Positions 1 to 64,000 of a stretch of DNA of 64,000 bases are shown here, in pieces. The stretch lies in assembly GCF_004342285.1 (NCBI RefSeq), contig NZ_SMCV01000007.1, positions 186,001 through 250,000 of the forward strand. Direction: 5' to 3'. Source of the DNA: Klebsiella sp. BIGb0138 (GTDB lineage: Bacteria > Pseudomonadota > Gammaproteobacteria > Enterobacterales > Enterobacteriaceae). The notes beneath the pieces are model-generated. The model was not told the origin of the DNA, ran no database searches, and saw only the letters and a program-made list of their open reading frames with translations. How positions within the stretch are numbered: the first letter of the stretch is position 1; each line of letters opens with the position of its first letter. The position numbers and the translations under genes are program-made.

Positions 1-1
1 C

Positions 2-424
2 GCCTTTCATTTTCACCATGTCAGCGCCTGGTTCGCCAACAATGTGCGCCTGATTGATGGCCCGGGAGAAAGCAGCATGATGACGCTGATGGGGGATATC
101 AACGCCAAAGATGTGCTGCTGGTGGTCAGTCTGGCCCCCTATTCCCGGCGGGCCGTCACGCTGGCCCGCTACTTAGCGCAACGGAAAATCCGTGTTGTTG
201 CGATTACCGATAATGCCAGTTCTCCGGTAGCAAGATTGGCCAGTGAATCAATATTGGTACACAAGAAAACGACATCGTTTTTCGACACCATTACGCCCGC
301 GTTATTAGTTAGTGAATTACTGGTGGCATTATTTGCCGCTAACGCCCGCGTCGATGTTCATTCAGCGGTAAAAAGAACCGAAGAGCAATTATGGGCCACC
401 GGAGAGTGGTGGAATCTTAATTAA
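2..424 (+). CDS. RpiR-type transcriptional regulator, C-terminal part (SIS domain)
   Basis: The frame is open from the first bases of the window to a TAA at 422-424, so the gene starts upstream. What remains (about 140 residues) is a SIS sugar-phosphate-isomerase fold: a 'VVSLAPYSRR' strand-loop, then 'RVVAITDN' and a helix-rich C-terminus. In RpiR-family regulators this domain binds the effector behind an N-terminal HTH_6 domain, which lies outside the window. It is followed after 26 bases by the ureohydrolase gene on the same strand, so it probably regulates that operon. Family assignment is fairly firm; the effector is unknown. Confidence 0.75.
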   Translation, partial: AFHFHHVSAWFANNVRLIDGPGESSMMTLMGDINAKDVLLVVSLAPYSRRAVTLARYLAQRKIRVVAITDNASSPVARLASESILVHKKTTSFFDTITPALLVSELLVALFAANARVDVHSAVKRTEEQLWATGEWWNLN

Positions 425-450
425 TTATTGACGACAGACCAGAGGATAAA

Positions 451-1422
451 ATGACATATAAACCAGAAATGACCACCGCCCCGAAACATGGTCATAAGAG
501 CCTGCTTTATTCTGAAGTAGTCAGTGATTTAAATAGCCTGGATCGTGTCGATATCGCTGTCTTAGGTATTCCTTATGGTTCACCTTATTCCATCGATGAA
601 GTCACTAATGACCAGACAAATGGACCAACGGCGGTGCGGCAGGCAACCGATCGCGCGGTGCGCAGCATCGAACGTTACGATTTCGATATTGGCGGTCCGC
701 TGATGGATAACCAGGATATTCGCATGGTCGATTGCGGCGATATCGCAGGCGATGCGCGTGCCCCTGGTCAACATTACGTAGCGGCGGAAGCGGTGGTGCG
801 TAAAATTCTGCAGCTGGGCGGCATGCCCCTGGTGATTGGCGGCGACCACGGCGTTCCAATTCCGGTGCTGCGCGCACTGGATGAGCTGAATGAAACCATC
901 ACCCTGATTCATGTCGATGCTCACCTGGACTGGCGTCAGGATGTCAATGGCGTGACGGATGGTTACTCCAGCCCTATCCGTCGAGCCTCGGAAATGAAAC
1001 ACATCGGCGAGATTTGGCAAATTGGCCTGCGCGCTAACGGTTCGGCCCGCCAGGAAGAGGTGGATGCGGCGCTGGAGTATGGTGCAAAATTGATTCCCGC
1101 CCACCAGCTGCATGATGAAGGGATCGACAGCCTGTTAGCGCGTATTCCTGATGGCGGCCATTATTATATTACCTGCGATGCTGATGGTATTGACCCGACG
1201 ATTATGCCCGCGGTCAACGGCCCGGCATTAGGTGGGGTAACCTATCACCAGATGCGCAAATTAATTCAAGGTCTGGTCAAAAAAGGCAAAGTCGTGGGTA
1301 TGGACCTCGTCGAAATTACGCCGAAAAAAGATATTAACCAAATTACCGCTATTACGGCCTGTCGTTTCTTTGTCAATTTAATTGGCAGCGCTGTACGTGC
1401 CGGTTATTTCCATAAAAAATAA
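451..1422 (+). CDS. Agmatinase/arginase-family ureohydrolase
   Basis: This 323-residue protein belongs to the binuclear manganese ureohydrolases, which split a guanidino group to urea plus an amine. Metal-ligand motifs are present in order: GGDH near residues 130-133, HVDAHLD near 154-160, and CDADGIDP, giving Asp 243, 245 and 248. The length is near that of agmatinase and guanidinobutyrase (about 310-320). An AGAGGA ribosome site precedes the ATG. It is the first enzyme of a run shared with an amino-acid-type ABC importer and a RidA protein, so the imported ligand is probably a guanidino compound. Whether this is agmatine, guanidinobutyrate or another compound cannot be read from sequence. 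Confidence 0.85.
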   Translation: MTYKPEMTTAPKHGHKSLLYSEVVSDLNSLDRVDIAVLGIPYGSPYSIDEVTNDQTNGPTAVRQATDRAVRSIERYDFDIGGPLMDNQDIRMVDCGDIAGDARAPGQHYVAAEAVVRKILQLGGMPLVIGGDHGVPIPVLRALDELNETITLIHVDAHLDWRQDVNGVTDGYSSPIRRASEMKHIGEIWQIGLRANGSARQEEVDAALEYGAKLIPAHQLHDEGIDSLLARIPDGGHYYITCDADGIDPTIMPAVNGPALGGVTYHQMRKLIQGLVKKGKVVGMDLVEITPKKDINQITAITACRFFVNLIGSAVRAGYFHKK

Positions 1423-1485
1423 AAACACTCAATCTGCCTCATGACCGTGCATTTACGCAACATAACCTGAACGGGAAATAATGAG

Positions 1486-2274
1486 ATGAAAAAACAATTT
1501 ACATTTGCAGCCATACTGGGGCTCGCCTCCGCTTTCTCCAGCCTCTCCGCCAGCGCAGCGGATCTGCTGGGGACCATTATGCAGCAAAAAGTGGTGCGTA
1601 TTGCGGTTCCTCAGGATTACGCCCCGTATGGCTTTGTGGGGAGTGATATGCAACCTCAGGGCATTGATATCGACACCGCTAAACTGATCGCCGACAAACT
1701 GGGCGTGAGGCTACAGCTGGTGCCGGTCACCGGCCCAAACCGCGTGCCCTATCTGCAAAGCGGTAAAGCGGACATGACCATCTCCTCGCTGGGTAAAACC
1801 GAAGAGCGCGCTAAAGTGATCGATTACAGCATTGCCTATGCGCCGTTCTTTGATGCGGTGTTTGGTAAGTCAGGAGTAAAAGCCAGTAACGCCGATGAAC
1901 TGGCGGGCAAAACGGTCTCGGTCACCCGCGGCTCCATGCAGGATGAAGAGCTAACCACCCTGGCGCCGAAAGCTAACGTGAAACGCTTCGAAGATAATAA
2001 CAGCACGATCGCCTCGTTCATGTCCGGTCAGACGGAGTTAGTGGCAATCGGTACCTCTGTCGCGGGCGCACTGAAGCAGAAAAACCCCAGTCTGGATATC
2101 CAGTTAAAGGTGATTCTGGCTAACGCACCGTGCTATGTCGGCCTGCCGAAAGGCAACCCGGCGCTGGTTGCCAAAGTGAATGACATCCTACGTGCCGCGA
2201 AAGCCGACGGTACCCTCGATCGGATTTCGCAGACGTGGTTGGGCGCGCCAGCAGGCGATTTGCCTGAGTCCTAA
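1486..2274 (+). CDS. Periplasmic amino-acid-type ABC transporter binding protein
   Basis: 262 residues with a clear signal peptide (MKKQ start, hydrophobic core, cleavage near ASA-A at residues 23-25). The mature part begins with the family-3 solute-binding pattern (VVRIAVPQDYAPYGF, then a DIDTAKLIADKLGV helix) and ends with a TLDRISQTWLG segment typical of polar amino acid binders. It captures the ligand for the two permeases and ATPase encoded downstream. It sits between the ureohydrolase and MmgE/PrpD genes on the same strand, so substrate and enzymes are probably linked. The ligand itself is not determinable. Confidence 0.85.
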   Translation: MKKQFTFAAILGLASAFSSLSASAADLLGTIMQQKVVRIAVPQDYAPYGFVGSDMQPQGIDIDTAKLIADKLGVRLQLVPVTGPNRVPYLQSGKADMTISSLGKTEERAKVIDYSIAYAPFFDAVFGKSGVKASNADELAGKTVSVTRGSMQDEELTTLAPKANVKRFEDNNSTIASFMSGQTELVAIGTSVAGALKQKNPSLDIQLKVILANAPCYVGLPKGNPALVAKVNDILRAAKADGTLDRISQTWLGAPAGDLPES

Positions 2275-2324
2275 GCATTGCGGCTCCCTGTGCGCGGGGA
2301 GTCTTTACTCAGGCGGGAAATAAC

Positions 2325-3695
2325 ATGAACCACTACGCAACCCATATTTTGGCCCAGCAGGCCGCGGCCATAGCGCTATCGCCGGTTCCTGACGAAGTGC
2401 TGCAAATAGCCTGTCGGGCGCTGATCGACACCCTGGGCGTGGCGCTGGCTGGCAGCAATATGCCGGTAGTGCAGCGTCTGAAACAGACGGTCATGAGCGA
2501 AGGTAAAGCCAGCACATTGGGCGGCATGCAGCGTATCAATGCGTTGGATGCCGCGCGGCTCAACGGCTGCGCAGCACACGCGCTGGATTTTGATGACAAC
2601 TGCTACGCCGGATTCGTTCACGGCTCTGCAGTCATCATCCCGGCCGCACTGGCGGTCGCGCAGCAGTATGACAGCGACGGCGCCAGCCTGCTGACGGCCA
2701 TTGTCGCGGGCAGCGAATGTCAATACCGCCTCGGGGAAGCGCTGGGCCAGCCGCTGTATCAACGCGGATGGTGGACCACCGGCGTACTGGGGGTGGTCGG
2801 GGCCGCTGTTGCCGCCGCCCACTTATTACGTCTGGACACGACTCAGGTCGCCCATGCCATTGCGTTAGCTCTCGCCGCCACCGGTGGCAGTAAAAGTGCC
2901 TTTGGCAGCGATGCGAAAGCCGTGATGGCCGGACTGGCCGCCGAACGAGGCATTCAGGCCGCGCTGATGGCACAAGCAGGAATCACCGGTCCGTTAAATA
3001 CGCTGGAGCATCCTTACGGACTGCCAGGGCTGATGAACGAAGCCCGGTGGCAGCCGAAGCAGTTAACCGCCGCTGGCTGGCGATTGCTGCAACCGGGGCT
3101 GGATGTGAAACGCATCCCGGTGTGCCTGTCTGCTCATGCGGCTGTCGATGCGGTGGTCACGTTGATCCACCAGCATGCAATCGCCCTGGATGAAATAACG
3201 CAGATCCACTGCGATGTGCCGCAGATCGTCATCGCCAACCTGGTTTACGCCGATCCGATGACGCCGCAACAGGCGCAATTCAGCCTGCCCTATGCTATTG
3301 CCGCCACGCTGTTTTATGGCGAGCTGACGCTGAATCAATTGACGCTGGCGTCGCTGGCACCGGCGGCGCTGCATGCTCTGATGGCGAAGGTCAGCATGAC
3401 GACCAGCCCACAGTGGCAACACCCGCAGCGCCTGCAAGCCGCTCCGGAAGGCGCCAGCGTCACCCTGCATCTGCAATCGGGGCGACAGCTCACCTGTCGT
3501 GTCGATCGCCCGCTGGGCAATGCCACCAATCCGCTGAGTAATGAAGCGCTGGATGACAAATTCCTGTCATGCGCCCAGCGCGTGCTACCCGCGGCGCAGA
3601 GTCATCGTCTTCTGACGCAGTTACGCCAGGTGACCGCGCTGCCATCCATGGCGCAGCTGTCACCACTCCTGGAGAACCCAGACCATGAACTTTGA
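2325..3695 (+). CDS. MmgE/PrpD-family protein
   Basis: 456 residues, the normal length for the MmgE/PrpD family (2-methylcitrate dehydratase, cis-aconitate decarboxylase, iminodisuccinate epimerase). The N-terminus shows the family helix pattern (ALIDTLGVALAGS) followed by the conserved ALDFDDNC loop, with HGSAVIIPAALAVAQ after it. Its reaction here is unknown: the family contains lyases, isomerases and proteins without assigned activity. Its 3' end overlaps the following permease start by 11 bases, which indicates translational coupling and a shared pathway with the transporter. It is not PrpD itself, because no methylcitrate-cycle genes are nearby. Confidence 0.8.
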   Translation: MNHYATHILAQQAAAIALSPVPDEVLQIACRALIDTLGVALAGSNMPVVQRLKQTVMSEGKASTLGGMQRINALDAARLNGCAAHALDFDDNCYAGFVHGSAVIIPAALAVAQQYDSDGASLLTAIVAGSECQYRLGEALGQPLYQRGWWTTGVLGVVGAAVAAAHLLRLDTTQVAHAIALALAATGGSKSAFGSDAKAVMAGLAAERGIQAALMAQAGITGPLNTLEHPYGLPGLMNEARWQPKQLTAAGWRLLQPGLDVKRIPVCLSAHAAVDAVVTLIHQHAIALDEITQIHCDVPQIVIANLVYADPMTPQQAQFSLPYAIAATLFYGELTLNQLTLASLAPAALHALMAKVSMTTSPQWQHPQRLQAAPEGASVTLHLQSGRQLTCRVDRPLGNATNPLSNEALDDKFLSCAQRVLPAAQSHRLLTQLRQVTALPSMAQLSPLLENPDHEL

Positions 3696-4344
3696 TTTTT
3701 CGGCGGTATTGATCCAGTGGCCGATGCTGCTTAACGGTATCGCCATCACCCTTGCCATGACCCTGGTGGCCACACTGCTGGGGGTCACTCTGGGGATTGC
3801 CTGCGGCTGGGGCCGCGCCAATGGCCCGCGGCCGCTGCGTTGGCTCATTGCCAGCTATGTCGAACTGGTCCGCAATACCCCTTATATCATCCAGCTGTTT
3901 TTTATCTTTTTCGGCCTGCCGGCGTTGGGCGTGCAGATGTCGGCGCTGACCGCCAGCGTGCTATCGCTGATCCTCAACCTTGGCGCGTACGCGAGTGAGA
4001 TCACCCGCGCCGGTATTGAGAACACGCCGCGCAGCCAAATCGAAGCGGCGCAAAGCCTTGCGTTAAACCGCTGGCAAATTTTTACCCGCGTGGTGCTGCC
4101 TCCGGCTCTTGGCCGAGTCTGGCCCGCGTTGGTCAGTCAGGTCATTATCATCATGCTGGGTTCGGCGGTGTGCAGCCAGATCTCAACCGAAGAGCTGTCG
4201 TTCAACGCCAACCTGATTGCCAGCCGTACCTTCCGTAATTTCGAAGCCTACATTATCGCCGCCGCTGCCTATCTGGTATTGGCAATCGCCGTGCGCCAGG
4301 TTCTGAACTGGGTAGGTCCGCGCTTTATTTTCCGTCGACCTTAA
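3685..4344 (+). CDS. Amino-acid-type ABC transporter permease (first)
   Basis: 219 residues with about five hydrophobic segments and the HisM/GlnP-type EAA loop (EAAQSLALNRWQ, about residues 117-128) that contacts the ATPase. The N-terminal IQWPMLLNGIAITLAMT segment and the ELVRNTPYIIQLFFIFFGLP motif are typical of polar amino acid permeases. It starts inside the end of the MmgE/PrpD gene and is followed 6 bases later by a second permease of nearly equal size. The two should form a heterodimeric inner-membrane channel served by the binding protein upstream. Confidence 0.88.
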   Translation: MNFDFSAVLIQWPMLLNGIAITLAMTLVATLLGVTLGIACGWGRANGPRPLRWLIASYVELVRNTPYIIQLFFIFFGLPALGVQMSALTASVLSLILNLGAYASEITRAGIENTPRSQIEAAQSLALNRWQIFTRVVLPPALGRVWPALVSQVIIIMLGSAVCSQISTEELSFNANLIASRTFRNFEAYIIAAAAYLVLAIAVRQVLNWVGPRFIFRRP

Positions 4345-4350
4345 GGATCC

Positions 4351-5007
4351 ATGATGAGCGACTTTTCCTTGTGGGATATCTATCGCAATTTGCTGCTGGC
4401 GCTGCGCTGGACGATGGTTTTATCCGCTATTGCATTCGTTGGCGGAGGCGTCGTCGGTGGGTTACTGCTGGTGCTGCGCCTGTCAGGCTTGCGTGCCGCC
4501 GGCTATTTAGTACGGGGTTATGTGCAACTCTTCCAGGGGACGCCGCTGCTGCTGCAACTGTTTCTGGTCTATTTCGGCCTGCCGATCCTCGGCATTAATA
4601 CTTCGCCGCTGTTTGCCGCCAGTCTCTGTCTGACGCTGTACGCCAGCGCCTATTTAACCGAAATCTGGCGCGGCAGCGTGGAAGCCATTCCGCGTCAGCA
4701 GTGGGAGGCAGCACAGAGCCTGGCGCTCAACTTTCGCGAGCAGCTGCGCTACATCATCCTGCCGCAGGCGCTGCATGTGGCGATCGCTCCGACCGTCGGC
4801 TTTTTGGTGCAGGCCATTAAGAACACAGCGCTGGCGTCGGTGATTGGTTTCGTCGAACTGACGCGCTCCGGCCAGATCATCTCTAACGCCACCTTTTCGC
4901 CGTTCCTGGTCTACGGCAGCGTGGCGCTGTTTTACTTCTTTCTGTGCTTTCCGCTCTCCATGTGGAGTCGGCACCTTGAACAACGTTTGTCACGGAGAAC
5001 CAACTGA
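4351..5007 (+). CDS. Amino-acid-type ABC transporter permease (second)
   Basis: 218 residues, homologous to the preceding permease: 'YVQLFQGTPLLLQLFLVYFGLP', hydrophobic segments, and the EAA loop EAAQSLALNFREQ. The track start ATG-ATG leaves a choice between 4351 and 4354; a GGATCC stretch lies just upstream and does not decide it. The stop TGA overlaps the ATG of the ATPase gene at 5007, so the permease and ATPase are translationally coupled. With the first permease it forms the membrane part of the importer. Confidence 0.88.
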   Translation: MMSDFSLWDIYRNLLLALRWTMVLSAIAFVGGGVVGGLLLVLRLSGLRAAGYLVRGYVQLFQGTPLLLQLFLVYFGLPILGINTSPLFAASLCLTLYASAYLTEIWRGSVEAIPRQQWEAAQSLALNFREQLRYIILPQALHVAIAPTVGFLVQAIKNTALASVIGFVELTRSGQIISNATFSPFLVYGSVALFYFFLCFPLSMWSRHLEQRLSRRTN

Positions 5008-5747
5008 TGACGCAGACTGCCGATTTTTCATTGGTGGATATACGCGCGCTGCATAAGCGCTTTGGCGACAATGAAGTGTTGAAAGGCATTGATTTACAGA
5101 TAAAACGCCAGGAAGTGGTGTGCATTATCGGCAAAAGCGGCTCGGGGAAAAGCACCTTATTACGCTGCATTAATGGCTTAGATGCCTATCAGGCGGGAGA
5201 GCTTTTGGTGGATGGACAGCCCGTACAACAGGACGACAGCGCTGCTCTGCGCGAACTGCGGCAGAACGTCGGCATGATTTTTCAGAGCTTTAATCTTTTT
5301 CCTCACCTTACCGTGGGTAAGAACGTGATGCTGGCCCCGACGCTGGTGAAAAAGATGGCCAAAGGTGAAGCCGAGCGCACGGCCAAACGGTTATTAGAAC
5401 GCGTCGGCCTGGCCGATAAATTTGATGCCTGGCCGGATAGCCTGTCCGGCGGTCAACAGCAGCGCGTCGCTATTGCCCGCTCGCTGGCGATGAACCCGGA
5501 AATCTTGCTGTGCGATGAAATTACCTCTGCGCTGGATCCGGAGCTGGTCGGAGAAGTGCTGCAAGTGATTGAGTCGCTGGCACAGGAAGGCATGACCATC
5601 ATCATGGTCACGCACGAAATGAATTTCGCGCGCAAAGTCAGTGACCGGGTGGTGTTTATGCATCAAGGACGCGTCCACGAAGTGGGCACGCCGGACATCC
5701 TGTTTACTCAGCCGCAAACGGCAGAACTTCGTCAATTTTTGGCCTGA
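5007..5747 (+). CDS. Amino-acid-type ABC transporter ATP-binding protein
   Basis: 246 residues, a GlnQ/HisP-like ATPase. Walker A GKSGSGKST is at about residues 38-46, the Q-loop is in MIFQSFNLFPHLTV, the signature is LSGGQQQR, Walker B is ILLCDEIT, and the switch histidine is in MVTHEMNFA. The C-terminal VHEVGTPDILFTQPQTAELRQFL is characteristic of the polar amino acid subfamily. It energises the two permeases encoded immediately upstream. All catalytic motifs look intact, so the transporter should be active. Confidence 0.92.
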   Translation: MTQTADFSLVDIRALHKRFGDNEVLKGIDLQIKRQEVVCIIGKSGSGKSTLLRCINGLDAYQAGELLVDGQPVQQDDSAALRELRQNVGMIFQSFNLFPHLTVGKNVMLAPTLVKKMAKGEAERTAKRLLERVGLADKFDAWPDSLSGGQQQRVAIARSLAMNPEILLCDEITSALDPELVGEVLQVIESLAQEGMTIIMVTHEMNFARKVSDRVVFMHQGRVHEVGTPDILFTQPQTAELRQFLA

Positions 5748-5775
5748 GGGCCGCTTAAACGCCAGGAGCAGAAAA

Positions 5776-6186
5776 ATGGTACATACACGTATTCGTCCGT
5801 TTAACACCAAAGAGACCTATCCGGAGCAAAATCTGGATAACGACCTGTGTCAGGCGGTCGTCGCCGGGAATCTGGTCTTTCTACGCGGGCAAATTGGCCA
5901 AAACTTAGACACGCGTGAATCGGTGGGCATTGGTGATATCGCGGCACAAACCGAGCAGGCGATGTACAACATCAACATGCTGCTGGAAGAGAGCGGCAGC
6001 AACCTGCAGGAAATCTGCAAAATCACCGTTTATCTGACCGACGTTCGCCACCGTGAAACGGTGTACAACATCATGGGCCGCTGGTTGAAAGGCGTATTCC
6101 CCGTCTCTACCGGACTGATGATTGCACATTTGGCGCGTCCGGAATGGCAAGTTGAGATCGACGTGATCGCAGTGAAGGCGGGCTGA
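5776..6186 (+). CDS. RidA/YjgF-family deaminase-like protein
   Basis: I place the start at the ATG at 5776 (MVHTRIRPF), preceded by a CAGGAG ribosome site; the frame extends upstream but only into the ATPase gene. The 136-residue product has the Rid fold, with SGSNLQEICKITVYLTD and a C-terminal ARPEWQVEIDVIA containing the conserved active-site arginine. RidA proteins hydrolyse reactive enamine/imine intermediates made by PLP or amine-oxidising enzymes. Its place at the end of the operon suggests the pathway produces such an intermediate after ureohydrolase action; that is inference. Confidence 0.85.
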   Translation: MVHTRIRPFNTKETYPEQNLDNDLCQAVVAGNLVFLRGQIGQNLDTRESVGIGDIAAQTEQAMYNINMLLEESGSNLQEICKITVYLTDVRHRETVYNIMGRWLKGVFPVSTGLMIAHLARPEWQVEIDVIAVKAG

Positions 6187-6230
6187 TAAAACAGCAGCGA
6201 CGCGCCCGCGGAAGCATGAACGTGTGCATT

Positions 6231-6266
6231 AAGGGGGACATCGGATATCTTTGCCGCCTCCCCCTT
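6231..6266 (+). terminator. Inverted repeat after the RidA gene, possible terminator
   Basis: A perfect 8-bp inverted repeat (AAGGGGGA at 6231-6238, TCCCCCTT at 6259-6266) with a 20-base loop lies 45 bases past the RidA stop. There is no clear T run after it, so it is only a weak terminator candidate. Confidence 0.3.
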
Positions 6267-6286
6267 ATCGCCAGTCGCCCGGAGTT

Positions 6287-6660
6287 TTACCATCTTACGC
6301 GCTTGTCCTGCCATGCAAGGACCCTGGCGCGAAACATCAATAATAATTTAATCAGCGAAGAAAAAAGCAGCCCATCACAATTAACGCGGCATACATATTG
6401 GCGTAGGCCGCCCAGCCCTGAGCCCACTGTAAATACCCTCCCAGCCCCGACCTGACCCCCATCATTTCCGCGGCAACCAGCACAGAAAAAGAGGCGCCCG
6501 ACGCAAAGGATTGATGACTCCCCGGCGGCCTGTACGTCCACGTCGTCAACACCACAACAAGCAGCGCCACGGCAAAAAACAATACGCCATCGTTGGTCTC
6601 TCTGACGTGGGCTGGTCGGATAAAACCGACGCTTTTGTCCGGCCATATTGTCATTACCGC
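6287..6660 (-). pseudogene. Remnant of a sulfonate/taurine/nitrate-type ABC permease
   Basis: Read on the minus strand, one frame from a possible ATG at 6654 gives an N-terminal hydrophobic segment (ending WTYRPPG) joined directly to a permease C-terminal half with VLVAAEMMGVRSGLG and AYANMYAALIVMG, patterns of the SsuC/TauC/NtrB family. The middle of the protein, about 150 residues, is missing. The frame then breaks near 6355; the adjacent frame continues with LLFSSLIKLLLMFRARVL to a stop at 6287. The internal deletion plus frameshift make this a decayed gene. It lies head to head with a truncated ATPase of the same transporter class. Confidence 0.6.
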
Positions 6661-6661
6661 C

Positions 6662-7189
6662 CCTTCTCCATCCCGAATCGTCGTTTTTCAGGAGCCCACG
6701 CTCTATCCCTGGCTGACGGTCCGGGACAATGTGGCCTTGGGGATGAAAATAGGGTGAAAAACCCGACAAACGGATCTCGCTCGCGTAAACGAAATGCTTG
6801 AAAAAGTCGGTCTTGCTGATTTTTCACAGGCCTGGCCCCATCAGCTATCCGGCGGAATGGCCCAGCGGACGGCACTGGCCCGGGCCCTGGTCAACGACCC
6901 CGGGACGCTGCTACTTGATGAACCATTAGGGAAACTGGATTCACTGACCCGGATCCGTATGCAAAGAGAGATTATTGATTTATGGCATAAAAGTGGCGTC
7001 AGCATCATCATGGTAACCCATGACGTCGAGGAGGCGTTATTAATGGCGAACCGGATTGTCGTCTTCAGCCCTCGTCCGGCGCAGAGAATTGAAATAATAG
7101 AGCCCGGCTTATCCTGGCCACGCCACAGAGATGATCCCGAATTCATCAGTCTGCGCACCTATATTCTTCGCCTTCTGGAATATCAGTAA
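6662..7189 (+). pseudogene. Remnant of a sulfonate/taurine-type ABC ATPase, 5'-truncated with in-frame stop
   Basis: The frame shows an ATPase Q-loop (RIVVFQEPTLYPWLTV), then MKIG, an in-frame TGA at 6755-6757, and continues without frameshift into a good C-terminal half: signature LSGGMAQRTALARAL, Walker B LLLDEPLGKLD and switch VTHDVEEALLM. Walker A and the first 80 or so residues are missing. The match to SsuB/TauB/NrtD-type ATPases is clear. An intact reading frame from the ATG at 6794 could still make about 131 residues, but without Walker A it cannot be a working ATPase. Confidence 0.7.
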
Positions 7190-7504
7190 ACTCATCTCAT
7201 GCAATAGCGTCCGGAGCGCTTAGCCAAAATGCGTATCAGGCGCGATGGTGGGGACTTATTTTTAAATGCGTCACGCTGGCGTGAGCTGCAGGGATGGTAA
7301 CAATCTCAGCGATTATCATCGCCCGCGAACGGCTTAAGGGAGACTCACAACACGCTATTTGTCGCCAATCGCCCTACTATTTCCTCAGCACCATAATGCC
7401 GCTATCCGCGATGTTATGGCAGCTCATCGTCAGCCTGCAATAATAAAAATATGTCTGTAAGCTGCCGCTAAAGCATGCAACCGGCACGCTAGCCTTATTA
7501 CGGC
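7190..7504. other. Intergenic stretch without a recognisable gene
   Basis: About 315 bases between the ATPase remnant and the terminator of the DsbA-like gene. Short frames of permease-like hydrophobic composition occur near 7280-7440, but none is long enough or similar enough to assign; it may be further debris of the same transporter locus. Confidence 0.4.
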
Positions 7505-7530
7505 TAAAAAGACCCGCCGGATCGCGGGCC
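7505..7530 (-). terminator. Rho-independent terminator of the DsbA-like gene
   Basis: On the minus strand a GC-rich hairpin (GGCCCGC at 7530-7524 with GCGGGTC at 7517-7511) is followed by TTTTT, just past the stop at 7540. Confidence 0.7.
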
Positions 7531-7539
7531 TCCTGCCAA

Positions 7540-8331
7540 TCAGTTGCCGCCGGCTTTCTTGATCGCCGCATCCAGCGAGTCTTTATCGGCAAGACCCGGG
7601 AAGACGGTGATAGTGGCTTCGGTGGCGCCAGTGGTTGGCATCACGATCACGCCCGGCGTCCCGCTTAAACCAATCTCCTGCGCCAGCTGGTTGGTACTCT
7701 CCAGCACCGCCTCAACGTCCGGCGCTTTCTTGCCGTCGAAATTCACTTTCTTCGCCTGCGGCTGAACATCCGCCGCCGTCAGCTTCCCTTCGTTATGTCC
7801 GGTGGCATAAATGCCGTTGTGGTAGGTGAGGTAGGCTTCCGCCCCCTTCTGCTGATAAATTTGCAGACCGGTCTTCGCCGCCGTCAGGGATGTTTCCCAA
7901 CGGCTGCCAAAAATTGGCCACTCTTTAAAAGCAAAACGTGTCTGCGGATTTTCCTTAATCACCTGCTCCATCACCGGCGCCAGACGGCTACAGTAAATGC
8001 ACTGGTAATCAAAGAACTCGATGACGGTGACCTTGCCATTCTCCGGTCCGTAGGTCGGGGTGTTTTTATCCTGGGTCAGCGCGGCCTGATTTTTAATCAC
8101 CGCCTGGGTCGCGGCGCTGGCCTGCTGCTCTTGCTGAATTTGCTGGAGCTTCTGGCTTGCCTGCAGCAGCACCTCGGGGTGTGCGACTAAATAATCCGCG
8201 GCAATTTTGCCAATACGGGCTTCCTGTTCCGGGGTAAAGGTCGCTGCGGGCGCATCGGCGGCCATAGCCAAAGCCGGAAGTAGCGTGGCGCCAATCAAGG
8301 CGCTGGTCAGTATTTTTTTCATGCCAGCCAT
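7540..8331 (-). CDS. Periplasmic DsbA-family thiol:disulfide oxidoreductase
   Basis: The start is chosen at 8331 (MAGMKKILTS) because AAGGA lies 8 bases upstream; the internal ATG at 8322 has no such site, and the longer frame to 8421 has no support. The 263-residue product carries a signal peptide ending ALAMA-A, a helical N-terminal region rich in Q and A, then a thioredoxin-like domain with EFFDYQCIYCSRL: the CxxC pair is C-I-Y-C. The cis-Pro loop is GLSGTPGVIV. This layout matches ScsC/BdbD/Com1-like DsbA-family proteins of the periplasm. Neighbours do not indicate a specific substrate. Confidence 0.88.
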   Translation of the reverse strand: MAGMKKILTSALIGATLLPALAMAADAPAATFTPEQEARIGKIAADYLVAHPEVLLQASQKLQQIQQEQQASAATQAVIKNQAALTQDKNTPTYGPENGKVTVIEFFDYQCIYCSRLAPVMEQVIKENPQTRFAFKEWPIFGSRWETSLTAAKTGLQIYQQKGAEAYLTYHNGIYATGHNEGKLTAADVQPQAKKVNFDGKKAPDVEAVLESTNQLAQEIGLSGTPGVIVMPTTGATEATITVFPGLADKDSLDAAIKKAGGN

Positions 8332-8564
8332 GAGGATAATCCTTGCGATGAGTAAACGGCAGGTGGGTCTAACGGGACAAAGTACCATCCTTTTCCGGCG
8401 AATCATCGTGGCACGATACATTGATTCGTAACTTTATTTTTCAATACTGCGCCCGGGCAGCGCCGCGCGCCGTTTTGTGAAGGGTAGTCATCGCCGCAGA
8501 TCGGCGCTACGCTTGCTCTCTTTTTCCCGTTGAGGGTTCTTTTTTAAAGATATGAGTCTGGGGC

Positions 8565-9248
8565 ATGAACGAGTTATTTATTCAGTGGGATTTTGCCGTC
8601 ATTTTGCTGCAAATCATCGCTATCGACCTGCTGTTAGGCGGCGATAACGCGGTGGTGATTGCCATGGCCTGCCGTAAGCTGCCGCCACGTCTGCGCACCA
8701 GGGCCATTATTATCGGGACCTTTGGCGCGATTGTGGCCCGCGTGCTGCTGCTGGCGGTAGCCATCTATCTGCTCTCCTTACCGTGGCTGAAAATCGTCGG
8801 CGCGCTACTGCTGCTGTGGATTGGCATCAGGCTGGTCGCCAATCAGGATGAAGACGAAGAGGTCAGCAGTTCCAGCAGCCTGTGGCGGACCGCCGTCACC
8901 ATCACGGTGGCCGATGTCATCATGTCTTTGGATAACGTGCTGGCCGTGGCCGCCGCCGGCAAAGGCCATCTGCTGGTGGTGGCGTTGGGGGTACTGATCA
9001 GTATTCCGATTATCGTCGCGGGGAGCAAACTGGTCCTCGCCCTCCTCAACCGCTTTCCGTTTGTGGTCCTGCTGGGAGGAGCGCTCATCGGCTGGATAGC
9101 CGGTTCGATGTCGGTCACCGACCCAACCATCATGCGTCTGTTCCCTGCGGCTCCCGGAACGCTTGCGCTTATTGCCGGTGCCCTTGGCGCCGCGCTGGTG
9201 CTGCTGGAAGGGTTACGCCGGAACTACCGGGCGCGCCCGGTCAAATAG
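8565..9248 (+). CDS. TerC-family integral membrane protein
   Basis: 227 residues with about seven membrane segments. Two internally related motifs with intramembrane acidic residues are visible: DLLLGGDNAVVIAMA near residues 21-35 and DVIMSLDNVLAVAAA near 116-130. These mark TerC/YkoY/Alx-type proteins, several of which export manganese or metallate secreted proteins. A negatively charged loop (NQDEDEEVSSSSS) separates the two halves. The gene stands alone between the DsbA-like gene (divergent) and cbpA. Metal specificity is not proved by sequence. Confidence 0.85.
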   Translation: MNELFIQWDFAVILLQIIAIDLLLGGDNAVVIAMACRKLPPRLRTRAIIIGTFGAIVARVLLLAVAIYLLSLPWLKIVGALLLLWIGIRLVANQDEDEEVSSSSSLWRTAVTITVADVIMSLDNVLAVAAAGKGHLLVVALGVLISIPIIVAGSKLVLALLNRFPFVVLLGGALIGWIAGSMSVTDPTIMRLFPAAPGTLALIAGALGAALVLLEGLRRNYRARPVK

Positions 9249-9385
9249 CCGCTTAGCCGCTGACACACGCCGTCGATCCCGACGGCGTCAAGTTTCCACC
9301 ATATTCCTCCCCCACCGGTCCTCATTTGCCCTAAGATTAATACTGAAAGTTGTGACCACCGCATCAAGTAAAATGAGATAACGCC

Positions 9386-10309
9386 ATGGAATTAAAGGAT
9401 TATTATACCATTCTGGGGGTTAAGCCAACGGACGATCTAAAAACCATTAAGACCGCCTATCGTCGGCTGGCACGTAAATATCACCCCGATGTCAGCAAAG
9501 AAGCCGATGCCGAAGCGCAATTCAAAGATCTCGCCGAAGCCTGGGAGGTGCTGAAAGATGAACAACGCCGCGCGGAATATGACCAGCTCTGGCAGCATCG
9601 CAACGATCCGCAGTTTGGTCGTCAGCAGCAGTCCCGGTCCCACGAACAGAACTATAGCCAGCAGGATTTCGACGATATCTTCTCGTCGATGTTCGGCGAG
9701 CAGGCGCATCACGCCCGACGTCAGCACGCCGCACGCGGCCATGATTTAGAAATTGAAGTCGCGGTATTCCTTGAAGAGACGCTGTCCGAACAGACCCGAA
9801 CCATCAGCTATAACCTGCCGGTGTATAACGTCTTCGGCATGATCGAGAGCGAAACGCCTAAAACGCTGAATGTGAAAATCCCCGCCGGCGTCAGCGACGG
9901 CCAGCGTATTCGCCTGAAAGGGCAGGGAACGCCGGGGGAAAACGGCGGTCCGAACGGCGACCTGTGGCTGGTGATTCATATCGCGCCGCATCCGCTGTTT
10001 GATGTGGTGGGCCATAATCTGGAAATTGTCCTGCCGCTGGCGCCGTGGGAAGCGGCGCTGGGCGCGAAGGTGACCGTGCCGACGCTCAAAGAGAGCATTC
10101 TGCTGACTATCCCGCCGGGTAGCCAGGCGGGGCAACGTTTACGCATTAAAGGTAAGGGGCTGGCCAGCAAAACCGCCACCGGCGATTTATATGCGGTGAT
10201 TAAAATCGTTATGCCGCCCAAACCGAACGACAAAGCCAGCGCGCTCTGGCAGCAGCTCGCCGATGCAGAGGCCAGCTTCGAGCCGCGCAAAGCATGGGGG
10301 AAAGCATAA
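9386..10309 (+). CDS. cbpA: Curved DNA-binding protein, DnaJ-type co-chaperone CbpA
   Basis: 307 residues. The J domain occupies residues 1-70 with the HPD triad at 33-35, then a linker with Q/H/S-rich segment, and two C-terminal substrate-binding beta domains ([38 protein letters not shown]). There is no zinc finger, which separates it from DnaJ and fits CbpA (306 residues in E. coli). It stimulates DnaK and binds DNA in stationary phase. The stop TAA overlaps the ATG of cbpM. Confidence 0.95.
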
Positions 10310-10614
10310 TGGCTAAGATGACAGTGACGTTTACGACGACGGAGTTTTGTCTGCACACCGGCGTATCCGAAGAGGACCTTAGAGAGATCGTCGGCCTGGG
10401 CGTGATTGAACCGCGCCAGCCTCAGGCGGAGGTCTGGCTGTTCGATGATAGTGCGGTAATGGTAGTGCACCGGGCGGTGCGCCTGCGCCGGGAGCTGGAG
10501 CTGGACTGGCCGGGTATCGCAGTGGCCCTGACGCTGCTGGACGAAAACGCGCGCCTGACCCGGGAGAACCGGCTGCTGCAGCAACAGCTGGCGCGGTTTC
10601 TGACCCACAGCTAA
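10309..10614 (+). CDS. cbpM: Chaperone modulator CbpM
   Basis: Start at 10309, where ATG overlaps the cbpA stop (TAATG); the upstream in-frame ATG at 10294 lies inside cbpA. The 101-residue protein has the MerR-like fold of CbpM ([27 protein letters not shown]) and a C-terminal helix [12 protein letters not shown]. CbpM binds the J domain of CbpA and blocks its co-chaperone and DNA-binding activities, so the overlap couples synthesis of CbpA with its inhibitor. Confidence 0.94.
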
Positions 10615-10687
10615 CCTGTAATGCCCAGCTCGCCTCCCCCCGGCTTGCGCTACGCTTAGCCGGCGACAACATCCACAAACTCGATAG

Positions 10688-10717
10688 CCCGGATAAGGCG
10701 TTGACGCCGCATCCGGG
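10688..10717. repeat. REP/BIME palindromic element
   Basis: CCCGGATAAGGCG (10688-10700) and CGCCGCATCCGGG (10705-10717) form the common enterobacterial REP hairpin, between the convergent ends of cbpM and the stbB-like gene. A second related segment (GCTTGCGCTACGC) lies at about 10643-10656. It probably protects or terminates the transcripts from both sides. Confidence 0.8.
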
Positions 10718-10736
10718 GAAACCCGCCTGCGGGCGC

Positions 10737-11108
10737 TTAATCCGGCAGCGAGCCGGCAAGATTACGTGCGGAAATGCTCTCTGCCGCACTCGCTTCTGCT
10801 GCAACCGGAACAGGCGCCGCAGGCGCAGCTGTCGGAGCGGGCGCCGGTACTGCGGGCTGAATTTCCAGAAACGAAGCCAGCATCGTACGCAACATCTCCG
10901 GCCGGGTATCTTCCGCCAGTAAAGCCGCCAGCATTGACGGCAAACGGCCGTCAATTTCCCCCAGCGCGAGGCCTGCCAGCAAAGCGGTACGCGACATTTC
11001 GCCGCGATCGCCACGATGATGGGCCTCAATTTTGGCATCGGCAAAGCGCTCGCTGGCGCTGATATCCGGGCGCAGGTAAATCAGAACTTTTCTGCGTTCC
11101 AGAGTCAT
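10737..11108 (-). CDS. StbB/ParR-like plasmid partition DNA-binding protein
   Basis: 123 residues. The N-terminus (MTLERRKVLIYLRPD, then SERFADAKIEAHHRGDRGEMSRTALLAG) has the strand-helix-helix look of a ribbon-helix-helix protein such as ParR of plasmid R1 (117 residues) or StbB. It is followed by a helix LPSMLAALLAEDTRPEML and an Ala/Pro-rich tail (about residues 88-105). The gene starts 9 bases after the stop of a ParM-like gene, exactly as parR follows parM. Its role should be to bind the repeat array upstream of parM and cap the filament. No plasmid replication genes are near. The family call rests on context plus the N-terminal pattern. Confidence 0.78.
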   Translation of the reverse strand: MTLERRKVLIYLRPDISASERFADAKIEAHHRGDRGEMSRTALLAGLALGEIDGRLPSMLAALLAEDTRPEMLRTMLASFLEIQPAVPAPAPTAAPAAPVPVAAEASAAESISARNLAGSLPD

Positions 11109-11117
11109 ACCCGCTCC

Positions 11118-12074
11118 TTAACCTATAATTTTCAGACCGCGAACCAGCGCAAACTGCGGTTCATCAGCCACCACAAAGCGATCGTCACGCAGCCCAACGC
11201 GCGTACGGATGGCGTCCGCCACCAGCGGCGCGCCGCCGCCAATCACAATCACATGGGAATAGCCCTTAAAGCTATCAATGGTCGTCAGCACGCGCGTGCA
11301 GAGCCGTTCAATACTGCCGGCAATCACTTTTTTGACGTCAGAGACCGCATCCGGATCGTTAATATTGTCGGCTAAATAGGCATCATCATGGCGATTGATG
11401 ATGATCTGATCGACGTTGTAGCTGGAAGTATCGGTATTCGCTCTGGCCAACGCCAGCTTCACCGCATCGGTCACCAGCGACACGCCCAGTTTCGGGTCGC
11501 CAAAAATACGCGAAACCGACGTCATCTGACCGGCTACCATCGAGATATCCAGCGTGGTCCCGCCGAGGTCGACAATCAGCACGGAGTGTGACGGTTTGAG
11601 CTCATCGCACAGACTGATACCGGCCGGGATAGATTCCGGGCGCACGGTGACTTTGGTGATATTGAACACTTCACCTTTGTTGAGTTTTACCGGGCGGCGA
11701 AGGCTCTTTTTCTTACGTTCGATATTGTCGAGGCGGTACTGGGCATCTTCGTCGTAAAACTCCGTCAGCGGCAGGGTCACCACGATCTCAACATCCTGCG
11801 GTTCAATGCCGCTGGTCAGCAGGGCATGATGCACGGCGATGGAGTTCAGCGGGCTGTACTGCCATTCGATATTGTTGGTCGGCAACGCATCTGGCGTAAT
11901 CAGATCAAAGGAGTACTTCTCCTCATCCACGGTGTAGTTATAAGGCTTCCCGGTACCGAAGGTGGCCGACCATCCACGCTTGAAGCTGTTAGGGCTGATA
12001 TGGGTCAATGTTTCACCATCTTGCTCCCACAGCATTTTGATATTGGTTGAACCATCATCGATAAAAATGCGCAT
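11118..12074 (-). CDS. ParM/StbA-like actin ATPase of a type II partition system
   Basis: Start at 12074 (MRIFIDDGSTNIK); the longer frame to 12134 runs into the repeat array. The 318-residue product is close to ParM of plasmid R1 (320): phosphate-1 motif FIDDGSTNIK, 'HISPNSFK', 'AVHHALLTSG', phosphate-2 VDLGGTTLDIS, GDPKLGVSLVT and adenosine motif HVIVIGGGAPLV. ParM forms ATP-dependent dynamic filaments that push DNA copies apart. All nucleotide-binding motifs look intact. It is followed 9 bases on by the StbB/ParR-like gene and preceded by phased 11-bp repeats. Placement among housekeeping genes indicates a chromosomal copy; its cargo is unknown. Confidence 0.9.
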   Translation of the reverse strand: MRIFIDDGSTNIKMLWEQDGETLTHISPNSFKRGWSATFGTGKPYNYTVDEEKYSFDLITPDALPTNNIEWQYSPLNSIAVHHALLTSGIEPQDVEIVVTLPLTEFYDEDAQYRLDNIERKKKSLRRPVKLNKGEVFNITKVTVRPESIPAGISLCDELKPSHSVLIVDLGGTTLDISMVAGQMTSVSRIFGDPKLGVSLVTDAVKLALARANTDTSSYNVDQIIINRHDDAYLADNINDPDAVSDVKKVIAGSIERLCTRVLTTIDSFKGYSHVIVIGGGAPLVADAIRTRVGLRDDRFVVADEPQFALVRGLKIIG

Positions 12075-12091
12075 CGTATCGCTCCGTCTCT

Positions 12092-12260
12092 GAGACAAAT
12101 AAGAGAAAAAAGTAAGACCCAAAAAGAGTAGCAAGAGTTAAAAGGCAGCGCAATAGCGTAAAAAAGAGACAATTCCGAGAAATTAAAGAGATAAATTAGA
12201 TAAAAACAAAGTTAAAGAAACAATAAAGAGACTAAAACGAGAAAAATCAGAGAAATATCA
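12092..12260. repeat. Phased 11-bp repeat array upstream of the parM-like gene, candidate centromere (parC-like)
   Basis: An AT-rich tract with the core GAGA (variants GATA, GAAA, GAGT) recurring at 11-base steps: 12166, 12177, 12188, 12199, then after a phase break 12217, 12228, 12239, 12250; nearer parM, 12092, 12103, and weaker copies at 12116, 12126 and 12135. A repeat-free gap (about 12146-12165) separates the two groups and could hold the parM promoter. In plasmid R1, parC is ten 11-bp repeats in two groups flanking the parM promoter. Spacing and location match; binding is inferred. Confidence 0.7.
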
Positions 12261-12474
12261 GCATTCATTCTTTCGCGTTTTCTGGCGAAAAATCAGGGGA
12301 AAACCGGCGCGGTGTCCGCTAATTTTTGCCTACGCTTACCTGCAATCCGATGGTTTTATCAGCAACCGCAGGATGGTTGGTCGCAGCGTCCTCCTGGTGA
12401 GGCGGCGGCCGACGTCGGGAAATGAGATCACCAGAGATACCGTCAGGCCGGGCAGCCCGACGGCGGGGGACGTA
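12261..12474. other. Intergenic stretch between the repeat array and melA
   Basis: About 210 bases past the melA stop. No gene, and no trace of melB, is seen. A GC-rich inverted segment near 12448-12466 (CCGGGCAGCCCG, then GGCGGG) could terminate melA transcription, but it lacks a T run. Confidence 0.4.
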
Positions 12475-13821
12475 TTAACGCTGCAGCCAGGCCGGCAGCC
12501 AGTCGCCGTGGCTGGCGATCAGATCGTCCACCAGGGCATAGATTTCGTCGATCCCCAACACCGCCGAGGTATGCGGATCCATCATCGTGGCGTAGTACAC
12601 ATAATCGCGGTTCTCGGTAAGGATCGCTTCTGTCAGCAGGGCCTGGACGTTGATATTGCTCTGCATCAGCGCTGCCAGATGCGCAGGCAGCGTCCCGACT
12701 TTCGTGGGCTGAATGCCGTTTGCATCCACCAGGCAGGCCACCTCCACGCAGCATCCTTGCGGCAGGTTATCGATCAGCCCGTCGTTGCGTACGTTGCCGT
12801 ATACCACGCTCGGCTCGCCGGTCCAGAGGGCGTTCATGATGGTGCTGGCATACTCACGGGAGGGTTTCACCTCGATACGATCGCCGGTCTGGTAGAGCGC
12901 CAGCTCTTTATGCCAGTTCGCCACCTGCTCCACGCAGCGTTTCGGATACTCGTCCAGCGGTATCTGGTAGCGCGCAATCAGATCTTCGCGCCCCGGTTTG
13001 ATAAACCACGGAGTATATTCGGCGAAATGTTCTGAGGATTCCGTCACGAAATAGCCCAGCTTTTTGCACATCTCATAGCGGACAATATTCTGGCAGCGCG
13101 AGTTTTCCCGATGCTTCGGCGCGCGTCCGTCGGCAAAGGCCTGCAGTATATCCGGATAAATACTGACATAGCGGCCGTCGCCGATCTTTCTCTCCAGCGA
13201 CAGATAGAAGGCCATATGGTTGATCCCGGCGCAGCGGTAACGTAAGTCCGCCGGGTCGAGGTCAAGATCGTGCGCCAGCTCTTCCGCCGTTCCCTGCACC
13301 GAGTGGCATAAGCCCACCTGCTTGATATGCGGATAGCGCGCGTACATCGCCCAGGTATTCATCGCCATCGGATTAACATAGTTGAGCAGGGTGGCATGGG
13401 GACAGACCTCGGTCATATCGTCGCAGATGCGCCACAGATGCGGGATGGTGCGCAGCGCGCGCATCACCCCGCCTGGGCCCAGCGTATCCGCGATGGTTTG
13501 CTCCAGGCCGTGGCGTTTGCAGACTGCAAAATCGGTCACCGTACAGGGTTCATAGCCGCCAATCTGAAAGGCCACCACCACAAAATCCGCATCCTTCAGC
13601 GCGGTTTTCTGCTCACGGTGGCAGCTGATTTCACCGTCAGCCCCCACGGAGTCCATCAGTTTGCGAACCACAATATGCGACTCTTCTAACCGGGTCGCAT
13701 CAATATCCATCAGCGCGACGTGGGCTGATTTCAGCGCCGGGCGCTGAAAGACATCGCCGAGGATATTTTTGACGAAAACCGTTGAACCCGCGCCGATAAA
13801 CGTAATTTTTGGGGCTGACAT
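12475..13821 (-). CDS. melA: Alpha-galactosidase MelA (GH4)
   Basis: 448 residues, near the 451 of E. coli MelA and alike along its length. The N-terminus has the NAD-binding ITFIGAGSTVF and DIDATRLEESH; GH4 hallmarks follow: QIGGYEP, TLGPGGVMRALRT, the metal-binding NYVNPMA and CHSVQG (catalytic Cys/His ligands), and AGINHMAFYL. GH4 enzymes use NAD+ and Mn2+ to cleave melibiose and other alpha-galactosides through a redox mechanism in the cytoplasm. It is divergent from melR, which should activate it with melibiose and CRP. No melB transporter gene follows. Confidence 0.95.
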   Translation of the reverse strand: MSAPKITFIGAGSTVFVKNILGDVFQRPALKSAHVALMDIDATRLEESHIVVRKLMDSVGADGEISCHREQKTALKDADFVVVAFQIGGYEPCTVTDFAVCKRHGLEQTIADTLGPGGVMRALRTIPHLWRICDDMTEVCPHATLLNYVNPMAMNTWAMYARYPHIKQVGLCHSVQGTAEELAHDLDLDPADLRYRCAGINHMAFYLSLERKIGDGRYVSIYPDILQAFADGRAPKHRENSRCQNIVRYEMCKKLGYFVTESSEHFAEYTPWFIKPGREDLIARYQIPLDEYPKRCVEQVANWHKELALYQTGDRIEVKPSREYASTIMNALWTGEPSVVYGNVRNDGLIDNLPQGCCVEVACLVDANGIQPTKVGTLPAHLAALMQSNINVQALLTEAILTENRDYVYYATMMDPHTSAVLGIDEIYALVDDLIASHGDWLPAWLQR

Positions 13822-14061
13822 AATGCACTCTCCATAAGATCATTGAACCCCTACAGAGTGTCACGCCCGCGCCTCGTCCCGCGCCCCTCTTCCCGACAGA
13901 GCATTCCCGAAAGCTCAGATCGACACAGGGCGCACATAAAATCTGAGTTTATGGGAACAAATCGGCGGAAAAGTAGAGAAAACGGGCGGTTTATTGCGCT
14001 AAGATAGAAGTCTATTGGTGCAAAAATCAGCCAGTGTGATGAATCAGGAACCCAGGTCTTG
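13822..14061. promoter_or_regulatory. Divergent melA-melR control region
   Basis: 240 bases between divergent melA and melR. In E. coli this region holds MelR sites and CRP sites. Here a CRP half site TGTGAT is visible at about 14035-14040 and AT-rich promoter-like sequence at 13930-14010; I could not place the MelR 18-bp sites with confidence. Confidence 0.5.
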
Positions 14062-15000
14062 ATGGAAATAACCCGCCCGCCCCAGCGCCCGGACCCGCAT
14101 ATGAGCAGCGGCGACGAGAAGCACCCCCGCAGCCCGCTGGCGCTCTATTCTGAATACCAGCGCATGGATATTGAGCTACGCCCGCCGCACGCGATGGCCG
14201 CCAGCCACTGGCACGGCCAGGTTGAGGTCAACGTTCCCTTTGACGGCGACGTAGAGTATCTGATTAACAACGAAGTGGTGCGTATCAAACAGGGCTATAT
14301 CACCCTGTTCTGGGCCTGCACGCCACATCAGCTCACCCGCCCCGGCGAGTGCCGGCAAATGGCGATCTTCAACCTGCCGATGCATCTGTTTTTATCCTGG
14401 CCGCTGGACCGCGAGCTGATCAATAACGTCACCCACGGCATGGTGATTAAATCGCTCTCCGCCCAGCAGCTCAGCGCCTTTGAAGTTCAGCGCTGGCAGC
14501 AGGAGCTCAACAGCGACAATGAACAAATTCGCCAGCTGGCGATCGATGAAATCGCCCTGATGCTTAAGCGCTTTAGCCTTTCCGGCTGGCAACCTATTCT
14601 GGTTAACAAAACCTCGCGGACCCACAAAAACAGCGTTTCGCGGCATGCGCAGTTTTACGTCAGCCAGATGCTCGAGTTTATCGCCGCGCACTACGATCGG
14701 GTGCTGACCGTCGACGCCGTTGCTGAACATGTGAAGCTGAATCCCAACTACGCGATGGGCATTTTCCAGCGGGTGATGCAGCAAACCATGAAGCAGTACA
14801 TCACCGCGATGCGGATAAACCACGTCCGCGCCCTGCTCAGCGACACCGACAAGACCATCCTCGACATTGCCCTGATCGCCGGCTTTCGCTCCAGCAGCCG
14901 CTTCTACAGCACCTTTAACAAGTACGTCGGCATGCCGCCGCAGCAGTACCGCAAACTCAGCCAGCAGCGGCGACAGAGCCTGCCGCCGGCCCAGCCATAA
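14062..15000 (+). CDS. melR: Melibiose operon activator MelR (AraC family)
   Basis: Start at ATG 14062, behind CCAGG; an internal ATG at 14101 (MSSGDEK) aligns better with the E. coli N-terminus and is the alternative. The 312-residue product has an N-terminal cupin domain (SHWHGQVEVNVPF, then GYITLFWACTPHQL) that senses melibiose and a C-terminal double HTH (VDAVAEHVKLNPNYAMGIFQRVM; ILDIALIAGFRSSSRFYSTF). The match to E. coli MelR is high throughout. It is transcribed away from melA. Confidence 0.94.
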   Translation: MEITRPPQRPDPHMSSGDEKHPRSPLALYSEYQRMDIELRPPHAMAASHWHGQVEVNVPFDGDVEYLINNEVVRIKQGYITLFWACTPHQLTRPGECRQMAIFNLPMHLFLSWPLDRELINNVTHGMVIKSLSAQQLSAFEVQRWQQELNSDNEQIRQLAIDEIALMLKRFSLSGWQPILVNKTSRTHKNSVSRHAQFYVSQMLEFIAAHYDRVLTVDAVAEHVKLNPNYAMGIFQRVMQQTMKQYITAMRINHVRALLSDTDKTILDIALIAGFRSSSRFYSTFNKYVGMPPQQYRKLSQQRRQSLPPAQP

Positions 15001-15013
15001 GCGGGCATAAAAA

Positions 15014-15041
15014 ATGCCGCCGGGGAAGCCCGCGGCGGCAT
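15014..15041. terminator. Bidirectional terminator between melR and proP
   Basis: ATGCCGCCG (15014-15022) pairs with CGGCGGCAT (15033-15041); A-rich sequence lies before and ATTT after, so the hairpin serves both convergent genes. Confidence 0.8.
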
Positions 15042-15060
15042 GATTTAACGCCAGAACGGA

Positions 15061-16563
15061 TTATTCGTTAATACGCGGATGCTGGTCCACCAGGCGGGAA
15101 CGTTTCGCCTGCAAATCGGCGATTTCCTGATCGATATCTTCGATTTTGTTTTCGATGTTATCGTAGTGCTCGCCGAGGATCTCTTTCGCTTCCTGAATAT
15201 CCGAAGCCGCAGGCGTCGCCCCTTTCAGCGGACGATTCGCCGTCTCTTTCATCGACAGGCCGGTGACCAGACCGATAACCGCAATCACCATCAGATAGTA
15301 AGCCGGCATCATCAGGTTCTGCGTGCTTTCCACCAGCCATGCCGCCAGGGTTGGCGTCAGACCGGCAATCAGCACCGAGATATTGAAGGCGCTGGCCAGG
15401 GCGCTAAAGCGAATATGGGTCGGGAACATCGCGGGCAAGGACGAAGCCATAACCCCGATAAAGCAGTTAAGCACCACCGCCAGCAGCAGCAGGCCGGCGA
15501 AGATCAGGCCGAGAACGTTACTGTTAATCATGATAAAGGCCGGAATCGCCAGCGCGAACAGCGCCACGCTACCGATAAGGATAAACGGACGACGGCCAAA
15601 GCGGTCGCTGAGCATGCCGATCACCGGTTGTACAAACAGCATCCCGACCATAATCGCGATGATAATCAGCACCCCGTGGTCTTCTGAATAGTGCAGGTTA
15701 TGCGACAGGTAGCTCGGCATATAGGTCAGCAGCATGTAATAGGTCACGTTGGTGGAAATCACCAGACCGATACAGGTCAACAGGCTACGCCAGTGTTTGG
15801 TCGCAATCTCTTTAAAGGAGACTTTCGGCCCTTCCTGCAGGCCTTCACGATCGCCCTGCTCCAGGGTATCGACGTGCTGCTGGAACGCCGGGGTCTCTTC
15901 CAGCGCATGACGCAGATAGAGACCGATAATCCCTAGCGGCAGCGCCAGGAAGAACGGGATACGCCAGCCCCAGCTGAGGAAGTTCTCTTCACCCACCACG
16001 CTGGAGATCAGCACCACCACGCCTGCGCCCATGACAAAACCGGCGATTGAACCGAAGTCCAGCCAGCTGCCCATAAAGCCGCGCTTACGGTCAGGCGAGT
16101 ATTCGGCAACGAAGATCGAAGCGCCGGTATACTCCCCGCCCACCGAGAAACCCTGCGCCATTTTACACAGCAGCAGCAGTACCGGCGCCCAGATACCAAT
16201 CGAGGCATATGACGGTATTAACCCGATACAGAAGGTACTTATCGACATGATGACGATGGTAATCGCCAGAATTTTTTGTCGGCCATACTTATCGCCCAGC
16301 ATGCCGAAGAACAGGCCGCCAAGGGGACGGATTAAGAATGGAACGGAGAATGTCCCGAGCGCGGCAATCATCTGTACGCTGGGATCGGCATCAGGGAAGA
16401 AGACTTTACCTAAGGCATACGCCACGAAGCCGTACACACCAAAATCAAACCACTCCATCGCATTACCCAGCGACGCTGCGGTAATCGCTTTCCTCAGTTT
16501 GCTATCATCAATGATAGTCACATCCCGAAGCGTGATTGGTTTTACTTTTTTCCTTTTAAGCAT
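15061..16563 (-). CDS. proP: Osmosensing proline/glycine betaine:H+ symporter ProP
   Basis: Start at 16563 (MLKRKKVKPITLRDV), giving 500 residues, identical in length to E. coli ProP; the frame to 16602 lacks support. It has 12 membrane segments of the major facilitator superfamily, with the RxGRR-type loops GDKYGRQK and SDRFGRRP. The last 45 residues (AKEILGEHYDNIENKIEDIDQEI...) form the antiparallel coiled coil that tunes osmotic activation. It takes up compatible solutes at high osmolality. Confidence 0.96.
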   Translation of the reverse strand: MLKRKKVKPITLRDVTIIDDSKLRKAITAASLGNAMEWFDFGVYGFVAYALGKVFFPDADPSVQMIAALGTFSVPFLIRPLGGLFFGMLGDKYGRQKILAITIVIMSISTFCIGLIPSYASIGIWAPVLLLLCKMAQGFSVGGEYTGASIFVAEYSPDRKRGFMGSWLDFGSIAGFVMGAGVVVLISSVVGEENFLSWGWRIPFFLALPLGIIGLYLRHALEETPAFQQHVDTLEQGDREGLQEGPKVSFKEIATKHWRSLLTCIGLVISTNVTYYMLLTYMPSYLSHNLHYSEDHGVLIIIAIMVGMLFVQPVIGMLSDRFGRRPFILIGSVALFALAIPAFIMINSNVLGLIFAGLLLLAVVLNCFIGVMASSLPAMFPTHIRFSALASAFNISVLIAGLTPTLAAWLVESTQNLMMPAYYLMVIAVIGLVTGLSMKETANRPLKGATPAASDIQEAKEILGEHYDNIENKIEDIDQEIADLQAKRSRLVDQHPRINE

Positions 16564-17104
16564 ATTTTTCCTCTTTGCTCTCGCCGTGAGCGCACGAATC
16601 ACCGACGAATGGCTATGCCATCCGCGTCGTACGTTGGGAGCGGCGAATTGCTGTGCTCCTCATTTCAAGCGTAGCAGGTTTGCCTGCACTGTCTGCTGAC
16701 AGTCTGTACAACCGAACCTGTTGACGCCTGCTCTTGCCATAAACGAATAAATGGCGTCGCGAATAAAAGTCGTGAATTTGCGATCGCCCTTTTTTACCCT
16801 AACAGTGTTTAATTTTGGGATCAACTTCACGAAAAATCGCCAACCCTATAACAGAGCCAGAGAACACGAATAAGTTCCCAGGTCCTCAGCGGATAATGAT
16901 TTATTTGTGGATCAACGTCCGGAAGGCAATGCGCAATATTGCGGCTTATTTATCGGTTAAATTAAAATATTGCCACCACAATATAATGATAAAAAAAGAC
17001 CCGACAAAAATGCGGGAATGCGCTATAATAGCGCCCACTTTCGGCTATCAGCCGCTGTTTAACGGACCAACGTCCTGTTTTTACCTGTAATCGCGAGGAA
17101 CGTC
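16564..17104. promoter_or_regulatory. proP-yjdM divergent intergenic region with yjdM promoter
   Basis: 540 bases without a convincing gene. For yjdM a good promoter is visible: -10 TATAAT at 17024-17029, with CCGACA at 17001-17006 as a -35, 17-bp spacing. The proP side should hold its osmotic and CRP/Fis-controlled promoters; a CTGTC...GACAG inverted repeat lies at about 16690-16703. The 91-codon frame at 16815-17090 has no coding look. Confidence 0.6.
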
Positions 17105-17440
17105 ATGCAACTCCCACACTGTCCAAAATGCCATTCTGAGTACACCTATGAAGACAACGGCATGTTTATTTGCCCGGAATGTGCCCATGAATGGAACAAT
17201 GCCGAGCCCGCTGAAGATAATGACGTCCTGGTGGTAAAAGATGCCAACGGCAATTTACTCGCCGATGGCGACAGCATCACCGTTATTAAAGATCTGAAGG
17301 TTAAGGGTAGCTCTTCTATGCTGAAAATCGGCACTAAAGTGAAGAATATCCGCCTGGTGGAAGGCGATCATAACATCGACTGCAAAATTGACGGTTTTGG
17401 TCCAATGAAGCTGAAATCCGAGTTCGTTAAAAAGAACTGA
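17105..17440 (+). CDS. yjdM: Zinc-ribbon protein YjdM (PhnA)
   Basis: 111 residues, the standard length. An N-terminal zinc ribbon uses two CxxC pairs ([11 protein letters not shown] and [10 protein letters not shown]), followed by an SH3-like beta domain ([26 protein letters not shown]). It was once called phosphonoacetate hydrolase PhnA by mistake; in E. coli its function is not settled. It stands alone, upstream of yjdN and the phn genes. Confidence 0.95.
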
Positions 17441-17635
17441 TCGTATTCCCGCGACGCAGACTCTCTATTTTCCCGGCGGGATCATCACCGCCGGGATAAA
17501 TGACCCGCTATATTTGCGCACGTCATCCCGTTTATTCTCTGCCACTCGCGCGCCGCCGCCGACCGTTACCGCCTGGCCTGGATTGCCCAACACCATCTAC
17601 GCTTAATGGGTCTTTCTTTACCTGAGGTAATGGTT

Positions 17636-18070
17636 ATGCCCCTAAGTCCCTATCTCTCCTTTAGCGGCAACTGCGCGGCGGCGATTGCGTTTTATCAGCA
17701 AACGCTGGGTGCCGAACTGCTCCATCAAATCACCTACGGCGAAATGCCGCAGGATATGAAGGATGCCGAAGATGGCTGCCCTTCCGGCCAGCACCTGGCC
17801 GCCGACTGTATCGCTCACGCCAGCCTGCGCGTCGCCGGAAGCGAGCTCATGCTGGGCGACAGCCCGACCGGCGACAATCAGCGCTATGCCGGTTTTACGC
17901 TGGTACTTGATACCCAGGATCTGGATGAAGGTAAACGCTGGTTCGACGGCCTCGCCGACGGCGGACGTATTGAAATGGACTGGCAGGAGACGTTCTGGGC
18001 CCACGGCTTCGGCAAAGTGATCGATCGCTTTGACGTTCCCTGGATGGTTAACGTCGTCAAACAACCTTGA
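17636..18070 (+). CDS. yjdN: VOC-family metalloprotein YjdN (PhnB)
   Basis: Start at ATG 17636 (MPLSPYLSF), 8 bases after GAGG; the ATG at 17630 is too close to that site. The 144-residue protein has the glyoxalase/bleomycin-resistance fold (CAAAIAFYQQTLGAE, then AGFTLVLDTQDLDEGKRWF and FWAHGFGKVIDRF). It is similar to E. coli PhnB (147 residues), which is not needed for C-P lyase activity. It ends in a terminator before phnF. Confidence 0.92.
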   Translation: MPLSPYLSFSGNCAAAIAFYQQTLGAELLHQITYGEMPQDMKDAEDGCPSGQHLAADCIAHASLRVAGSELMLGDSPTGDNQRYAGFTLVLDTQDLDEGKRWFDGLADGGRIEMDWQETFWAHGFGKVIDRFDVPWMVNVVKQP

Positions 18071-18083
18071 TGCTCCCCCCTCC

Positions 18084-18101
18084 GGGCGGGCTCTCCCGCC
18101 C
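18084..18101 (+). terminator. Hairpin terminator after yjdN
   Basis: GGGCGGG (18084-18090), loop CTCT, CCCGCCC (18095-18101), then TGTCATT. It lies 13 bases past the yjdN stop and separates it from the phnF operon. Confidence 0.6.
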
Positions 18102-18118
18102 TGTCATTCAGCTGGCGC
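18101..18118 (+). promoter_or_regulatory. Possible Pho box upstream of phnF
   Basis: CTGTCAT (18101-18107) and CTGGCGC (18112-18118) are spaced 11 bases start to start, as PhoB half sites are. The first half is perfect, the second matches only four of seven positions, and no -10 sits at the usual distance, so this is weak. Confidence 0.35.
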
Positions 18119-18231
18119 TAACTCTTCATCCGTCGGTCATTATGCTTTAACCGCAATGTAACAAAAACGCGTCAGGATCGGGCCACTCTCAGAGGGAAAT
18201 CCCTTCTTCTGCTTAGTGAGGCTCGATTGAC

Positions 18232-18957
18232 ATGTACCTATCCAGACATCCGACCAGTTACCCCACCCGGTATCAGGAAATTGCCGCCAAACTCGAGCAG
18301 GAGCTGCGCCACCATTACCGCTGCGGCGACTATCTTCCCGCCGAACAGCAGCTGGCCACGCGCTTTGAAGTCAACCGTCATACCCTGCGCCGGGCGATCG
18401 ACCAGCTGGTTGAACGCGGCTGGGTGCAGCGCCGTCAGGGGGTCGGCGTACTGGTGCTGATGCGCCCCATCGATTATCCGCTCAATGCCCAGGCGCGCTT
18501 CAGCCAGAACCTGCTCGATCAGGGCAGCCACCCGACCAGCGAAAAGCTGCTCTCGGTGCTGCGTCCGGCCAGCAGCCACATCGCCGAAGCCTTTGGCATT
18601 CACGAAGGCGAGAACGTCATTCATCTGCGCACTCTGCGCCGCGTCAACGGCGTCGCGCTGTGTCTGATTGACCACTACTTTGCCGATCTGCGCTTCTGGC
18701 CCGCGCTGCAAACCTTTACTCACGGCTCGCTGCACGATTTTCTGCGCCAGCAGCTGGATATCGAGCTGACCCGCGCGCGTACCAAAATCAGCGCCCGCCG
18801 CGCCCAGGCCAAAGAGAGCAACATCCTCGGGATCCCCAACATGGCGCCGCTGCTGTGCGTGAGAACCCTAAACCACCGTACGGGTGAGTCGCAGGCCACG
18901 GAGTATTCCGTCAGCCTGACCCGGGCGGACATGATTGAATTCACCATGGAGCACTGA
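18232..18957 (+). CDS. phnF: GntR/HutC-type regulator PhnF
   Basis: 241 residues. An N-terminal winged HTH (RYQEIAAKLEQEL, then LPAEQQLATRFEVNRHTLRRAIDQLVERGWV) is followed by a UTRA effector domain (NVIHLRTLRRVNGVALCLIDHYF and ATEYSVSLTRADM). It is the presumed repressor of the phn genes. It is the first gene of the operon here: phnC, phnD and phnE, which precede phnF in E. coli, are missing. Its stop is directly next to the phnG start. Confidence 0.94.
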   Translation: MYLSRHPTSYPTRYQEIAAKLEQELRHHYRCGDYLPAEQQLATRFEVNRHTLRRAIDQLVERGWVQRRQGVGVLVLMRPIDYPLNAQARFSQNLLDQGSHPTSEKLLSVLRPASSHIAEAFGIHEGENVIHLRTLRRVNGVALCLIDHYFADLRFWPALQTFTHGSLHDFLRQQLDIELTRARTKISARRAQAKESNILGIPNMAPLLCVRTLNHRTGESQATEYSVSLTRADMIEFTMEH

Positions 18958-19410
18958 ATGCACTTTGATACCGCAACCCGCCAGCGCTGGATGTCCGTGC
19001 TGGCCCACAGTGAACCACAAGAGCTGCAGGCACGCATGCAGGCGCTGCAGCTGGCGCCGGAGTATGAACTGATTCGCCCCCCGGAAACCGGTCTGGTGCA
19101 GCTGCAGGCGCGTATGGGTGGGATTGGCGATCGTTTCTTCGCCGGTGACGCCACCCTGACCCGCGCCGCGATTCGCCTCGCCGACGGCACGCTGGGCTAC
19201 AGCTGGATCCTGGGTCGCGACCGGCCGCATGCCGAACGCTGCGCGACCATCGATGCGCTGATGCAGTCTCCCCACCATTTTCACACCTTAATGGAAACCC
19301 TAATTACCCCGCTGGAAGCACAACGCAGCGCGCACATTGCAGCCCGACGCGCAGAAGTCAACGCCAGCCGGGTGGACTTCTTTACTCTGGTTCGCGGAGA
19401 TAACGCATGA
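18958..19410 (+). CDS. phnG: C-P lyase core subunit PhnG
   Basis: 150 residues, matching E. coli PhnG. With PhnH, PhnI and PhnJ it forms the C-P lyase core; PhnG, H, I and L together transfer the phosphonate to ATP, releasing adenine. Visible conserved segments are [26 protein letters not shown] and [14 protein letters not shown]. The end overlaps the phnH start by four bases (ATGA), a sign of translational coupling. Confidence 0.95.
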
Positions 19411-19991
19411 CCTTACAAACCGCCTTTACCCTACCGGTGCAGGATGCCCAACACAGTTTTCGCCGCCTGCTGAAAGCCATGAGCGAGCCGGGCGTGATTG
19501 TCTCCCTGCAGCAGCTTCAGCACGGCTGGCAGCCGTTGAATATCGCCTCCACCAGCCTGCTGCTGACCCTGGCGGATCACGACACGCCGGTCTGGCTCTC
19601 GTCGGCGCTGCATAACGACCTGGTCGGACAGAATCTGCGTTTTCATACCGGCGCGCCGCTGGTTGACCTGCCGCAGCAGGCGGTCTTCGCCGTCACCGAT
19701 GAACGTATCAGCAGCGAGCAGCTTAACGTTCTCTCCGCCGGTACCGTCGCCGCGCCGGAAACCGGCGTCACGCTGATGGTCCAGCTCGCCAGCCTCAGCG
19801 GCGGGCGCATGCTGCGCCTGACCGGGGCCGGTATCGCCGAAGAGCGCATGATCGCCCCGCAGCTGCCGGACTGCATTATTGATGAACTAACCGAACGCCC
19901 GCATCCGTTCCCGCTGGGGATTGACCTGATCCTGACCTGCGGCGAACGCCTGCTGGCCATCCCGCGCACCACCCATGTGGAGGTTTGCTGA
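19407..19991 (+). CDS. phnH: C-P lyase core subunit PhnH
   Basis: 194 residues, the family length. The N-terminus ([23 protein letters not shown]) and LTGAGIAE, with [14 protein letters not shown] near the C-terminus, are typical. PhnH dimerises in the core complex and is needed for the nucleosidase step. The stop TGA at 19989-19991 overlaps the ATG of phnI. Confidence 0.95.
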
Positions 19992-21055
19992 TGTACGTTG
20001 CCGTCAAAGGCGGAGAGAAGGCGATCGTCGCCGCTCATGCCTTACAGGAACATAAACGACGAGGCGATGGACAGCTTCCCGAACTGAGCATTGAACAGAT
20101 TAACCAGCAGTTGCACCTTGCGGTCGATCGGGTGATGACCGAAGGCGGCATTGCCGACCGCGAACTGGCGGCGCTGGCGCTCAAGCAGGCCAGCGGCGAC
20201 AACGTCGAAGCTATTTTTTTACTGCGCGCTTATCGCACCACCCTGCAGCGGCTGGCGGTGAGCGAACCTGTCGATACCGCCAGCATGCGCCTGGAACGCC
20301 GTATTTCGGCGGTCTATAAAGATATTCCCGGCGGCCAGATGCTCGGCCCGACCTACGATTACACCCATCGCCTGCTGGATTTCACCCTGCTGGCCAACGG
20401 TGAAACGCCGCCGCTGAATACCGCCACGCAGCCGCAGGAAGCTACGCCGCACGTCTTCAGCCTGCTGGCGCAGCAGGGACTGGCGAAAGCTGAGCAGGAT
20501 ACCGGCGCCCGCCCCGACGACATCACCCGCGCGCCGCCGGTCTACCCCTGTTCACGTTCATCGCGCCTGCAACAGCTGGTGCGCGGCGATGAGGGCTATC
20601 TGCTGGCGCTGGCCTACTCCACTCAGCGCGGCTATGGCCGCAACCACCCGTTTGCCGGCGAAATTCGCAGCGGCTACGTCGCGGTCGAGATCGTGGCGGA
20701 AGAGCTGGGATTTACGCTCAACATCGGCGAACTGCTGATGACCGAATGTGAAATGGTCAACGGCTTCGTGGCGCCGGAGAACGAACCGCCGCACTTCACC
20801 CGCGGCTATGGACTGGTATTCGGCATGAGCGAACGGAAGGCGATGGCGATGGCGCTGGTGGATCGCGCGCTCCAGGCCCCGGAGTACGACGAAGAGATCG
20901 CCGGGCCGGCACAGGATGAAGAGTTTGTCCTCGCCCATGCCGATAACGTCGAGGCGGCCGGTTTCGTCTCGCATCTTAAGCTCCCCCATTATGTCGATTT
21001 CCAGGCCGAACTGGCGCTACTAAAACGCCTGCAACGGGAGAACGAACGTGGCTAA
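19991..21055 (+). CDS. phnI: C-P lyase core subunit PhnI (nucleosidase)
   Basis: Start at 19991, overlapping the phnH stop; the frame to 19985 would use a non-ATG codon inside phnH. 354 residues, equal to E. coli PhnI. Conserved segments include [30 protein letters not shown] and YGRNHPFAGEIRSGYV. Alone, PhnI hydrolyses purine nucleoside triphosphates; in the complex it attaches the phosphonate to the ribose. The 3' end overlaps the phnJ start by 8 bases. Confidence 0.95.
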   Translation: MYVAVKGGEKAIVAAHALQEHKRRGDGQLPELSIEQINQQLHLAVDRVMTEGGIADRELAALALKQASGDNVEAIFLLRAYRTTLQRLAVSEPVDTASMRLERRISAVYKDIPGGQMLGPTYDYTHRLLDFTLLANGETPPLNTATQPQEATPHVFSLLAQQGLAKAEQDTGARPDDITRAPPVYPCSRSSRLQQLVRGDEGYLLALAYSTQRGYGRNHPFAGEIRSGYVAVEIVAEELGFTLNIGELLMTECEMVNGFVAPENEPPHFTRGYGLVFGMSERKAMAMALVDRALQAPEYDEEIAGPAQDEEFVLAHADNVEAAGFVSHLKLPHYVDFQAELALLKRLQRENERG

Positions 21056-21896
21056 CCCACTCACTGGCTACAACTTTGCTTATCTTGATGAGCAGACCAA
21101 GCGCATGATCCGCCGGGCGATTCTCAAGGCGGTGGCGATCCCCGGCTACCAGGTGCCGTTCGGCGGCCGCGAAATGCCGATGCCCTACGGCTGGGGAACG
21201 GGAGGCATCCAGCTTACCGCCAGCGTCATCGGCGAGAACGACGTCCTGAAGGTGATTGACCAGGGCGCCGATGACACCACCAATGCGGTGTCGATTCGCC
21301 AGTTCTTTAAGCGCGTGACCGGCGTAGCCACCACCGAGACGACCTGCGATGCGACGCTGATCCAGACCCGCCACCGGATCCCGGAAACGCCGCTCGCCGA
21401 AGATCAGATCCTGATCTATCAGGTGCCGATCCCGGAGCCGCTGCGCTTTATTGAGCCGCGTGAAACCGAAACCCGCACCATGCATGCGCTGGAGGAGTAC
21501 GGCGTGATGCAGGTGAAGCTGTACGAAGATATCGCCCGCTTCGGTCATATCGCCACCACTTACGCCTATCCGGTGAAGGTAAACGGCCGCTACGTGATGG
21601 ACCCGTCGCCAATCCCCAAATTCGATAACCCGAAGATGCATATGATGCCTGCGCTACAGCTGTTCGGCGCCGGGCGTGAAAAACGTATCTATGCGGTACC
21701 GCCGTATACCTCAGTGGAAAGTCTCGATTTCGACGACCACCCCTTCAGCGTACAGGAGTGGGATGAACCCTGCGCCATCTGCGGTTCCCGCCATAGCTAT
21801 CTGGATGAAGTGGTGCTGGATGACAGCGGCAAACGGATGTTTGTCTGCTCCGATACCGACTATTGCCGCCAACAGAGCGAGGCGCTGAATAAATGA
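21048..21896 (+). CDS. phnJ: C-P lyase, radical SAM subunit PhnJ
   Basis: The start is GTG at 21048, overlapping the end of phnI. The 282-residue protein cleaves the carbon-phosphorus bond of alkylphosphonate ribose-triphosphate-derived intermediates by radical SAM chemistry. Its unusual cluster cysteines are near the C-terminus: C242 and C245 (CAICG), C267 and C273 (VCSDTDYC), one residue shifted from E. coli 241/244/266/272. All four are present, so it should be active. The stop overlaps phnK by four bases. Confidence 0.96.
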   Translation: MANPLTGYNFAYLDEQTKRMIRRAILKAVAIPGYQVPFGGREMPMPYGWGTGGIQLTASVIGENDVLKVIDQGADDTTNAVSIRQFFKRVTGVATTETTCDATLIQTRHRIPETPLAEDQILIYQVPIPEPLRFIEPRETETRTMHALEEYGVMQVKLYEDIARFGHIATTYAYPVKVNGRYVMDPSPIPKFDNPKMHMMPALQLFGAGREKRIYAVPPYTSVESLDFDDHPFSVQEWDEPCAICGSRHSYLDEVVLDDSGKRMFVCSDTDYCRQQSEALNK

Positions 21897-22651
21897 ACCA
21901 TCCGTTACTCGCGGTCAACCAGCTGACCCACCTCTATGCGCCGGGCAAAGGCTTCAGCGACGTCTCTTTCGAACTGTGGCCCGGTGAAGTGCTGGGCATC
22001 GTTGGCGAATCCGGCTCCGGTAAAACCACCCTGCTGAAAGCGATCTCCGCCCGCCTCGCGCCGCAGCAAGGTGAAGTGATGTATGAGAACCGCTCGCTGT
22101 ATGCGATGAGCGAAGCGGATCGCCGCCGCCTGCTGCGCACCGAATGGGGCGTGGTGCATCAGCATCCGATGGACGGCCTGCGGCGCCAGGTCTCGGCGGG
22201 GGGCAATATCGGCGAGCGCCTGATGGCCACCGGCGCACGCCACTACGGCCATATCCGCGCCACCGCCGAGCGCTGGCTGAGCGACGTCGAAATTCCGCCG
22301 TCGCGCATTGATGACCTGCCGACCACCTTCTCCGGCGGGATGCAGCAGCGTCTGCAAATCGCCCGCAACCTCGTCACCCAGCCGAAGCTGGTGTTTATGG
22401 ACGAGCCGACCGGCGGTCTCGATGTATCGGTACAGGCCCGCCTGCTCGACCTGCTGCGCGGCCTGGTGGTGGAACTGAACCTGGCGGTGGTGATTGTCAC
22501 CCACGATCTTGGCGTGGCGCGTCTGCTGGCTGATCGTCTGCTGGTCATGAAGCAGGGTCAGGTGGTGGAAAGTGGGTTAACCGACCGCGTGCTGGACGAT
22601 CCCCATCATCCGTATACCCAGTTGCTGGTGTCATCGGTACTGCAGAACTAA
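21893..22651 (+). CDS. phnK: C-P lyase ABC-type ATPase subunit PhnK
   Basis: 252 residues with the ABC motifs Walker A GESGSGKTT, signature FSGGMQQR, Walker B VFMDEPTGGLD and switch VTHDLGVARL. Despite its transporter-like look it binds PhnJ in the core complex and drives turnover with ATP. The C-terminal DDPHHPYTQLLV is oligopeptide-ATPase-like. It overlaps phnJ by four bases, but a 121-base gap with a REP-like element separates it from phnL. Confidence 0.94.
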   Translation: MNHPLLAVNQLTHLYAPGKGFSDVSFELWPGEVLGIVGESGSGKTTLLKAISARLAPQQGEVMYENRSLYAMSEADRRRLLRTEWGVVHQHPMDGLRRQVSAGGNIGERLMATGARHYGHIRATAERWLSDVEIPPSRIDDLPTTFSGGMQQRLQIARNLVTQPKLVFMDEPTGGLDVSVQARLLDLLRGLVVELNLAVVIVTHDLGVARLLADRLLVMKQGQVVESGLTDRVLDDPHHPYTQLLVSSVLQN

Positions 22652-22772
22652 TCCCTGGAAAGTCCCCGCTCGCGCTACGCCTACCGGGGCGACGGCACAC
22701 ACGCTCAGGTCGCCCGGATAAGACGCCAGCCGCCAGCCGGGAGAGTCCCGAACGGGCATGAAGAGGCTAAAA
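22652..22772. repeat. REP-like sequence between phnK and phnL
   Basis: Contains CCCGCTCGCGCTACGCCTACCGGGG (about 22667-22691) and CGCCCGGATAAGACGCC (about 22712-22728), segments typical of enterobacterial REP/BIME elements. The rest of the phn run is tightly coupled, so this is the only internal break and may change transcript stability between the two halves. Confidence 0.65.
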
Positions 22773-23459
22773 ATGAACGCCATCCGCGTTGAAAATGTAC
22801 ATAAAACCTTTGTCCTGCATCAGCAACATGGCGTCCGCCTGCCGGTCCTTGCCGATGCCTCCTTAACGGTCGATACCGGGGAGTGCGTGGTTCTGCACGG
22901 GCATTCCGGCAGCGGTAAATCCACCCTTCTGCGCTCGCTCTACGCCAACTATCTGCCGGATAGCGGCCATATCCACATCCGCCACGGCGACGAGTGGGTC
23001 GACCTGGTCCGCGCCTCGCCGCGCAAGGTGCTGGAAGTACGTAAAAGCACCATTGGCTGGGTCAGCCAGTTTCTGCGCGTGATCCCGCGAATTTCCGCCC
23101 TCGAAGTGGTGATGCAGCCGCTGCTCGACCTCGGCATGCCGCGCGAAGCCTGCGCCTCCAGGGCCGCCAGCCTGCTGACGCGCCTGAACGTCCCGCAGCG
23201 TCTGTGGCATCTTGCCCCTTCCACCTTTTCCGGCGGCGAGCAGCAGCGCGTCAATATTGCCCGCGGTTTCGCGGTCGATTACCCGATTTTACTGCTCGAT
23301 GAACCCACCGCCTCGCTGGATGCCAGAAACAGCGCCGCGGTGGTGGAACTGATTGATGAAGCCAAAGCGCGCGGCGCGGCTATCGTCGGCATTTTCCATG
23401 ATCAAACGGTTCGCACTCAGGTCGCCGACCGACTGCACCCGATGGGAATAACAGCATGA
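22773..23459 (+). CDS. phnL: C-P lyase ABC-type ATPase subunit PhnL
   Basis: Start at ATG 22773, with AGAGG 7 bases before; the upstream ATG at 22758 has no such site. 228 residues. Walker [10 protein letters not shown], signature FSGGEQQR, Walker [12 protein letters not shown] and a switch histidine in GIFHDQTVR. It is LolD-like and acts with PhnG, H and I in the first step of phosphonate breakdown. The stop overlaps the phnM start by four bases. Confidence 0.95.
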
Positions 23460-24592
23460 TTATCAACAACGTCAAACTGGTTCTTGAAGATGAAGTGGTA
23501 CATGGCTCGCTGGAAATGCAGGACGGCATAATTTCCGCCTTTGCCGAAAGCCAGAGCCAGCTGCCGCAGGCGCTCGACGGCGAAGGCGGCTGGCTGCTGC
23601 CCGGACTTATCGAACTGCATACCGATAATCTGGATAAGTTTTTTACCCCACGCCCGAAGGTCGACTGGCCCGCCCACTCGGCGATGAGCAGCCATGATGC
23701 GCTGATGGTCGCCAGCGGCATCACCACCGTCCTGGACGCGGTCGCCATCGGCGACGTACGCGACGGCGGCGACCGGCTGGAGAATCTGGAAAAGATGATC
23801 AACGCCATCGAAGAGACGCAGAAGCGCGGCGTCAACCGCGCCGAGCACCGTCTGCATCTGCGCTGTGAACTGCCGCACCACACCACGCTGCCGCTGTTTG
23901 AGAAGCTGGTGGACCGTGAGCCGGTGACCCTGGTGTCGCTGATGGACCACTCGCCGGGCCAGCGCCAGTTCGCCAACCGCGAGAAATATCGCGAGTACTA
24001 TCAGGGCAAATATCAGCTCAACAATGAGCAGATGCAGCGCTACGAAGAAGAACAGATCGCGCTGGCGGCCACCTGGTCGCACGCCAACCGCCGGTCCATT
24101 GCCGCCCTGTGCCGCGATCGCCGCATCGCCCTCGCCAGTCACGATGACGCCACCCCGGAACATGTGCTTGAATCCCATCAGCTTGGCAGCGTGATCGCCG
24201 AATTTCCCACGACGTTAGCCGCCGCCGAGGCGTCGCGTCGCCACGGGATGAACGTGCTGATGGGCGCGCCCAATATCGTGCGCGGCGGCTCCCACTCCGG
24301 CAACGTCGCCGCCCACCAGCTGGCGGCCAGCAATCTGCTCGACATTCTGTCGTCGGACTATTACCCCGCCAGCCTGCTGGATGCGGTCTTCCGCATCGCC
24401 GACGACGAAAACAACGCGTTCACCCTGCCGCAGGCCGCTCGCCTGGTCACTCAGAACCCGGCGCAGGCCCTGGGATTGCAGGACCGCGGAGTGATTGCCG
24501 AAGGGAAACGTGGCGATATGGTGCTGGCGCACCGTCGCGGCGAGCATATCCACATCGACCACGTCTGGCGTCAGGGAAAGAGGGTCTTCTGA
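23456..24592 (+). CDS. phnM: RPnTP hydrolase PhnM
   Basis: 378 residues, the length of E. coli PhnM. It is an amidohydrolase-superfamily enzyme that removes pyrophosphate from 5-triphosphoribosyl-phosphonate. Motifs: [37 protein letters not shown], and [15 protein letters not shown]; the His/Asp residues in these are metal ligands. The stop codon shares a base with the phnN start at 24592. Confidence 0.95.
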
Positions 24593-25161
24593 TGAGCGGA
24601 AAATTGATTTGGCTGGTGGGGCCGTCCGGCTCCGGCAAAGATAGCCTGCTGGCGGCCTTACGCCAGCACGAACATTCGCAGCTGCTGGTGGCGCACCGCT
24701 ACATCACGCGCCCGTTTAACGCCGGCAGCGAGAATCATATCGCCCTCAGCAAGCAGGAGTTTTTCAACCGCGCCGAGCGGCAGCTTTTTGCTCTCAGTTG
24801 GCACGCCAACAACAATTATTACGGGATTGGTATCGAGATTGACCTGTGGCTGCACGCCGGTTTCGATGTCGTGGCTAACGGCTCCCGCGCCCATCTGGCG
24901 CAGGCCCGGGCGCGCTACGCCGACGCCCTGCTGCCGATCTGTCTGCAGGTGACGCCGGAGGTACTGCGCCAGCGCCTGCAGCAGCGCGGACGGGAAAGCG
25001 AAACGGAAATCGCCCAGCGCCTGGCGCGCGCGGCGCGCTATACGCCAACGGATTGCCTGACCCTCAATAACGACGGCAGCCTCGGGCAATCGGTCGAGCA
25101 ATTCTTCACGCTTCTGCGCCGCCACTACGCCCGACAAGAGAATCAACATGCTTACCTGTGA
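24592..25161 (+). CDS. phnN: Ribose 1,5-bisphosphate phosphokinase PhnN
   Basis: 189 residues. The P-loop GPSGSGKDS (about residues 8-16) and [13 protein letters not shown] mark the guanylate-kinase-like PhnN, which makes PRPP from ribose 1,5-bisphosphate. This feeds the sugar released in C-P cleavage back to nucleotide synthesis. The 3' end overlaps phnO by 14 bases. Confidence 0.94.
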
Positions 25162-25582
25162 GCTTCGTGAAGTGACCCGCGACGACGTCGATGCTGTCTA
25201 TGCGTTAATTGGCGAATTGAAGCAGAAAACCTACGATCGCCGCCATTTCGCCGCCGGATTTGCCATGAACCTGCAAAATCCGACCCTGCGCTATCAGCTG
25301 GCGGAGGTGAATGGCGCAGCCGTCGGGCTGATTGGGCTACAGCTGCAGTTCCCGCTCAATTTCAATGCCTGGATCGGCGAAGTACAGGAGCTGGTGGTAC
25401 TGCCGCAGATGCGGGGTCTGCGCATCGGTCAGGCGCTGCTAACCTGGGCGGAGCAGGAAGCCCGCGGACGCGGCGCGGTGATGATGGAACTTTCCAGCGG
25501 AAAAGCGCGTCCCGATGCCCACCGTTTCTATCTCCGCGCAGGGTATCTGCACAGTCATCTGCGTTTTAAAAAAGCGTTGTGA
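25148..25582 (+). CDS. phnO: Aminoalkylphosphonate N-acetyltransferase PhnO
   Basis: 144 residues, a GNAT acetyltransferase: the acetyl-CoA loop is [14 protein letters not shown] and a second motif is [20 protein letters not shown]. PhnO acetylates aminoalkylphosphonates such as 1-aminomethylphosphonate, making them usable by C-P lyase. It starts inside phnN and is followed 9 bases later by phnP. Confidence 0.92.
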
Positions 25583-25591
25583 GGAGGGAGA

Positions 25592-26350
25592 ATGAGCCTG
25601 ACTATTCGCTTAACCGGCACCGGCGGCGCCCAGCTGGTTCCGGTCTTTGGCTGCGAGTGCGCAGCCTGCCGTCGCGCGCGCGTCAATGAGGCGTATCGCC
25701 GTCGCCCCTGTAGCGCGGTGGTGAAGTTTAATCAGGCGGTCACTCTGCTGGATGCCGGGCTGCCCGACCTGATGGAACAGTGGCCCGCCGGCCATTTTCA
25801 GCAGTTTTTACTCACCCACTACCATATGGACCATGTGCAGGGATTATTCCCGCTGCGCTGGGGCGTGGGCGCGCCGATTCCGGTGTTTGGCCCCCCGGAT
25901 CCAGAGGGGTGCGATGATCTGTTTAAACATCCCGGCCTGCTGGACTTCAGCCATACCGTCGAACCCTTTGTGATGTTTGAACTACAGGGGCTGCGGGTCA
26001 CGCCGCTACCGCTGAACCACTCGAAGCTCACCTTTGGCTATCTGCTGGAATCGGCGCATAGCCGGGTGGCCTGGCTATCAGACACCGCCGGGCTACCGGA
26101 AAAGACGCTGAAATTCCTGCTCAATAACGCGCCGCAGGCGATGGTAATCGATTGTAGCCACGAACCGCGTCCGCAGCTCCCGCGCAACCACTGCGATTTG
26201 AATACGGTACGCGCCATCAACCAGCTGCTGGGTTGCCCGCGGGTCATTCTCACCCATATCAGCCACCAGTTTGATCTCTGGATGATGGACCATACGCTGC
26301 CGCCGGGATTCGAGGCAGGCTACGACGGTATGGAGATGATGCTGGATTAA
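25592..26350 (+). CDS. phnP: Phosphoribosyl cyclic phosphodiesterase PhnP
   Basis: 252 residues, metallo-beta-lactamase fold. An N-terminal Cys-rich zinc site ([13 protein letters not shown]) and the active-site motif HYHMDHVQG are visible, with [14 protein letters not shown] and LTHISHQFD later. PhnP opens the 1,2-cyclic phosphate left by C-P lyase. It is the last gene of the operon and converges with yjdP. Confidence 0.95.
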
Positions 26351-26412
26351 CGCCTGGCGCGGATCGCGGCATACACACGTCCGCGGGCCGGGGCCCCTCA
26401 CTCAGGGAAGCA

Positions 26413-26748
26413 TCAGTAGTCATCATCCAGCCGACGCTGGTCTCTCTCCAGCTGCCGACGATCCTGATCCAGCTGCCGCTGGCGCTCGTCAAGCTGACGG
26501 CGACGATCCTCGAGCTGCCGCTGCCGATCGTCATACTGGCGTTGGCGATCGGCGCTTTGTTGGCGGCTACCCTGGTAACGCCCGTCATCATCGCTGTCGT
26601 CGTCATCGGAGCGGCTGCTGCCGGGGTTGTAGGCATCATTAATCGCCTGCTGAATATTACCGATCGCGTCGTCGATAATATCGGCGCGCGCCAGCTGGCT
26701 GCTCAGCGACAGGGTGCAGAGGATCAAAGCGGTAAAGTAACGTTTCAT
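26413..26748 (-). CDS. yjdP: Secreted charged-repeat protein YjdP
   Basis: 111 residues. A signal peptide (MKRYFTALILCTLSLSSQLARA) is followed by DIIDDAIGNIQQAINDAYNP, as in E. coli YjdP, an acidic linker (SDDDDSDDDG) and five or so 7-residue units of the type RQRQLDE/RRRQLER near residues 66-108. That part should form a long charged helix or coiled coil in the periplasm. Function is unknown in any species. It converges with phnP, as in E. coli. Confidence 0.88.
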   Translation of the reverse strand: MKRYFTALILCTLSLSSQLARADIIDDAIGNIQQAINDAYNPGSSRSDDDDSDDDGRYQGSRQQSADRQRQYDDRQRQLEDRRRQLDERQRQLDQDRRQLERDQRRLDDDY

Positions 26749-26839
26749 AAAGCCAGTCTCTTCGGGGGGCTGGCCCTACGTTAATCAACGGCGATAGCAG
26801 CGAGTAGCGGAGGAATCTCAAATCCGTCCGCTGCGCTGC

Positions 26840-29419
26840 CTACGAATAACGCGGTGCGGCCACGGCGTTTTGCAGCGCCTGCATCAGCTGTGTCCGGTTG
26901 AAGGGTTTACGCAGCAGATCGACGTCCGGCAGCGCGGGATTGTGCGCCGGGCGCAGGTCCTGGCCGCTGATCAACAGCACGGCAACCGCCGGGAAACGTC
27001 GCTGCGCTTCGTTAATCACCTCAACGCCGCTCAATCTGCCCGGCAGCATCAGGTCGCTAATCAGCAATGCGATATCGGTCGAGGCCTCAAGCATCTGCAG
27101 CGCCTGCTCTCCGCTTGCGGCCTCCAGCGTCAGCCAGCCAAGCTGATGCAGCTGTTCGCACAAGGTCTGGCGCACATCCGCCTCATCTTCCAGCACCAGC
27201 GCCAGTCGCTCGCCGCTCGCCTCCTGTTCGGCTTCCGGCTGCGGCCCGCTGGTCGCGGCCTGTACCGCCGCCCGCGGCAGCTGTAAGCGCACCGTGGTAC
27301 CCTGCCCCGGCGCGCTCTCAATCGCCACCCGGCCGCCGGACTGCCGAACGAAACCATAGACCATCGACAGCCCCAGGCCGCTCCCGCCGCCGGTTTGTTT
27401 AGTGGTAAAGAACGGCTCGAACACCTGCGCTTTAATCTCCTGCGACATCCCGCAGCCGTGGTCAATCACCTCCAGCGCCACCATATCCTGCCGCCGCCCG
27501 TCGCTGCGGGCGACGCGCTGGTTCCAGGTGCGCAGCTTAATCACCCCACTCCGTCCCTCCATCGCATCGCGGGCATTCATCACCAGGTTGATGATGGCGT
27601 TTTCCAGCTGGCCGACGTCAATCCAGGCGGGCCACGCCGGCGACTGCGCCTCGATCTCCAGGCTCAGCGTCGCCGGAAGCGAATGACGCATCAGCTCCCC
27701 GAGGTTTTCCAGCAGCGGTTTCATCGCCACGGCATTGGGGTGCAGCGACTGCTTACGTGAGAACGCCAGCAGCCGCTGGGTTAACAGCGCCCCGCGCTCC
27801 GCCGCTTTCAACGCGCGGGAGATCCGCGGCGCGTCGGCGTCCTGAGGCTGCACCAGTTCCAGACTGCCGATAATCACCGCCAGCAGGTTATTAAAATCAT
27901 GCGCCAGCCCGCCGGTCAGCTGGCCCACGGCTTTCATTTTCTGGCTGTGCACCAGCGCCTGTTCCAGCCCCTTGCGCTCGGTGCGGTCAAGCACCACGTT
28001 GACCAGCCCGCGCCCGGGAACCGGGCTGAAGCGCAGTTCGATCGTGCGCTCCCCCGCCAGCTGCAGCTCCTGCGGCTTTGGCAACGGGCGGGACAGGTTC
28101 TCCCGGACATGTTCCGCCAGCGTCGCCGCCTGGCTCAGCAGATGCTGGTAGTGCACGCCCCGTTGCAGATCGTCGGCCCCCAGCCCCAGCAGCAGCGGGT
28201 ACTGCGGATTCCACACCACCAGCAGCCCCTGATTATCGAACAGCGCAAAGCCATCGCGCATGGCGTGAAAGGTGGTCTCCAGCAGGGTGCTTTTCTCCTT
28301 CAGCAGGTGGGAGGTATGGGCCAGCGAGGCGGTATTGCGGGCAAAGACGTTGAAGGCGCGGGCCAGTTCGCCCAGCTCATCGCGCCGCTGCAGCCCCGGG
28401 ACGGAGACCTCCTGCTCGCCCTGCGCCAGCCGCGACATAGCGCGGGAGATGGCGGTCAGATTGGAGCCCAGATTACGGTAAATATACCAGCCGGCGCAGC
28501 CGGTGATGGCCAGCGCCAGCAGCGCCGACAGCAGAATGAACATGCTGATGGAGCGCAGCTCCTGATGACTTTGCGCCGCCCGCAGTTCAGAGGCCTGGGC
28601 CACCCGGGCAACGTACTGATTGATATCGCTGTTGAGAAGCGCCACCAGCGCTTTAATGTGGAACATATACCAGCCGATCGCCAGATCGCTCTCCTCCAGC
28701 TGCGCCGACAGCGGCTCCAGCCTCGCCAGCTCGCCGTTGAAGTCCGCCAGAATCGCGGCCAGCGTCGGATCGCGGCTGGTTTTGGGCAGGAAACCCATCA
28801 CCTCATCCAGCTGCTGGACGATCGATCTCGGCGTAGAGGTATGGATAGCGGCCGCAATCAGTCGATCCATCTCCTCCAGACGGCGGGGATCGATCGGCTC
28901 GATGCCCGGCCGATCGTTAAGATCCTGCACATGGCGGAGATAGCTCTGGTTCTGATACAGCGAACTCAGGAGCTCATTACGCTGCAGATGCCGACGCTGG
29001 CCGCGCTCCAGCATCCCGCCAACGCTCTGCTGCAGCTCATTACTGCGACGAATAATACTGGCTACCAGCGTCAGCTCCTGCTGCGCCAGCGGCGCGGCGG
29101 CAAGCCGGGACAACGAGTGCTTCAGGGCCTGCTGAGTCTCCAGCAGGCGTTCGGCCTCGCTTTTATACTCCAGCGCGCCGACCACCTGAGAGAGGCGTAC
29201 CGCCGCGGTGGCGACGTTGGCGGTATCGCGCGCCAGGTTCATACTGCCGGTCATATCGTCCAGCGTCTGTCGCTGCACCTGCTCCTGCAGCAGGCTGGCG
29301 TGGCGAAAGCCGAACACCGCCACCCCGGCAACCATCAGCGTCACCGCGACCATCAGCAGATTAAACGAAAGCAGGCGCCCGCGAGCGCTGGCGAAAAACG
29401 GGTAGCGAGGGGATGACAT
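26840..29419 (-). CDS. TorS-like hybrid sensor histidine kinase
   Basis: Start at 29419 (MSSPRYPFF), with TGGAG 7 bases upstream. 859 residues: a first membrane segment near 14-36, a long all-helical periplasmic sensor (about 40-300, TorS-like), a second membrane segment, HAMP (about 325-380), a PAS domain ([16 protein letters not shown]), a HisKA domain with [14 protein letters not shown] (His is the phosphoacceptor), HATPase_c ([20 protein letters not shown]) and a C-terminal receiver with Asp in LISDLMLPG. No Hpt domain is present. It is divergent from a sugar-type ABC importer and close to a response regulator, so it probably senses that importer's ligand, perhaps through the binding protein as TorS does with TorT. 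Confidence 0.9.
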
Positions 29420-29605
29420 GGCCGGCTCCACGATCTTTTTGTTTATCCTGGCGGCTGCGGCCCCTCACCGGGAGAGTAACGTCACGTAATTGTGATCCAG
29501 GTTAACTATTCAACAATATGACAAATATGAACGGCTGCTGACATTTTGCATTTATCGTCCTGTGGTGGACTGCGGCTATCGACCAATGCCCGCAGGAGAC
29601 CCGCC

Positions 29606-31126
29606 ATGCAAGGGACACCGGTACTATCCATGCGCAATATCGCCAAAGCCTTTGGCAAGTTTTATGCGCTGAAAGGCGTTGACCTGACGGTCTGGCCCGG
29701 CGAGATCCACGCGTTAATGGGTGAGAACGGCGCCGGGAAAAGTACGCTGATGAAGATCCTCGCCGGCGCCTATACCGCCACCAGCGGCGAGATCCTGATC
29801 GACGGCAAACCGCATACCATCAAAGGGCCGAAAGATGCGCTGGCCGCCGGGATCACCCTGATTTATCAGGAGATGCAGCTGGCGCCTAATTTGACCGTCG
29901 CCGAAAATATTTTCCTCGGCAGCGAGCTGACGCGCGGCGGGCTGGTGCAGCGCAAAGAGATGCTGCTGCAGGCCCAGGCGGTGATTGACCGCCTCGGCGC
30001 CCAGTTTAAGGCCAGCGATCGGGTGATGAAGCTGACCATTGCCGAACAGCAGCAGGTGGAGATCGCCCGCGCGCTGCACCGCAACAGCCGAATCCTGGTG
30101 ATGGACGAACCCACCGCCGCCCTCTCCTCCCGTGAAACCCAGCGCCTGTTTGAGCTGATTCTGCGCCTGCGTGACGAAGGGATGGCGATTATCTATATCA
30201 GCCACCGGATGGCGGAGGTTTATGAACTGTCCGACCGCGTCAGCGTGTTGCGCGACGGCCAGTACGTCGGCAGCCTGACCCGGGATAAGCTCAACGCCTC
30301 CGAACTGGTGCGGATGATGGTGGGCCGTCCGTTAAGCGATCTGTTCAACAAAGAGCGCGATATCCCGTTGGGCCAGCCGCGCCTGCGGGTGCAGGATTTG
30401 ACCGATGGCAGCAAAGTCAAGGCCAGCAGCCTGCTGGTGCGGGCCGGGGAAATTGTCGGCCTGGCCGGGCTGGTCGGCGCGGGCCGCTCCGAGCTGGCGC
30501 AGCTGATTTTCGGCGTGCGCAAAGCCACCGCCGGGGTGATTGAAATCGACGGCGAGCCGGTGGTGATTCACTCTCCGCGCGACGCTATCAACCTCGGCAT
30601 CGGCTTTCTGACCGAAAACCGCAAGGAGCAGGGGCTGTTTCTCGAACTGGCGGCGCAGGAAAACATCACCATGGCGACCCTGGAGCGCGATGCCAGTTGG
30701 GGCATGCTCAATCGCAAAAAGGCGCAGACCATTTCCGATGACGCCATCTCCCTGCTCAACATTCGCGTGCCGCATGCGCAGGTGCGGGCCGGCGGCCTTT
30801 CCGGCGGCAACCAGCAAAAGCTGCTGATCTCCCGCTGGGTCGCTATCGGCCCGCGCATTCTGATCCTCGATGAACCGACGCGCGGCGTCGACGTCGGTGC
30901 CAAAAGCGAAATTTACCGCATCATGAACCAGATGGCGCGCCAGGGAGTGGCCATCCTGATGATCTCCAGCGAACTACCGGAAGTGGTCGGCATGAGCGAC
31001 CGGGTGTACGTCATGCGCGAAGGCAGCATCGCCGGCGAACTCCAGGTCGGCGACATCAGCCAGGAAAGCATTATGACGCTGGCTACCGGCGTTAACGACA
31101 CTCACCTTAAGGCGGTGCAACCATGA
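29606..31126 (+). CDS. Ribose-type sugar ABC transporter ATP-binding protein
   Basis: Start at 29606 (MQGTPVLSM), with CAGGAG 9 bases upstream. 506 residues with two ABC domains in one chain, the RbsA/MglA/XylG layout. The first has Walker [10 protein letters not shown] and the variant signature [12 protein letters not shown] with VMDEPTAAL; the second has LSGGNQQK and [14 protein letters not shown], with a Walker A-like GLVGAGRSE. It overlaps the permease start by four bases. Confidence 0.93.
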
Positions 31127-32124
31127 CAACGCAGAAAGAGACCGCCGCGCAGCCGGTGGCGAAATCCGCTTCGGCGAAAAAAATGCTGATGGGCGATCTG
31201 GTACAGACGATCGGCATTTTGCCGATATTAATCCTGATCGTCGCGGTATTTGGCTTTATCGCGCCCAACTTCTTTACCGAAAGCAATCTGCTGAATATCA
31301 CCCGTCAGGCGTCAATCAACATTGTGCTTGCCGCAGGGATGACCTTCATCATTCTGACCGGCGGGATTGACCTCTCCGTCGGTTCGATTCTCGGCACCAC
31401 CGCGGTGGCCGCGATGGTGGTGTCGCTTATCCCCGAGCTGTCGATGCTTTCGATTCCCGCGGCGCTGCTGCTCGGCCTGGTGCTCGGTCTGTTTAACGGC
31501 GCGCTGGTTGCCTTCGCCGGGCTGCCGCCGTTTATCGTCACGCTCGGGACCTATACGGCCCTGCGCGGGGCGGCCTATCTGCTGGCCGACGGTACCACGG
31601 TGATTAACTCCGATATCAGTTTCGAATGGATCGGCAATGATTATCTCGGCCCGGTTCCGTGGTTGGTGGTGATTGCGCTGGCGGTGATTGTGTTGTGCTG
31701 GTTCATCCTGCGCCGCACCACCCTCGGGGTACATATCTACGCCGTAGGCGGCAATATGCAGGCGGCGCGGCTGACCGGTATCAAAGTGTGGCTGGTGCTG
31801 CTGTTCGTCTACGGTATGAGCGGGCTGCTCTCCGGGCTCGGCGGGGTGATGAGCGCCTCGCGGCTGTACAGCGCCAACGGCAACCTCGGCATGGGGTATG
31901 AGCTGGACGCCATCGCCGCGGTGATTCTCGGCGGCACCAGCTTCGTCGGCGGCATTGGCACCATCACCGGCACGCTGGTGGGGGCGTTGATTATCGCCAC
32001 GCTCAACAACGGCATGACGCTGATGGGAGTCTCCTATTTCTGGCAACTGGTGATCAAAGGGGCGGTGATCATCATTGCAGTGCTGATCGACAAATACCGT
32101 ACCCGACACCATCAAAGTGCATAA
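31123..32124 (+). CDS. Ribose-type sugar ABC transporter permease
   Basis: 333 residues, about ten hydrophobic segments, RbsC-like: [35 protein letters not shown], and [21 protein letters not shown]. It is the membrane channel of the importer with the ATPase before it and the binding protein after it. The sugar is not given by sequence. Confidence 0.93.
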
Positions 32125-32155
32125 CAACAATACCCTACAGACAGAGGAAAACAGT

Positions 32156-33097
32156 ATGCGTTTGAAACCCGTTGTAACCGCGCTCTGTGCCGGCGCGCTG
32201 CTGGCCGCGGCGCCGTTTACCCAGGCCAAAGAACTCAAATCTATCGGCGTCACGGTCGGCGATCTGGCCAACCCGTTCTTCGTGCAAATCACCAAGGGCG
32301 CCGAGCTGGAAGCCCGCAAGCTGGCCGGCGACAATGTAAAAGTGACGCTGGTCTCCAGCGGCTACGATCTGGGTCAGCAGGTATCGCAGATCGATAACTT
32401 TATTGCCGCCAAAGTCGACATGATTATCCTCAACGCCGCCGACTCAAAAGGGATTGGCCCGGCGGTAAAACGCGCAAAAGATGCCGGGATCGTGGTGGTG
32501 GCGGTGGACGTGGCCGCCGAAGGCGCCGATGCCACCATCACCTCCGATAACACCCAGGCGGGCGAAATGGCCTGTAAGTACATCTCCGACCGTCTGAAAG
32601 GAAAAGGTAACGTGGTGATTATCAACGGGCCGCCGGTGTCCGCCGTGCAGAACCGCGTCGAAGGTTGTCAGACCGAGTTTAAGCGCCACCCGGATATCAA
32701 GGTGCTCTCTTATAACCAGAACGCCAAAGGCAGCCGCGAAGGCGGCCTGGAAATTATGACCTCGCTGCTGGCGGCGAATCCGAAGATTGATGGCGTCTTT
32801 GCGATTAACGATCCTACCGCCATCGGTGCCGATCTGGCGGCAAAACAGGCGCAGCGTAATGAGTTCTTTATTGTCGGCGTCGATGGCAGCCCGGACGGTG
32901 AAGAGGCGCTGAAGCGGAAGAACTCGCTGTTTGTCGCGACGCCGGCGCAGGACCCGCAGGTGATGGCGGCGAAAGCGGTCGAGATCGGCTATGACATTCT
33001 GCAGGGTAAACCGGCGCCGACGGCCCCGGTGCTGATCCCGGTGACGATGATCGATAAAAACAACATCGGCAGCTATAAAGGCTGGACCGTCAAATAG
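32156..33097 (+). CDS. Ribose/galactose-type periplasmic sugar-binding protein
   Basis: Start at 32156 (MRLKPVVTALCAG), behind AGAGGA; the upstream ATG at 32117 lies in the end of the permease gene. 313 residues with a signal peptide ending TQA and a periplasmic-binding family 4 body: VGDLANPFFVQITKGAE, DMIILNAADSKGIGPAVKRA, FAINDPTAIGADLA and VGVDGSPDGEEAL. It delivers the sugar to the importer and, by analogy with TorT, could be what the kinase recognises. Confidence 0.92.
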   Translation: MRLKPVVTALCAGALLAAAPFTQAKELKSIGVTVGDLANPFFVQITKGAELEARKLAGDNVKVTLVSSGYDLGQQVSQIDNFIAAKVDMIILNAADSKGIGPAVKRAKDAGIVVVAVDVAAEGADATITSDNTQAGEMACKYISDRLKGKGNVVIINGPPVSAVQNRVEGCQTEFKRHPDIKVLSYNQNAKGSREGGLEIMTSLLAANPKIDGVFAINDPTAIGADLAAKQAQRNEFFIVGVDGSPDGEEALKRKNSLFVATPAQDPQVMAAKAVEIGYDILQGKPAPTAPVLIPVTMIDKNNIGSYKGWTVK

Positions 33098-33110
33098 GCA
33101 CGATCGGGCC

Positions 33111-33137
33111 ATCCCCGGCGCCGCGTTAGCCGGGGAT
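33111..33137. terminator. Terminator hairpin between the binding protein and response regulator genes
   Basis: ATCCCCGGC (33111-33119) and GCCGGGGAT (33129-33137) form a 9-bp stem between two convergent genes. Confidence 0.7.
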
Positions 33138-33146
33138 TACCTGTTC

Positions 33147-33875
33147 TTACGCCGCTTTATCGCCGTGGATAACATCTGCGGCGAACACATAGCCCAGGCC
33201 GCGCAGGGTTTTGATCAGCGTCGGCTGGTGCGGGTTTAGCTCAATTTTGCGCCGCAGGCGCATGATCAGCACGTCAATCGTCCGATCAAAGACTTCGGTG
33301 CTTTCGCTATGCGTCAAGGCCAGCAGCTGCTCGCGGTTGAGCACCCGACGGGCGTTTTGCGCCAGCGCCAGCAGCAGAGCGTATTCCCCCTGGGTCAGCG
33401 GGACCGTTTGCTGCTGCGGGTTAAACAATTCGCAGCGAAACGTATCCAGCCGCCAGCCGTTAAATAGCAGCCCGGCTCCGCCGCCGCTCCCCTCCGGACT
33501 CAATGCGCCGCTGCGTCTGAGCACCGCCTTCACCCGCGCCACCACCACCCGGGAATTAAACGGCTTGGCGATATAATCATCGGCGCCCATTTCCAGCCCC
33601 ACCACCACATCGGCCTCGCTACCGAGCCCGGTCAGCATCACCACCGGCAGTTCGGGTCTGCTGCGCTGCAGCTGCTGCAGCACCAGCAGCCCGTTGGTAT
33701 CGGGTAAAATCATATCCAGCAGCACCAGCGAGATATCCGCCCGTTGCGCCGCCACCGCCAGCGCATCGCTGCCGGTCTGACACACCAGCACGTCAAAAAC
33801 ATGCGCGCTGAGCACGTCGCTAAGCAGTTCGCAAATTGCGCTGTCGTCATCAACGACCAAAATGACCGGTTTCAT
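33147..33875 (-). CDS. OmpR-family response regulator
   Basis: 242 residues. The receiver has the acidic pair VVDDDSAIC near 7-11, the phosphoacceptor Asp in VLLDMILPDTNG, the T of VMLTGLG and the K of YIAKPFN. The C-terminal winged HTH shows VPLTQGEYALLLALAQN, FDRTIDVLIMRLRRKIE and IKTLRGLGYVF. It is TorR-like in layout. It converges with the importer genes and lies on the same strand as the hybrid kinase 3.7 kb away, making it the likely partner; a separate Hpt protein would be needed if the relay follows the full four-step scheme. Confidence 0.9.
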   Translation of the reverse strand: MKPVILVVDDDSAICELLSDVLSAHVFDVLVCQTGSDALAVAAQRADISLVLLDMILPDTNGLLVLQQLQRSRPELPVVMLTGLGSEADVVVGLEMGADDYIAKPFNSRVVVARVKAVLRRSGALSPEGSGGGAGLLFNGWRLDTFRCELFNPQQQTVPLTQGEYALLLALAQNARRVLNREQLLALTHSESTEVFDRTIDVLIMRLRRKIELNPHQPTLIKTLRGLGYVFAADVIHGDKAA

Positions 33876-34079
33876 TATTTGCCTCTGCCCGTACGGAACG
33901 ATCTCTGTCTGATTAATTCAGCAAAGCCCCCTCGACAAATCCATTTTCGCATCGCGTTTCTTCAATCAATGTCACATCTCTCCCCTCTTCGACACGTCAA
34001 AACTGACGACGCCCTGCTTTTCGTCAGCATTTAGCCCAAAAAATCGACGTATCATCAGTCAATACCCACAATGAAAGAA

Positions 34080-34096
34080 TGGTATAGAAGATGCAT
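34080..34096 (+). promoter_or_regulatory. Sigma-54 promoter of fdhF
   Basis: TGGTATAGAAGATGCAT matches the -24/-12 consensus (TGG at -24, TGCA at -12, correct spacing) and lies about 50 bases before fdhF, as in E. coli where FhlA and formate activate it. Confidence 0.72.
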
Positions 34097-34148
34097 ATTG
34101 ATGGCGTGATAGCGCATATGCGCCCATTGATAAACGGGAGCAAGACCG

Positions 34149-36296
34149 ATGAAAAAAGTCGTCACGGTTTGCCCGTATTGCGCATCAGGTTGCAAAATCA
34201 ACCTGGTGGTCGATAACGGCAAAATCGTCCGGGCTGAGGCGGCACAGGGGAAAACCAACCAGGGCACCCTGTGTCTGAAAGGCTACTATGGCTGGGATTT
34301 TATTAACGATACCCAGATCCTCACCCCGCGCCTGAAAACCCCGATGATCCGCCGTCAGCGCGGCGGCAAGCTGGAATCCGTCTCCTGGGACGAAGCGCTC
34401 GATTACGTCGCCGCTCGCCTCAGCGCCATTAAAGCCAAGTACGGCCCGGATGCTATCCAGACCACCGGCTCATCCCGCGGGACCGGCAATGAAACCAACT
34501 ATGTGATGCAAAAATTCGCCCGCGCCGTTATTGGTACCAATAACGTCGACTGCTGCGCGCGCGTCTGACACGGCCCTTCGGTTGCAGGTCTGCACCAGTC
34601 GGTCGGTAATGGCGCTATGAGTAATGCCATCACAGAGATTGATAACACCGATCTGGTGTTTATCTTCGGCTATAACCCGGCGGATTCGCACCCTATTGTG
34701 GCGAACCACGTGATTAACGCCAAACGCAACGGGGCGAAAATCATCGTCTGCGATCCGCGTAAAATCGAAACCGCGCGCATTGCGGATATGCATATCGCGC
34801 TGAAAAACGGCTCGAACATTGCGCTGCTAAACGCCATCGGTCATGTGATTATTGCAGAGGAGCTCTACGATAAATCCTTCGTCGCCAGCCGTACCGAGGG
34901 CTTCGAGGAGTATCGCAAAATCGTCGAAGGCTATACGCCGGAGTCGGTGGAAGCGATCACCGGCGTCAGCGCACAGCAAATCCGCGAATGCGCCCGGATG
35001 TACGCGACGGCGAAATCCGCCGCCATCCTGTGGGGCATGGGGGTCACCCAGTTCTACCAGGGGGTGGAAACCGTACGCTCGCTGACCAGTCTGGCGATCA
35101 TGACCGGCAACCTCGGCAAGCCGAGCGTCGGCGTCAACCCGGTGCGCGGGCAGAACAATGTCCAGGGCGCCTGCGATATGGGCGCGCTGCCGGATACCTA
35201 TCCAGGCTATCAGTACGTGAAATTCCCGGAAAACCGGGAGAAGTTCGCCAAAGCCTGGGGCGTGGAGAGCCTGCCGGCGCACACCGGCTATCGCATCAGC
35301 GAACTGCCGCACCGCGCGGCCCACGGCGAAGTCCGGGCGGCGTACATTATGGGCGAAGATCCGCTGCAGACCGACGCCGAGCTGTCCGCCGTGCGTCAGG
35401 CGTTTGACGAGCTGGAGCTGGTTATCGTCCAGGACATCTTTATGACCAAAACCGCGTCGGCGGCGGATGTGATTTTGCCGTCCACCTCGTGGGGCGAACA
35501 TGAAGGCGTCTACACCGCGGCGGACCGCGGCTTCCAGCGCTTCTTCAAAGCGGTGGAGCCGAAGTGGGATCTGAAAACCGACTGGCAGATTATCAGCGAA
35601 ATCGCCACCCGAATGGGGTATCCGATGCACTACAACAACACCCAGGAGATCTGGGATGAGTTACGTCATCTGTGCCCGGATTTCACCGGCGCCACCTACG
35701 AGAAAATGGGCGAGCTGGGCTACATCATGTGGCCGTGTCGCGACGAGTCCGAGGCCGACCAGGGGACCTCTTATCTGTTTAAAGAGAAGTTCGACACCCC
35801 CAACGGCCTGGCGCAGTTCTTCACCTGCGACTGGGTTGCGCCGGTCGATAAGCTTACCGCCGAGTATCCGATGGTGCTCTCCACCGTGCGGGAAGTGGGC
35901 CACTATTCGTGCCGCTCGATGACCGGCAACTGTGCGGCGCTGGCCGCGCTGGCGGATGAGCCTGGCTACGCGCAAATCAATACCGCCGATGCCGCGCGTC
36001 TGGGGATCGAGGATGAAGCGCTGGTGTGGGTCAATTCGCGCAAAGGGCGCATCATCACCCGCGCACAGGTCAGCGATCGTCCGAATATCGGGGCGGTATA
36101 TATGACCTATCAGTGGTGGATCGGCGCCTGTAACGAACTGGTCTCGGAGCACCTAAGTCCGATAACCAAGACGCCGGAGTACAAGTACTGCGCGGTGAAC
36201 GTGGAACGCATTGCCGACCAGCGCGCCGCCGAGCAGTACGTGATTGATGAGTACAATAAGCTGAAATCCCGCCTGCGCGAAAGCGCGATGGGTTAA
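34149..36296 (+). CDS. fdhF: Formate dehydrogenase H, selenocysteine-containing
   Basis: One gene of 716 codons including an in-frame TGA at 34566-34568, which is selenocysteine 140 (V-U-H-G-P), the molybdenum ligand; E. coli FdhF has Sec at the same position. The N-terminal 4Fe-4S ligands are C8, C11, C15 and C42. Molybdopterin-binding segments such as GVNPVRGQNNVQGACDMG and MTYQWWIGACNELV are present. The enzyme oxidises formate to CO2 in the formate hydrogenlyase complex. Treating the TGA as a stop would split it into a 139-residue and a 559-residue piece; the SECIS element right after shows that it is read through. Confidence 0.97.
34566..34604 (+). promoter_or_regulatory. SECIS element of fdhF mRNA
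   Basis: The TGA is followed by ACACGGCCCTTCGGTTGCAGGTCTGCACC and CAGTCGGTC, nearly the E. coli fdhF hairpin, with the GGUCU loop bound by SelB. It directs selenocysteine insertion at the codon at its 5' end. Confidence 0.9.
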
Positions 36297-36303
36297 GGCG
36301 GGC

Positions 36304-36340
36304 GGTTTCCCCGCTGGCCTGACGCTGGCCGGGGAAACGC
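36304..36340 (+). terminator. Hairpin after fdhF
   Basis: GTTTCCCCG near 36305 pairs with CGGGGAAAC near 36331, with GGCC/GGCC inside, 10 bases after the stop. No long T run follows, so termination strength is uncertain. Confidence 0.55.
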
Positions 36341-36465
36341 TTGAGTCATCAGGGTTGCGGGATCGCTGGCGCAGCCCACTTTTATCGCTCCTGGCAGCGG
36401 CCGCCATTTTCTTCCTTTTCACCTCCCTTTATACTGCCCGCTGTGTTCCTGACCGATAATAAAAA

Positions 36466-37149
36466 ATGAAATACCTCTATTTACTTCTGACGCTGTACTC
36501 TCTCGCCGCAGGCGCAATGGAACCCGGCAGCCAGTACCAACAGCAGGCGCAAGCAGGCGATCCGCGAGCGCAATACTATCTTGCCGATACCTATGTCAGC
36601 TCCGGCGATTACCAGCAGGCCGAATACTGGGCGCAGAAGTCGGCAGATAGCGGCGACGGCGACGCCCTGGCGCTGCTGGCTCAGTTGAAGATCCGCAACC
36701 CGCAGCAGGCCGATTACAAGCAGGCCAGACAGCTGGCCGAAAAGTCGGTCCAGGCGGGCAGTAAGGCCGGGGAAATTATCCTTGCCCGCGTACTGGTGAA
36801 TCATCAGGCCGGAGAGACGAACTATACGCACGCCATCGCCCTGCTGCAGGATGCCGCGCAGGATCCTGAAAACGATTCCGCCGTCGACGCCCAGATGCTG
36901 TTGGGTTTGATTTACGCCAGCGGCGTTCAAATCGCGGAAGATGACGCGCTGGCCACGCACTATTTTAAACGCAGCTCCTCGTTATCCCGTACCGGCTATG
37001 CCGAATACTGGGCCGGCATGATGTTCCTGCTGGGAGAAAAAGGCTTTATTGAACCCAACCAGCAGAAAGCGTTGCACTGGCTAAACGTCAGCTGTCAGGA
37101 GGGGTTTGATACCGGCTGTGAAGAGTTTGAGCGAATCACCAGAGGGTAA
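36466..37149 (+). CDS. yjcO: Secreted Sel1-repeat protein YjcO
   Basis: 227 residues. A signal peptide (MKYLYLLLTLYSLAAGA) precedes Sel1/TPR-like repeats: DPRAQYYLADTYVSSGDYQQAEYWAQKSADSGD, then several degenerate copies and GEKGFIEPNQQKALHWLNVSCQEG. It matches E. coli YjcO by order (between fdhF and gltP) and sequence type. Function is unknown; Sel1 repeats usually mediate protein contacts. Confidence 0.88.
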   Translation: MKYLYLLLTLYSLAAGAMEPGSQYQQQAQAGDPRAQYYLADTYVSSGDYQQAEYWAQKSADSGDGDALALLAQLKIRNPQQADYKQARQLAEKSVQAGSKAGEIILARVLVNHQAGETNYTHAIALLQDAAQDPENDSAVDAQMLLGLIYASGVQIAEDDALATHYFKRSSSLSRTGYAEYWAGMMFLLGEKGFIEPNQQKALHWLNVSCQEGFDTGCEEFERITRG

Positions 37150-37337
37150 TCTCTTCAGCCGTGGGCGGTTTTTAGGGCGTGGTTCAGGCGAAAGCGGGAT
37201 CGCTGATGTGTGGTATGTCAGGCCACGGTGGAATGTTCCGTTCACGGTGCATGCGGAGCGTTTCTCACATCCGCGGCGTGGGAACGGCATGCGCCCGGAC
37301 CGCCGCTAACAGAAATTCCCCTGGCCCGCGAAAACCG

Positions 37338-37368
37338 AAAAAAAACCCGGCGCGCTGCACCGGGCCTT
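37338..37368 (-). terminator. Terminator of gltP
   Basis: On the minus strand GCCCGGTGCAGCGCGCCGGG is followed by TTTTTTTT, just past the gltP stop at 37374. Confidence 0.85.
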
Positions 37369-37373
37369 TTATT

Positions 37374-38684
37374 TTAGTGGGCGGTTTTATCAAATTTGCC
37401 CAGCACTTCGCGCTCATACGCCAGCGCTTTTTTGCGGTCAAACTTGTGTTCCCACTTGGCGATAACCAGCACCGCCAGAGCATTCCCCACCACGTTCAGC
37501 GCGGTACGCGCCATATCAAGAATACGGTCAACGCCGGCGATAAACGCCAGACCTTCCAGCGGGATCCCCACGCTCCCCAGCGTCGCCAACAGCACCACGA
37601 AGGAGACGCCCGGCACGCCGGCAATCCCTTTCGAGGTCACCATCAGGGTCAGCACCAGGGTGATCTCCTGCCACAACGACAGGTCAATACCGTACAGCTG
37701 GGCGATAAAGATTGCCGCGATGCTCTGATACAGCGTGGAACCATCGAGGTTGAAGGAGTATCCGGTCGGCACCACGAAACTGGTGATCGAGGCCGGCGCG
37801 CCATAGGCTTCCATCTTCTCAATAATACGCGGCAGCACGCTCTCGGAGCTGGCGGTGGAGTAAGCCAGAATCAGCTCGTCTTTCAGGATGCGGATCAGGA
37901 TCCAGATACTCAGCCCGCATACCCGCGCTACGATCCCCAGTACCACCAGCGCGAAGAACAGAATCGCGAAGTACACCAGAATCACCAGCTTGGCTAACGG
38001 CCACAGCGAGGCAAAACCGAAGGTCGCCACGGTGACCGAGATCAGCGCAAACACCCCGACCGGCGCATAGCGCATCACCATATGGGTGACTTTGAACATG
38101 GTTTCGGAAATGGAACGGAAAACGGTGACCAGCGGTTCGCGATGCGTCGCCGGCAGCGAGGAGAGACCCAGGCCGAACAGTACCGAGAAGAAGATAATCG
38201 GCAGCATATCGCCTTTCGCCATGGAGGCGATGATGTTGGTCGGCACCAGCGACAGAATCGTCCCCATCAGACCGTGGGCATGGCTCTGGACTTCCGCCGT
38301 CGTGCTTTGATATTTCGAAATATCCACCGCCGCCAGCTGCGACATATCAATGCCGCTGCCCGGCTGAAAGACGTTGGCCAGAGTAATCCCCAGCACGATC
38401 GCCACGGTGGTGATCACTTCAAAATAGATAATAGTTTTCGCGCCGATGCGGCCCAGCTGTTTCGCATCGCCAACGCCGGCAATCCCGACAATCAGCGTCG
38501 AAATCACTATCGGCACCACGATCATCTTGATCAGATGGATAAAGATATCGCCCGCCGGCGTCAGGAAATTCGAGATTAATAAATCCCGACTTTCGGCATG
38601 ATAATGCAGGTAGCTACCCAGAAGGATGCCTAGCACCAGAGCCAGCAAAATTTGCCAGGCGAGGCTGACTTTTGTTTTTTTCAT
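37374..38684 (-). CDS. gltP: Glutamate/aspartate:proton symporter GltP
   Basis: Start at 38684 (MKKTKVSLAWQI); the six-codon extension to 38702 has no ribosome site. 436 residues, one fewer than E. coli. DAACS-family features: the serine-rich loop AYSTASSESVLPRI, the unwound TM7 motif FNLDGSTLYQ (NxxGT-like in the family), and GIAGVPGVSFVVLL. It imports glutamate and aspartate with protons. Confidence 0.96.
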   Translation of the reverse strand: MKKTKVSLAWQILLALVLGILLGSYLHYHAESRDLLISNFLTPAGDIFIHLIKMIVVPIVISTLIVGIAGVGDAKQLGRIGAKTIIYFEVITTVAIVLGITLANVFQPGSGIDMSQLAAVDISKYQSTTAEVQSHAHGLMGTILSLVPTNIIASMAKGDMLPIIFFSVLFGLGLSSLPATHREPLVTVFRSISETMFKVTHMVMRYAPVGVFALISVTVATFGFASLWPLAKLVILVYFAILFFALVVLGIVARVCGLSIWILIRILKDELILAYSTASSESVLPRIIEKMEAYGAPASITSFVVPTGYSFNLDGSTLYQSIAAIFIAQLYGIDLSLWQEITLVLTLMVTSKGIAGVPGVSFVVLLATLGSVGIPLEGLAFIAGVDRILDMARTALNVVGNALAVLVIAKWEHKFDRKKALAYEREVLGKFDKTAH

Positions 38685-39098
38685 CACTACAGACTTCCTC
38701 AATGAAAGGCACCATTCCCGTGAGTAATGATGCCCACTGAAAGGGGTATGAATTGTGTTGCGTTGCTTTATGGGGTTTTTTAACGCGCGGTATCAGTATC
38801 ATTTGCACGGCATGCTACGCAAGTCTTTAAGAACAGGGCTTTCCTCCAGGTTTCTGCATAAATTCACTAATTTCCCCCGGTTCTATTGCATAAGTATTTG
38901 TTATAAAAAAAATTTCATAAATTCCATTTCTATAAATTCATTTCGGTAATTATTTCACTTCAAAGTTTCATTTGGTTGATTTTCATTCAGTTGAATCAAT
39001 GCGTGATCTGCCCCCCAAATAGCAAACAAAGCCGTCAAAGACCCTACTATTAACGTTTACTTGACATATATTTAACAATCTACAGGAGAAAAAAAGCC
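38685..39098. promoter_or_regulatory. gltP-acs divergent intergenic region
   Basis: 414 bases, AT-rich, no gene. A promoter-like TACTAT at about 39044-39049 lies 50 bases before acs. E. coli acs is controlled here by CRP, Fis and IHF; a GCGTGATCTG segment at 39001-39010 resembles one of its CRP half sites but no complete site is visible. Confidence 0.5.
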
Positions 39099-41057
39099 AT
39101 GAGCCAAATACATAAGCACTCTATTCCCGCTAACATTGCGGACAGCTGCCTGATTAACCCGGAACAGTACAAGGCGCAATATCAACAATCTGTCAGTGAC
39201 CCCGACGCGTTCTGGGGCGAACAAGGCAAAATCCTTGACTGGATGCGGCCCTATACGCGCGTGAAGAACACCTCGTTCGCGCCGGGCAACGTTTCCATTA
39301 AATGGTATGAAGACGGCACCCTAAACCTGGCCGCGAACTGCCTCGATCGCCACCTGGCCGAGCGCGGCGACCAGACCGCTATCATCTGGGAAGGCGACGA
39401 CGCCAGCCAGAGTAAGAACATCACTTACCGCGAACTACATCGCGACGTGTGCCGTTTCGCCAACGTTCTGCTCAACCTCGGTATTAAAAAAGGCGACGTG
39501 GTCGCTATCTATATGCCGATGGTGCCGGAAGCGGCCGTGGCGATGCTGGCCTGCGCCCGTATTGGCGCTATTCACTCGGTTATTTTCGGCGGCTTTTCAC
39601 CGGAAGCGGTTGCCGGACGTATCATCGACTCCAGCTCCCGGCTGGTGATCACCGCGGACGAAGGCCTGCGCGCCGGTCGCGCCATTCCACTGAAGAAAAA
39701 CGTCGATGACGCGCTGAAAAACCCCAACGTCACCACCATTGAACACGTGGTGGTCCTCAAGCGTACCGGCGGTAACATCGACTGGCAGGAAAACCGCGAC
39801 CTGTGGTGGAGCGATCTGCTGGCGAATGCCAGCGACCAGCATCAGCCGCAGGAGATGAATGCGGAAGACCCGCTGTTCATCCTCTATACCTCCGGTTCAA
39901 CCGGTAAGCCCAAAGGGGTGCTGCACACCACCGGCGGCTACCTGGTCTATGCCGCCACCACCTTCAAATATGTTTTCGACTACCATCCTGGCGACATCTA
40001 CTGGTGTACCGCCGACGTGGGCTGGGTAACCGGCCACAGCTACCTGCTGTATGGCCCGCTGGCCTGCGGCGCGACCACGCTGATGTTCGAAGGCGTGCCG
40101 AACTGGCCGACCCCGGCGCGGATGTGCCAGGTGGTGGACAAACACCAGGTCAATATTCTCTACACCGCGCCGACGGCGATCCGTGCGCTGATGGCGGAGG
40201 GCGATAAAGCCATCGAAGGCACCGACCGCTCTTCCCTGCGCATTCTGGGTTCTGTCGGCGAGCCGATTAACCCGGAAGCCTGGGAGTGGTACTGGAAGAA
40301 AATCGGCAACGAAAAATGCCCGGTGATGGACACCTGGTGGCAAACCGAAACCGGCGGCTTCATGATCACCCCGCTGCCGGGCGCCATCGAGCTGAAAGCC
40401 GGCTCCGCCACGCGTCCATTCTTCGGCGTTCAGCCGGTGCTGGTGGATAATGAAGGGACGCCGCTGGAAGGAGCGACCGAGGGCAATCTGGCGATCGCCG
40501 ACTCCTGGCCGGGGCAGGCGCGAACCCTGTTCGGCGACCACGATCGCTTTGAACAGACCTACTTCTCGACCTTTAAAAATATGTATTTCAGCGGCGACGG
40601 CGCGCGTCGTGACGAAGATGGCTACTACTGGATCACCGGCCGCGTGGACGACGTGCTGAACGTTTCCGGCCACCGCCTGGGCACCGCTGAAATCGAATCG
40701 GCGCTGGTATCGCATCCGAAAATCGCCGAAGCGGCGGTGGTCGGTATTCCGCATAACATTAAAGGCCAGGCGATCTACGCCTACGTGACGCTGAACCATG
40801 GCGAAGAGCCGACGCCGGAGCTGTATGCGGAAGTACGCAACTGGGTACGGAAAGAGATTGGTCCGCTGGCGACGCCGGACGTGCTGCACTGGACCGACTC
40901 CTTACCGAAAACGCGATCGGGTAAAATCATGCGCCGTATTCTGCGCAAGATTGCCGCCGGCGACACCAGCAACCTCGGCGATACGTCAACTCTGGCGGAT
41001 CCCGGCGTCGTGGAAAAACTGCTCGAAGAGAAGCAGGCCATTGCGATGCCATCCTGA
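39099..41057 (+). CDS. acs: Acetyl-CoA synthetase Acs
   Basis: 652 residues, the same as E. coli. AMP-binding motifs: [13 protein letters not shown] near 265-277, [28 protein letters not shown], and the C-terminal [11 protein letters not shown] in which Lys609 is the site inhibited by Pat acetylation and restored by CobB. The enzyme converts acetate, ATP and CoA to acetyl-CoA at low acetate. It leads the acs-yjcH-actP cluster. Confidence 0.98.
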
Positions 41058-41078
41058 AACGGACCTTATTCCCTACAC

Positions 41079-41100
41079 CCTCTCCCCACAAGGGGAGAGG
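41079..41100 (+). repeat. Perfect hairpin between acs and yjcH
   Basis: CCTCTCCCC (41079-41087) and GGGGAGAGG (41092-41100) form a 9-bp stem with loop ACAA, 22 bases past acs. It is a common enterobacterial intergenic repeat and may attenuate or stabilise the acs message; no T run follows. Confidence 0.6.
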
Positions 41101-41242
41101 TCATAAATAATACGCCCTAAGGATTCCACGTAGCAGGAAAGCGCTAAGCCAGCCCTCTTCCCGACGGTACGCTGCCGGGCGGATAAGTGCTGCCGACAGA
41201 CTGCACGTGGATGACGAAAGGGATACCTCTGGAGACGCTACG

Positions 41243-43203
<1,961 letters not shown>

Positions 43204-43206
43204 CCC

Positions 43207-43238
43207 GATCTTCCCCGGCCGTCCGGCCGGGGAAGATC
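43207..43238. terminator. Convergent terminator between actP and the LrgB-type gene
   Basis: A 15-bp perfect stem (GATCTTCCCCGGCCG at 43207-43221, its complement at 43224-43238) with a two-base loop between convergent genes; it touches the stop codon of the LrgB gene. Confidence 0.75.
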
Positions 43239-43926
43239 AAAACATCAGCAGGCGCACCAGCGGCGCCGCCAGCACCATCACCACGCCGGAGAACATCATT
43301 ACCAGGCTGGCAACCACCCCTTCCTGTTGTCCCAGCTCATAAGAGCGCGCGGTCCCGGCGCCGTGCGAAGCCGCGCCGAACCCGGCCCCTTTCGCCATTC
43401 CTTCACGAATCGACAGGCGTAAAAACAGCACATCGCCCACCGCCATCCCAAATACTCCGGTGACCACCACAAACAACGCCACCAGATCGGGCTGGCCGCC
43501 AAGCGGTTTGGCCGCCGCCAGCGCAAACGGGGTGGTAACCGAACGCACCGCCAGGCTACGCTGAATCTCATCAGAAAGGGTAAACAGGCGCGCCAGCCAG
43601 ACCGAGCTGCACACCGCCACCAGCGATGCGGTGAGCACCCCGGCGGTCAGCGACATCCAGTGGCGCTTAATAATAGTCAGGTTGTCATACACCGGGACGG
43701 CAAAAGCAATGGTCGCGGGGCCCAGCAGCCATAGCAGCCAGTGGGCCTCTCCCATATAGCTCTGATAGGAGATGTGGCCAAAGACCAGAATCAACACCAG
43801 CAATATCGGGGTAAAGACCAGCGGCATCAGCGGGAGCTTGTGGAAACGGCGATACAGGCGCTTATTGGCAAAATAGAGCGCCAGCGTCGCAATCAAACAC
43901 AGGACGCTCAGTTGAAAATCACTCAT
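43237..43926 (-). CDS. CidB/LrgB-family membrane protein
   Basis: 229 residues, about six membrane segments, with the LrgB signature LAVRSVTTPFALAAA and GAASHGAGTARSYELGQQEG. In other bacteria CidB/LrgB pairs with CidA/LrgA and affects murein hydrolase activity and overflow metabolism; E. coli YohK is the same family. Its start overlaps the upstream LrgA-type gene by 8 bases. Confidence 0.88.
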   Translation of the reverse strand: MSDFQLSVLCLIATLALYFANKRLYRRFHKLPLMPLVFTPILLVLILVFGHISYQSYMGEAHWLLWLLGPATIAFAVPVYDNLTIIKRHWMSLTAGVLTASLVAVCSSVWLARLFTLSDEIQRSLAVRSVTTPFALAAAKPLGGQPDLVALFVVVTGVFGMAVGDVLFLRLSIREGMAKGAGFGAASHGAGTARSYELGQQEGVVASLVMMFSGVVMVLAAPLVRLLMF

Positions 43927-44329
43927 GCTTCATCCTGCTGATTTCATAGCGGTACACTTTATCCACCACCCACGCCGTTGCCCCCAGCACCATCAGGGTG
44001 CTCAGCGCAATCACCAGAAAAATGCGCCAGCCGTCCACCATCAGCAGCTGGGTATAGTTCACCACCGCCACCACCGCCGGGACGAAAAACAGCAGCATTT
44101 CCGCCAGCAGCCAGCGCGCGCCAGCCCGCACCCAGTTCAGCGGGATGATCCGACAAACGATGAGCGCCAGCAGCATCAACATCCCGACCACGTTCGCCGG
44201 TAGCGGCAGATGCAGCCAGTTCACTAAATATTCGGCACAGACGAACAGTCCGGCGTAGATCAGTACCTGAACCGGTACCTGGAGACGTTGTACCACGAAG
44301 GGGGTGACGCGAGCTGGCGCGAAGGCCAT
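43919..44329 (-). CDS. CidA/LrgA-family holin-like membrane protein
   Basis: 136 residues, four membrane segments with the family pattern (LPLPANVVGMLMLLALIV, LLFFVPAVVAVVNY). These small holin-like proteins form oligomers in the inner membrane. The gene is translationally coupled to the LrgB-type gene and divergent from a LysR regulator, the classical cid arrangement. Confidence 0.88.
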   Translation of the reverse strand: MAFAPARVTPFVVQRLQVPVQVLIYAGLFVCAEYLVNWLHLPLPANVVGMLMLLALIVCRIIPLNWVRAGARWLLAEMLLFFVPAVVAVVNYTQLLMVDGWRIFLVIALSTLMVLGATAWVVDKVYRYEISRMKHE

Positions 44330-44432
44330 GAGCTGAATTCCTGAAAAAGAGGCGAGAGGAGCAGTATAGAGAGCCGCCTGAGCGGACAGAAATGAATTAA
44401 AATCATCACAGGTATAGTCTCAGGGAATAATT

Positions 44433-45317
44433 ATGGATATCCGAACGCTGCGCTATTTTGTTGAGGTGGTCCGTCAGCAGAGTTTCACTCGCGCGGCGGA
44501 AAAACTTTTTGTCACTCAGCCCACCATCAGCAAAATGCTCAAAAACCTCGAGGATGAGCTGAACTGTACTCTGCTGATTCGCGATGGCCGCAAGCTCCTG
44601 CTGACCGATACCGGCCGGGTGGTATTCGAGCGCGGGCAGGCGATTCTTGGCGAATTTCATCAACTGAAATCGGAGCTCAGCGATATTAACCATCTGCATA
44701 AGGGCATCCTGAAACTGGGGATCCCGCCGATGGTCGGGATGCTGATGGCTGAGCCTATCAGCCTGTTTCGCCAGCGCTACCCGGGCGTGGAGCTCAAAAT
44801 TTCTGAGTTTGGCGGCCTGACGGTACAGCAGGCGGTCAGCAACGGCGAGCTGGATCTCGCCATGACGGCGCTGCCGGTTGATGAGGAAAGCGGCCTGGCG
44901 ACTCTGCCGCTGTTCAACCACCCGCTGTGCGTGCTGACCCCCAGAACCGAGCAGTGGCAGCACGTGCGGTCACTCTCCCCGGAGGCCCTCGCGGCCCACC
45001 CGCTGGTGATTTATAACGAAGATTTCGCCCTCAGCCGCCAGCTGATGGCGCTGTTTACCTGCCATGACGTGAAGCCCCGCATTGCGGTACGCAGCGGCCA
45101 GTGGGATTTTCTCGCGGCCATGGTGCAGGCCGGGATCGGCGTAGCCATCCTGCCGCAGCCGATCTGTGAACGCCTCGACCCCCAGAATTTTTGCTGGATA
45201 CCGTTGCAGAGCGAACTGCACTGGGAGCTGGGTATGATTTGGCGGGAGGGGGTCTATCTGTCGCACAGCGCGCAGGCATGGCTGGAGTGCAGTAAAGCGT
45301 TCTGGCTGGCGCCCTGA
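44433..45317 (+). CDS. LysR-type regulator, probably of the cidAB-type genes
   Basis: 294 residues. N-terminal winged HTH (MDIRTLRYFVEVVRQQSFTRAAEKLFVTQPTISKMLKNLEDELN) and the substrate-binding co-inducer domain (GILKLGIPPMVGML). It is divergent from the CidA/LrgA-type gene with a 103-base control region, like CidR, which responds to acetate in Gram-positive bacteria. The nearby acs-actP genes make acetate an attractive effector, but that is inference. Confidence 0.88.
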   Translation: MDIRTLRYFVEVVRQQSFTRAAEKLFVTQPTISKMLKNLEDELNCTLLIRDGRKLLLTDTGRVVFERGQAILGEFHQLKSELSDINHLHKGILKLGIPPMVGMLMAEPISLFRQRYPGVELKISEFGGLTVQQAVSNGELDLAMTALPVDEESGLATLPLFNHPLCVLTPRTEQWQHVRSLSPEALAAHPLVIYNEDFALSRQLMALFTCHDVKPRIAVRSGQWDFLAAMVQAGIGVAILPQPICERLDPQNFCWIPLQSELHWELGMIWREGVYLSHSAQAWLECSKAFWLAP

Positions 45318-45419
45318 GCGTTAATTAAGCCGGTTTCCCGGGCCGCGCGAGGCTAACCCGGGTGACCGCAACGCGCCGTCTCCCCGGACGCACAACGCGA
45401 GCGGGGAGACGGGGAGCGC

Positions 45420-47066
45420 TTACTGATCTTCAATTAACAGCGCTTCCAGCAGGTCAAGATCGTGCAGCAGCTTCTGCAGCGTTTCATTGCTGATCTGCCG
45501 GGTAGCGCGCAGGTGATACAGCTCGCCACGCTCCGAGCGCAGCGCCGCCAGACGGAAGCGGCGTTCAAGCTGCTCCTCGAGCATTGAGGTTTCCACATCG
45601 TTACGCCCATCGACGCGGCGACGCAGATTACCGATCACCCGCGAACTGACTTCGGTCAGCAGCTGATTATCAATGTTCTCTTTGGTGTCCGCCGCCAGGC
45701 GCTCTTCCATCTTCTGAATCGCGACAATCGCGACGTCCGCCGTTGCCGCACGCGCCAGACGCTCCTCTTTACGCTGCTGATCGCGATCGCCCGACTCGAT
45801 ATGGCGCAGCAGAATCGGCAGCGCAATCACGCCGACAAACAGCGAGAACAGAATCACCCCGGCGGCGAGGAAGATCAGCTCATAGCGGGCCGGGAAGACG
45901 TTGCCGTCCGGCAGCAGCAGCGGTATCGACAGCACACCGGCGAGGGTAATCGCTCCGCGCACCCCGGCGACCGAAGAGATCAGCAGCTCACGGGTCGTCC
46001 ACGAGCCAAACTCCATCGGTTTTCTTTTCAGAAAGCGCTGGCTCAATTTACGCATCGTCCACAGCCAGCCAAAACGCACCAGCATCAGCGCGGCGTAGAT
46101 CAGGATAATGTCGGTAAACAGCATCCAGGTTTCGACATTCGGGTCCGCTTCCGCCGCCACCAGCGAGGTCGACAGGATATCCGGCAGCTGCAGGCCCAAC
46201 AGCAGGAAGACCATGCCGTTAAAGACGAACTCCAGCATCGCCCAGGTGCTGTTCGCACGCAGGCGCATAGCCAGCGGCGCGGTACGCATCACCCCGGAGC
46301 GGGTGATGGTCATCCCGGCGGCCACCGCCGCCAGGATCCCGGAGACGCCGATATGTTCGGCAATCAGGTAGGACGCAAACGGCAGCAGGAACAGCAGGAC
46401 GATTTGCGTCGCGGGCTCATCGCCGCCCCAGCGGCTGAGGAAGCGCATCGAGCGGCCATACAGCCAGCTGACCACAAACCCGGCCAGGATACCGCCAATC
46501 GCTACCTTGAGAAATTCCACCGTCGCGCCGCCGACGGTAAAGACCATCGTGCCCATCGCCACGGCGACGGCAAACTTCAGCGAGACCAGGCCGGAGGCGT
46601 CGTTCATCAACGCCTCGCCCTGCAGAATCCCCATAATTTTTTTCGGGATGCGCCCTTCTCCGACGATGCCCGACAGCGCCACGGCATCGGTCGGCGACAG
46701 TACCGCCGCCAGCGCGAAAGCCGGAATCAGCGGAATCCCCGGGACGATCCAGTAAATCAGGAAGCCAATCCCGACCACCGTCACCAGCACCAGAGCCAGC
46801 GCCAGTCCGAGAATCTCTCGCCCGTGCTCAATAAACTCACGGGTCGGCGTCTTCCAGCCGTCGGCAAAGAGCAGCGGCGGGATAAACAGGACCAGGAAGA
46901 GTTCAGGGTCGAACTCAACGTGCAAACCAAAGGTCGGCCAGGCTAACAGCGCGCCAATGGCGATTTGCATCAGTGGTAGTGGAACCTGAAAGGGCAGGAC
47001 ACGCGTCACCACCCCGGAGAGAGAGACCACGAGGGTCATGATGAGTATGGTAAAGAATATTTCCAT
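45420..47066 (-). CDS. yjcE: CPA1 Na+/H+ antiporter YjcE
   Basis: 548 residues, one fewer than E. coli YjcE. About 12 membrane segments with the CPA1 motifs LFIPPLLFADGWK, LSPTDAVALSGIVGEGRIP (the ion-binding Asp) and NDASGLVSLK, then a hydrophilic C-terminal tail (from about residue 430) rich in charged helices. It exchanges Na+ for H+ at the inner membrane. Confidence 0.94.
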   Translation of the reverse strand: MEIFFTILIMTLVVSLSGVVTRVLPFQVPLPLMQIAIGALLAWPTFGLHVEFDPELFLVLFIPPLLFADGWKTPTREFIEHGREILGLALALVLVTVVGIGFLIYWIVPGIPLIPAFALAAVLSPTDAVALSGIVGEGRIPKKIMGILQGEALMNDASGLVSLKFAVAVAMGTMVFTVGGATVEFLKVAIGGILAGFVVSWLYGRSMRFLSRWGGDEPATQIVLLFLLPFASYLIAEHIGVSGILAAVAAGMTITRSGVMRTAPLAMRLRANSTWAMLEFVFNGMVFLLLGLQLPDILSTSLVAAEADPNVETWMLFTDIILIYAALMLVRFGWLWTMRKLSQRFLKRKPMEFGSWTTRELLISSVAGVRGAITLAGVLSIPLLLPDGNVFPARYELIFLAAGVILFSLFVGVIALPILLRHIESGDRDQQRKEERLARAATADVAIVAIQKMEERLAADTKENIDNQLLTEVSSRVIGNLRRRVDGRNDVETSMLEEQLERRFRLAALRSERGELYHLRATRQISNETLQKLLHDLDLLEALLIEDQ

Positions 47067-47177
47067 GTGTTCCCTGTTTGCAGCGTTTTCTTATTTTGCA
47101 CCTGAGGCGTCATGTCTCTGGATAATACGCTACTCAGATTAACGCAAAAGGAAACAGGATGTGGCTTAAAAAATAAA

Positions 47178-47199
47178 ACGGGCGGCCTGAGCCGCCCGT
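47178..47199 (-). terminator. Terminator of ghxP
   Basis: ACGGGCGGC (minus, 47199-47191), loop TCAG, GCCGCCCGT, then TTTATTTT, 17 bases past the ghxP stop. Confidence 0.85.
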
Positions 47200-47215
47200 T
47201 AGCCGCAGGAAAAGC

Positions 47216-48565
47216 TTAAATCGCCCAGCCGCCGGCGTAGAAGATCACCAGCGCCGCCGCAATGATGACGGTCCCCAGGTTCAGCTTACGCCACTCCCCG
47301 GATACCAGACGGCCAATCACCAGGGTGGCAAAACCGATCATGATGCCGGTGACGATGTTACAGGTCAGTACGATGAACACCGCGGTAATCAGCCCCGCCA
47401 TCGCATCAACGAAATCGTTGAAGTCGATTTTCGCCACGTTGCTCAACATCAGCAGGCCGACGTACATCAGCGCCGGCGCCGTTGCATAGGCAGGCACCAG
47501 GTAAGAGAGCGGAGAGAGGAACAGAATCAGCAGGAACAGCACGCCAACGGTGACGGCGGTCAGACCGGTTTTGCCGCCCGCCGCGGTGCCTGCCGCCGAT
47601 TCGATATACACCGCCGCCGGAGCCGCCCCGACCACGCCGGAGAAGACACTGCTCAGGGAGTCGGTGGTCAGCGCTTTCCCGCCGTTGATAATCTGCCCGT
47701 CTTTATCCAGCAGGTTCGCCTGCCCGGCGACCGCGCGAATGGTGCCGGTGGCATCAAATACCGCCGTCATCACCAGCGCCAGCACGCTGGGCAGCACCAC
47801 CGGATTCAGCGCGCCGATGATATCGAGGCTGCCAATCAGCGAGTTGCCCTGGTCATCGCTCAGCGAGGGCATCGCGAAAATACCGGAAAAGTGTACGTTC
47901 GGGTCAAAAATCAGGCCGACGATCGAAACGCCAATAATGGTCAGCAGGATCCCGCCCGGCACTTTCATTTTTTCGAGGCCGATAATCACCGCCAGCCCCA
48001 CCAGCGACATAATCACCGGAAAGCTATCGAAATGACCGAGCGTAACCGGCAGACCGTCCAGCGGGTTTTTAATCACCAGGCCCACGCCGTTGGCGGCGAT
48101 CAGCAGCAGAAACAGACCGATACCAATACCGGTGCCGTGCGCAACGCCCTGCGGCAAATTGCGTAGGATCCAGCTGCGGATGCCGGTGGCGGAGATAATG
48201 GTGAACAGCACGCCCATCAGGAATACGGCGCCCAGCGCTACCGGAATGCTGATATGCTGCCCCAGCACCAGGCTGAAAGCGGTAAAGGCGGTCAGCGAGA
48301 TCGCGCAGCCAATGGCCAGCGGCAGATTCGCCCACAGCCCCATGACGAGGGAGCCGACGCCGGCAACCAGGCAGGTGGAAACAAATACCGCCGCCGGAGG
48401 GAACCCGGCTTTACCCAGCATCCCCGGTACCACAATCACCGAGTACACCATCGCCAGGAAGGTGGTTAAGCCGGCAACAATCTCCTGACGCACGGAGCTG
48501 CCGCGAGCTGAAATTTTAAACCAGGCGTCTAGTGAACCGCCGGTACGCGCTGAAGGCGTAGACAT
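47216..48565 (-). CDS. ghxP: Guanine/hypoxanthine permease GhxP
   Basis: 449 residues, essentially colinear with E. coli GhxP (YjcD): [16 protein letters not shown] start, [33 protein letters not shown] helices and the NAT/AzgA-family motif [22 protein letters not shown]. It imports guanine and hypoxanthine with protons. A long leader with PurR-like boxes precedes it. Confidence 0.96.
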
Positions 48566-48956
48566 AGAAAACTTCCCCTGAAAATTTTAATCGTCCGTCG
48601 GTATGCGTGGTGGACCATCCACTGCCAGTTAAACGCGATCTCCTTGTGCTACCTCACAGCGCCAGGGGGGCTGCAAATAGCAAACGTTTAACTCCGCGCA
48701 TACGCTACGGTGGTCAGAATGAATTTACCCACCCCTCTGAAAAGAGGTAAATAGCGGGCAAAATAAAAAGGCAAACGATTATCCAGCCTTTAGATAGGCC
48801 TTTTCAACTGAAGTTTGTGGTCATTCGCTAAATTTTGCTTATGGCGTTCATGAAATAACCAGCGGGTGCGCAAACGTTATCGTCCATGCGCAATCCGCTA
48901 ACATTTTTGTATTATGTTGCGCGCCATGGTCGCCGGTCATCACAAAAACCACTGTC
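48566..48956 (-). promoter_or_regulatory. ghxP upstream region with PurR-like operators
   Basis: 391 bases without a gene. GCGCAAACGTTATCGT at 48868-48883 differs from the PurR consensus (ACGCAAACGTTTTCGT) at two positions. Two weaker boxes are GCAAACGTTTAAC at about 48680-48692 and GCAAACGATTATC at 48771-48783. PurR repression of a purine base importer is expected; which box is used is not clear. Confidence 0.6.
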
Positions 48957-49622
48957 TTAGCCCGGCAGGGTGAACGGACCGCCGCGCTGGATCGCTCGCT
49001 GCCAGGCCGGGCGCTGCTCGACCCGCTCTCGCCATTGCCGGATATGCGGTAAATCCTCAATACCGCCGCGCGCCAGTAGCGCCATCACCGGGAAGCTCAG
49101 CTGGATATCAGCCATGCTGAGCTGCGCGCCGGCAAACCACGGCTGGCGAGAAAGATGATCCTCAATATAGCGGGCGTGAGTGGCAATTTGCCGGTTCAGC
49201 CAGGCCTTCTGCACGCCCTTGCCCAACGCTTTGCCTAATGTGCGCATGCCGAGCGGAATCGGCGGTTTACCGAGGCTGGCAAACACCAGTTTCAGCAGCA
49301 GCAGCGGCATCAGCGACCCCTCGGCATAATGCAGCCAGAAGCGATATTGCAGCTTATCCGCCATCGCCTGCGGCCTGAACTGCTGTGCGTTGTCGTAGGT
49401 TTCCTGCAGATATTCCAGAATGGCGCCCGACTCCGCCAGCACGTAGCCGTTATCTTCCACCACCGGCGATTTACCCAGCGGGTGGATCTTCTTTAACGCC
49501 GGGGGCGCCAGCATGTTTTTTTCCCGCTGGTAGCTGACTATTTGATAAGGCAGCTGGAGTTCTTCGAGCGCCCATAGCACGCGCTGCGATCGCGATTGAT
49601 TGAGATGATGTACCGTCAGCAT
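48957..49622 (-). CDS. Glutathione S-transferase-like protein
   Basis: 221 residues. The N-terminal thioredoxin-like domain has SRSQRVLWALEEL (catalytic Ser/Tyr loop) and the cis-Pro and SNAIL-type motif GKSPVVEDNGYVLAESGAILEYL; an all-helical C-terminal domain follows with LSMADIQLSFPVMAL. It belongs to the bacterial GST family and probably conjugates or reduces with glutathione in the cytoplasm. Its place next to soxRS hints at oxidative stress, without proof. Confidence 0.88.
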   Translation of the reverse strand: MLTVHHLNQSRSQRVLWALEELQLPYQIVSYQREKNMLAPPALKKIHPLGKSPVVEDNGYVLAESGAILEYLQETYDNAQQFRPQAMADKLQYRFWLHYAEGSLMPLLLLKLVFASLGKPPIPLGMRTLGKALGKGVQKAWLNRQIATHARYIEDHLSRQPWFAGAQLSMADIQLSFPVMALLARGGIEDLPHIRQWRERVEQRPAWQRAIQRGGPFTLPG

Positions 49623-49733
49623 GAGGCCTCTCCCGTTATTCGTTCGAATTAACTATAGGAACTGACGGCGATTGACGGAAAAATTTCGCTGAAATAAACG
49701 GGTGAAATCACCGGGCTGTGCCACAATTACAGT

Positions 49734-49883
49734 GTCGGCGCAATCCGGAACCTCCAGCAACATCTTGCGCAATACCGAGGGGAGCCGATGTCGGGGGAAA
49801 CCCTCCTGGGAACCATCAGGATAGAGTAAAAAGACAAAGACCGGAAAACAACTAAAGCGCCCTGTTGTGGCGCTTTAGTTTTA
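49734..49883 (+). ncRNA. sraL: Probable SraL (RyjA) small RNA
   Basis: A 150-base intergenic stretch on the strand opposite soxR and directly at its 3' end, where E. coli and Salmonella encode SraL of about 140 nt. An extended -10-like TGTGCCACAAT lies at 49717-49727, and the region ends in ACTAAAGCGCC-loop-GGCGCTTTAGTTTT (49851-49882), a strong intrinsic terminator. No open frame is present. The identity rests on position and structure. Confidence 0.6.
49851..49882. terminator. Bidirectional terminator shared by soxR and the small RNA
   Basis: ACTAAAGCGCC (49851-49861) and GGCGCTTTAGT (49869-49879) give an 11-bp stem. T runs follow on the plus strand and, in the form TTGTTTT, on the minus strand. 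Confidence 0.85.
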
Positions 49884-50342
49884 TCAGTCATCTTCCAGCA
49901 GGCGCGCGCCGGTCCCCTCTTCGCCCAGCTTATCTCCCGGGTTACGCAACGGGCAGTCGCGCCGCGACAGACAGCCACAGCCAATGCAACCATCAAGCTG
50001 ATCGCGCAGCGCGGTTAAGGTATGAATGCGCCGGTCCAGCTCTTCCCGCCACTGCGATGAGAGCTGCTTCCACTCTTTCGCACTGAGGTTATGCCCTTCC
50101 GGCAACACGCCAAACGCATCGCCGATGGTCGCCAGCGGAATACCGATACGCTGGGCAATCTTGATGATCGCCACGGCGCGCAGCACGTCGCGCCGATAGC
50201 GTCGCTGATTGCCGGTATTACGCTGGCTGTGAATCAGCCCTTTGCTTTCATAAAAGTGCAGGGCGGAAACGGCAACGCCGGTGCGTTTTGCCACTTCCCC
50301 TGGGGTCAGCAGCGTTTTGATGCGGGGTGATTTCTTTTCCAT
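49884..50342 (-). CDS. soxR: Redox-sensing transcriptional activator SoxR
   Basis: 152 residues. A MerR-type HTH ([27 protein letters not shown]) and a dimerisation helix are followed by the 2Fe-2S cysteines C119, C122, C124 and C130 ([12 protein letters not shown]), as in E. coli. Oxidation by redox-active compounds turns it into an activator of soxS. It is divergent from soxS, with an 85-base control region. Confidence 0.97.
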
Positions 50343-50350
50343 AAAAGCGC

Positions 50351-50381
50351 TTTACCTCAAGTTAACTTGAGGAATTATACT
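50351..50381 (+). promoter_or_regulatory. SoxR operator within the soxS promoter
   Basis: CCTCAAGTTAACTTGAGG at 50355-50372 is a perfect 18-bp palindrome. It sits in the spacer between a -35 TTTACC (50351-50356) and a -10 TATACT (50376-50381); the 19-bp spacing is the overlong spacer that MerR-family activators correct by DNA distortion. Confidence 0.93.
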
Positions 50382-50427
50382 CGCCCGCAGACAAAACGAC
50401 GAATCGAGAATTGAGAGAGGCCGCTTT

Positions 50428-50757
50428 ATGTCCCATCAGGATATTATCCAAACGCTTATTGAATGGATTGATGAACATATCGATCAACCACTTAACATTG
50501 ATGTAGTCGCCAGAAAATCGGGATACTCAAAATGGTATCTTCAGCGGATGTTCCGCGCCGTTATGCATCAAACGCTCGGCGATTACATTCGTCAGCGCCG
50601 GTTATTGCTGGCGGCGGAGGCGCTTAGAACCACCCAGCGTCCGATCTTTGATATTGCGATGGATCTTGGTTATGTGTCGCAGCAGACGTTCTCACGGGTC
50701 TTCCGCCGGGAGTTCGACCGCACCCCCAGCGACTATCGCCATCAGATTTCCGCCTGA
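50428..50757 (+). CDS. soxS: Superoxide response regulator SoxS (AraC family)
   Basis: 109 residues, two more than E. coli. Two HTHs typical of MarA/SoxS/Rob: [25 protein letters not shown] and [24 protein letters not shown]. It has no effector domain and is controlled by SoxR-driven synthesis and Lon proteolysis. It activates the superoxide and multidrug resistance regulon. Its 3' end overlaps the convergent pdeC gene by 16 bases. Confidence 0.96.
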
Positions 50758-52346
50758 CCGATTTGCGTACCTGGGCGGAGCGCCATCGGGGAGTTCACCA
50801 GCCAGCGTCTGAACTCCGGCAGCGGCATCGCCCTGGCAAAGTGCCAGCCCTGACAATACTGAACGCCGCGCTGCCGTAGCCAGTTGACCTGGTCTGGCGT
50901 TTCGACCCCTTCGGCAACGATCTTCAGGTGCAGACTGCAAGCCATATCAATAATATGCTCGACGATCATCCGGCTGGAGCTATTGGTGGTGAGGGTATCG
51001 ATAAAAGATTTATCGATCTTAAGAATGTCCACGTTCAGCGAGTGGAGGTTATGGAGATTGGAATAGCCGGTACCAAAATCATCAATGGCGATCTCATAGC
51101 CCGCCTCGCGAAAGGCCTGGATAACCGGCGTGGTTTTCTGCACATCAATAAACCCACGTTCGGTGACCTCAATTTTTATCTGCTCGATGCGGATCGCGTA
51201 GCGCTCCGCCTTTTCACCGATTTGGGCGATAAGCCGCGATGAGTGAAAATCGGTAGCGGAGAGGTTAATCGCCACATACAGCTGCGGATGCCGCGCCAGA
51301 AACTCCCCCACTTCCGCGAACAGCTCGTCCACGACATAGTCGGTCACCCGGGCCATCATTCCTTCATTTTCCGCCAGCGGAATAAATTCGGCCGGGCCCA
51401 TCACCGGGCCATCGCACCCCGGCCAGCGCAGCAGCGCTTCAACACCGACGCAGCGGTTATTTTTAATATCGATGATCGGCTGATAATGCAGGCATAGCTG
51501 ACGGCGATTTAACGCGCGCTGCAACTTCTTGCGCGGGGAATGGTATTGTTGCCGGGTTCGCGACCACACCAGCAAAATCAGCATGCTGCAAATCAGACCC
51601 AGCGGGAGGGTGAGCGTCATCTGATCGTATAAGCCCTGATAATAGCTGGCGTATGAAGTGGACATAATCACGGCGATCGGGCGGATTGCCGAGTGGGCGA
51701 CGGTATACACCCGGTTGTCATGCTGGAAAAAGGCGTCCTGGTGACGAATTTGCCGGTGTAACCCACGCACGTCGGCATTGCGGCTGGTGGAAAAAAAGAG
51801 GTGCGTTTTGGTATCAAACAGACCGTAGGCCAAATCTTTATCACTTGATATTAACGAACTGTAGGAAAGTGGGTTAATCACCGCGACGTAGCGTCCGCGC
51901 TGCATATAGTTCATGGCAAAGCCGGGATAGAAAGGCGTATCGCGGTAGTAGTAGATAGCGACATCCGGTCTTTTGGTATAGTTCGCCGGCGGAATGCGCC
52001 AGGGAGTATCAGGGTGTACCGCGGTAGAACAAAAAAACCGACTGCCGTTGGCATAAATTAAATCATCAACGTAAAGCGAACTGCGAACAATCGTCAGCAT
52101 ATATTGCTGATGGCCAGGAGAGCATATTGTCCCTTGATATTGCATGGCCATTTCCCGCGCCCGCTCGGCCTCATAAATGACCATTTCCGTTTTTTGCAAC
52201 GCCAGTTGAGAAAATGAACGAAGCTGGTCCGTGGTTTCCGCTTTAGCTCTGATTTGCGCAAACCACAGCGCCAGAACCACCGGTAGCAGGACCACGAGGG
52301 TAATACCAAATGTTCTCAACACCTTGTGCAGTGTGCGACGATTCAT
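50742..52346 (-). CDS. pdeC: c-di-GMP phosphodiesterase PdeC (CSS motif plus EAL)
   Basis: 534 residues. An N-terminal membrane segment, a periplasmic CSS-motif domain (with FFCSTAVHP), a second membrane segment ([15 protein letters not shown]), then an EAL domain: [31 protein letters not shown] and KIVAEGVET. Conserved catalytic residues look intact. In E. coli PdeC the CSS domain responds to DsbA/B redox state. Its end overlaps soxS. Confidence 0.93.
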
Positions 52347-52877
52347 TTCCGCTGTTTATCCATGCGATACGCCTTAATCACGGTAAAAGATCACTCCTGT
52401 TGTAATACAACAGAGACTATTTCCAGCAACCCGCCATTTGATGTAAAACCCCACCTTCAATAATGATGAATAATACTGATTTCATCGGGAATCGAGAAAC
52501 ATTCTCGACATTATGCGAGCAGTACCACGCTCTGATTCGGTTTATCCGTACGATCGTCGGAAATAAGTCATAAAAGCCGCAGAGAAACGCGACAAAAAAG
52601 AAATCAAAGGCCGGGAATGTGAAGTTTATAGCCTGAGTGAACACTAAAAATATCCCCCACCATTATCCACAATAATAACAAGGTTTAAAAACAGCCAAAA
52701 AACGCCCATTTTTGGCTGGCGAATAAAACAGCAAGTGTGATATAGTTCACACAACTTAATGAAACAAGAACAGTGTTTCATTACTCCCTTGATCGCCCGT
52801 AGATAGCCAGAGCGCCACGTCATTGTCAGTCTCGCCAGGTTGTCAAAGGCACCCGACTTTCTTTGAGGATGAGGTTG
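52347..52877. promoter_or_regulatory. pdeC-yjcB intergenic region with a CRP site
   Basis: 531 bases, AT-rich, no gene. A perfect CRP consensus TGTGATATAGTTCACA lies at 52736-52751. A 10-bp inverted repeat (CAGCCAAAAA at 52692-52701, TTTTTGGCTG at 52709-52718) lies just before it. The site is 127 bases before yjcB and 390 before pdeC, so yjcB is the more likely target. Confidence 0.7.
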
Positions 52878-53159
52878 ATGGCTTCCATTACTACCAGTGT
52901 CATACTCTTGCGCTGGCCGCTGGTGAGCGCGGTTTTGATGTTTTTGGCCAGTTCGATGAACATTCAGCTGCGCAAAAGTGACTATGCGGGACTAGCGGTG
53001 ATTTGTAGCTGCCTCGGCCTGGTCGCCGCCTGCTGGTTTGCCACCGGCCTGTTAGGTATCACCCTGCTGGATATCGCCAAAATCTGGGGCAACATCAAAG
53101 ACGTGATGGTCGACGTCATGAGTCAAACGCCGCCAGAATGGCCGATGATGATGACCTGA
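52878..53159 (+). CDS. yjcB: Small inner-membrane protein YjcB
   Basis: Start at ATG 52878 (MASITTSVILL), preceded by GAGG; the frame to 52863 adds five residues with no better site. 93 residues, as in E. coli. Two membrane segments (WPLVSAVLMFLASSM and GLAVICSCLGLVAACWF) and a polar C-terminus ending PEWPMMMT. Function is unknown. In E. coli ssb follows, but here the ECP operon follows. Confidence 0.9.
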   Translation: MASITTSVILLRWPLVSAVLMFLASSMNIQLRKSDYAGLAVICSCLGLVAACWFATGLLGITLLDIAKIWGNIKDVMVDVMSQTPPEWPMMMT

Positions 53160-53165
53160 TAATAA

Positions 53166-53193
53166 AAAAGCTTCCCTGCGGGAGGCTTTTTTA
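53166..53193 (+). terminator. Terminator of yjcB
   Basis: AAAAGCTTCCC, loop TGC, GGGAGGCTTTTTTA; a hairpin with T run 10 bases past yjcB, and in the opposite direction just past ecpE, so it may serve both. Confidence 0.85.
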
Positions 53194-53205
53194 TTTGCCC
53201 GGCGC

Positions 53206-53907
53206 TCACGACGGGCAATCCGACGATATTTTAATAAACTTATCATTATAGATAATATACTTATTGCCAGGCTGGCGCAGTGCCGCCTGGCGAACCACAT
53301 CCCCAGGCCGCAAATACCAGGCCTCACCCTCTTCTTCCGTTGATTCACACCCCGGTTTGATCAGCAGCTTAAACCAGGTATTACCGCTGTTGCTGACGCT
53401 CCCCGCCTGGCGATCGAAAGCCCATTGGAACTGTACCTGCCGCGGACGCACCACCAGAATCGTCTCCATCACCACGATCGGATCGATGCCGATCGCCGCG
53501 CCGGCGGCATTGTAGGCGATACGGTTACGGGTGGGAATTTCGCGAAATGCAACCCGGTAGTATCGCTCGCGGTTATCCTGCGGGCCGTGATAATAGAATT
53601 TAAAGTACTCCCCTTCCCCGGCCTGCAGGGTCAGCTGACGCGGAGCAAAGAGCAGCTCGCCGTCCGCCGGACGCGAGCGCACCTCGTTGCCTCCCGGACG
53701 GTCGATGCCGATGACTGAAATCTGGTACAGGCGCGCGCTCTGGTTGTTATTCAGTACCCGTTTGGCGACAAAATTATCCTCCGCTCCCAGCGAAAAGGTT
53801 AAGTTGCCGACGGCGATCGCCCCACTCGTTGCGGGCAAGCTGAGCAACAGCAGCCCCGCAGCGGCCTGCAGCAGTTTAATTAATATTACGCCACGTCGCC
53901 TGGACAT
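53206..53907 (-). CDS. ecpE: ECP pilus chaperone EcpE
   Basis: Start at 53907 ([10 protein letters not shown]), behind AGGAG. 233 residues. A signal peptide is followed by an immunoglobulin-like PapD-type fold ([61 protein letters not shown]). It matches E. coli EcpE and folds or guards pilin subunits in the periplasm. It overlaps the end of ecpD by 32 bases. Confidence 0.92.
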
Positions 53908-55519
53908 GAATCTCTCCTGAAGCACTCACTTCACCAAACCAGCCATCGTTATCAATCGTTCTTAACGAAATATCGTCGTTCATCGGGATGGAAAATTTTA
54001 CCGTGGTCTTGTTCATTACCCCGGCATCGCCGGAAGCATCCGTCCACGGCGTCGTCAGCCACAGCGCATCCGTCATATCGCGCCAGCGGTCGTCACAGCC
54101 TGCGTCGTAGGTTTTGACGCTGCCACTCTGGGTGGTAAATGCCAGCAGCCCCGGAAAGGGGACTTTTGTCGTGCCGTCTGCCGAACTGAAGAGGCAGTAG
54201 GAACGACCGGCGATCGACTGCGCCGGACCGGTCACTTTGATCAATACCTCATCGGCGGCCGTTCTTCCGCTGGTGGTGACGATATAGCCAAAATCGAGCG
54301 CAGGCTGCCCCGGGCCGACGTTTCCCTCGCGTGAGGGTGAGCTGATGTACTCATCGGAGATAATGCTGATGCTAAAATCGCGCGGCTTAATAATGAGCGA
54401 GTTGGAGGTCGAAAACTCATACCAACCGGACTCCGGCGAAGTGGTGTTCTGAAAACGGAAGTTAAACAGATCCTGGGTGTTGATATCGCTGATGCCCAGC
54501 GCCACCATCTGCTTAAAAAAGTTGCTGGAAAAGAAGATGTAGACCGCATCCGAGGCTTTCATCTCGTTAAAGGTATAGTAATAGGCGGTACCGCTAACCG
54601 GCTTCCAGCTATTCCCGTTCAGGCTGAACTGCATATCATACATATTCACCGCTGAGGTCAACGATGAGTTATTAATGGCCGGGAAAATATGGATTGAGGT
54701 ATTGCTCAGTCCGTTATGCTGCAGCGTATAGTTGACCATTTTGCAGCTCAGGCCGCTACGGGTGCCAATCGTCTGCGCCTGACAGTTAGTACTGCCCTCG
54801 CCCAGCGTGGGGATCCCATCGCTATTGATAAAGACTTCCGTCAGCGAATGGGTGTTGATGAGCTTCAGATTGGCCGCTTTCGTGTGAGTGACCTTGCGCA
54901 CATACCAGGCGCCTGAAGCCTGATCCTTACAGCGCGCTCCGCTGGTCGCATCGTAGTTTACGGAGGTCTGGCAGGCATTGATGGTCATCGACAGGCTGCC
55001 GCCCACCGGCTGCTGCTGCAGATACTGATAGAACGAGTCCGACATCATGCCGTGCATCCACTTTTGCCCACCGGTGGTGACCGTTACGCCATAGAAACCG
55101 TTCGCGTCCGTGACCTGCGGCAAAATCAGGCTGGTCGCCATATCGCAACCGGCATACCAGTTAATACAGCGCAGGCCGCTCAGCGGATACGACACCGGCG
55201 CGTTTTCCAGCCACATATCAAACTTCCAGTTGGCGTTAAGTCCGGTATTAAAACCATTATCGATATAGCCCAGGCTCTGCTGATAGATGGTGCCGCTTCC
55301 GGTATATTTCAGCCTGGTCCAGCGGCTGGCGCCGGTCATACGCGGATCCAGCACCCCGCCAGGAGTGACGAAAAAGTTATCGTCGGAGTTGTTTTCCACG
55401 AAAACATACTGCACCGCGGCCGCATCCGCCCAGGTTGTCTTCGTCACCGCCGCGTCTGTCCGCGCCGCGCACAGCGCGGCGATAAACAGGCACATCAACG
55501 GGAGCCACTTAGCTTTCAT
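53876..55519 (-). CDS. ecpD: ECP pilus tip adhesin EcpD
   Basis: 547 residues, the length of E. coli EcpD. A signal peptide ([18 protein letters not shown]) is followed by a two-domain tip protein with Cys pairs ([12 protein letters not shown] and [10 protein letters not shown]), and a C-terminal pilin-like domain ending [14 protein letters not shown]. It caps the EcpA fibre and binds host cells. It overlaps ecpC and ecpE. Confidence 0.92.
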
Positions 55520-58034
55520 TACCTTCTCCTGCCTGCTGCAAGCTGGCGTAAGTTTTCAGACCGGTACAGACCACATCGCCGACCCAAACCGCCCCGCGCG
55601 CCTGGCTAAGCTCCAGACCCACTTCGCAGCTCTGGTTATTGCCGTAGGTGAAATCGATGGTCGGATATTTTTTATCCACATCCATCACAAAGCCGCCGCT
55701 GCTATCGGTGCGGGTACGGCCAATGTGGTTATTGATATGCGCATTCGCCAGCAGCGTGCCGTCCTCGGCGCGGATGCGCCCGGAAACGGTCACCATCTGT
55801 TTCACCTCCGGTTCAATGATCGCCACGTTGCCCGGATAGAGCGTCAGTCGGCTCTTGCGGCTGCTGACGATGTCGTAGCTGTCGAGGGAGTTCTTACTGT
55901 TCTGGAGTTCCACTTCATAACGGCTGTATGGCGAAAGCGGCAGATAGTTACGCTTGCCGGAGAGCTGGACTAGCCGCCCGTTGACCTTCGCGCTCAGCTT
56001 GCCGTCATCATCAAGATCGGTTTTAAAAATCACCCCGGCATTGCCGTCGGTCCGCCCGCTGGCGGCGATATTCCGCCCCTGCCAGCCGACGCTGCCGGTG
56101 GCGGTCAGGTTGGTATTCACATAGCCGTCTGCGCCGCTGTTGATATTCAGCGTACCGTTGGCGTAGCGCGTATCAAACTGGGCATAGGCTCCGCCGCTCA
56201 GCGTTTTGTCATCTCCGGTGTCCCCGGAAATCGCCCGGGAAATATTGGCGCCAAGCGTACGCACCATCCCCTCATCAAACTGCTTACGCGCGGCCAGGTT
56301 AGCCATGGTGTAGCCGTTCTGGTGGGTCATGCCGGCGCTGAACCAGTTGCCCAGCGGCAGCGAGAAGTCCAGCGCGATATATTTCCCGGTACTCGCGCTA
56401 CTGCTGCCGTTATTGAAACGCTGAACCCCGGCACGCAGGCCCAGCGAACCAAAGGCGCCGCTAAACAGGGTCTGATAGTAATCGGCGGTGTAGTAATGGC
56501 TGCGATAGCGGCGATCATCGTTATAGCTGACGCTAAAGGTGCCGAGTTTTGACCACAGCGGGTTCAGGTTAAGCGTCCCGCCGATCGCCCGGTTATTGGC
56601 ATCGCTACGCCGCAGCTTGTCGCCGATGATGGTTTTTTCCTGGTTAACCCAGACGGTGCTAAATCCCCCCGGCAGCGAGGTGCTGATGCTGCCGATACTG
56701 CTCCAGGAGCTATCGCTGGCCAGCATATTCTGCAGGTTAACGCTAACCGCCTCCGTCAATGGCAGGGTCAGGCGCGTCTCGGCCACGGCGTTGCTATCAT
56801 AGCCGTAGCCGGTCGCCGCCCAGTTGATGGCGCCGACGGAGCCGGACGTGGACGCGCCCGCCAGCCAGCTCTCTTTTGCCGGCTGGCTCTTTTTACCGCT
56901 CTCCGACCAGCGGTCCATGTGGAAGCTGCCGCCCCAGATTTGCCATGCCAGCGGCGCGCCGGCCCCACGGCCGCGGCTGAAGAGCTTGTTCACGCGCTGG
57001 GTCCGTTTGCTCACGACCCGGCCGTTGACGATCGTTTCAACGTCAACATCATAAATCCCGTACGGCAATCCTCGGGTGTCCACTTCGTGGTTGCCCATCA
57101 TAAAGTTCTGCACGCTCAACAGCCGTCCGTCGCGCGACAAATGCACTTCACCCGCCGCCGGTAAAAAGGCGACGATCGGCGTCACCGATTGTGAATGATC
57201 AAACACCGTCGAGCTCGCCTGGTTGCCCCATGAGGCGCCGTAGATTTTCCCGGCCGAGATGGCGGTCATCGGCCCCAGAGACTGTAAATTCCACGTATCC
57301 AGCATGCCGCCGGCAAAGCGATGGCCGGCAAAATCACGCTCATACATGGCCTTATAAATCTCGCTATCCTGATTGCGGGTTCCGACGCCGTACAGCGAGC
57401 CATCCAGCACGATATGGTGTTCACGCAGCGAGCTGACGTTGTTCAACGACAGATAGCTGGAGGTACTGCTCCCGCCGTTGCGCATCTGGTTGTTATAGAC
57501 CCCGAGGTTATAGTTCAGGCTGCTGCTGATCGCGTTGACGCTGGACTGGCCGATATCCTCACTGCGCGCTCGCAGCACGGTACCCAGCGCCTCGCGCTTC
57601 ACCACCAGTTGCAGCAGCAGCTGACGCAGGCTGAGCTGTAGCCGCGCATCGGTCGTGAGGCTGATACGTAAATCGCCATTGAAGGCTTCATTCGCCAGCC
57701 CGGTCAGCGTTTTCCGGGTTGGTTCGCTCACGCTGGCGTTGTCGCCGCGCTCTTCCAGCTGGATATGGCGGACGCGCAGCGTGCCGTTGTCCAGCCAGAT
57801 AAAGGCGCTTCCGAGGCGCTGATCGTCCTGAGTCCCCGCGCTGCCCTCCAGATGCAGAAACAGCGGAATACTCATTCCATCCTGCAGCGCCTGGCTGAAT
57901 GCCTGGGGAATCACCACTCCACCCATTTGCTGTATCTGCGGTTGGGCAGCACTGACGCTAAGCGGAATAGAAAAAATGGCCATACCGTAGGCAAAGAGCG
58001 TTTGCAGCTCAGGTGAAATCCGTAGCAGAGGCAT
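55509..58034 (-). CDS. ecpC: ECP pilus outer-membrane usher EcpC
   Basis: 841 residues, as in E. coli EcpC. It has a signal region ([12 protein letters not shown]), an N-terminal domain, a long beta-barrel section, and a C-terminal carboxypeptidase-like plug ([22 protein letters not shown]). It secretes and assembles EcpA and EcpD. EcpC belongs to a divergent usher family (alpha class), so ordinary FimD motifs are weak. The operon order and adjacent genes confirm it. Confidence 0.92.
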
Positions 58035-58058
58035 AAGCTTATTCCGTCAGCACGAGGG

Positions 58059-58727
58059 TTATTTTACGGGTACAAACTGCTCACCCTGCCAGAGTGCGAC
58101 CCGTCCTTTTTTATCGGCAACATTCACGCGGGTGAAACGGCGCTCTTTGCCGGGCATGAGGTAATAGTTTTCTTTGCACTCTTTGCCATCCGCCGGCTTC
58201 ATGCAGGGGCCGTAGGCCAGGATACGCAACGTGGCGTTGCCGGTATTCACCAGCGTGCCGTTGGCGTATTGATAGCGGTAATCCACCTTGCGCGGCGCGA
58301 TGACCAGAATGGTGCCGATCCGGGCTGATGCCGTGGCGACCGCGCTGCGGGTCGCGCTATCGCGCTGGGCATCGCTTAGCGCCTGATCGAACCAGACAAT
58401 GCGGTAGTAGCGCTCGTTAGCATCCGCCGGTCCTTTATAGAAAAAGCGAATCACATCGCTGCTTTTCGCTGGCAGCAGCAGGCTGGCAGGGGTGAGTAAC
58501 ACCTCATCCTGACTTTCCATCGCGATGACGCGGCCGCCATCCAGCGGTGAGGAAAGGCGCTCAATATGGATATTGATTAAACGTCCGCTGTCGGTGGTGT
58601 TTTTAATCTCTTTGCTGAGTACGCTGGCATTGCTGCCCATAAATGAAGAGATATCGCCAACGTCCAGCGCCAGAGCGGGCATGATTGCGCAGAAATAGAG
58701 GCTGATAGCCAGAATGCGGTTTTTCAT
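58059..58727 (-). CDS. ecpB: ECP pilus chaperone EcpB
   Basis: 222 residues. A signal peptide ([15 protein letters not shown]) leads into [13 protein letters not shown], as in E. coli EcpB, with [38 protein letters not shown] and [13 protein letters not shown]. It is the second periplasmic chaperone of the system. It begins 60 bases after ecpA and ends 25 bases before ecpC. Confidence 0.93.
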
Positions 58728-58787
58728 GGGAATTCAGTCCGTGAAAGAAAGCAGGGGGCAAGCCCCCTGCCTGGTATGTCAGTGGAA

Positions 58788-59372
58788 TCAGCTGGTCCAG
58801 GTCGCGTCGAACTGGACGCTAACATCCCCGCTCCAGATCCCTTCCGGCAGCGTGCTGTAATCGGTTACCGGGGTCGAACCATCGGTGGTGCCACTGATAA
58901 TGGTGAAATTGAAACCATCCTGTGCGGTTGCCCGTCCCGTCTGGTTGTAACCATTGGCCAGCGCGCTCAGGTTGCCGCCGAAAACGCTATTGGCGGTATC
59001 GATCATGATGGTATCGGCAGATTTTTCTACCGCTGCGCCGTTGTAATCAACGCCGACATTCAGCGTCGAACCGGAGGTATCCAGCTGGGTCAGGGTATTG
59101 GTAATCAGGCGGGAGGTCAGTTTAAATGCCGTCGCCGTGGCGTCCCCTTCAATCGCGACATCAAACAACCCTTTTTGCGAGTTAAAGCCTTTAATCCCTT
59201 CAGCGTACTGGAAAGCCAGGCTCCCCAGCGGAGTGACGACCAGTTTGCTGGTGGTGTCTTTTTTCGCCGTTGCCGACCAGGTTGCCACTGCCTGGGCCGT
59301 TACATCGGCAGCCTGAACGGTACCCACGCAGAAAGTGGTCACAAGTGCTGCTGCTAACATTTTCAATTTCAT
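58788..59372 (-). CDS. ecpA: ECP major pilin EcpA
   Basis: Start at 59372 ([11 protein letters not shown]), behind CAGGTGA. 194 residues with a signal peptide ending VQAA, then the mature pilin [18 protein letters not shown], nearly identical to E. coli EcpA, with [19 protein letters not shown] and the donor-strand C-terminus [13 protein letters not shown]. It builds the E. coli common pilus (Mat) fibre, involved in adhesion and biofilm. The mature part is highly conserved; the signal peptide is less so. Confidence 0.96.
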
Positions 59373-59446
59373 ATTTATCACCTGATAAAGATAAGAGGCT
59401 TTTTATGGCCCGTACTGTTCCATAGTTCTTTATGGAATGATCACCC

Positions 59447-59467
59447 TTAAGAACCTGCTGTTCTTAA
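59447..59467. promoter_or_regulatory. Inverted repeat upstream of ecpA
   Basis: TTAAGAAC-CTGCT-GTTCTTAA, an 8-bp perfect inverted repeat, and close by CCATAGTTCTTTATGG at about 59420-59435. Both lie in the 104-base gap between the LuxR-type gene and ecpA, and could be a regulator site or the terminator of the LuxR gene. Confidence 0.45.
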
Positions 59468-59476
59468 ATGTAGAGA

Positions 59477-60052
59477 TTAAATAAGACGGATAGCATTGCC
59501 TGAAGCCGGCAAAATAAAACGCATCAGCCCCAGCATGGTTATGTTATTATTATTTAATAAGCCGACCTTGTTGCTGGTATTATTTTTATGCAGACTCACC
59601 GTTTTGATGCTCAGACCGAGGATTTCAGAGACATCATTAAGTAAATTACCAATAATCATCAGCGACATTATCTTCTCTTCACGAACGGTAAGATTTCTTT
59701 TTCTGACTTTAATTTTTTTTAGTTTAAGAATACTTTCCACCGTTTTAACACTGGCATTGGCAGAGAGAAAACAAATGTTATTAATGTCAGAAACCTCGCT
59801 GACAAATTTAGCATCGGGCGCCACGATCACTTTCGCCTGAGTATGCGAAAGATAGTATCGATAAGCACAGAGTATTTTATCTATCTGAGCAAAATGGATA
59901 ATCACATAGTCTTCAGAAGATAGCGCATGAGATTTTTGTTGTGCAAATTCACTATCATAGCTATCCACCCAGCTGATACCGCACTCATCATCGGCCATAT
60001 TCACCAGGCCCTGCATATAGAAATAGTTATCAGTTACGATCAATACGGCCAT
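59477..60052 (-). CDS. LuxR/FixJ-type regulator in the ecpR position
   Basis: 191 residues. The N-terminal part (MAVLIVTDNYFYMQGLVNM) resembles a degenerate receiver; the C-terminal LuxR HTH has LTVREEKIMSLMIIGNLLNDVSEILGLSIKTVSLHKNNTSNKVGLLNNN. It has the size and place of EcpR, but its sequence is closer in look to FimZ/BglJ/RcsA-type regulators than to the E. coli EcpR I remember. The gene is AT-rich compared with ecpA-E. It precedes ecpA on the same strand, so control of ecp is probable. Confidence 0.75.
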   Translation of the reverse strand: MAVLIVTDNYFYMQGLVNMADDECGISWVDSYDSEFAQQKSHALSSEDYVIIHFAQIDKILCAYRYYLSHTQAKVIVAPDAKFVSEVSDINNICFLSANASVKTVESILKLKKIKVRKRNLTVREEKIMSLMIIGNLLNDVSEILGLSIKTVSLHKNNTSNKVGLLNNNNITMLGLMRFILPASGNAIRLI

Positions 60053-60480
60053 GATAACAATACCTCTATTCCATTGAGTCCATTAAAGCAATCCATTTGA
60101 GAACGCAAACATCTCCGATAACGCTTTACCTTTCTTTTATAAATAGTGACAAAACATCACTATTAGTTCTGCTACGGTAGCGCGGTCATCTTTCTTGCTT
60201 AAATAGTAATCGTGGTTGTTGGTTTTTATTACTCATAAAGTTATGAAGTGCACAAAAATCACATTTGTTGACTTTTTGTAAACACGTAACTAACTGATAA
60301 GTATAATAAATACTAAGTAAAATTAACAATTTGATCATTCTTTATAACAAACATATTACTGGATTAAGATTATTCTTAGTTATGAATGAATGTCAGATCT
60401 GGTCTTTGATGCTAGTATCGCGATATCGAATCCCGGATAAATGACACAGTGGTAACTATTCTCACAATAAGACATCATAT
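60053..60480. promoter_or_regulatory. AT-rich divergent region between the LuxR-type and MarT-like genes
   Basis: 428 bases of clearly lower GC than the flanks, without a gene. It should hold the promoters of both regulators. Low GC and regulator density suggest H-NS silencing and horizontal origin. No clear operator was seen apart from AT-rich inverted segments near 60362-60380. Confidence 0.5.
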
Positions 60481-61326
60481 ATGGATACTATTTACGTAAT
60501 CGAGGACACGCTGCTATTTAATCCCACAGCGCATACTCTCCATTCCATAAAAAGCAATGAACACATTACTCTGGCGATACCTGCAAGTCTGTGCTTTGAT
60601 TTACTAATTAAGAACAAAGGAAGAATCGTCACTCAGGCCGAGCTATTGCAAAATGCCTGGGGAGAAAGAGGGATGAATGTTACACCGAATACTTTGCATC
60701 AGAACATCTCTCTGCTGCGCAAATCGTTAAAACGCCTGGAGGTGAAAGGAACCCTGATTCAAACTATTCCGAAGCGCGGGTTTATGATTGGCCATGAGGT
60801 CAGTATCCTGAATCACCGTGAAGGGCCTCCCCCGGAAAACGCTCGCGAGATGGCAGAGATGCGGGATGATACTGTTTTAGCGGAGGAGCACGATGATAAG
60901 GAAAGGATACACGATCAGCCTTCCGTTGAGCCGCAGCCCGGGAAAGCAAAAGAGAAAATAGCGCCTGCTGGCGTCATCAGGCGCGTAATGCAAAGAAAGG
61001 TACAGTGGTCCGTTGGGGGGATAACGCTACTGTTGTTATGCCTGTTGTATATTCATATCAAACCGTTCTCGACAACCGATTCGCCTTTTGCATCTTATAC
61101 CCAGCTGGCTACGACAAACAGCTGCAAGGCCCTCAGAAATGACGATTTGCGCTTCGATGAATACTACACGGACTTTCTTAAAGAGCATAACATCAGGTGT
61201 TCACAAGGACAGACGGTGTATATCACCAATCATTATCCGTCGAGCCGGACCTCGCTGATCGTTTGTCGGAATGCAATCAAATCTAATAAAAAATCATTCT
61301 GCACATCATCTTACTACTTAAAATAG
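60481..61326 (+). CDS. MarT/ToxR-like membrane-bound winged-helix regulator
   Basis: 281 residues: an N-terminal OmpR/CadC-type winged HTH (LLIKNKGRIVTQAELLQNAWGERG, TPNTLHQNISLLRKSLKRLE, IQTIPKRGFMI), an acidic linker, one membrane segment (VGGITLLLLCLLYIHI, about residues 177-193) and a short periplasmic domain with four cysteines (NSCKAL, IRCSQG, IVCRNA, FCTSS). This is the ToxR/CadC/MarT topology. It is followed after 6 bases by a FidL-like gene, as marT is by fidL in Salmonella. Confidence 0.82.
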   Translation: MDTIYVIEDTLLFNPTAHTLHSIKSNEHITLAIPASLCFDLLIKNKGRIVTQAELLQNAWGERGMNVTPNTLHQNISLLRKSLKRLEVKGTLIQTIPKRGFMIGHEVSILNHREGPPPENAREMAEMRDDTVLAEEHDDKERIHDQPSVEPQPGKAKEKIAPAGVIRRVMQRKVQWSVGGITLLLLCLLYIHIKPFSTTDSPFASYTQLATTNSCKALRNDDLRFDEYYTDFLKEHNIRCSQGQTVYITNHYPSSRTSLIVCRNAIKSNKKSFCTSSYYLK

Positions 61327-61332
61327 CACAAC

Positions 61333-61803
61333 ATGAATACACGTAAAATAAAAACAATTATCGTCTGCATTAGCATCATTATGCCGCTAAGCTTTGCTTT
61401 TTACTATCTGGTCTCTGGTAATGATGAGATCATTGACTGCACTTCCGCATTCTCGATTATCAACGGCAATGAAGAATTCTCTTTTTCGGTCACCTTCCTT
61501 GCTAACAATGGCAACGGCTTAATGACCTTCAGCGGAAATTCTGGTAATGGCAAAGATAACATTAGCATCAGAAAATATTTATCATATGTGAAAAATAAAA
61601 ATAATATCTATATTTTCACAAGTACCGATGAGAACCTGCGGACAGATGTCGCACCGCTGGCTAATCAATTCGATGAAATCTTACCGCCATTTTTCACGGA
61701 GGTAAGCAAAGAAAATAAATTTATTATCAAGATCATTAAAATAAAATCTGGCACCTGGGTATTCATGTCAACAAACACGCCATATTTCATTTGTGAGCGT
61801 TAG
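61333..61803 (+). CDS. FidL-like membrane protein
   Basis: 156 residues. One N-terminal membrane anchor (IKTIIVCISIIMPLSFAFYYLV) and a periplasmic part with two cysteines (IIDCTSAF and the C-terminal YFICER). It follows the MarT-like gene with a 6-base gap. Salmonella FidL and similar ToxS-type proteins have this design and likely modulate their paired regulator in the periplasm. AT-rich, as its partner. Confidence 0.65.
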   Translation: MNTRKIKTIIVCISIIMPLSFAFYYLVSGNDEIIDCTSAFSIINGNEEFSFSVTFLANNGNGLMTFSGNSGNGKDNISIRKYLSYVKNKNNIYIFTSTDENLRTDVAPLANQFDEILPPFFTEVSKENKFIIKIIKIKSGTWVFMSTNTPYFICER

Positions 61804-61823
61804 GATGCTTAGCCGGGCATCCG

Positions 61824-62174
61824 TCAGCACAGCGCATGATGTTTAAAGCTCCCCGGGCATCGCTTGATCACACAGTGCGGCTGATAACAACAGCCCTCCA
61901 CCGTTGTCGCCCCGAAATCATAGGGGCAGGATGGCCGTTCGCGTAGCGCTTCCCACTGCGCGTCGCTGTAGGTCGAAATATTATAGACCTTTATATAGTG
62001 ATATCGGTCATTGACTAATACTTTTGAGGAATACAGCTTCATGGACTCCCCAGGAAGTAATAAAATATCGGCCTCGTACCACAGGATAAATTTTAAAAAA
62101 TATAATCCTGAGACACTTGAAAATGCCACGCCAGAATGTGGGCAGATGATGGTATTCAGGACCGTCCATTTCAT
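61824..62174 (-). CDS. Hypothetical Cys-rich protein
   Basis: Start at 62174 (MKWTVLNTI), preceded by AAGGAGG, a strong ribosome site; the longer frame to 62255 lacks one. 116 residues, no recognised family. Nine cysteines: CPHSG near the start, CPYDF, GCCYQPHC and the end KRCPGSFKHHALC. The N-terminus is not a clear signal peptide. The C-terminal Cys/His cluster could bind metal or form disulfides. It converges with the FidL-like gene. Confidence 0.6.
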   Translation of the reverse strand: MKWTVLNTIICPHSGVAFSSVSGLYFLKFILWYEADILLLPGESMKLYSSKVLVNDRYHYIKVYNISTYSDAQWEALRERPSCPYDFGATTVEGCCYQPHCVIKRCPGSFKHHALC

Positions 62175-62461
62175 ATCGCCTCCTTGTGATCTCTGGCCAT
62201 AATCCTGTTGATAGTGATAGCAAAGATCATAATTAACCGCAAGCCCTCTCCACAATATTATACAAAAATCGTGAGCGGCAGAGATTCAACTAACTATTTA
62301 TAAGTAAGTTCTCTAATATATAATACGTAGAGGCAGGGATATAAATACATAATTCTACATTTGAATCGGTATAAATTTACAATAACAACTTTCTGTTACT
62401 GAAGATAATGAAAACAGGGCGCGCAGGCCGCAATCAGCCCCATCGCGCCCCTGGCGGGTAG

Positions 62462-63256
62462 TTACCAGGTTTTGCCGATATTAAACTGAAATTGCTCAGC
62501 TTTATCACCAGCATATTTTTTCAATGGCTCGGCCCATGAAAAGACCAGCGGACCCAGCGGTGACATCCATTGTACCGCAATACCTGCCGACATACGGATA
62601 TGCAGAGGATCGCTATAGTCCGGGATTCCCGCGGCCTCGGTTTGGGCACTGTTTTTCCAGGGCGTGCTCCAGACTGTAGCGGCATCAACAAATAACGACG
62701 TGCGCAAACTGTCGGCATATTTATCATTAATAAACGGTGTCGGAACAATAAATTCGCTGTTCAGCACCGCCATCGCATTTCCCCCCAGCGCATCGGAGGA
62801 GCTGTCCAGCGGGCAGCCGCTATAGCTGCTTTCAGAACCATTACACCGGTAGTAAGCCGCCTTCGGACCAATCGTATTGGATGAGAAACCGCGCACCGAC
62901 GTCGAGCCTCCCGCATAAACGTTAGCGTAAAACGGGACGGTTTTGCCATTCAAACCGCCGGCGTAGCCCGCGTTCAGATGCTCCATCCACAGCCAGTTTT
63001 TTCCCTCATCAAAAGGTAAATACTGGGTGCTATCGAGGGTGAGTTTGTAATAACTGTTATCGGAACCCGGCACGGTCACTTTCCCGCTCAGGCTGCTTTT
63101 ATTCCCGGCATGGGGGAGAAACCCGCGGTCGAGATTATTGTAGCTTTACCCCAGGCTGGCAAAGAAATCGTTCGCACGATACTTCGCCCCGCTGTTGCCA
63201 TCTTTAGTCACGACATCCGGATAGATTCCTCGCGAATTAAGGTAATTCCGGTACCT
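62462..63256 (-). pseudogene. Decayed BamA-like outer-membrane protein paralogue (C-terminal part)
   Basis: The frame ends in the BamA-type C-terminus ([14 protein letters not shown]) and contains [35 protein letters not shown] (VRGF is the Omp85 L6 motif), [16 protein letters not shown] and [16 protein letters not shown]. Upstream it continues in frame through SYNNLDRG, an in-frame TAA at 63148-63146 and back to YLNSRG, but no POTRA domains or start are found. About two thirds of a BamA-type protein is missing. It is therefore a remnant of a second bamA-like gene. Confidence 0.8.
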
Positions 63257-63531
63257 TTAAAACCCGGGAATAAAATGAAGGGATCTTGAATAAATTATGC
63301 AGCGCGAAGGAATAAGTAACCAGCATAACTGAGGCGTCAACCTGGATATTTTCTTCATATTTTCCTCAAATTCATCGCATAGATTATGCGGGGCTTATGG
63401 GAACATCAAAGCAAGCCAGGAGTTGTATCTAAAAGCAAAGTAGTGGCGCCTTACCAGGGATGGTGGGGCATTTATCCGATCTCCCGTCGCCATCTCACCC
63501 CTGATGGAGGGAGTACAGTCCTGGAACGAAC

Positions 63532-63888
63532 ATGAAACAGCGTAAAAATGAGATCCCGCTGGCCATTCTTGACGCGCTGGTGCGTTGGATCAAGAATAAT
63601 CTTGAGAAAAAACTTACGGTTAATGCGCTAAGTATGTTCTCCGGCTATTCCGAGTGGCACCTTTTTCGCCTGTTCCGCCAACATTTTAATCTGTCACCAA
63701 TGGAATACATCAGGCAGCAGCGCATGTTGCTATGTCGGGAGCTATTACAGATCCAACCGGCCTTTCGCATCGTTGATATTTGCGTGATGACCGGATACGA
63801 GGATATCAGTGCATTTAATCGTACCTTTAAAAGGTATTATGCGCTCACCCCCACGCAGTTTCGTCAGCGTATCAGCGCCCTGTCCTGA
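63532..63888 (+). CDS. Small AraC-family regulator (MarA/SoxS-like)
   Basis: 118 residues, only a DNA-binding domain: two HTHs, LTVNALSMFSGYSEWHLFRLFRQHFN and IVDICVMTGYEDISAFNRTFKRYYALTP, with TPTQFRQRISALS at the end. It resembles SoxS/MarA/RamA in size and layout but is not an obvious orthologue of any of them. It sits between the BamA-like remnant and the end of the window. An AGGGAG site precedes the ATG. Targets are unknown. Confidence 0.8.
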   Translation: MKQRKNEIPLAILDALVRWIKNNLEKKLTVNALSMFSGYSEWHLFRLFRQHFNLSPMEYIRQQRMLLCRELLQIQPAFRIVDICVMTGYEDISAFNRTFKRYYALTPTQFRQRISALS

Positions 63889-63923
63889 TGAGCACCTTTC
63901 CAGCCATTGACCTGAGTCGCCGT

Positions 63924-63952
63924 CAAAAGCCGGGATAGTCAAATATCCCGGC
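63924..63952 (-). terminator. Terminator of a gene running in from the right edge
   Basis: On the minus strand GCCGGGATA, loop, TATCCCGGC, then TTTT. It lies after the stop of a frame that enters from the window's right end. Confidence 0.7.
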
Positions 63953-63963
63953 CAGGCACAATA

Positions 63964-63999
63964 TCAGAAATGCGTATTTACGCTGACATAGAAGGTTCG
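63964..63999 (-). CDS. Possible C-terminus of an outer-membrane protein (edge fragment)
   Basis: Only the last 11 codons lie in the window, reading RTFYVSVNTHF before TGA. Aromatic residues alternating with polar ones and a final Phe are the outer-membrane beta-signal, as in TonB-dependent receptors. A terminator follows at once. Too short for a firm call. Confidence 0.35.
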   Translation of the reverse strand, partial: RTFYVSVNTHF

Positions 64000-64000
64000 C

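Follow-up and report, generated by a model that had tools for sequence, protein, structure and literature searches.

Plasmids, phages, and ICEs are the known carriers of type II (parMRC) partition loci. The locus of plasmid R1 serves as our reference: its ParR/parC/ParM filament mechanism is the source, by homology, of the steps proposed below, the number and spacing of its parC iterons are the basis for likening the array described here to R1, and the placement of the promoter within its par layout is the basis for our promoter assignment. Chromosomal ParABS systems have their centromere near the replication origin; no dedicated segregation system of the ParABS type is known from enterobacterial chromosomes.

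The srpMRC proteins of SXT/R391 ICEs are reported to be only distantly related to those of R1 parMRC (PMC4489591). In two other papers, parM is mentioned as a CRISPR spacer target (PMC6965323) and plasmid partition is the subject (PMC12317039). No description of a chromosomal parMRC locus in Klebsiella was found in the open-licence papers searched.

Here we analyzed the window, the whole 64 kb stretch of DNA from Klebsiella sp. BIGb0138. Sequence analysis confirmed that parM, parR, and an iteron array together make up an intact type II (parMRC) locus, which lies on the chromosome with cbpAM on one side and melA on the other. The relevant features are as follows.

10294..10614, plus strand: cbpM, left flank, convergent with parR (Pfam)
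10737..11108, minus strand: parR, 123 aa, predicted StbB-type centromere-binding adaptor (Pfam, PHROG, and PDB matches)
11118..12074, minus strand: parM, ATG at 12074, stop codon ending at 11118, 318 aa, StbA/ParM-family actin-like ATPase
12092..12253, minus strand: parC-like putative centromere of ten iterons, phased at 11 bp and grouped 4+4+2 (phasing test, layout, and conservation)
12107..12165, minus strand: presumed parMR promoter region, a well-conserved stretch that separates the proximal iteron pair from the distal groups (alignment A1)
12475..13821, minus strand: melA (family 4 glycosidase), right flank in the window's genome (Pfam)

Protein components of the partition locus

The parM product matches Pfam StbA_N (E = 2.9e-66) and the ParM C-terminal family (5.9e-54), and the solved plasmid ParM structures 4a62 and 1mwk match it with E values of about 1e-107. 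It shares 53% identity with PDB 4a62 and keeps D7, E148, and D170, which we take to be the ATPase catalytic positions.

Nine bases separate parM from parR. ParR matches Pfam Plasmid_stab_B (1.3e-14), PHROG 8671 "partition protein" (6e-40), and the solved StbB 2jd3 (2e-10). From the 2jd3 sequence match, ParR may have a ribbon-helix-helix fold; its AlphaFold monomer model is of low confidence (mean pLDDT, 54.5). In alignment A2, built from 35 of 187 hits (120 listed) together with the D6 protein and the window protein minus its first residue, the N-terminal part is conserved, an Ala/Pro-rich linker is variable, and the C-terminal tail SxSA(R/K)NLAGSLP(D/E) is conserved. By analogy, this tail is probably the ParM-binding segment. 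The motif was absent from 21 of the 120 ParR matches listed, several of which are frameshifted or partial K. pneumoniae-type proteins and others of which merely deviate; frameshifted or truncated clusters of that type include P0137, P0142, P0180, and P0236.

A phased iteron array upstream of parM

The region upstream of parM is AT-rich, with 33% GC (12075-12262) versus 57% for the window. On the parM strand, TCTC occurs at -179, -168, -157, -117, -106, -95, -32, and -21 relative to the ATG. Seven pairs within 66 bp are spaced at multiples of 11 bp; 1000 dinucleotide shuffles averaged 0.11 such pairs and never reached seven (0/1000). Cores with one mismatch at -146 and -128 complete a 4+4+2 arrangement of ten iterons, all on the minus strand.

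First four distal cores: 12250-12253, 12239-12242, 12228-12231, and 12217-12220 (TTTC)
Second four cores: 12199-12202 (TATC), 12188-12191, 12177-12180, and 12166-12169
Proximal pair: 12103-12106 and 12092-12095

When the distal array was compared between the window and related genomes, 114/120 cells in the TCTC cores were identical (95%) versus 188/350 in the spacers (54%; Fisher 4e-19), and 22/24 core columns versus 22/70 spacer columns were conserved; these p-values are optimistic, given that related genomes do not supply independent cells and that matches are favored by the alignment, but the contrast is large. All three parts of the reading in the earlier note, ParM and ParR genes with a phased repeat array directly upstream, are borne out by the Pfam and PDB matches and by the array itself.

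The stretch at 12107..12165 is presumed, by analogy with R1, to hold the parMR promoter. A sigma-70 consensus scan for promoters gave no match, and a terminator scan and an Rfam search likewise returned nothing. We also considered a second centromere at C7:20110-20135 (L077), the sole other exact triple of TCTC at 11-bp spacing in the genome, which lies upstream of a gene judged by eye to be carbonic-anhydrase-like. Since about 0.7 matches are expected by chance at equal base frequencies (the reversed-pattern control gave 0), this triple is compatible with chance and was not taken as real.

Chromosomal setting

C7, the contig to which the window belongs, accounts for 314 kb of a 32-contig, 5.6 Mb assembly, and in five other genomes this site is found on contigs of 4.9-5.5 Mb. 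Pfam assigned the 10 flanking proteins to ScsC/DsbA-like, TerC, DnaJ-type CbpA, CbpM, MelA, AraC-type MelR, ProP, YjdM, and two ABC-transporter parts. None of these 10 belonged to phage, transfer, replication, IS, or integrase families, and no tRNA was found in the window; the remainder of the 64 kb was judged by eye from the N-terminal 50 residues of the translated ORFs. The earlier note had placed the locus on what looked like a chromosome with no replication, transfer, or IS genes near, and its reading would have failed on a plasmid or an integrated plasmid. The size of the contigs and the core-type character of the scanned flanks uphold that placement. An integrated plasmid or island was rejected for the window in view of these flanks and of the 14 cassette-less genomes, which have cbpM beside mel or proP and gave no parM or parR by tblastn.

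Several irregularities were noted in the surroundings. The cbpM-parR intergenic stretch (10615-10736) appears REP-like by eye, and so do its counterparts in several relatives. At 12263-12474, melB is missing here and sits between parM and melA in G001, G013, G014, and G019; G002 has only a melB remnant at the mel site and lacks melA and melR there. ORFs at 5641-7189 are irregular, and the match of 6794-7189 to an ABC-transporter ATPase profile is confined to the end of that profile, possibly reflecting a disrupted gene. At 34149-36296, two adjacent plus-strand ORFs (34149-34568 and 34617-36296) correspond to the beginning and the remainder of a single molybdopterin oxidoreductase, resembling a formate dehydrogenase with an in-frame stop that is probably a selenocysteine TGA.

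The distance from the parC site to dnaA is 392-440 kb, or 7.5-7.9% of the chromosome, in four genomes (G001, G002, G014, and G019) and would be about 0.53 Mb in the draft assembly G013 if the scaffold with the site closes on itself; in the window's assembly, dnaA is on a different contig. This distance is not evidence of selection for position because it follows from synteny of the site.

Distribution of the cassette

Both genes were found at the cbpM-mel site in 6/20 genomes of the genus, the window's included, with identities of at least 92% for ParM and at least 85% for ParR (78-82% by BLAST). In all six carriers, the pair directly follows cbpM and precedes melB, melA, or, in G002, the melB remnant. 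cbpM is present in the site region of all 20 genomes. In the other 14, tblastn to 1e-10 over the 9-10 kb surrounding the site detected neither parM nor parR, ParR was not found anywhere in the genome at 1e-5, and cbpM lies beside mel or proP. The search for the cassette between cbpM and the mel genes suggested in the earlier note thus recovered a complete chromosomal parMRC, but one that is not genus-wide: it occupies a fixed site in part of the genus, and neither gene is detectable there in 14/20 genomes. Because those 14 genomes live without it, the cassette is dispensable. Six genus genomes have, between them, eight further ParM-like genes (35-50% identity), located on other contigs with lengths of 68-304 kb.

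In wider, overlapping draws, ParM at E 1e-120 or better was found in 5/392 genomes of the family and 2/394 of the order, all of the same genus except G170 (Yokenella). Record names place the cassette in K. pneumoniae, and ParR cluster names add K. quasipneumoniae and K. aerogenes. Cluster sizes (1371 members for parM and 2218 for cbpA) were considered as a proxy for prevalence within species and set aside as too rough. Two PLSDB records filed as plasmids, CP125156.1 (5.37 Mb) and NZ_CP129856.1 (550 kb), carry the chromosomal neighborhood of the cassette; in CP125156.1, about 2.2 kb lies between parR and cbpM, possibly an insertion.

Selection and age

Pairwise dN/dS values (Nei-Gojobori) were calculated for the 15 chromosomal pairs from the six carriers. 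For parM they were 0.014-0.051 in 14 pairs, the other pair having no amino-acid change, which is comparable to the 0.015-0.073 found for cbpA in 15 pairs; for parR they were 0.026-0.114 in 15 pairs, with no sign of diversifying selection in these pairwise comparisons. Both genes are under purifying selection, and the iteron cores are constrained. The earlier note had asked for this measure and had named decay in most relatives as the outcome that would count against it; both genes are intact in the six genomes that have them, with dN/dS far below 1. A decayed relic was rejected for the same six genomes on the basis of dN/dS and iteron conservation. Because its parts have been kept intact by evolution at the same chromosomal place, the cassette probably does a job for the host.

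Between the window and the five other carriers, dS was 0.88-1.26 for parM, 0.80-1.08 for parR, 0.72-1.17 for cbpA, and 0.91-1.37 for cbpM, values near 1 being close to saturation. It was 0.75-0.87 for melA (four genomes) and lower, 0.61-0.72, for proP (two comparisons, G001 and G002; those with G013 and G019 covered 8 codons and were dropped, and G014 yielded no proP). Since the values for the cassette and most flanking genes are similar, they look about equally old. GC3 is 65.4% for parM and 65.8% for cbpA; that of parR, 57.7%, is below the flanks.

Origin of the cassette

A tree of acs plus cbpA rooted on E. coli united the window with six genomes lacking the cassette (99.8/100) and split the remaining carriers between two further groups, with weak deep nodes; in an unrooted tree of cbpA plus cbpM, the five other carriers grouped together (100/99). 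On counts alone, one gain with two or three losses is about equal to up to three separate gains or transfers. A single origin is favored because all carriers have the cassette at one site, their ParMs form one clade, and the dS values point the same way.

The ParM tree contained 52 rows, 45 of 323 hits (120 listed) plus 7 added proteins; P0006 was left out because of its length. One group (100/99) united the six chromosomal proteins with four close records from the database. Its sister, with moderate support (82/95), comprised P0003 (longest contig, 96 kb; record named K. variicola), P0005 (91 kb), and P0010 (86 kb). From their size and kinship, these 86-96 kb contigs are perhaps phage-plasmids. 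ParMs of D6-like elements (80% identity) fell outside both the chromosomal and the sister group. The cassette was called plasmid-type in the earlier note; its nearest named relatives, judged by the ParM tree, the 80% identity with D6, and the iteron layout, are phage-plasmids and not conjugative plasmids. Taken by its sequence, the cassette looks like an old, domesticated phage-plasmid partition system that was lost in some lineages.

Proposed mechanism and alternatives

Our leading reading, to which we give a probability of roughly 45%, is that the cassette may be a functional, domesticated parMRC that moves its own origin-proximal chromosomal locus. Its probable source is a D6-like phage-plasmid: capture into the cbpM-mel site would have taken place long ago, in an ancestor of the group, and would have been followed by inheritance and by loss in several lineages. 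ParR would bind the phased iterons, and its C-terminal tails would thereby be clustered; the clustered tails would nucleate and cap ParM filaments, and ParM polymerizing with ATP would push sister copies of parC apart. With parC residing on the chromosome, at 0.39-0.44 Mb from dnaA in the four genomes measured, what is moved would be the origin-proximal region itself. We infer that ParR binds, that filaments form, that the locus moves, and that the host benefits. Movement of its own locus is favored because the ATPase residues, the adaptor tail, and the centromere are all kept, a combination that would argue for filaments still forming on the chromosomal parC. The sequence evidence thus argues mildly for action on the chromosomal locus itself.

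Retention of ParM and ParR is also compatible with a role in incompatibility. The chromosomal parC, ParR, and ParM could mispair with phage-plasmids that have the same centromere, causing bad segregation and loss and so acting as an immunity device; this is the main rival reading, which we regard as less likely than not. It is consistent with the kinship of ParM, whose closest relatives come from the 86-96 kb contigs and then from D6-like phage-plasmids, with the shared iteron layout, and with the similar ParR N-terminus. This ParM type (E 1e-120) occurs in 189 plasmid records, only 2 of them from Klebsiella and both with the chromosomal phn-proP-mel-cbp neighborhood, and the D6-type capsid occurs in 139 records, 0 of them from Klebsiella. 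Precedents are found in C. perfringens, where ParR also recognizes noncognate parC belonging to its own family (PMC9426499), and in SGI1, which expels IncC plasmids through parS by hijacking parABS (PMC10954446). However, P1-like phage-plasmids are rare in Klebsiella generally: Klebsiella accounts for 11/935 P1-like capsid records, that is, 11/~799 outside the D6 type, so about 1.9 Klebsiella records would be expected among the 139 and none would be seen about one time in seven. The absence of D6-like elements was therefore not significant against this control and was not accepted as proof of exclusion. In addition, P0003 (K. variicola, 96 kb), in the sister clade, implies that such elements may occur in Klebsiella, and the absence of any sign of diversifying selection in ParR and the possibility that a decoy parC alone could suffice also count against exclusion. 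For a centromere serving only as a decoy, an ATPase-competent ParM and a complete ParR, both so constrained, would presumably be unnecessary. Among PADLOC defence models, ParM and ParR were unmatched, and the neighboring CbpM gave a weak match to mads_1 (E = 3e-4).

That the cassette serves the host in some other way, for instance with ParR binding used for regulation at the site, is improbable, as the kept ATPase residues and ParR tail point to filaments. That the chromosomal ParM and ParR act in trans to stabilize plasmids carrying only a matching parC would fit with both proteins being intact, but the seven lower-identity ParM loci of the genus that were inspected (L007-L009 and L011-L014, with L010 left out) have no repeated CTC-type 11-bp array, and we consider this help very improbable. 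Less probable still is stabilization of an integrated element or island around the cassette. Yokenella parMR (ParM 73%), beside a tRNA-Phe, a phage-type integrase, and type I restriction-modification genes, and the srpMRC of SXT/R391 ICEs (PMC4489591) make such a role conceivable, but the 10 core-type flanks without an integrase and the lack of a tRNA in the window largely refute it. The least probable reading is an inert relic of an integrated phage-plasmid: the frameshifted or truncated K. pneumoniae-type ParRs noted above and a shortened ParM (P0004) are in its favor, but very low dN/dS and constrained iterons over a dS near 1 in six genomes speak against it.

A selection-kept chromosomal parMRC in an important species would mean either a host-domesticated actin motor or a centromere-based barrier to phage-plasmids, and under either reading the annotation "plasmid segregation protein ParM" in the records becomes a testable question. 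It is also a warning that parM is no safe marker of plasmid contigs in the Klebsiella group. The two ideas could hold together, so that part of the group, K. pneumoniae included, would have an actin-driven, origin-near centromere that pushes sister regions apart and would be refractory to phage-plasmids with the same iterons; on sequence grounds, we regard this joint proposition as rather doubtful.

Comparison with known partition systems

Like the locus described here, srpMRC of SXT/R391 ICEs is a type II partition locus found in chromosomes; in contrast, it lies in a mobile element, forms one operon with the integrase, and acts on the excised form (PMC4489591). The Yokenella parMR (L017) shares 73% ParM identity and has CTCA iterons at 11 bp, but at L017 6051-12834 it is accompanied by tRNA-Phe, a phage-type integrase, and hsdM/hsdS-type genes, and because of these neighbors it is probably part of an integrative island. 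Chromosomal ParABS systems would be alike in having an origin-near centromere, if the cassette moves the chromosome, and differ in their NTPase and adaptor families.

The StbA/StbB system of phage-plasmid D6 has 80% ParM identity, the ParR tail, an N-terminus of ParR similar to that of the chromosomal proteins, and 6/8 exact D6 TCTC cores at the window positions. The IMG/VR relatives L074-L076 have the 4+4+2 layout with the distal part shifted by 10 bp. D6 differs in being a phage-plasmid of ~91 kb with a shorter, more diverged ParR, and D6 and L074-L076 have extra TCTC. With the parMRC loci of R1 and pB171, the window locus shares the order parC-parM-parR, an actin-like ATPase, a StbB-type ParR, and 11-bp-phased iterons upstream of parM, whereas its chromosomal location, fixed site, TCTC core, and 4+4+2 layout set it apart.
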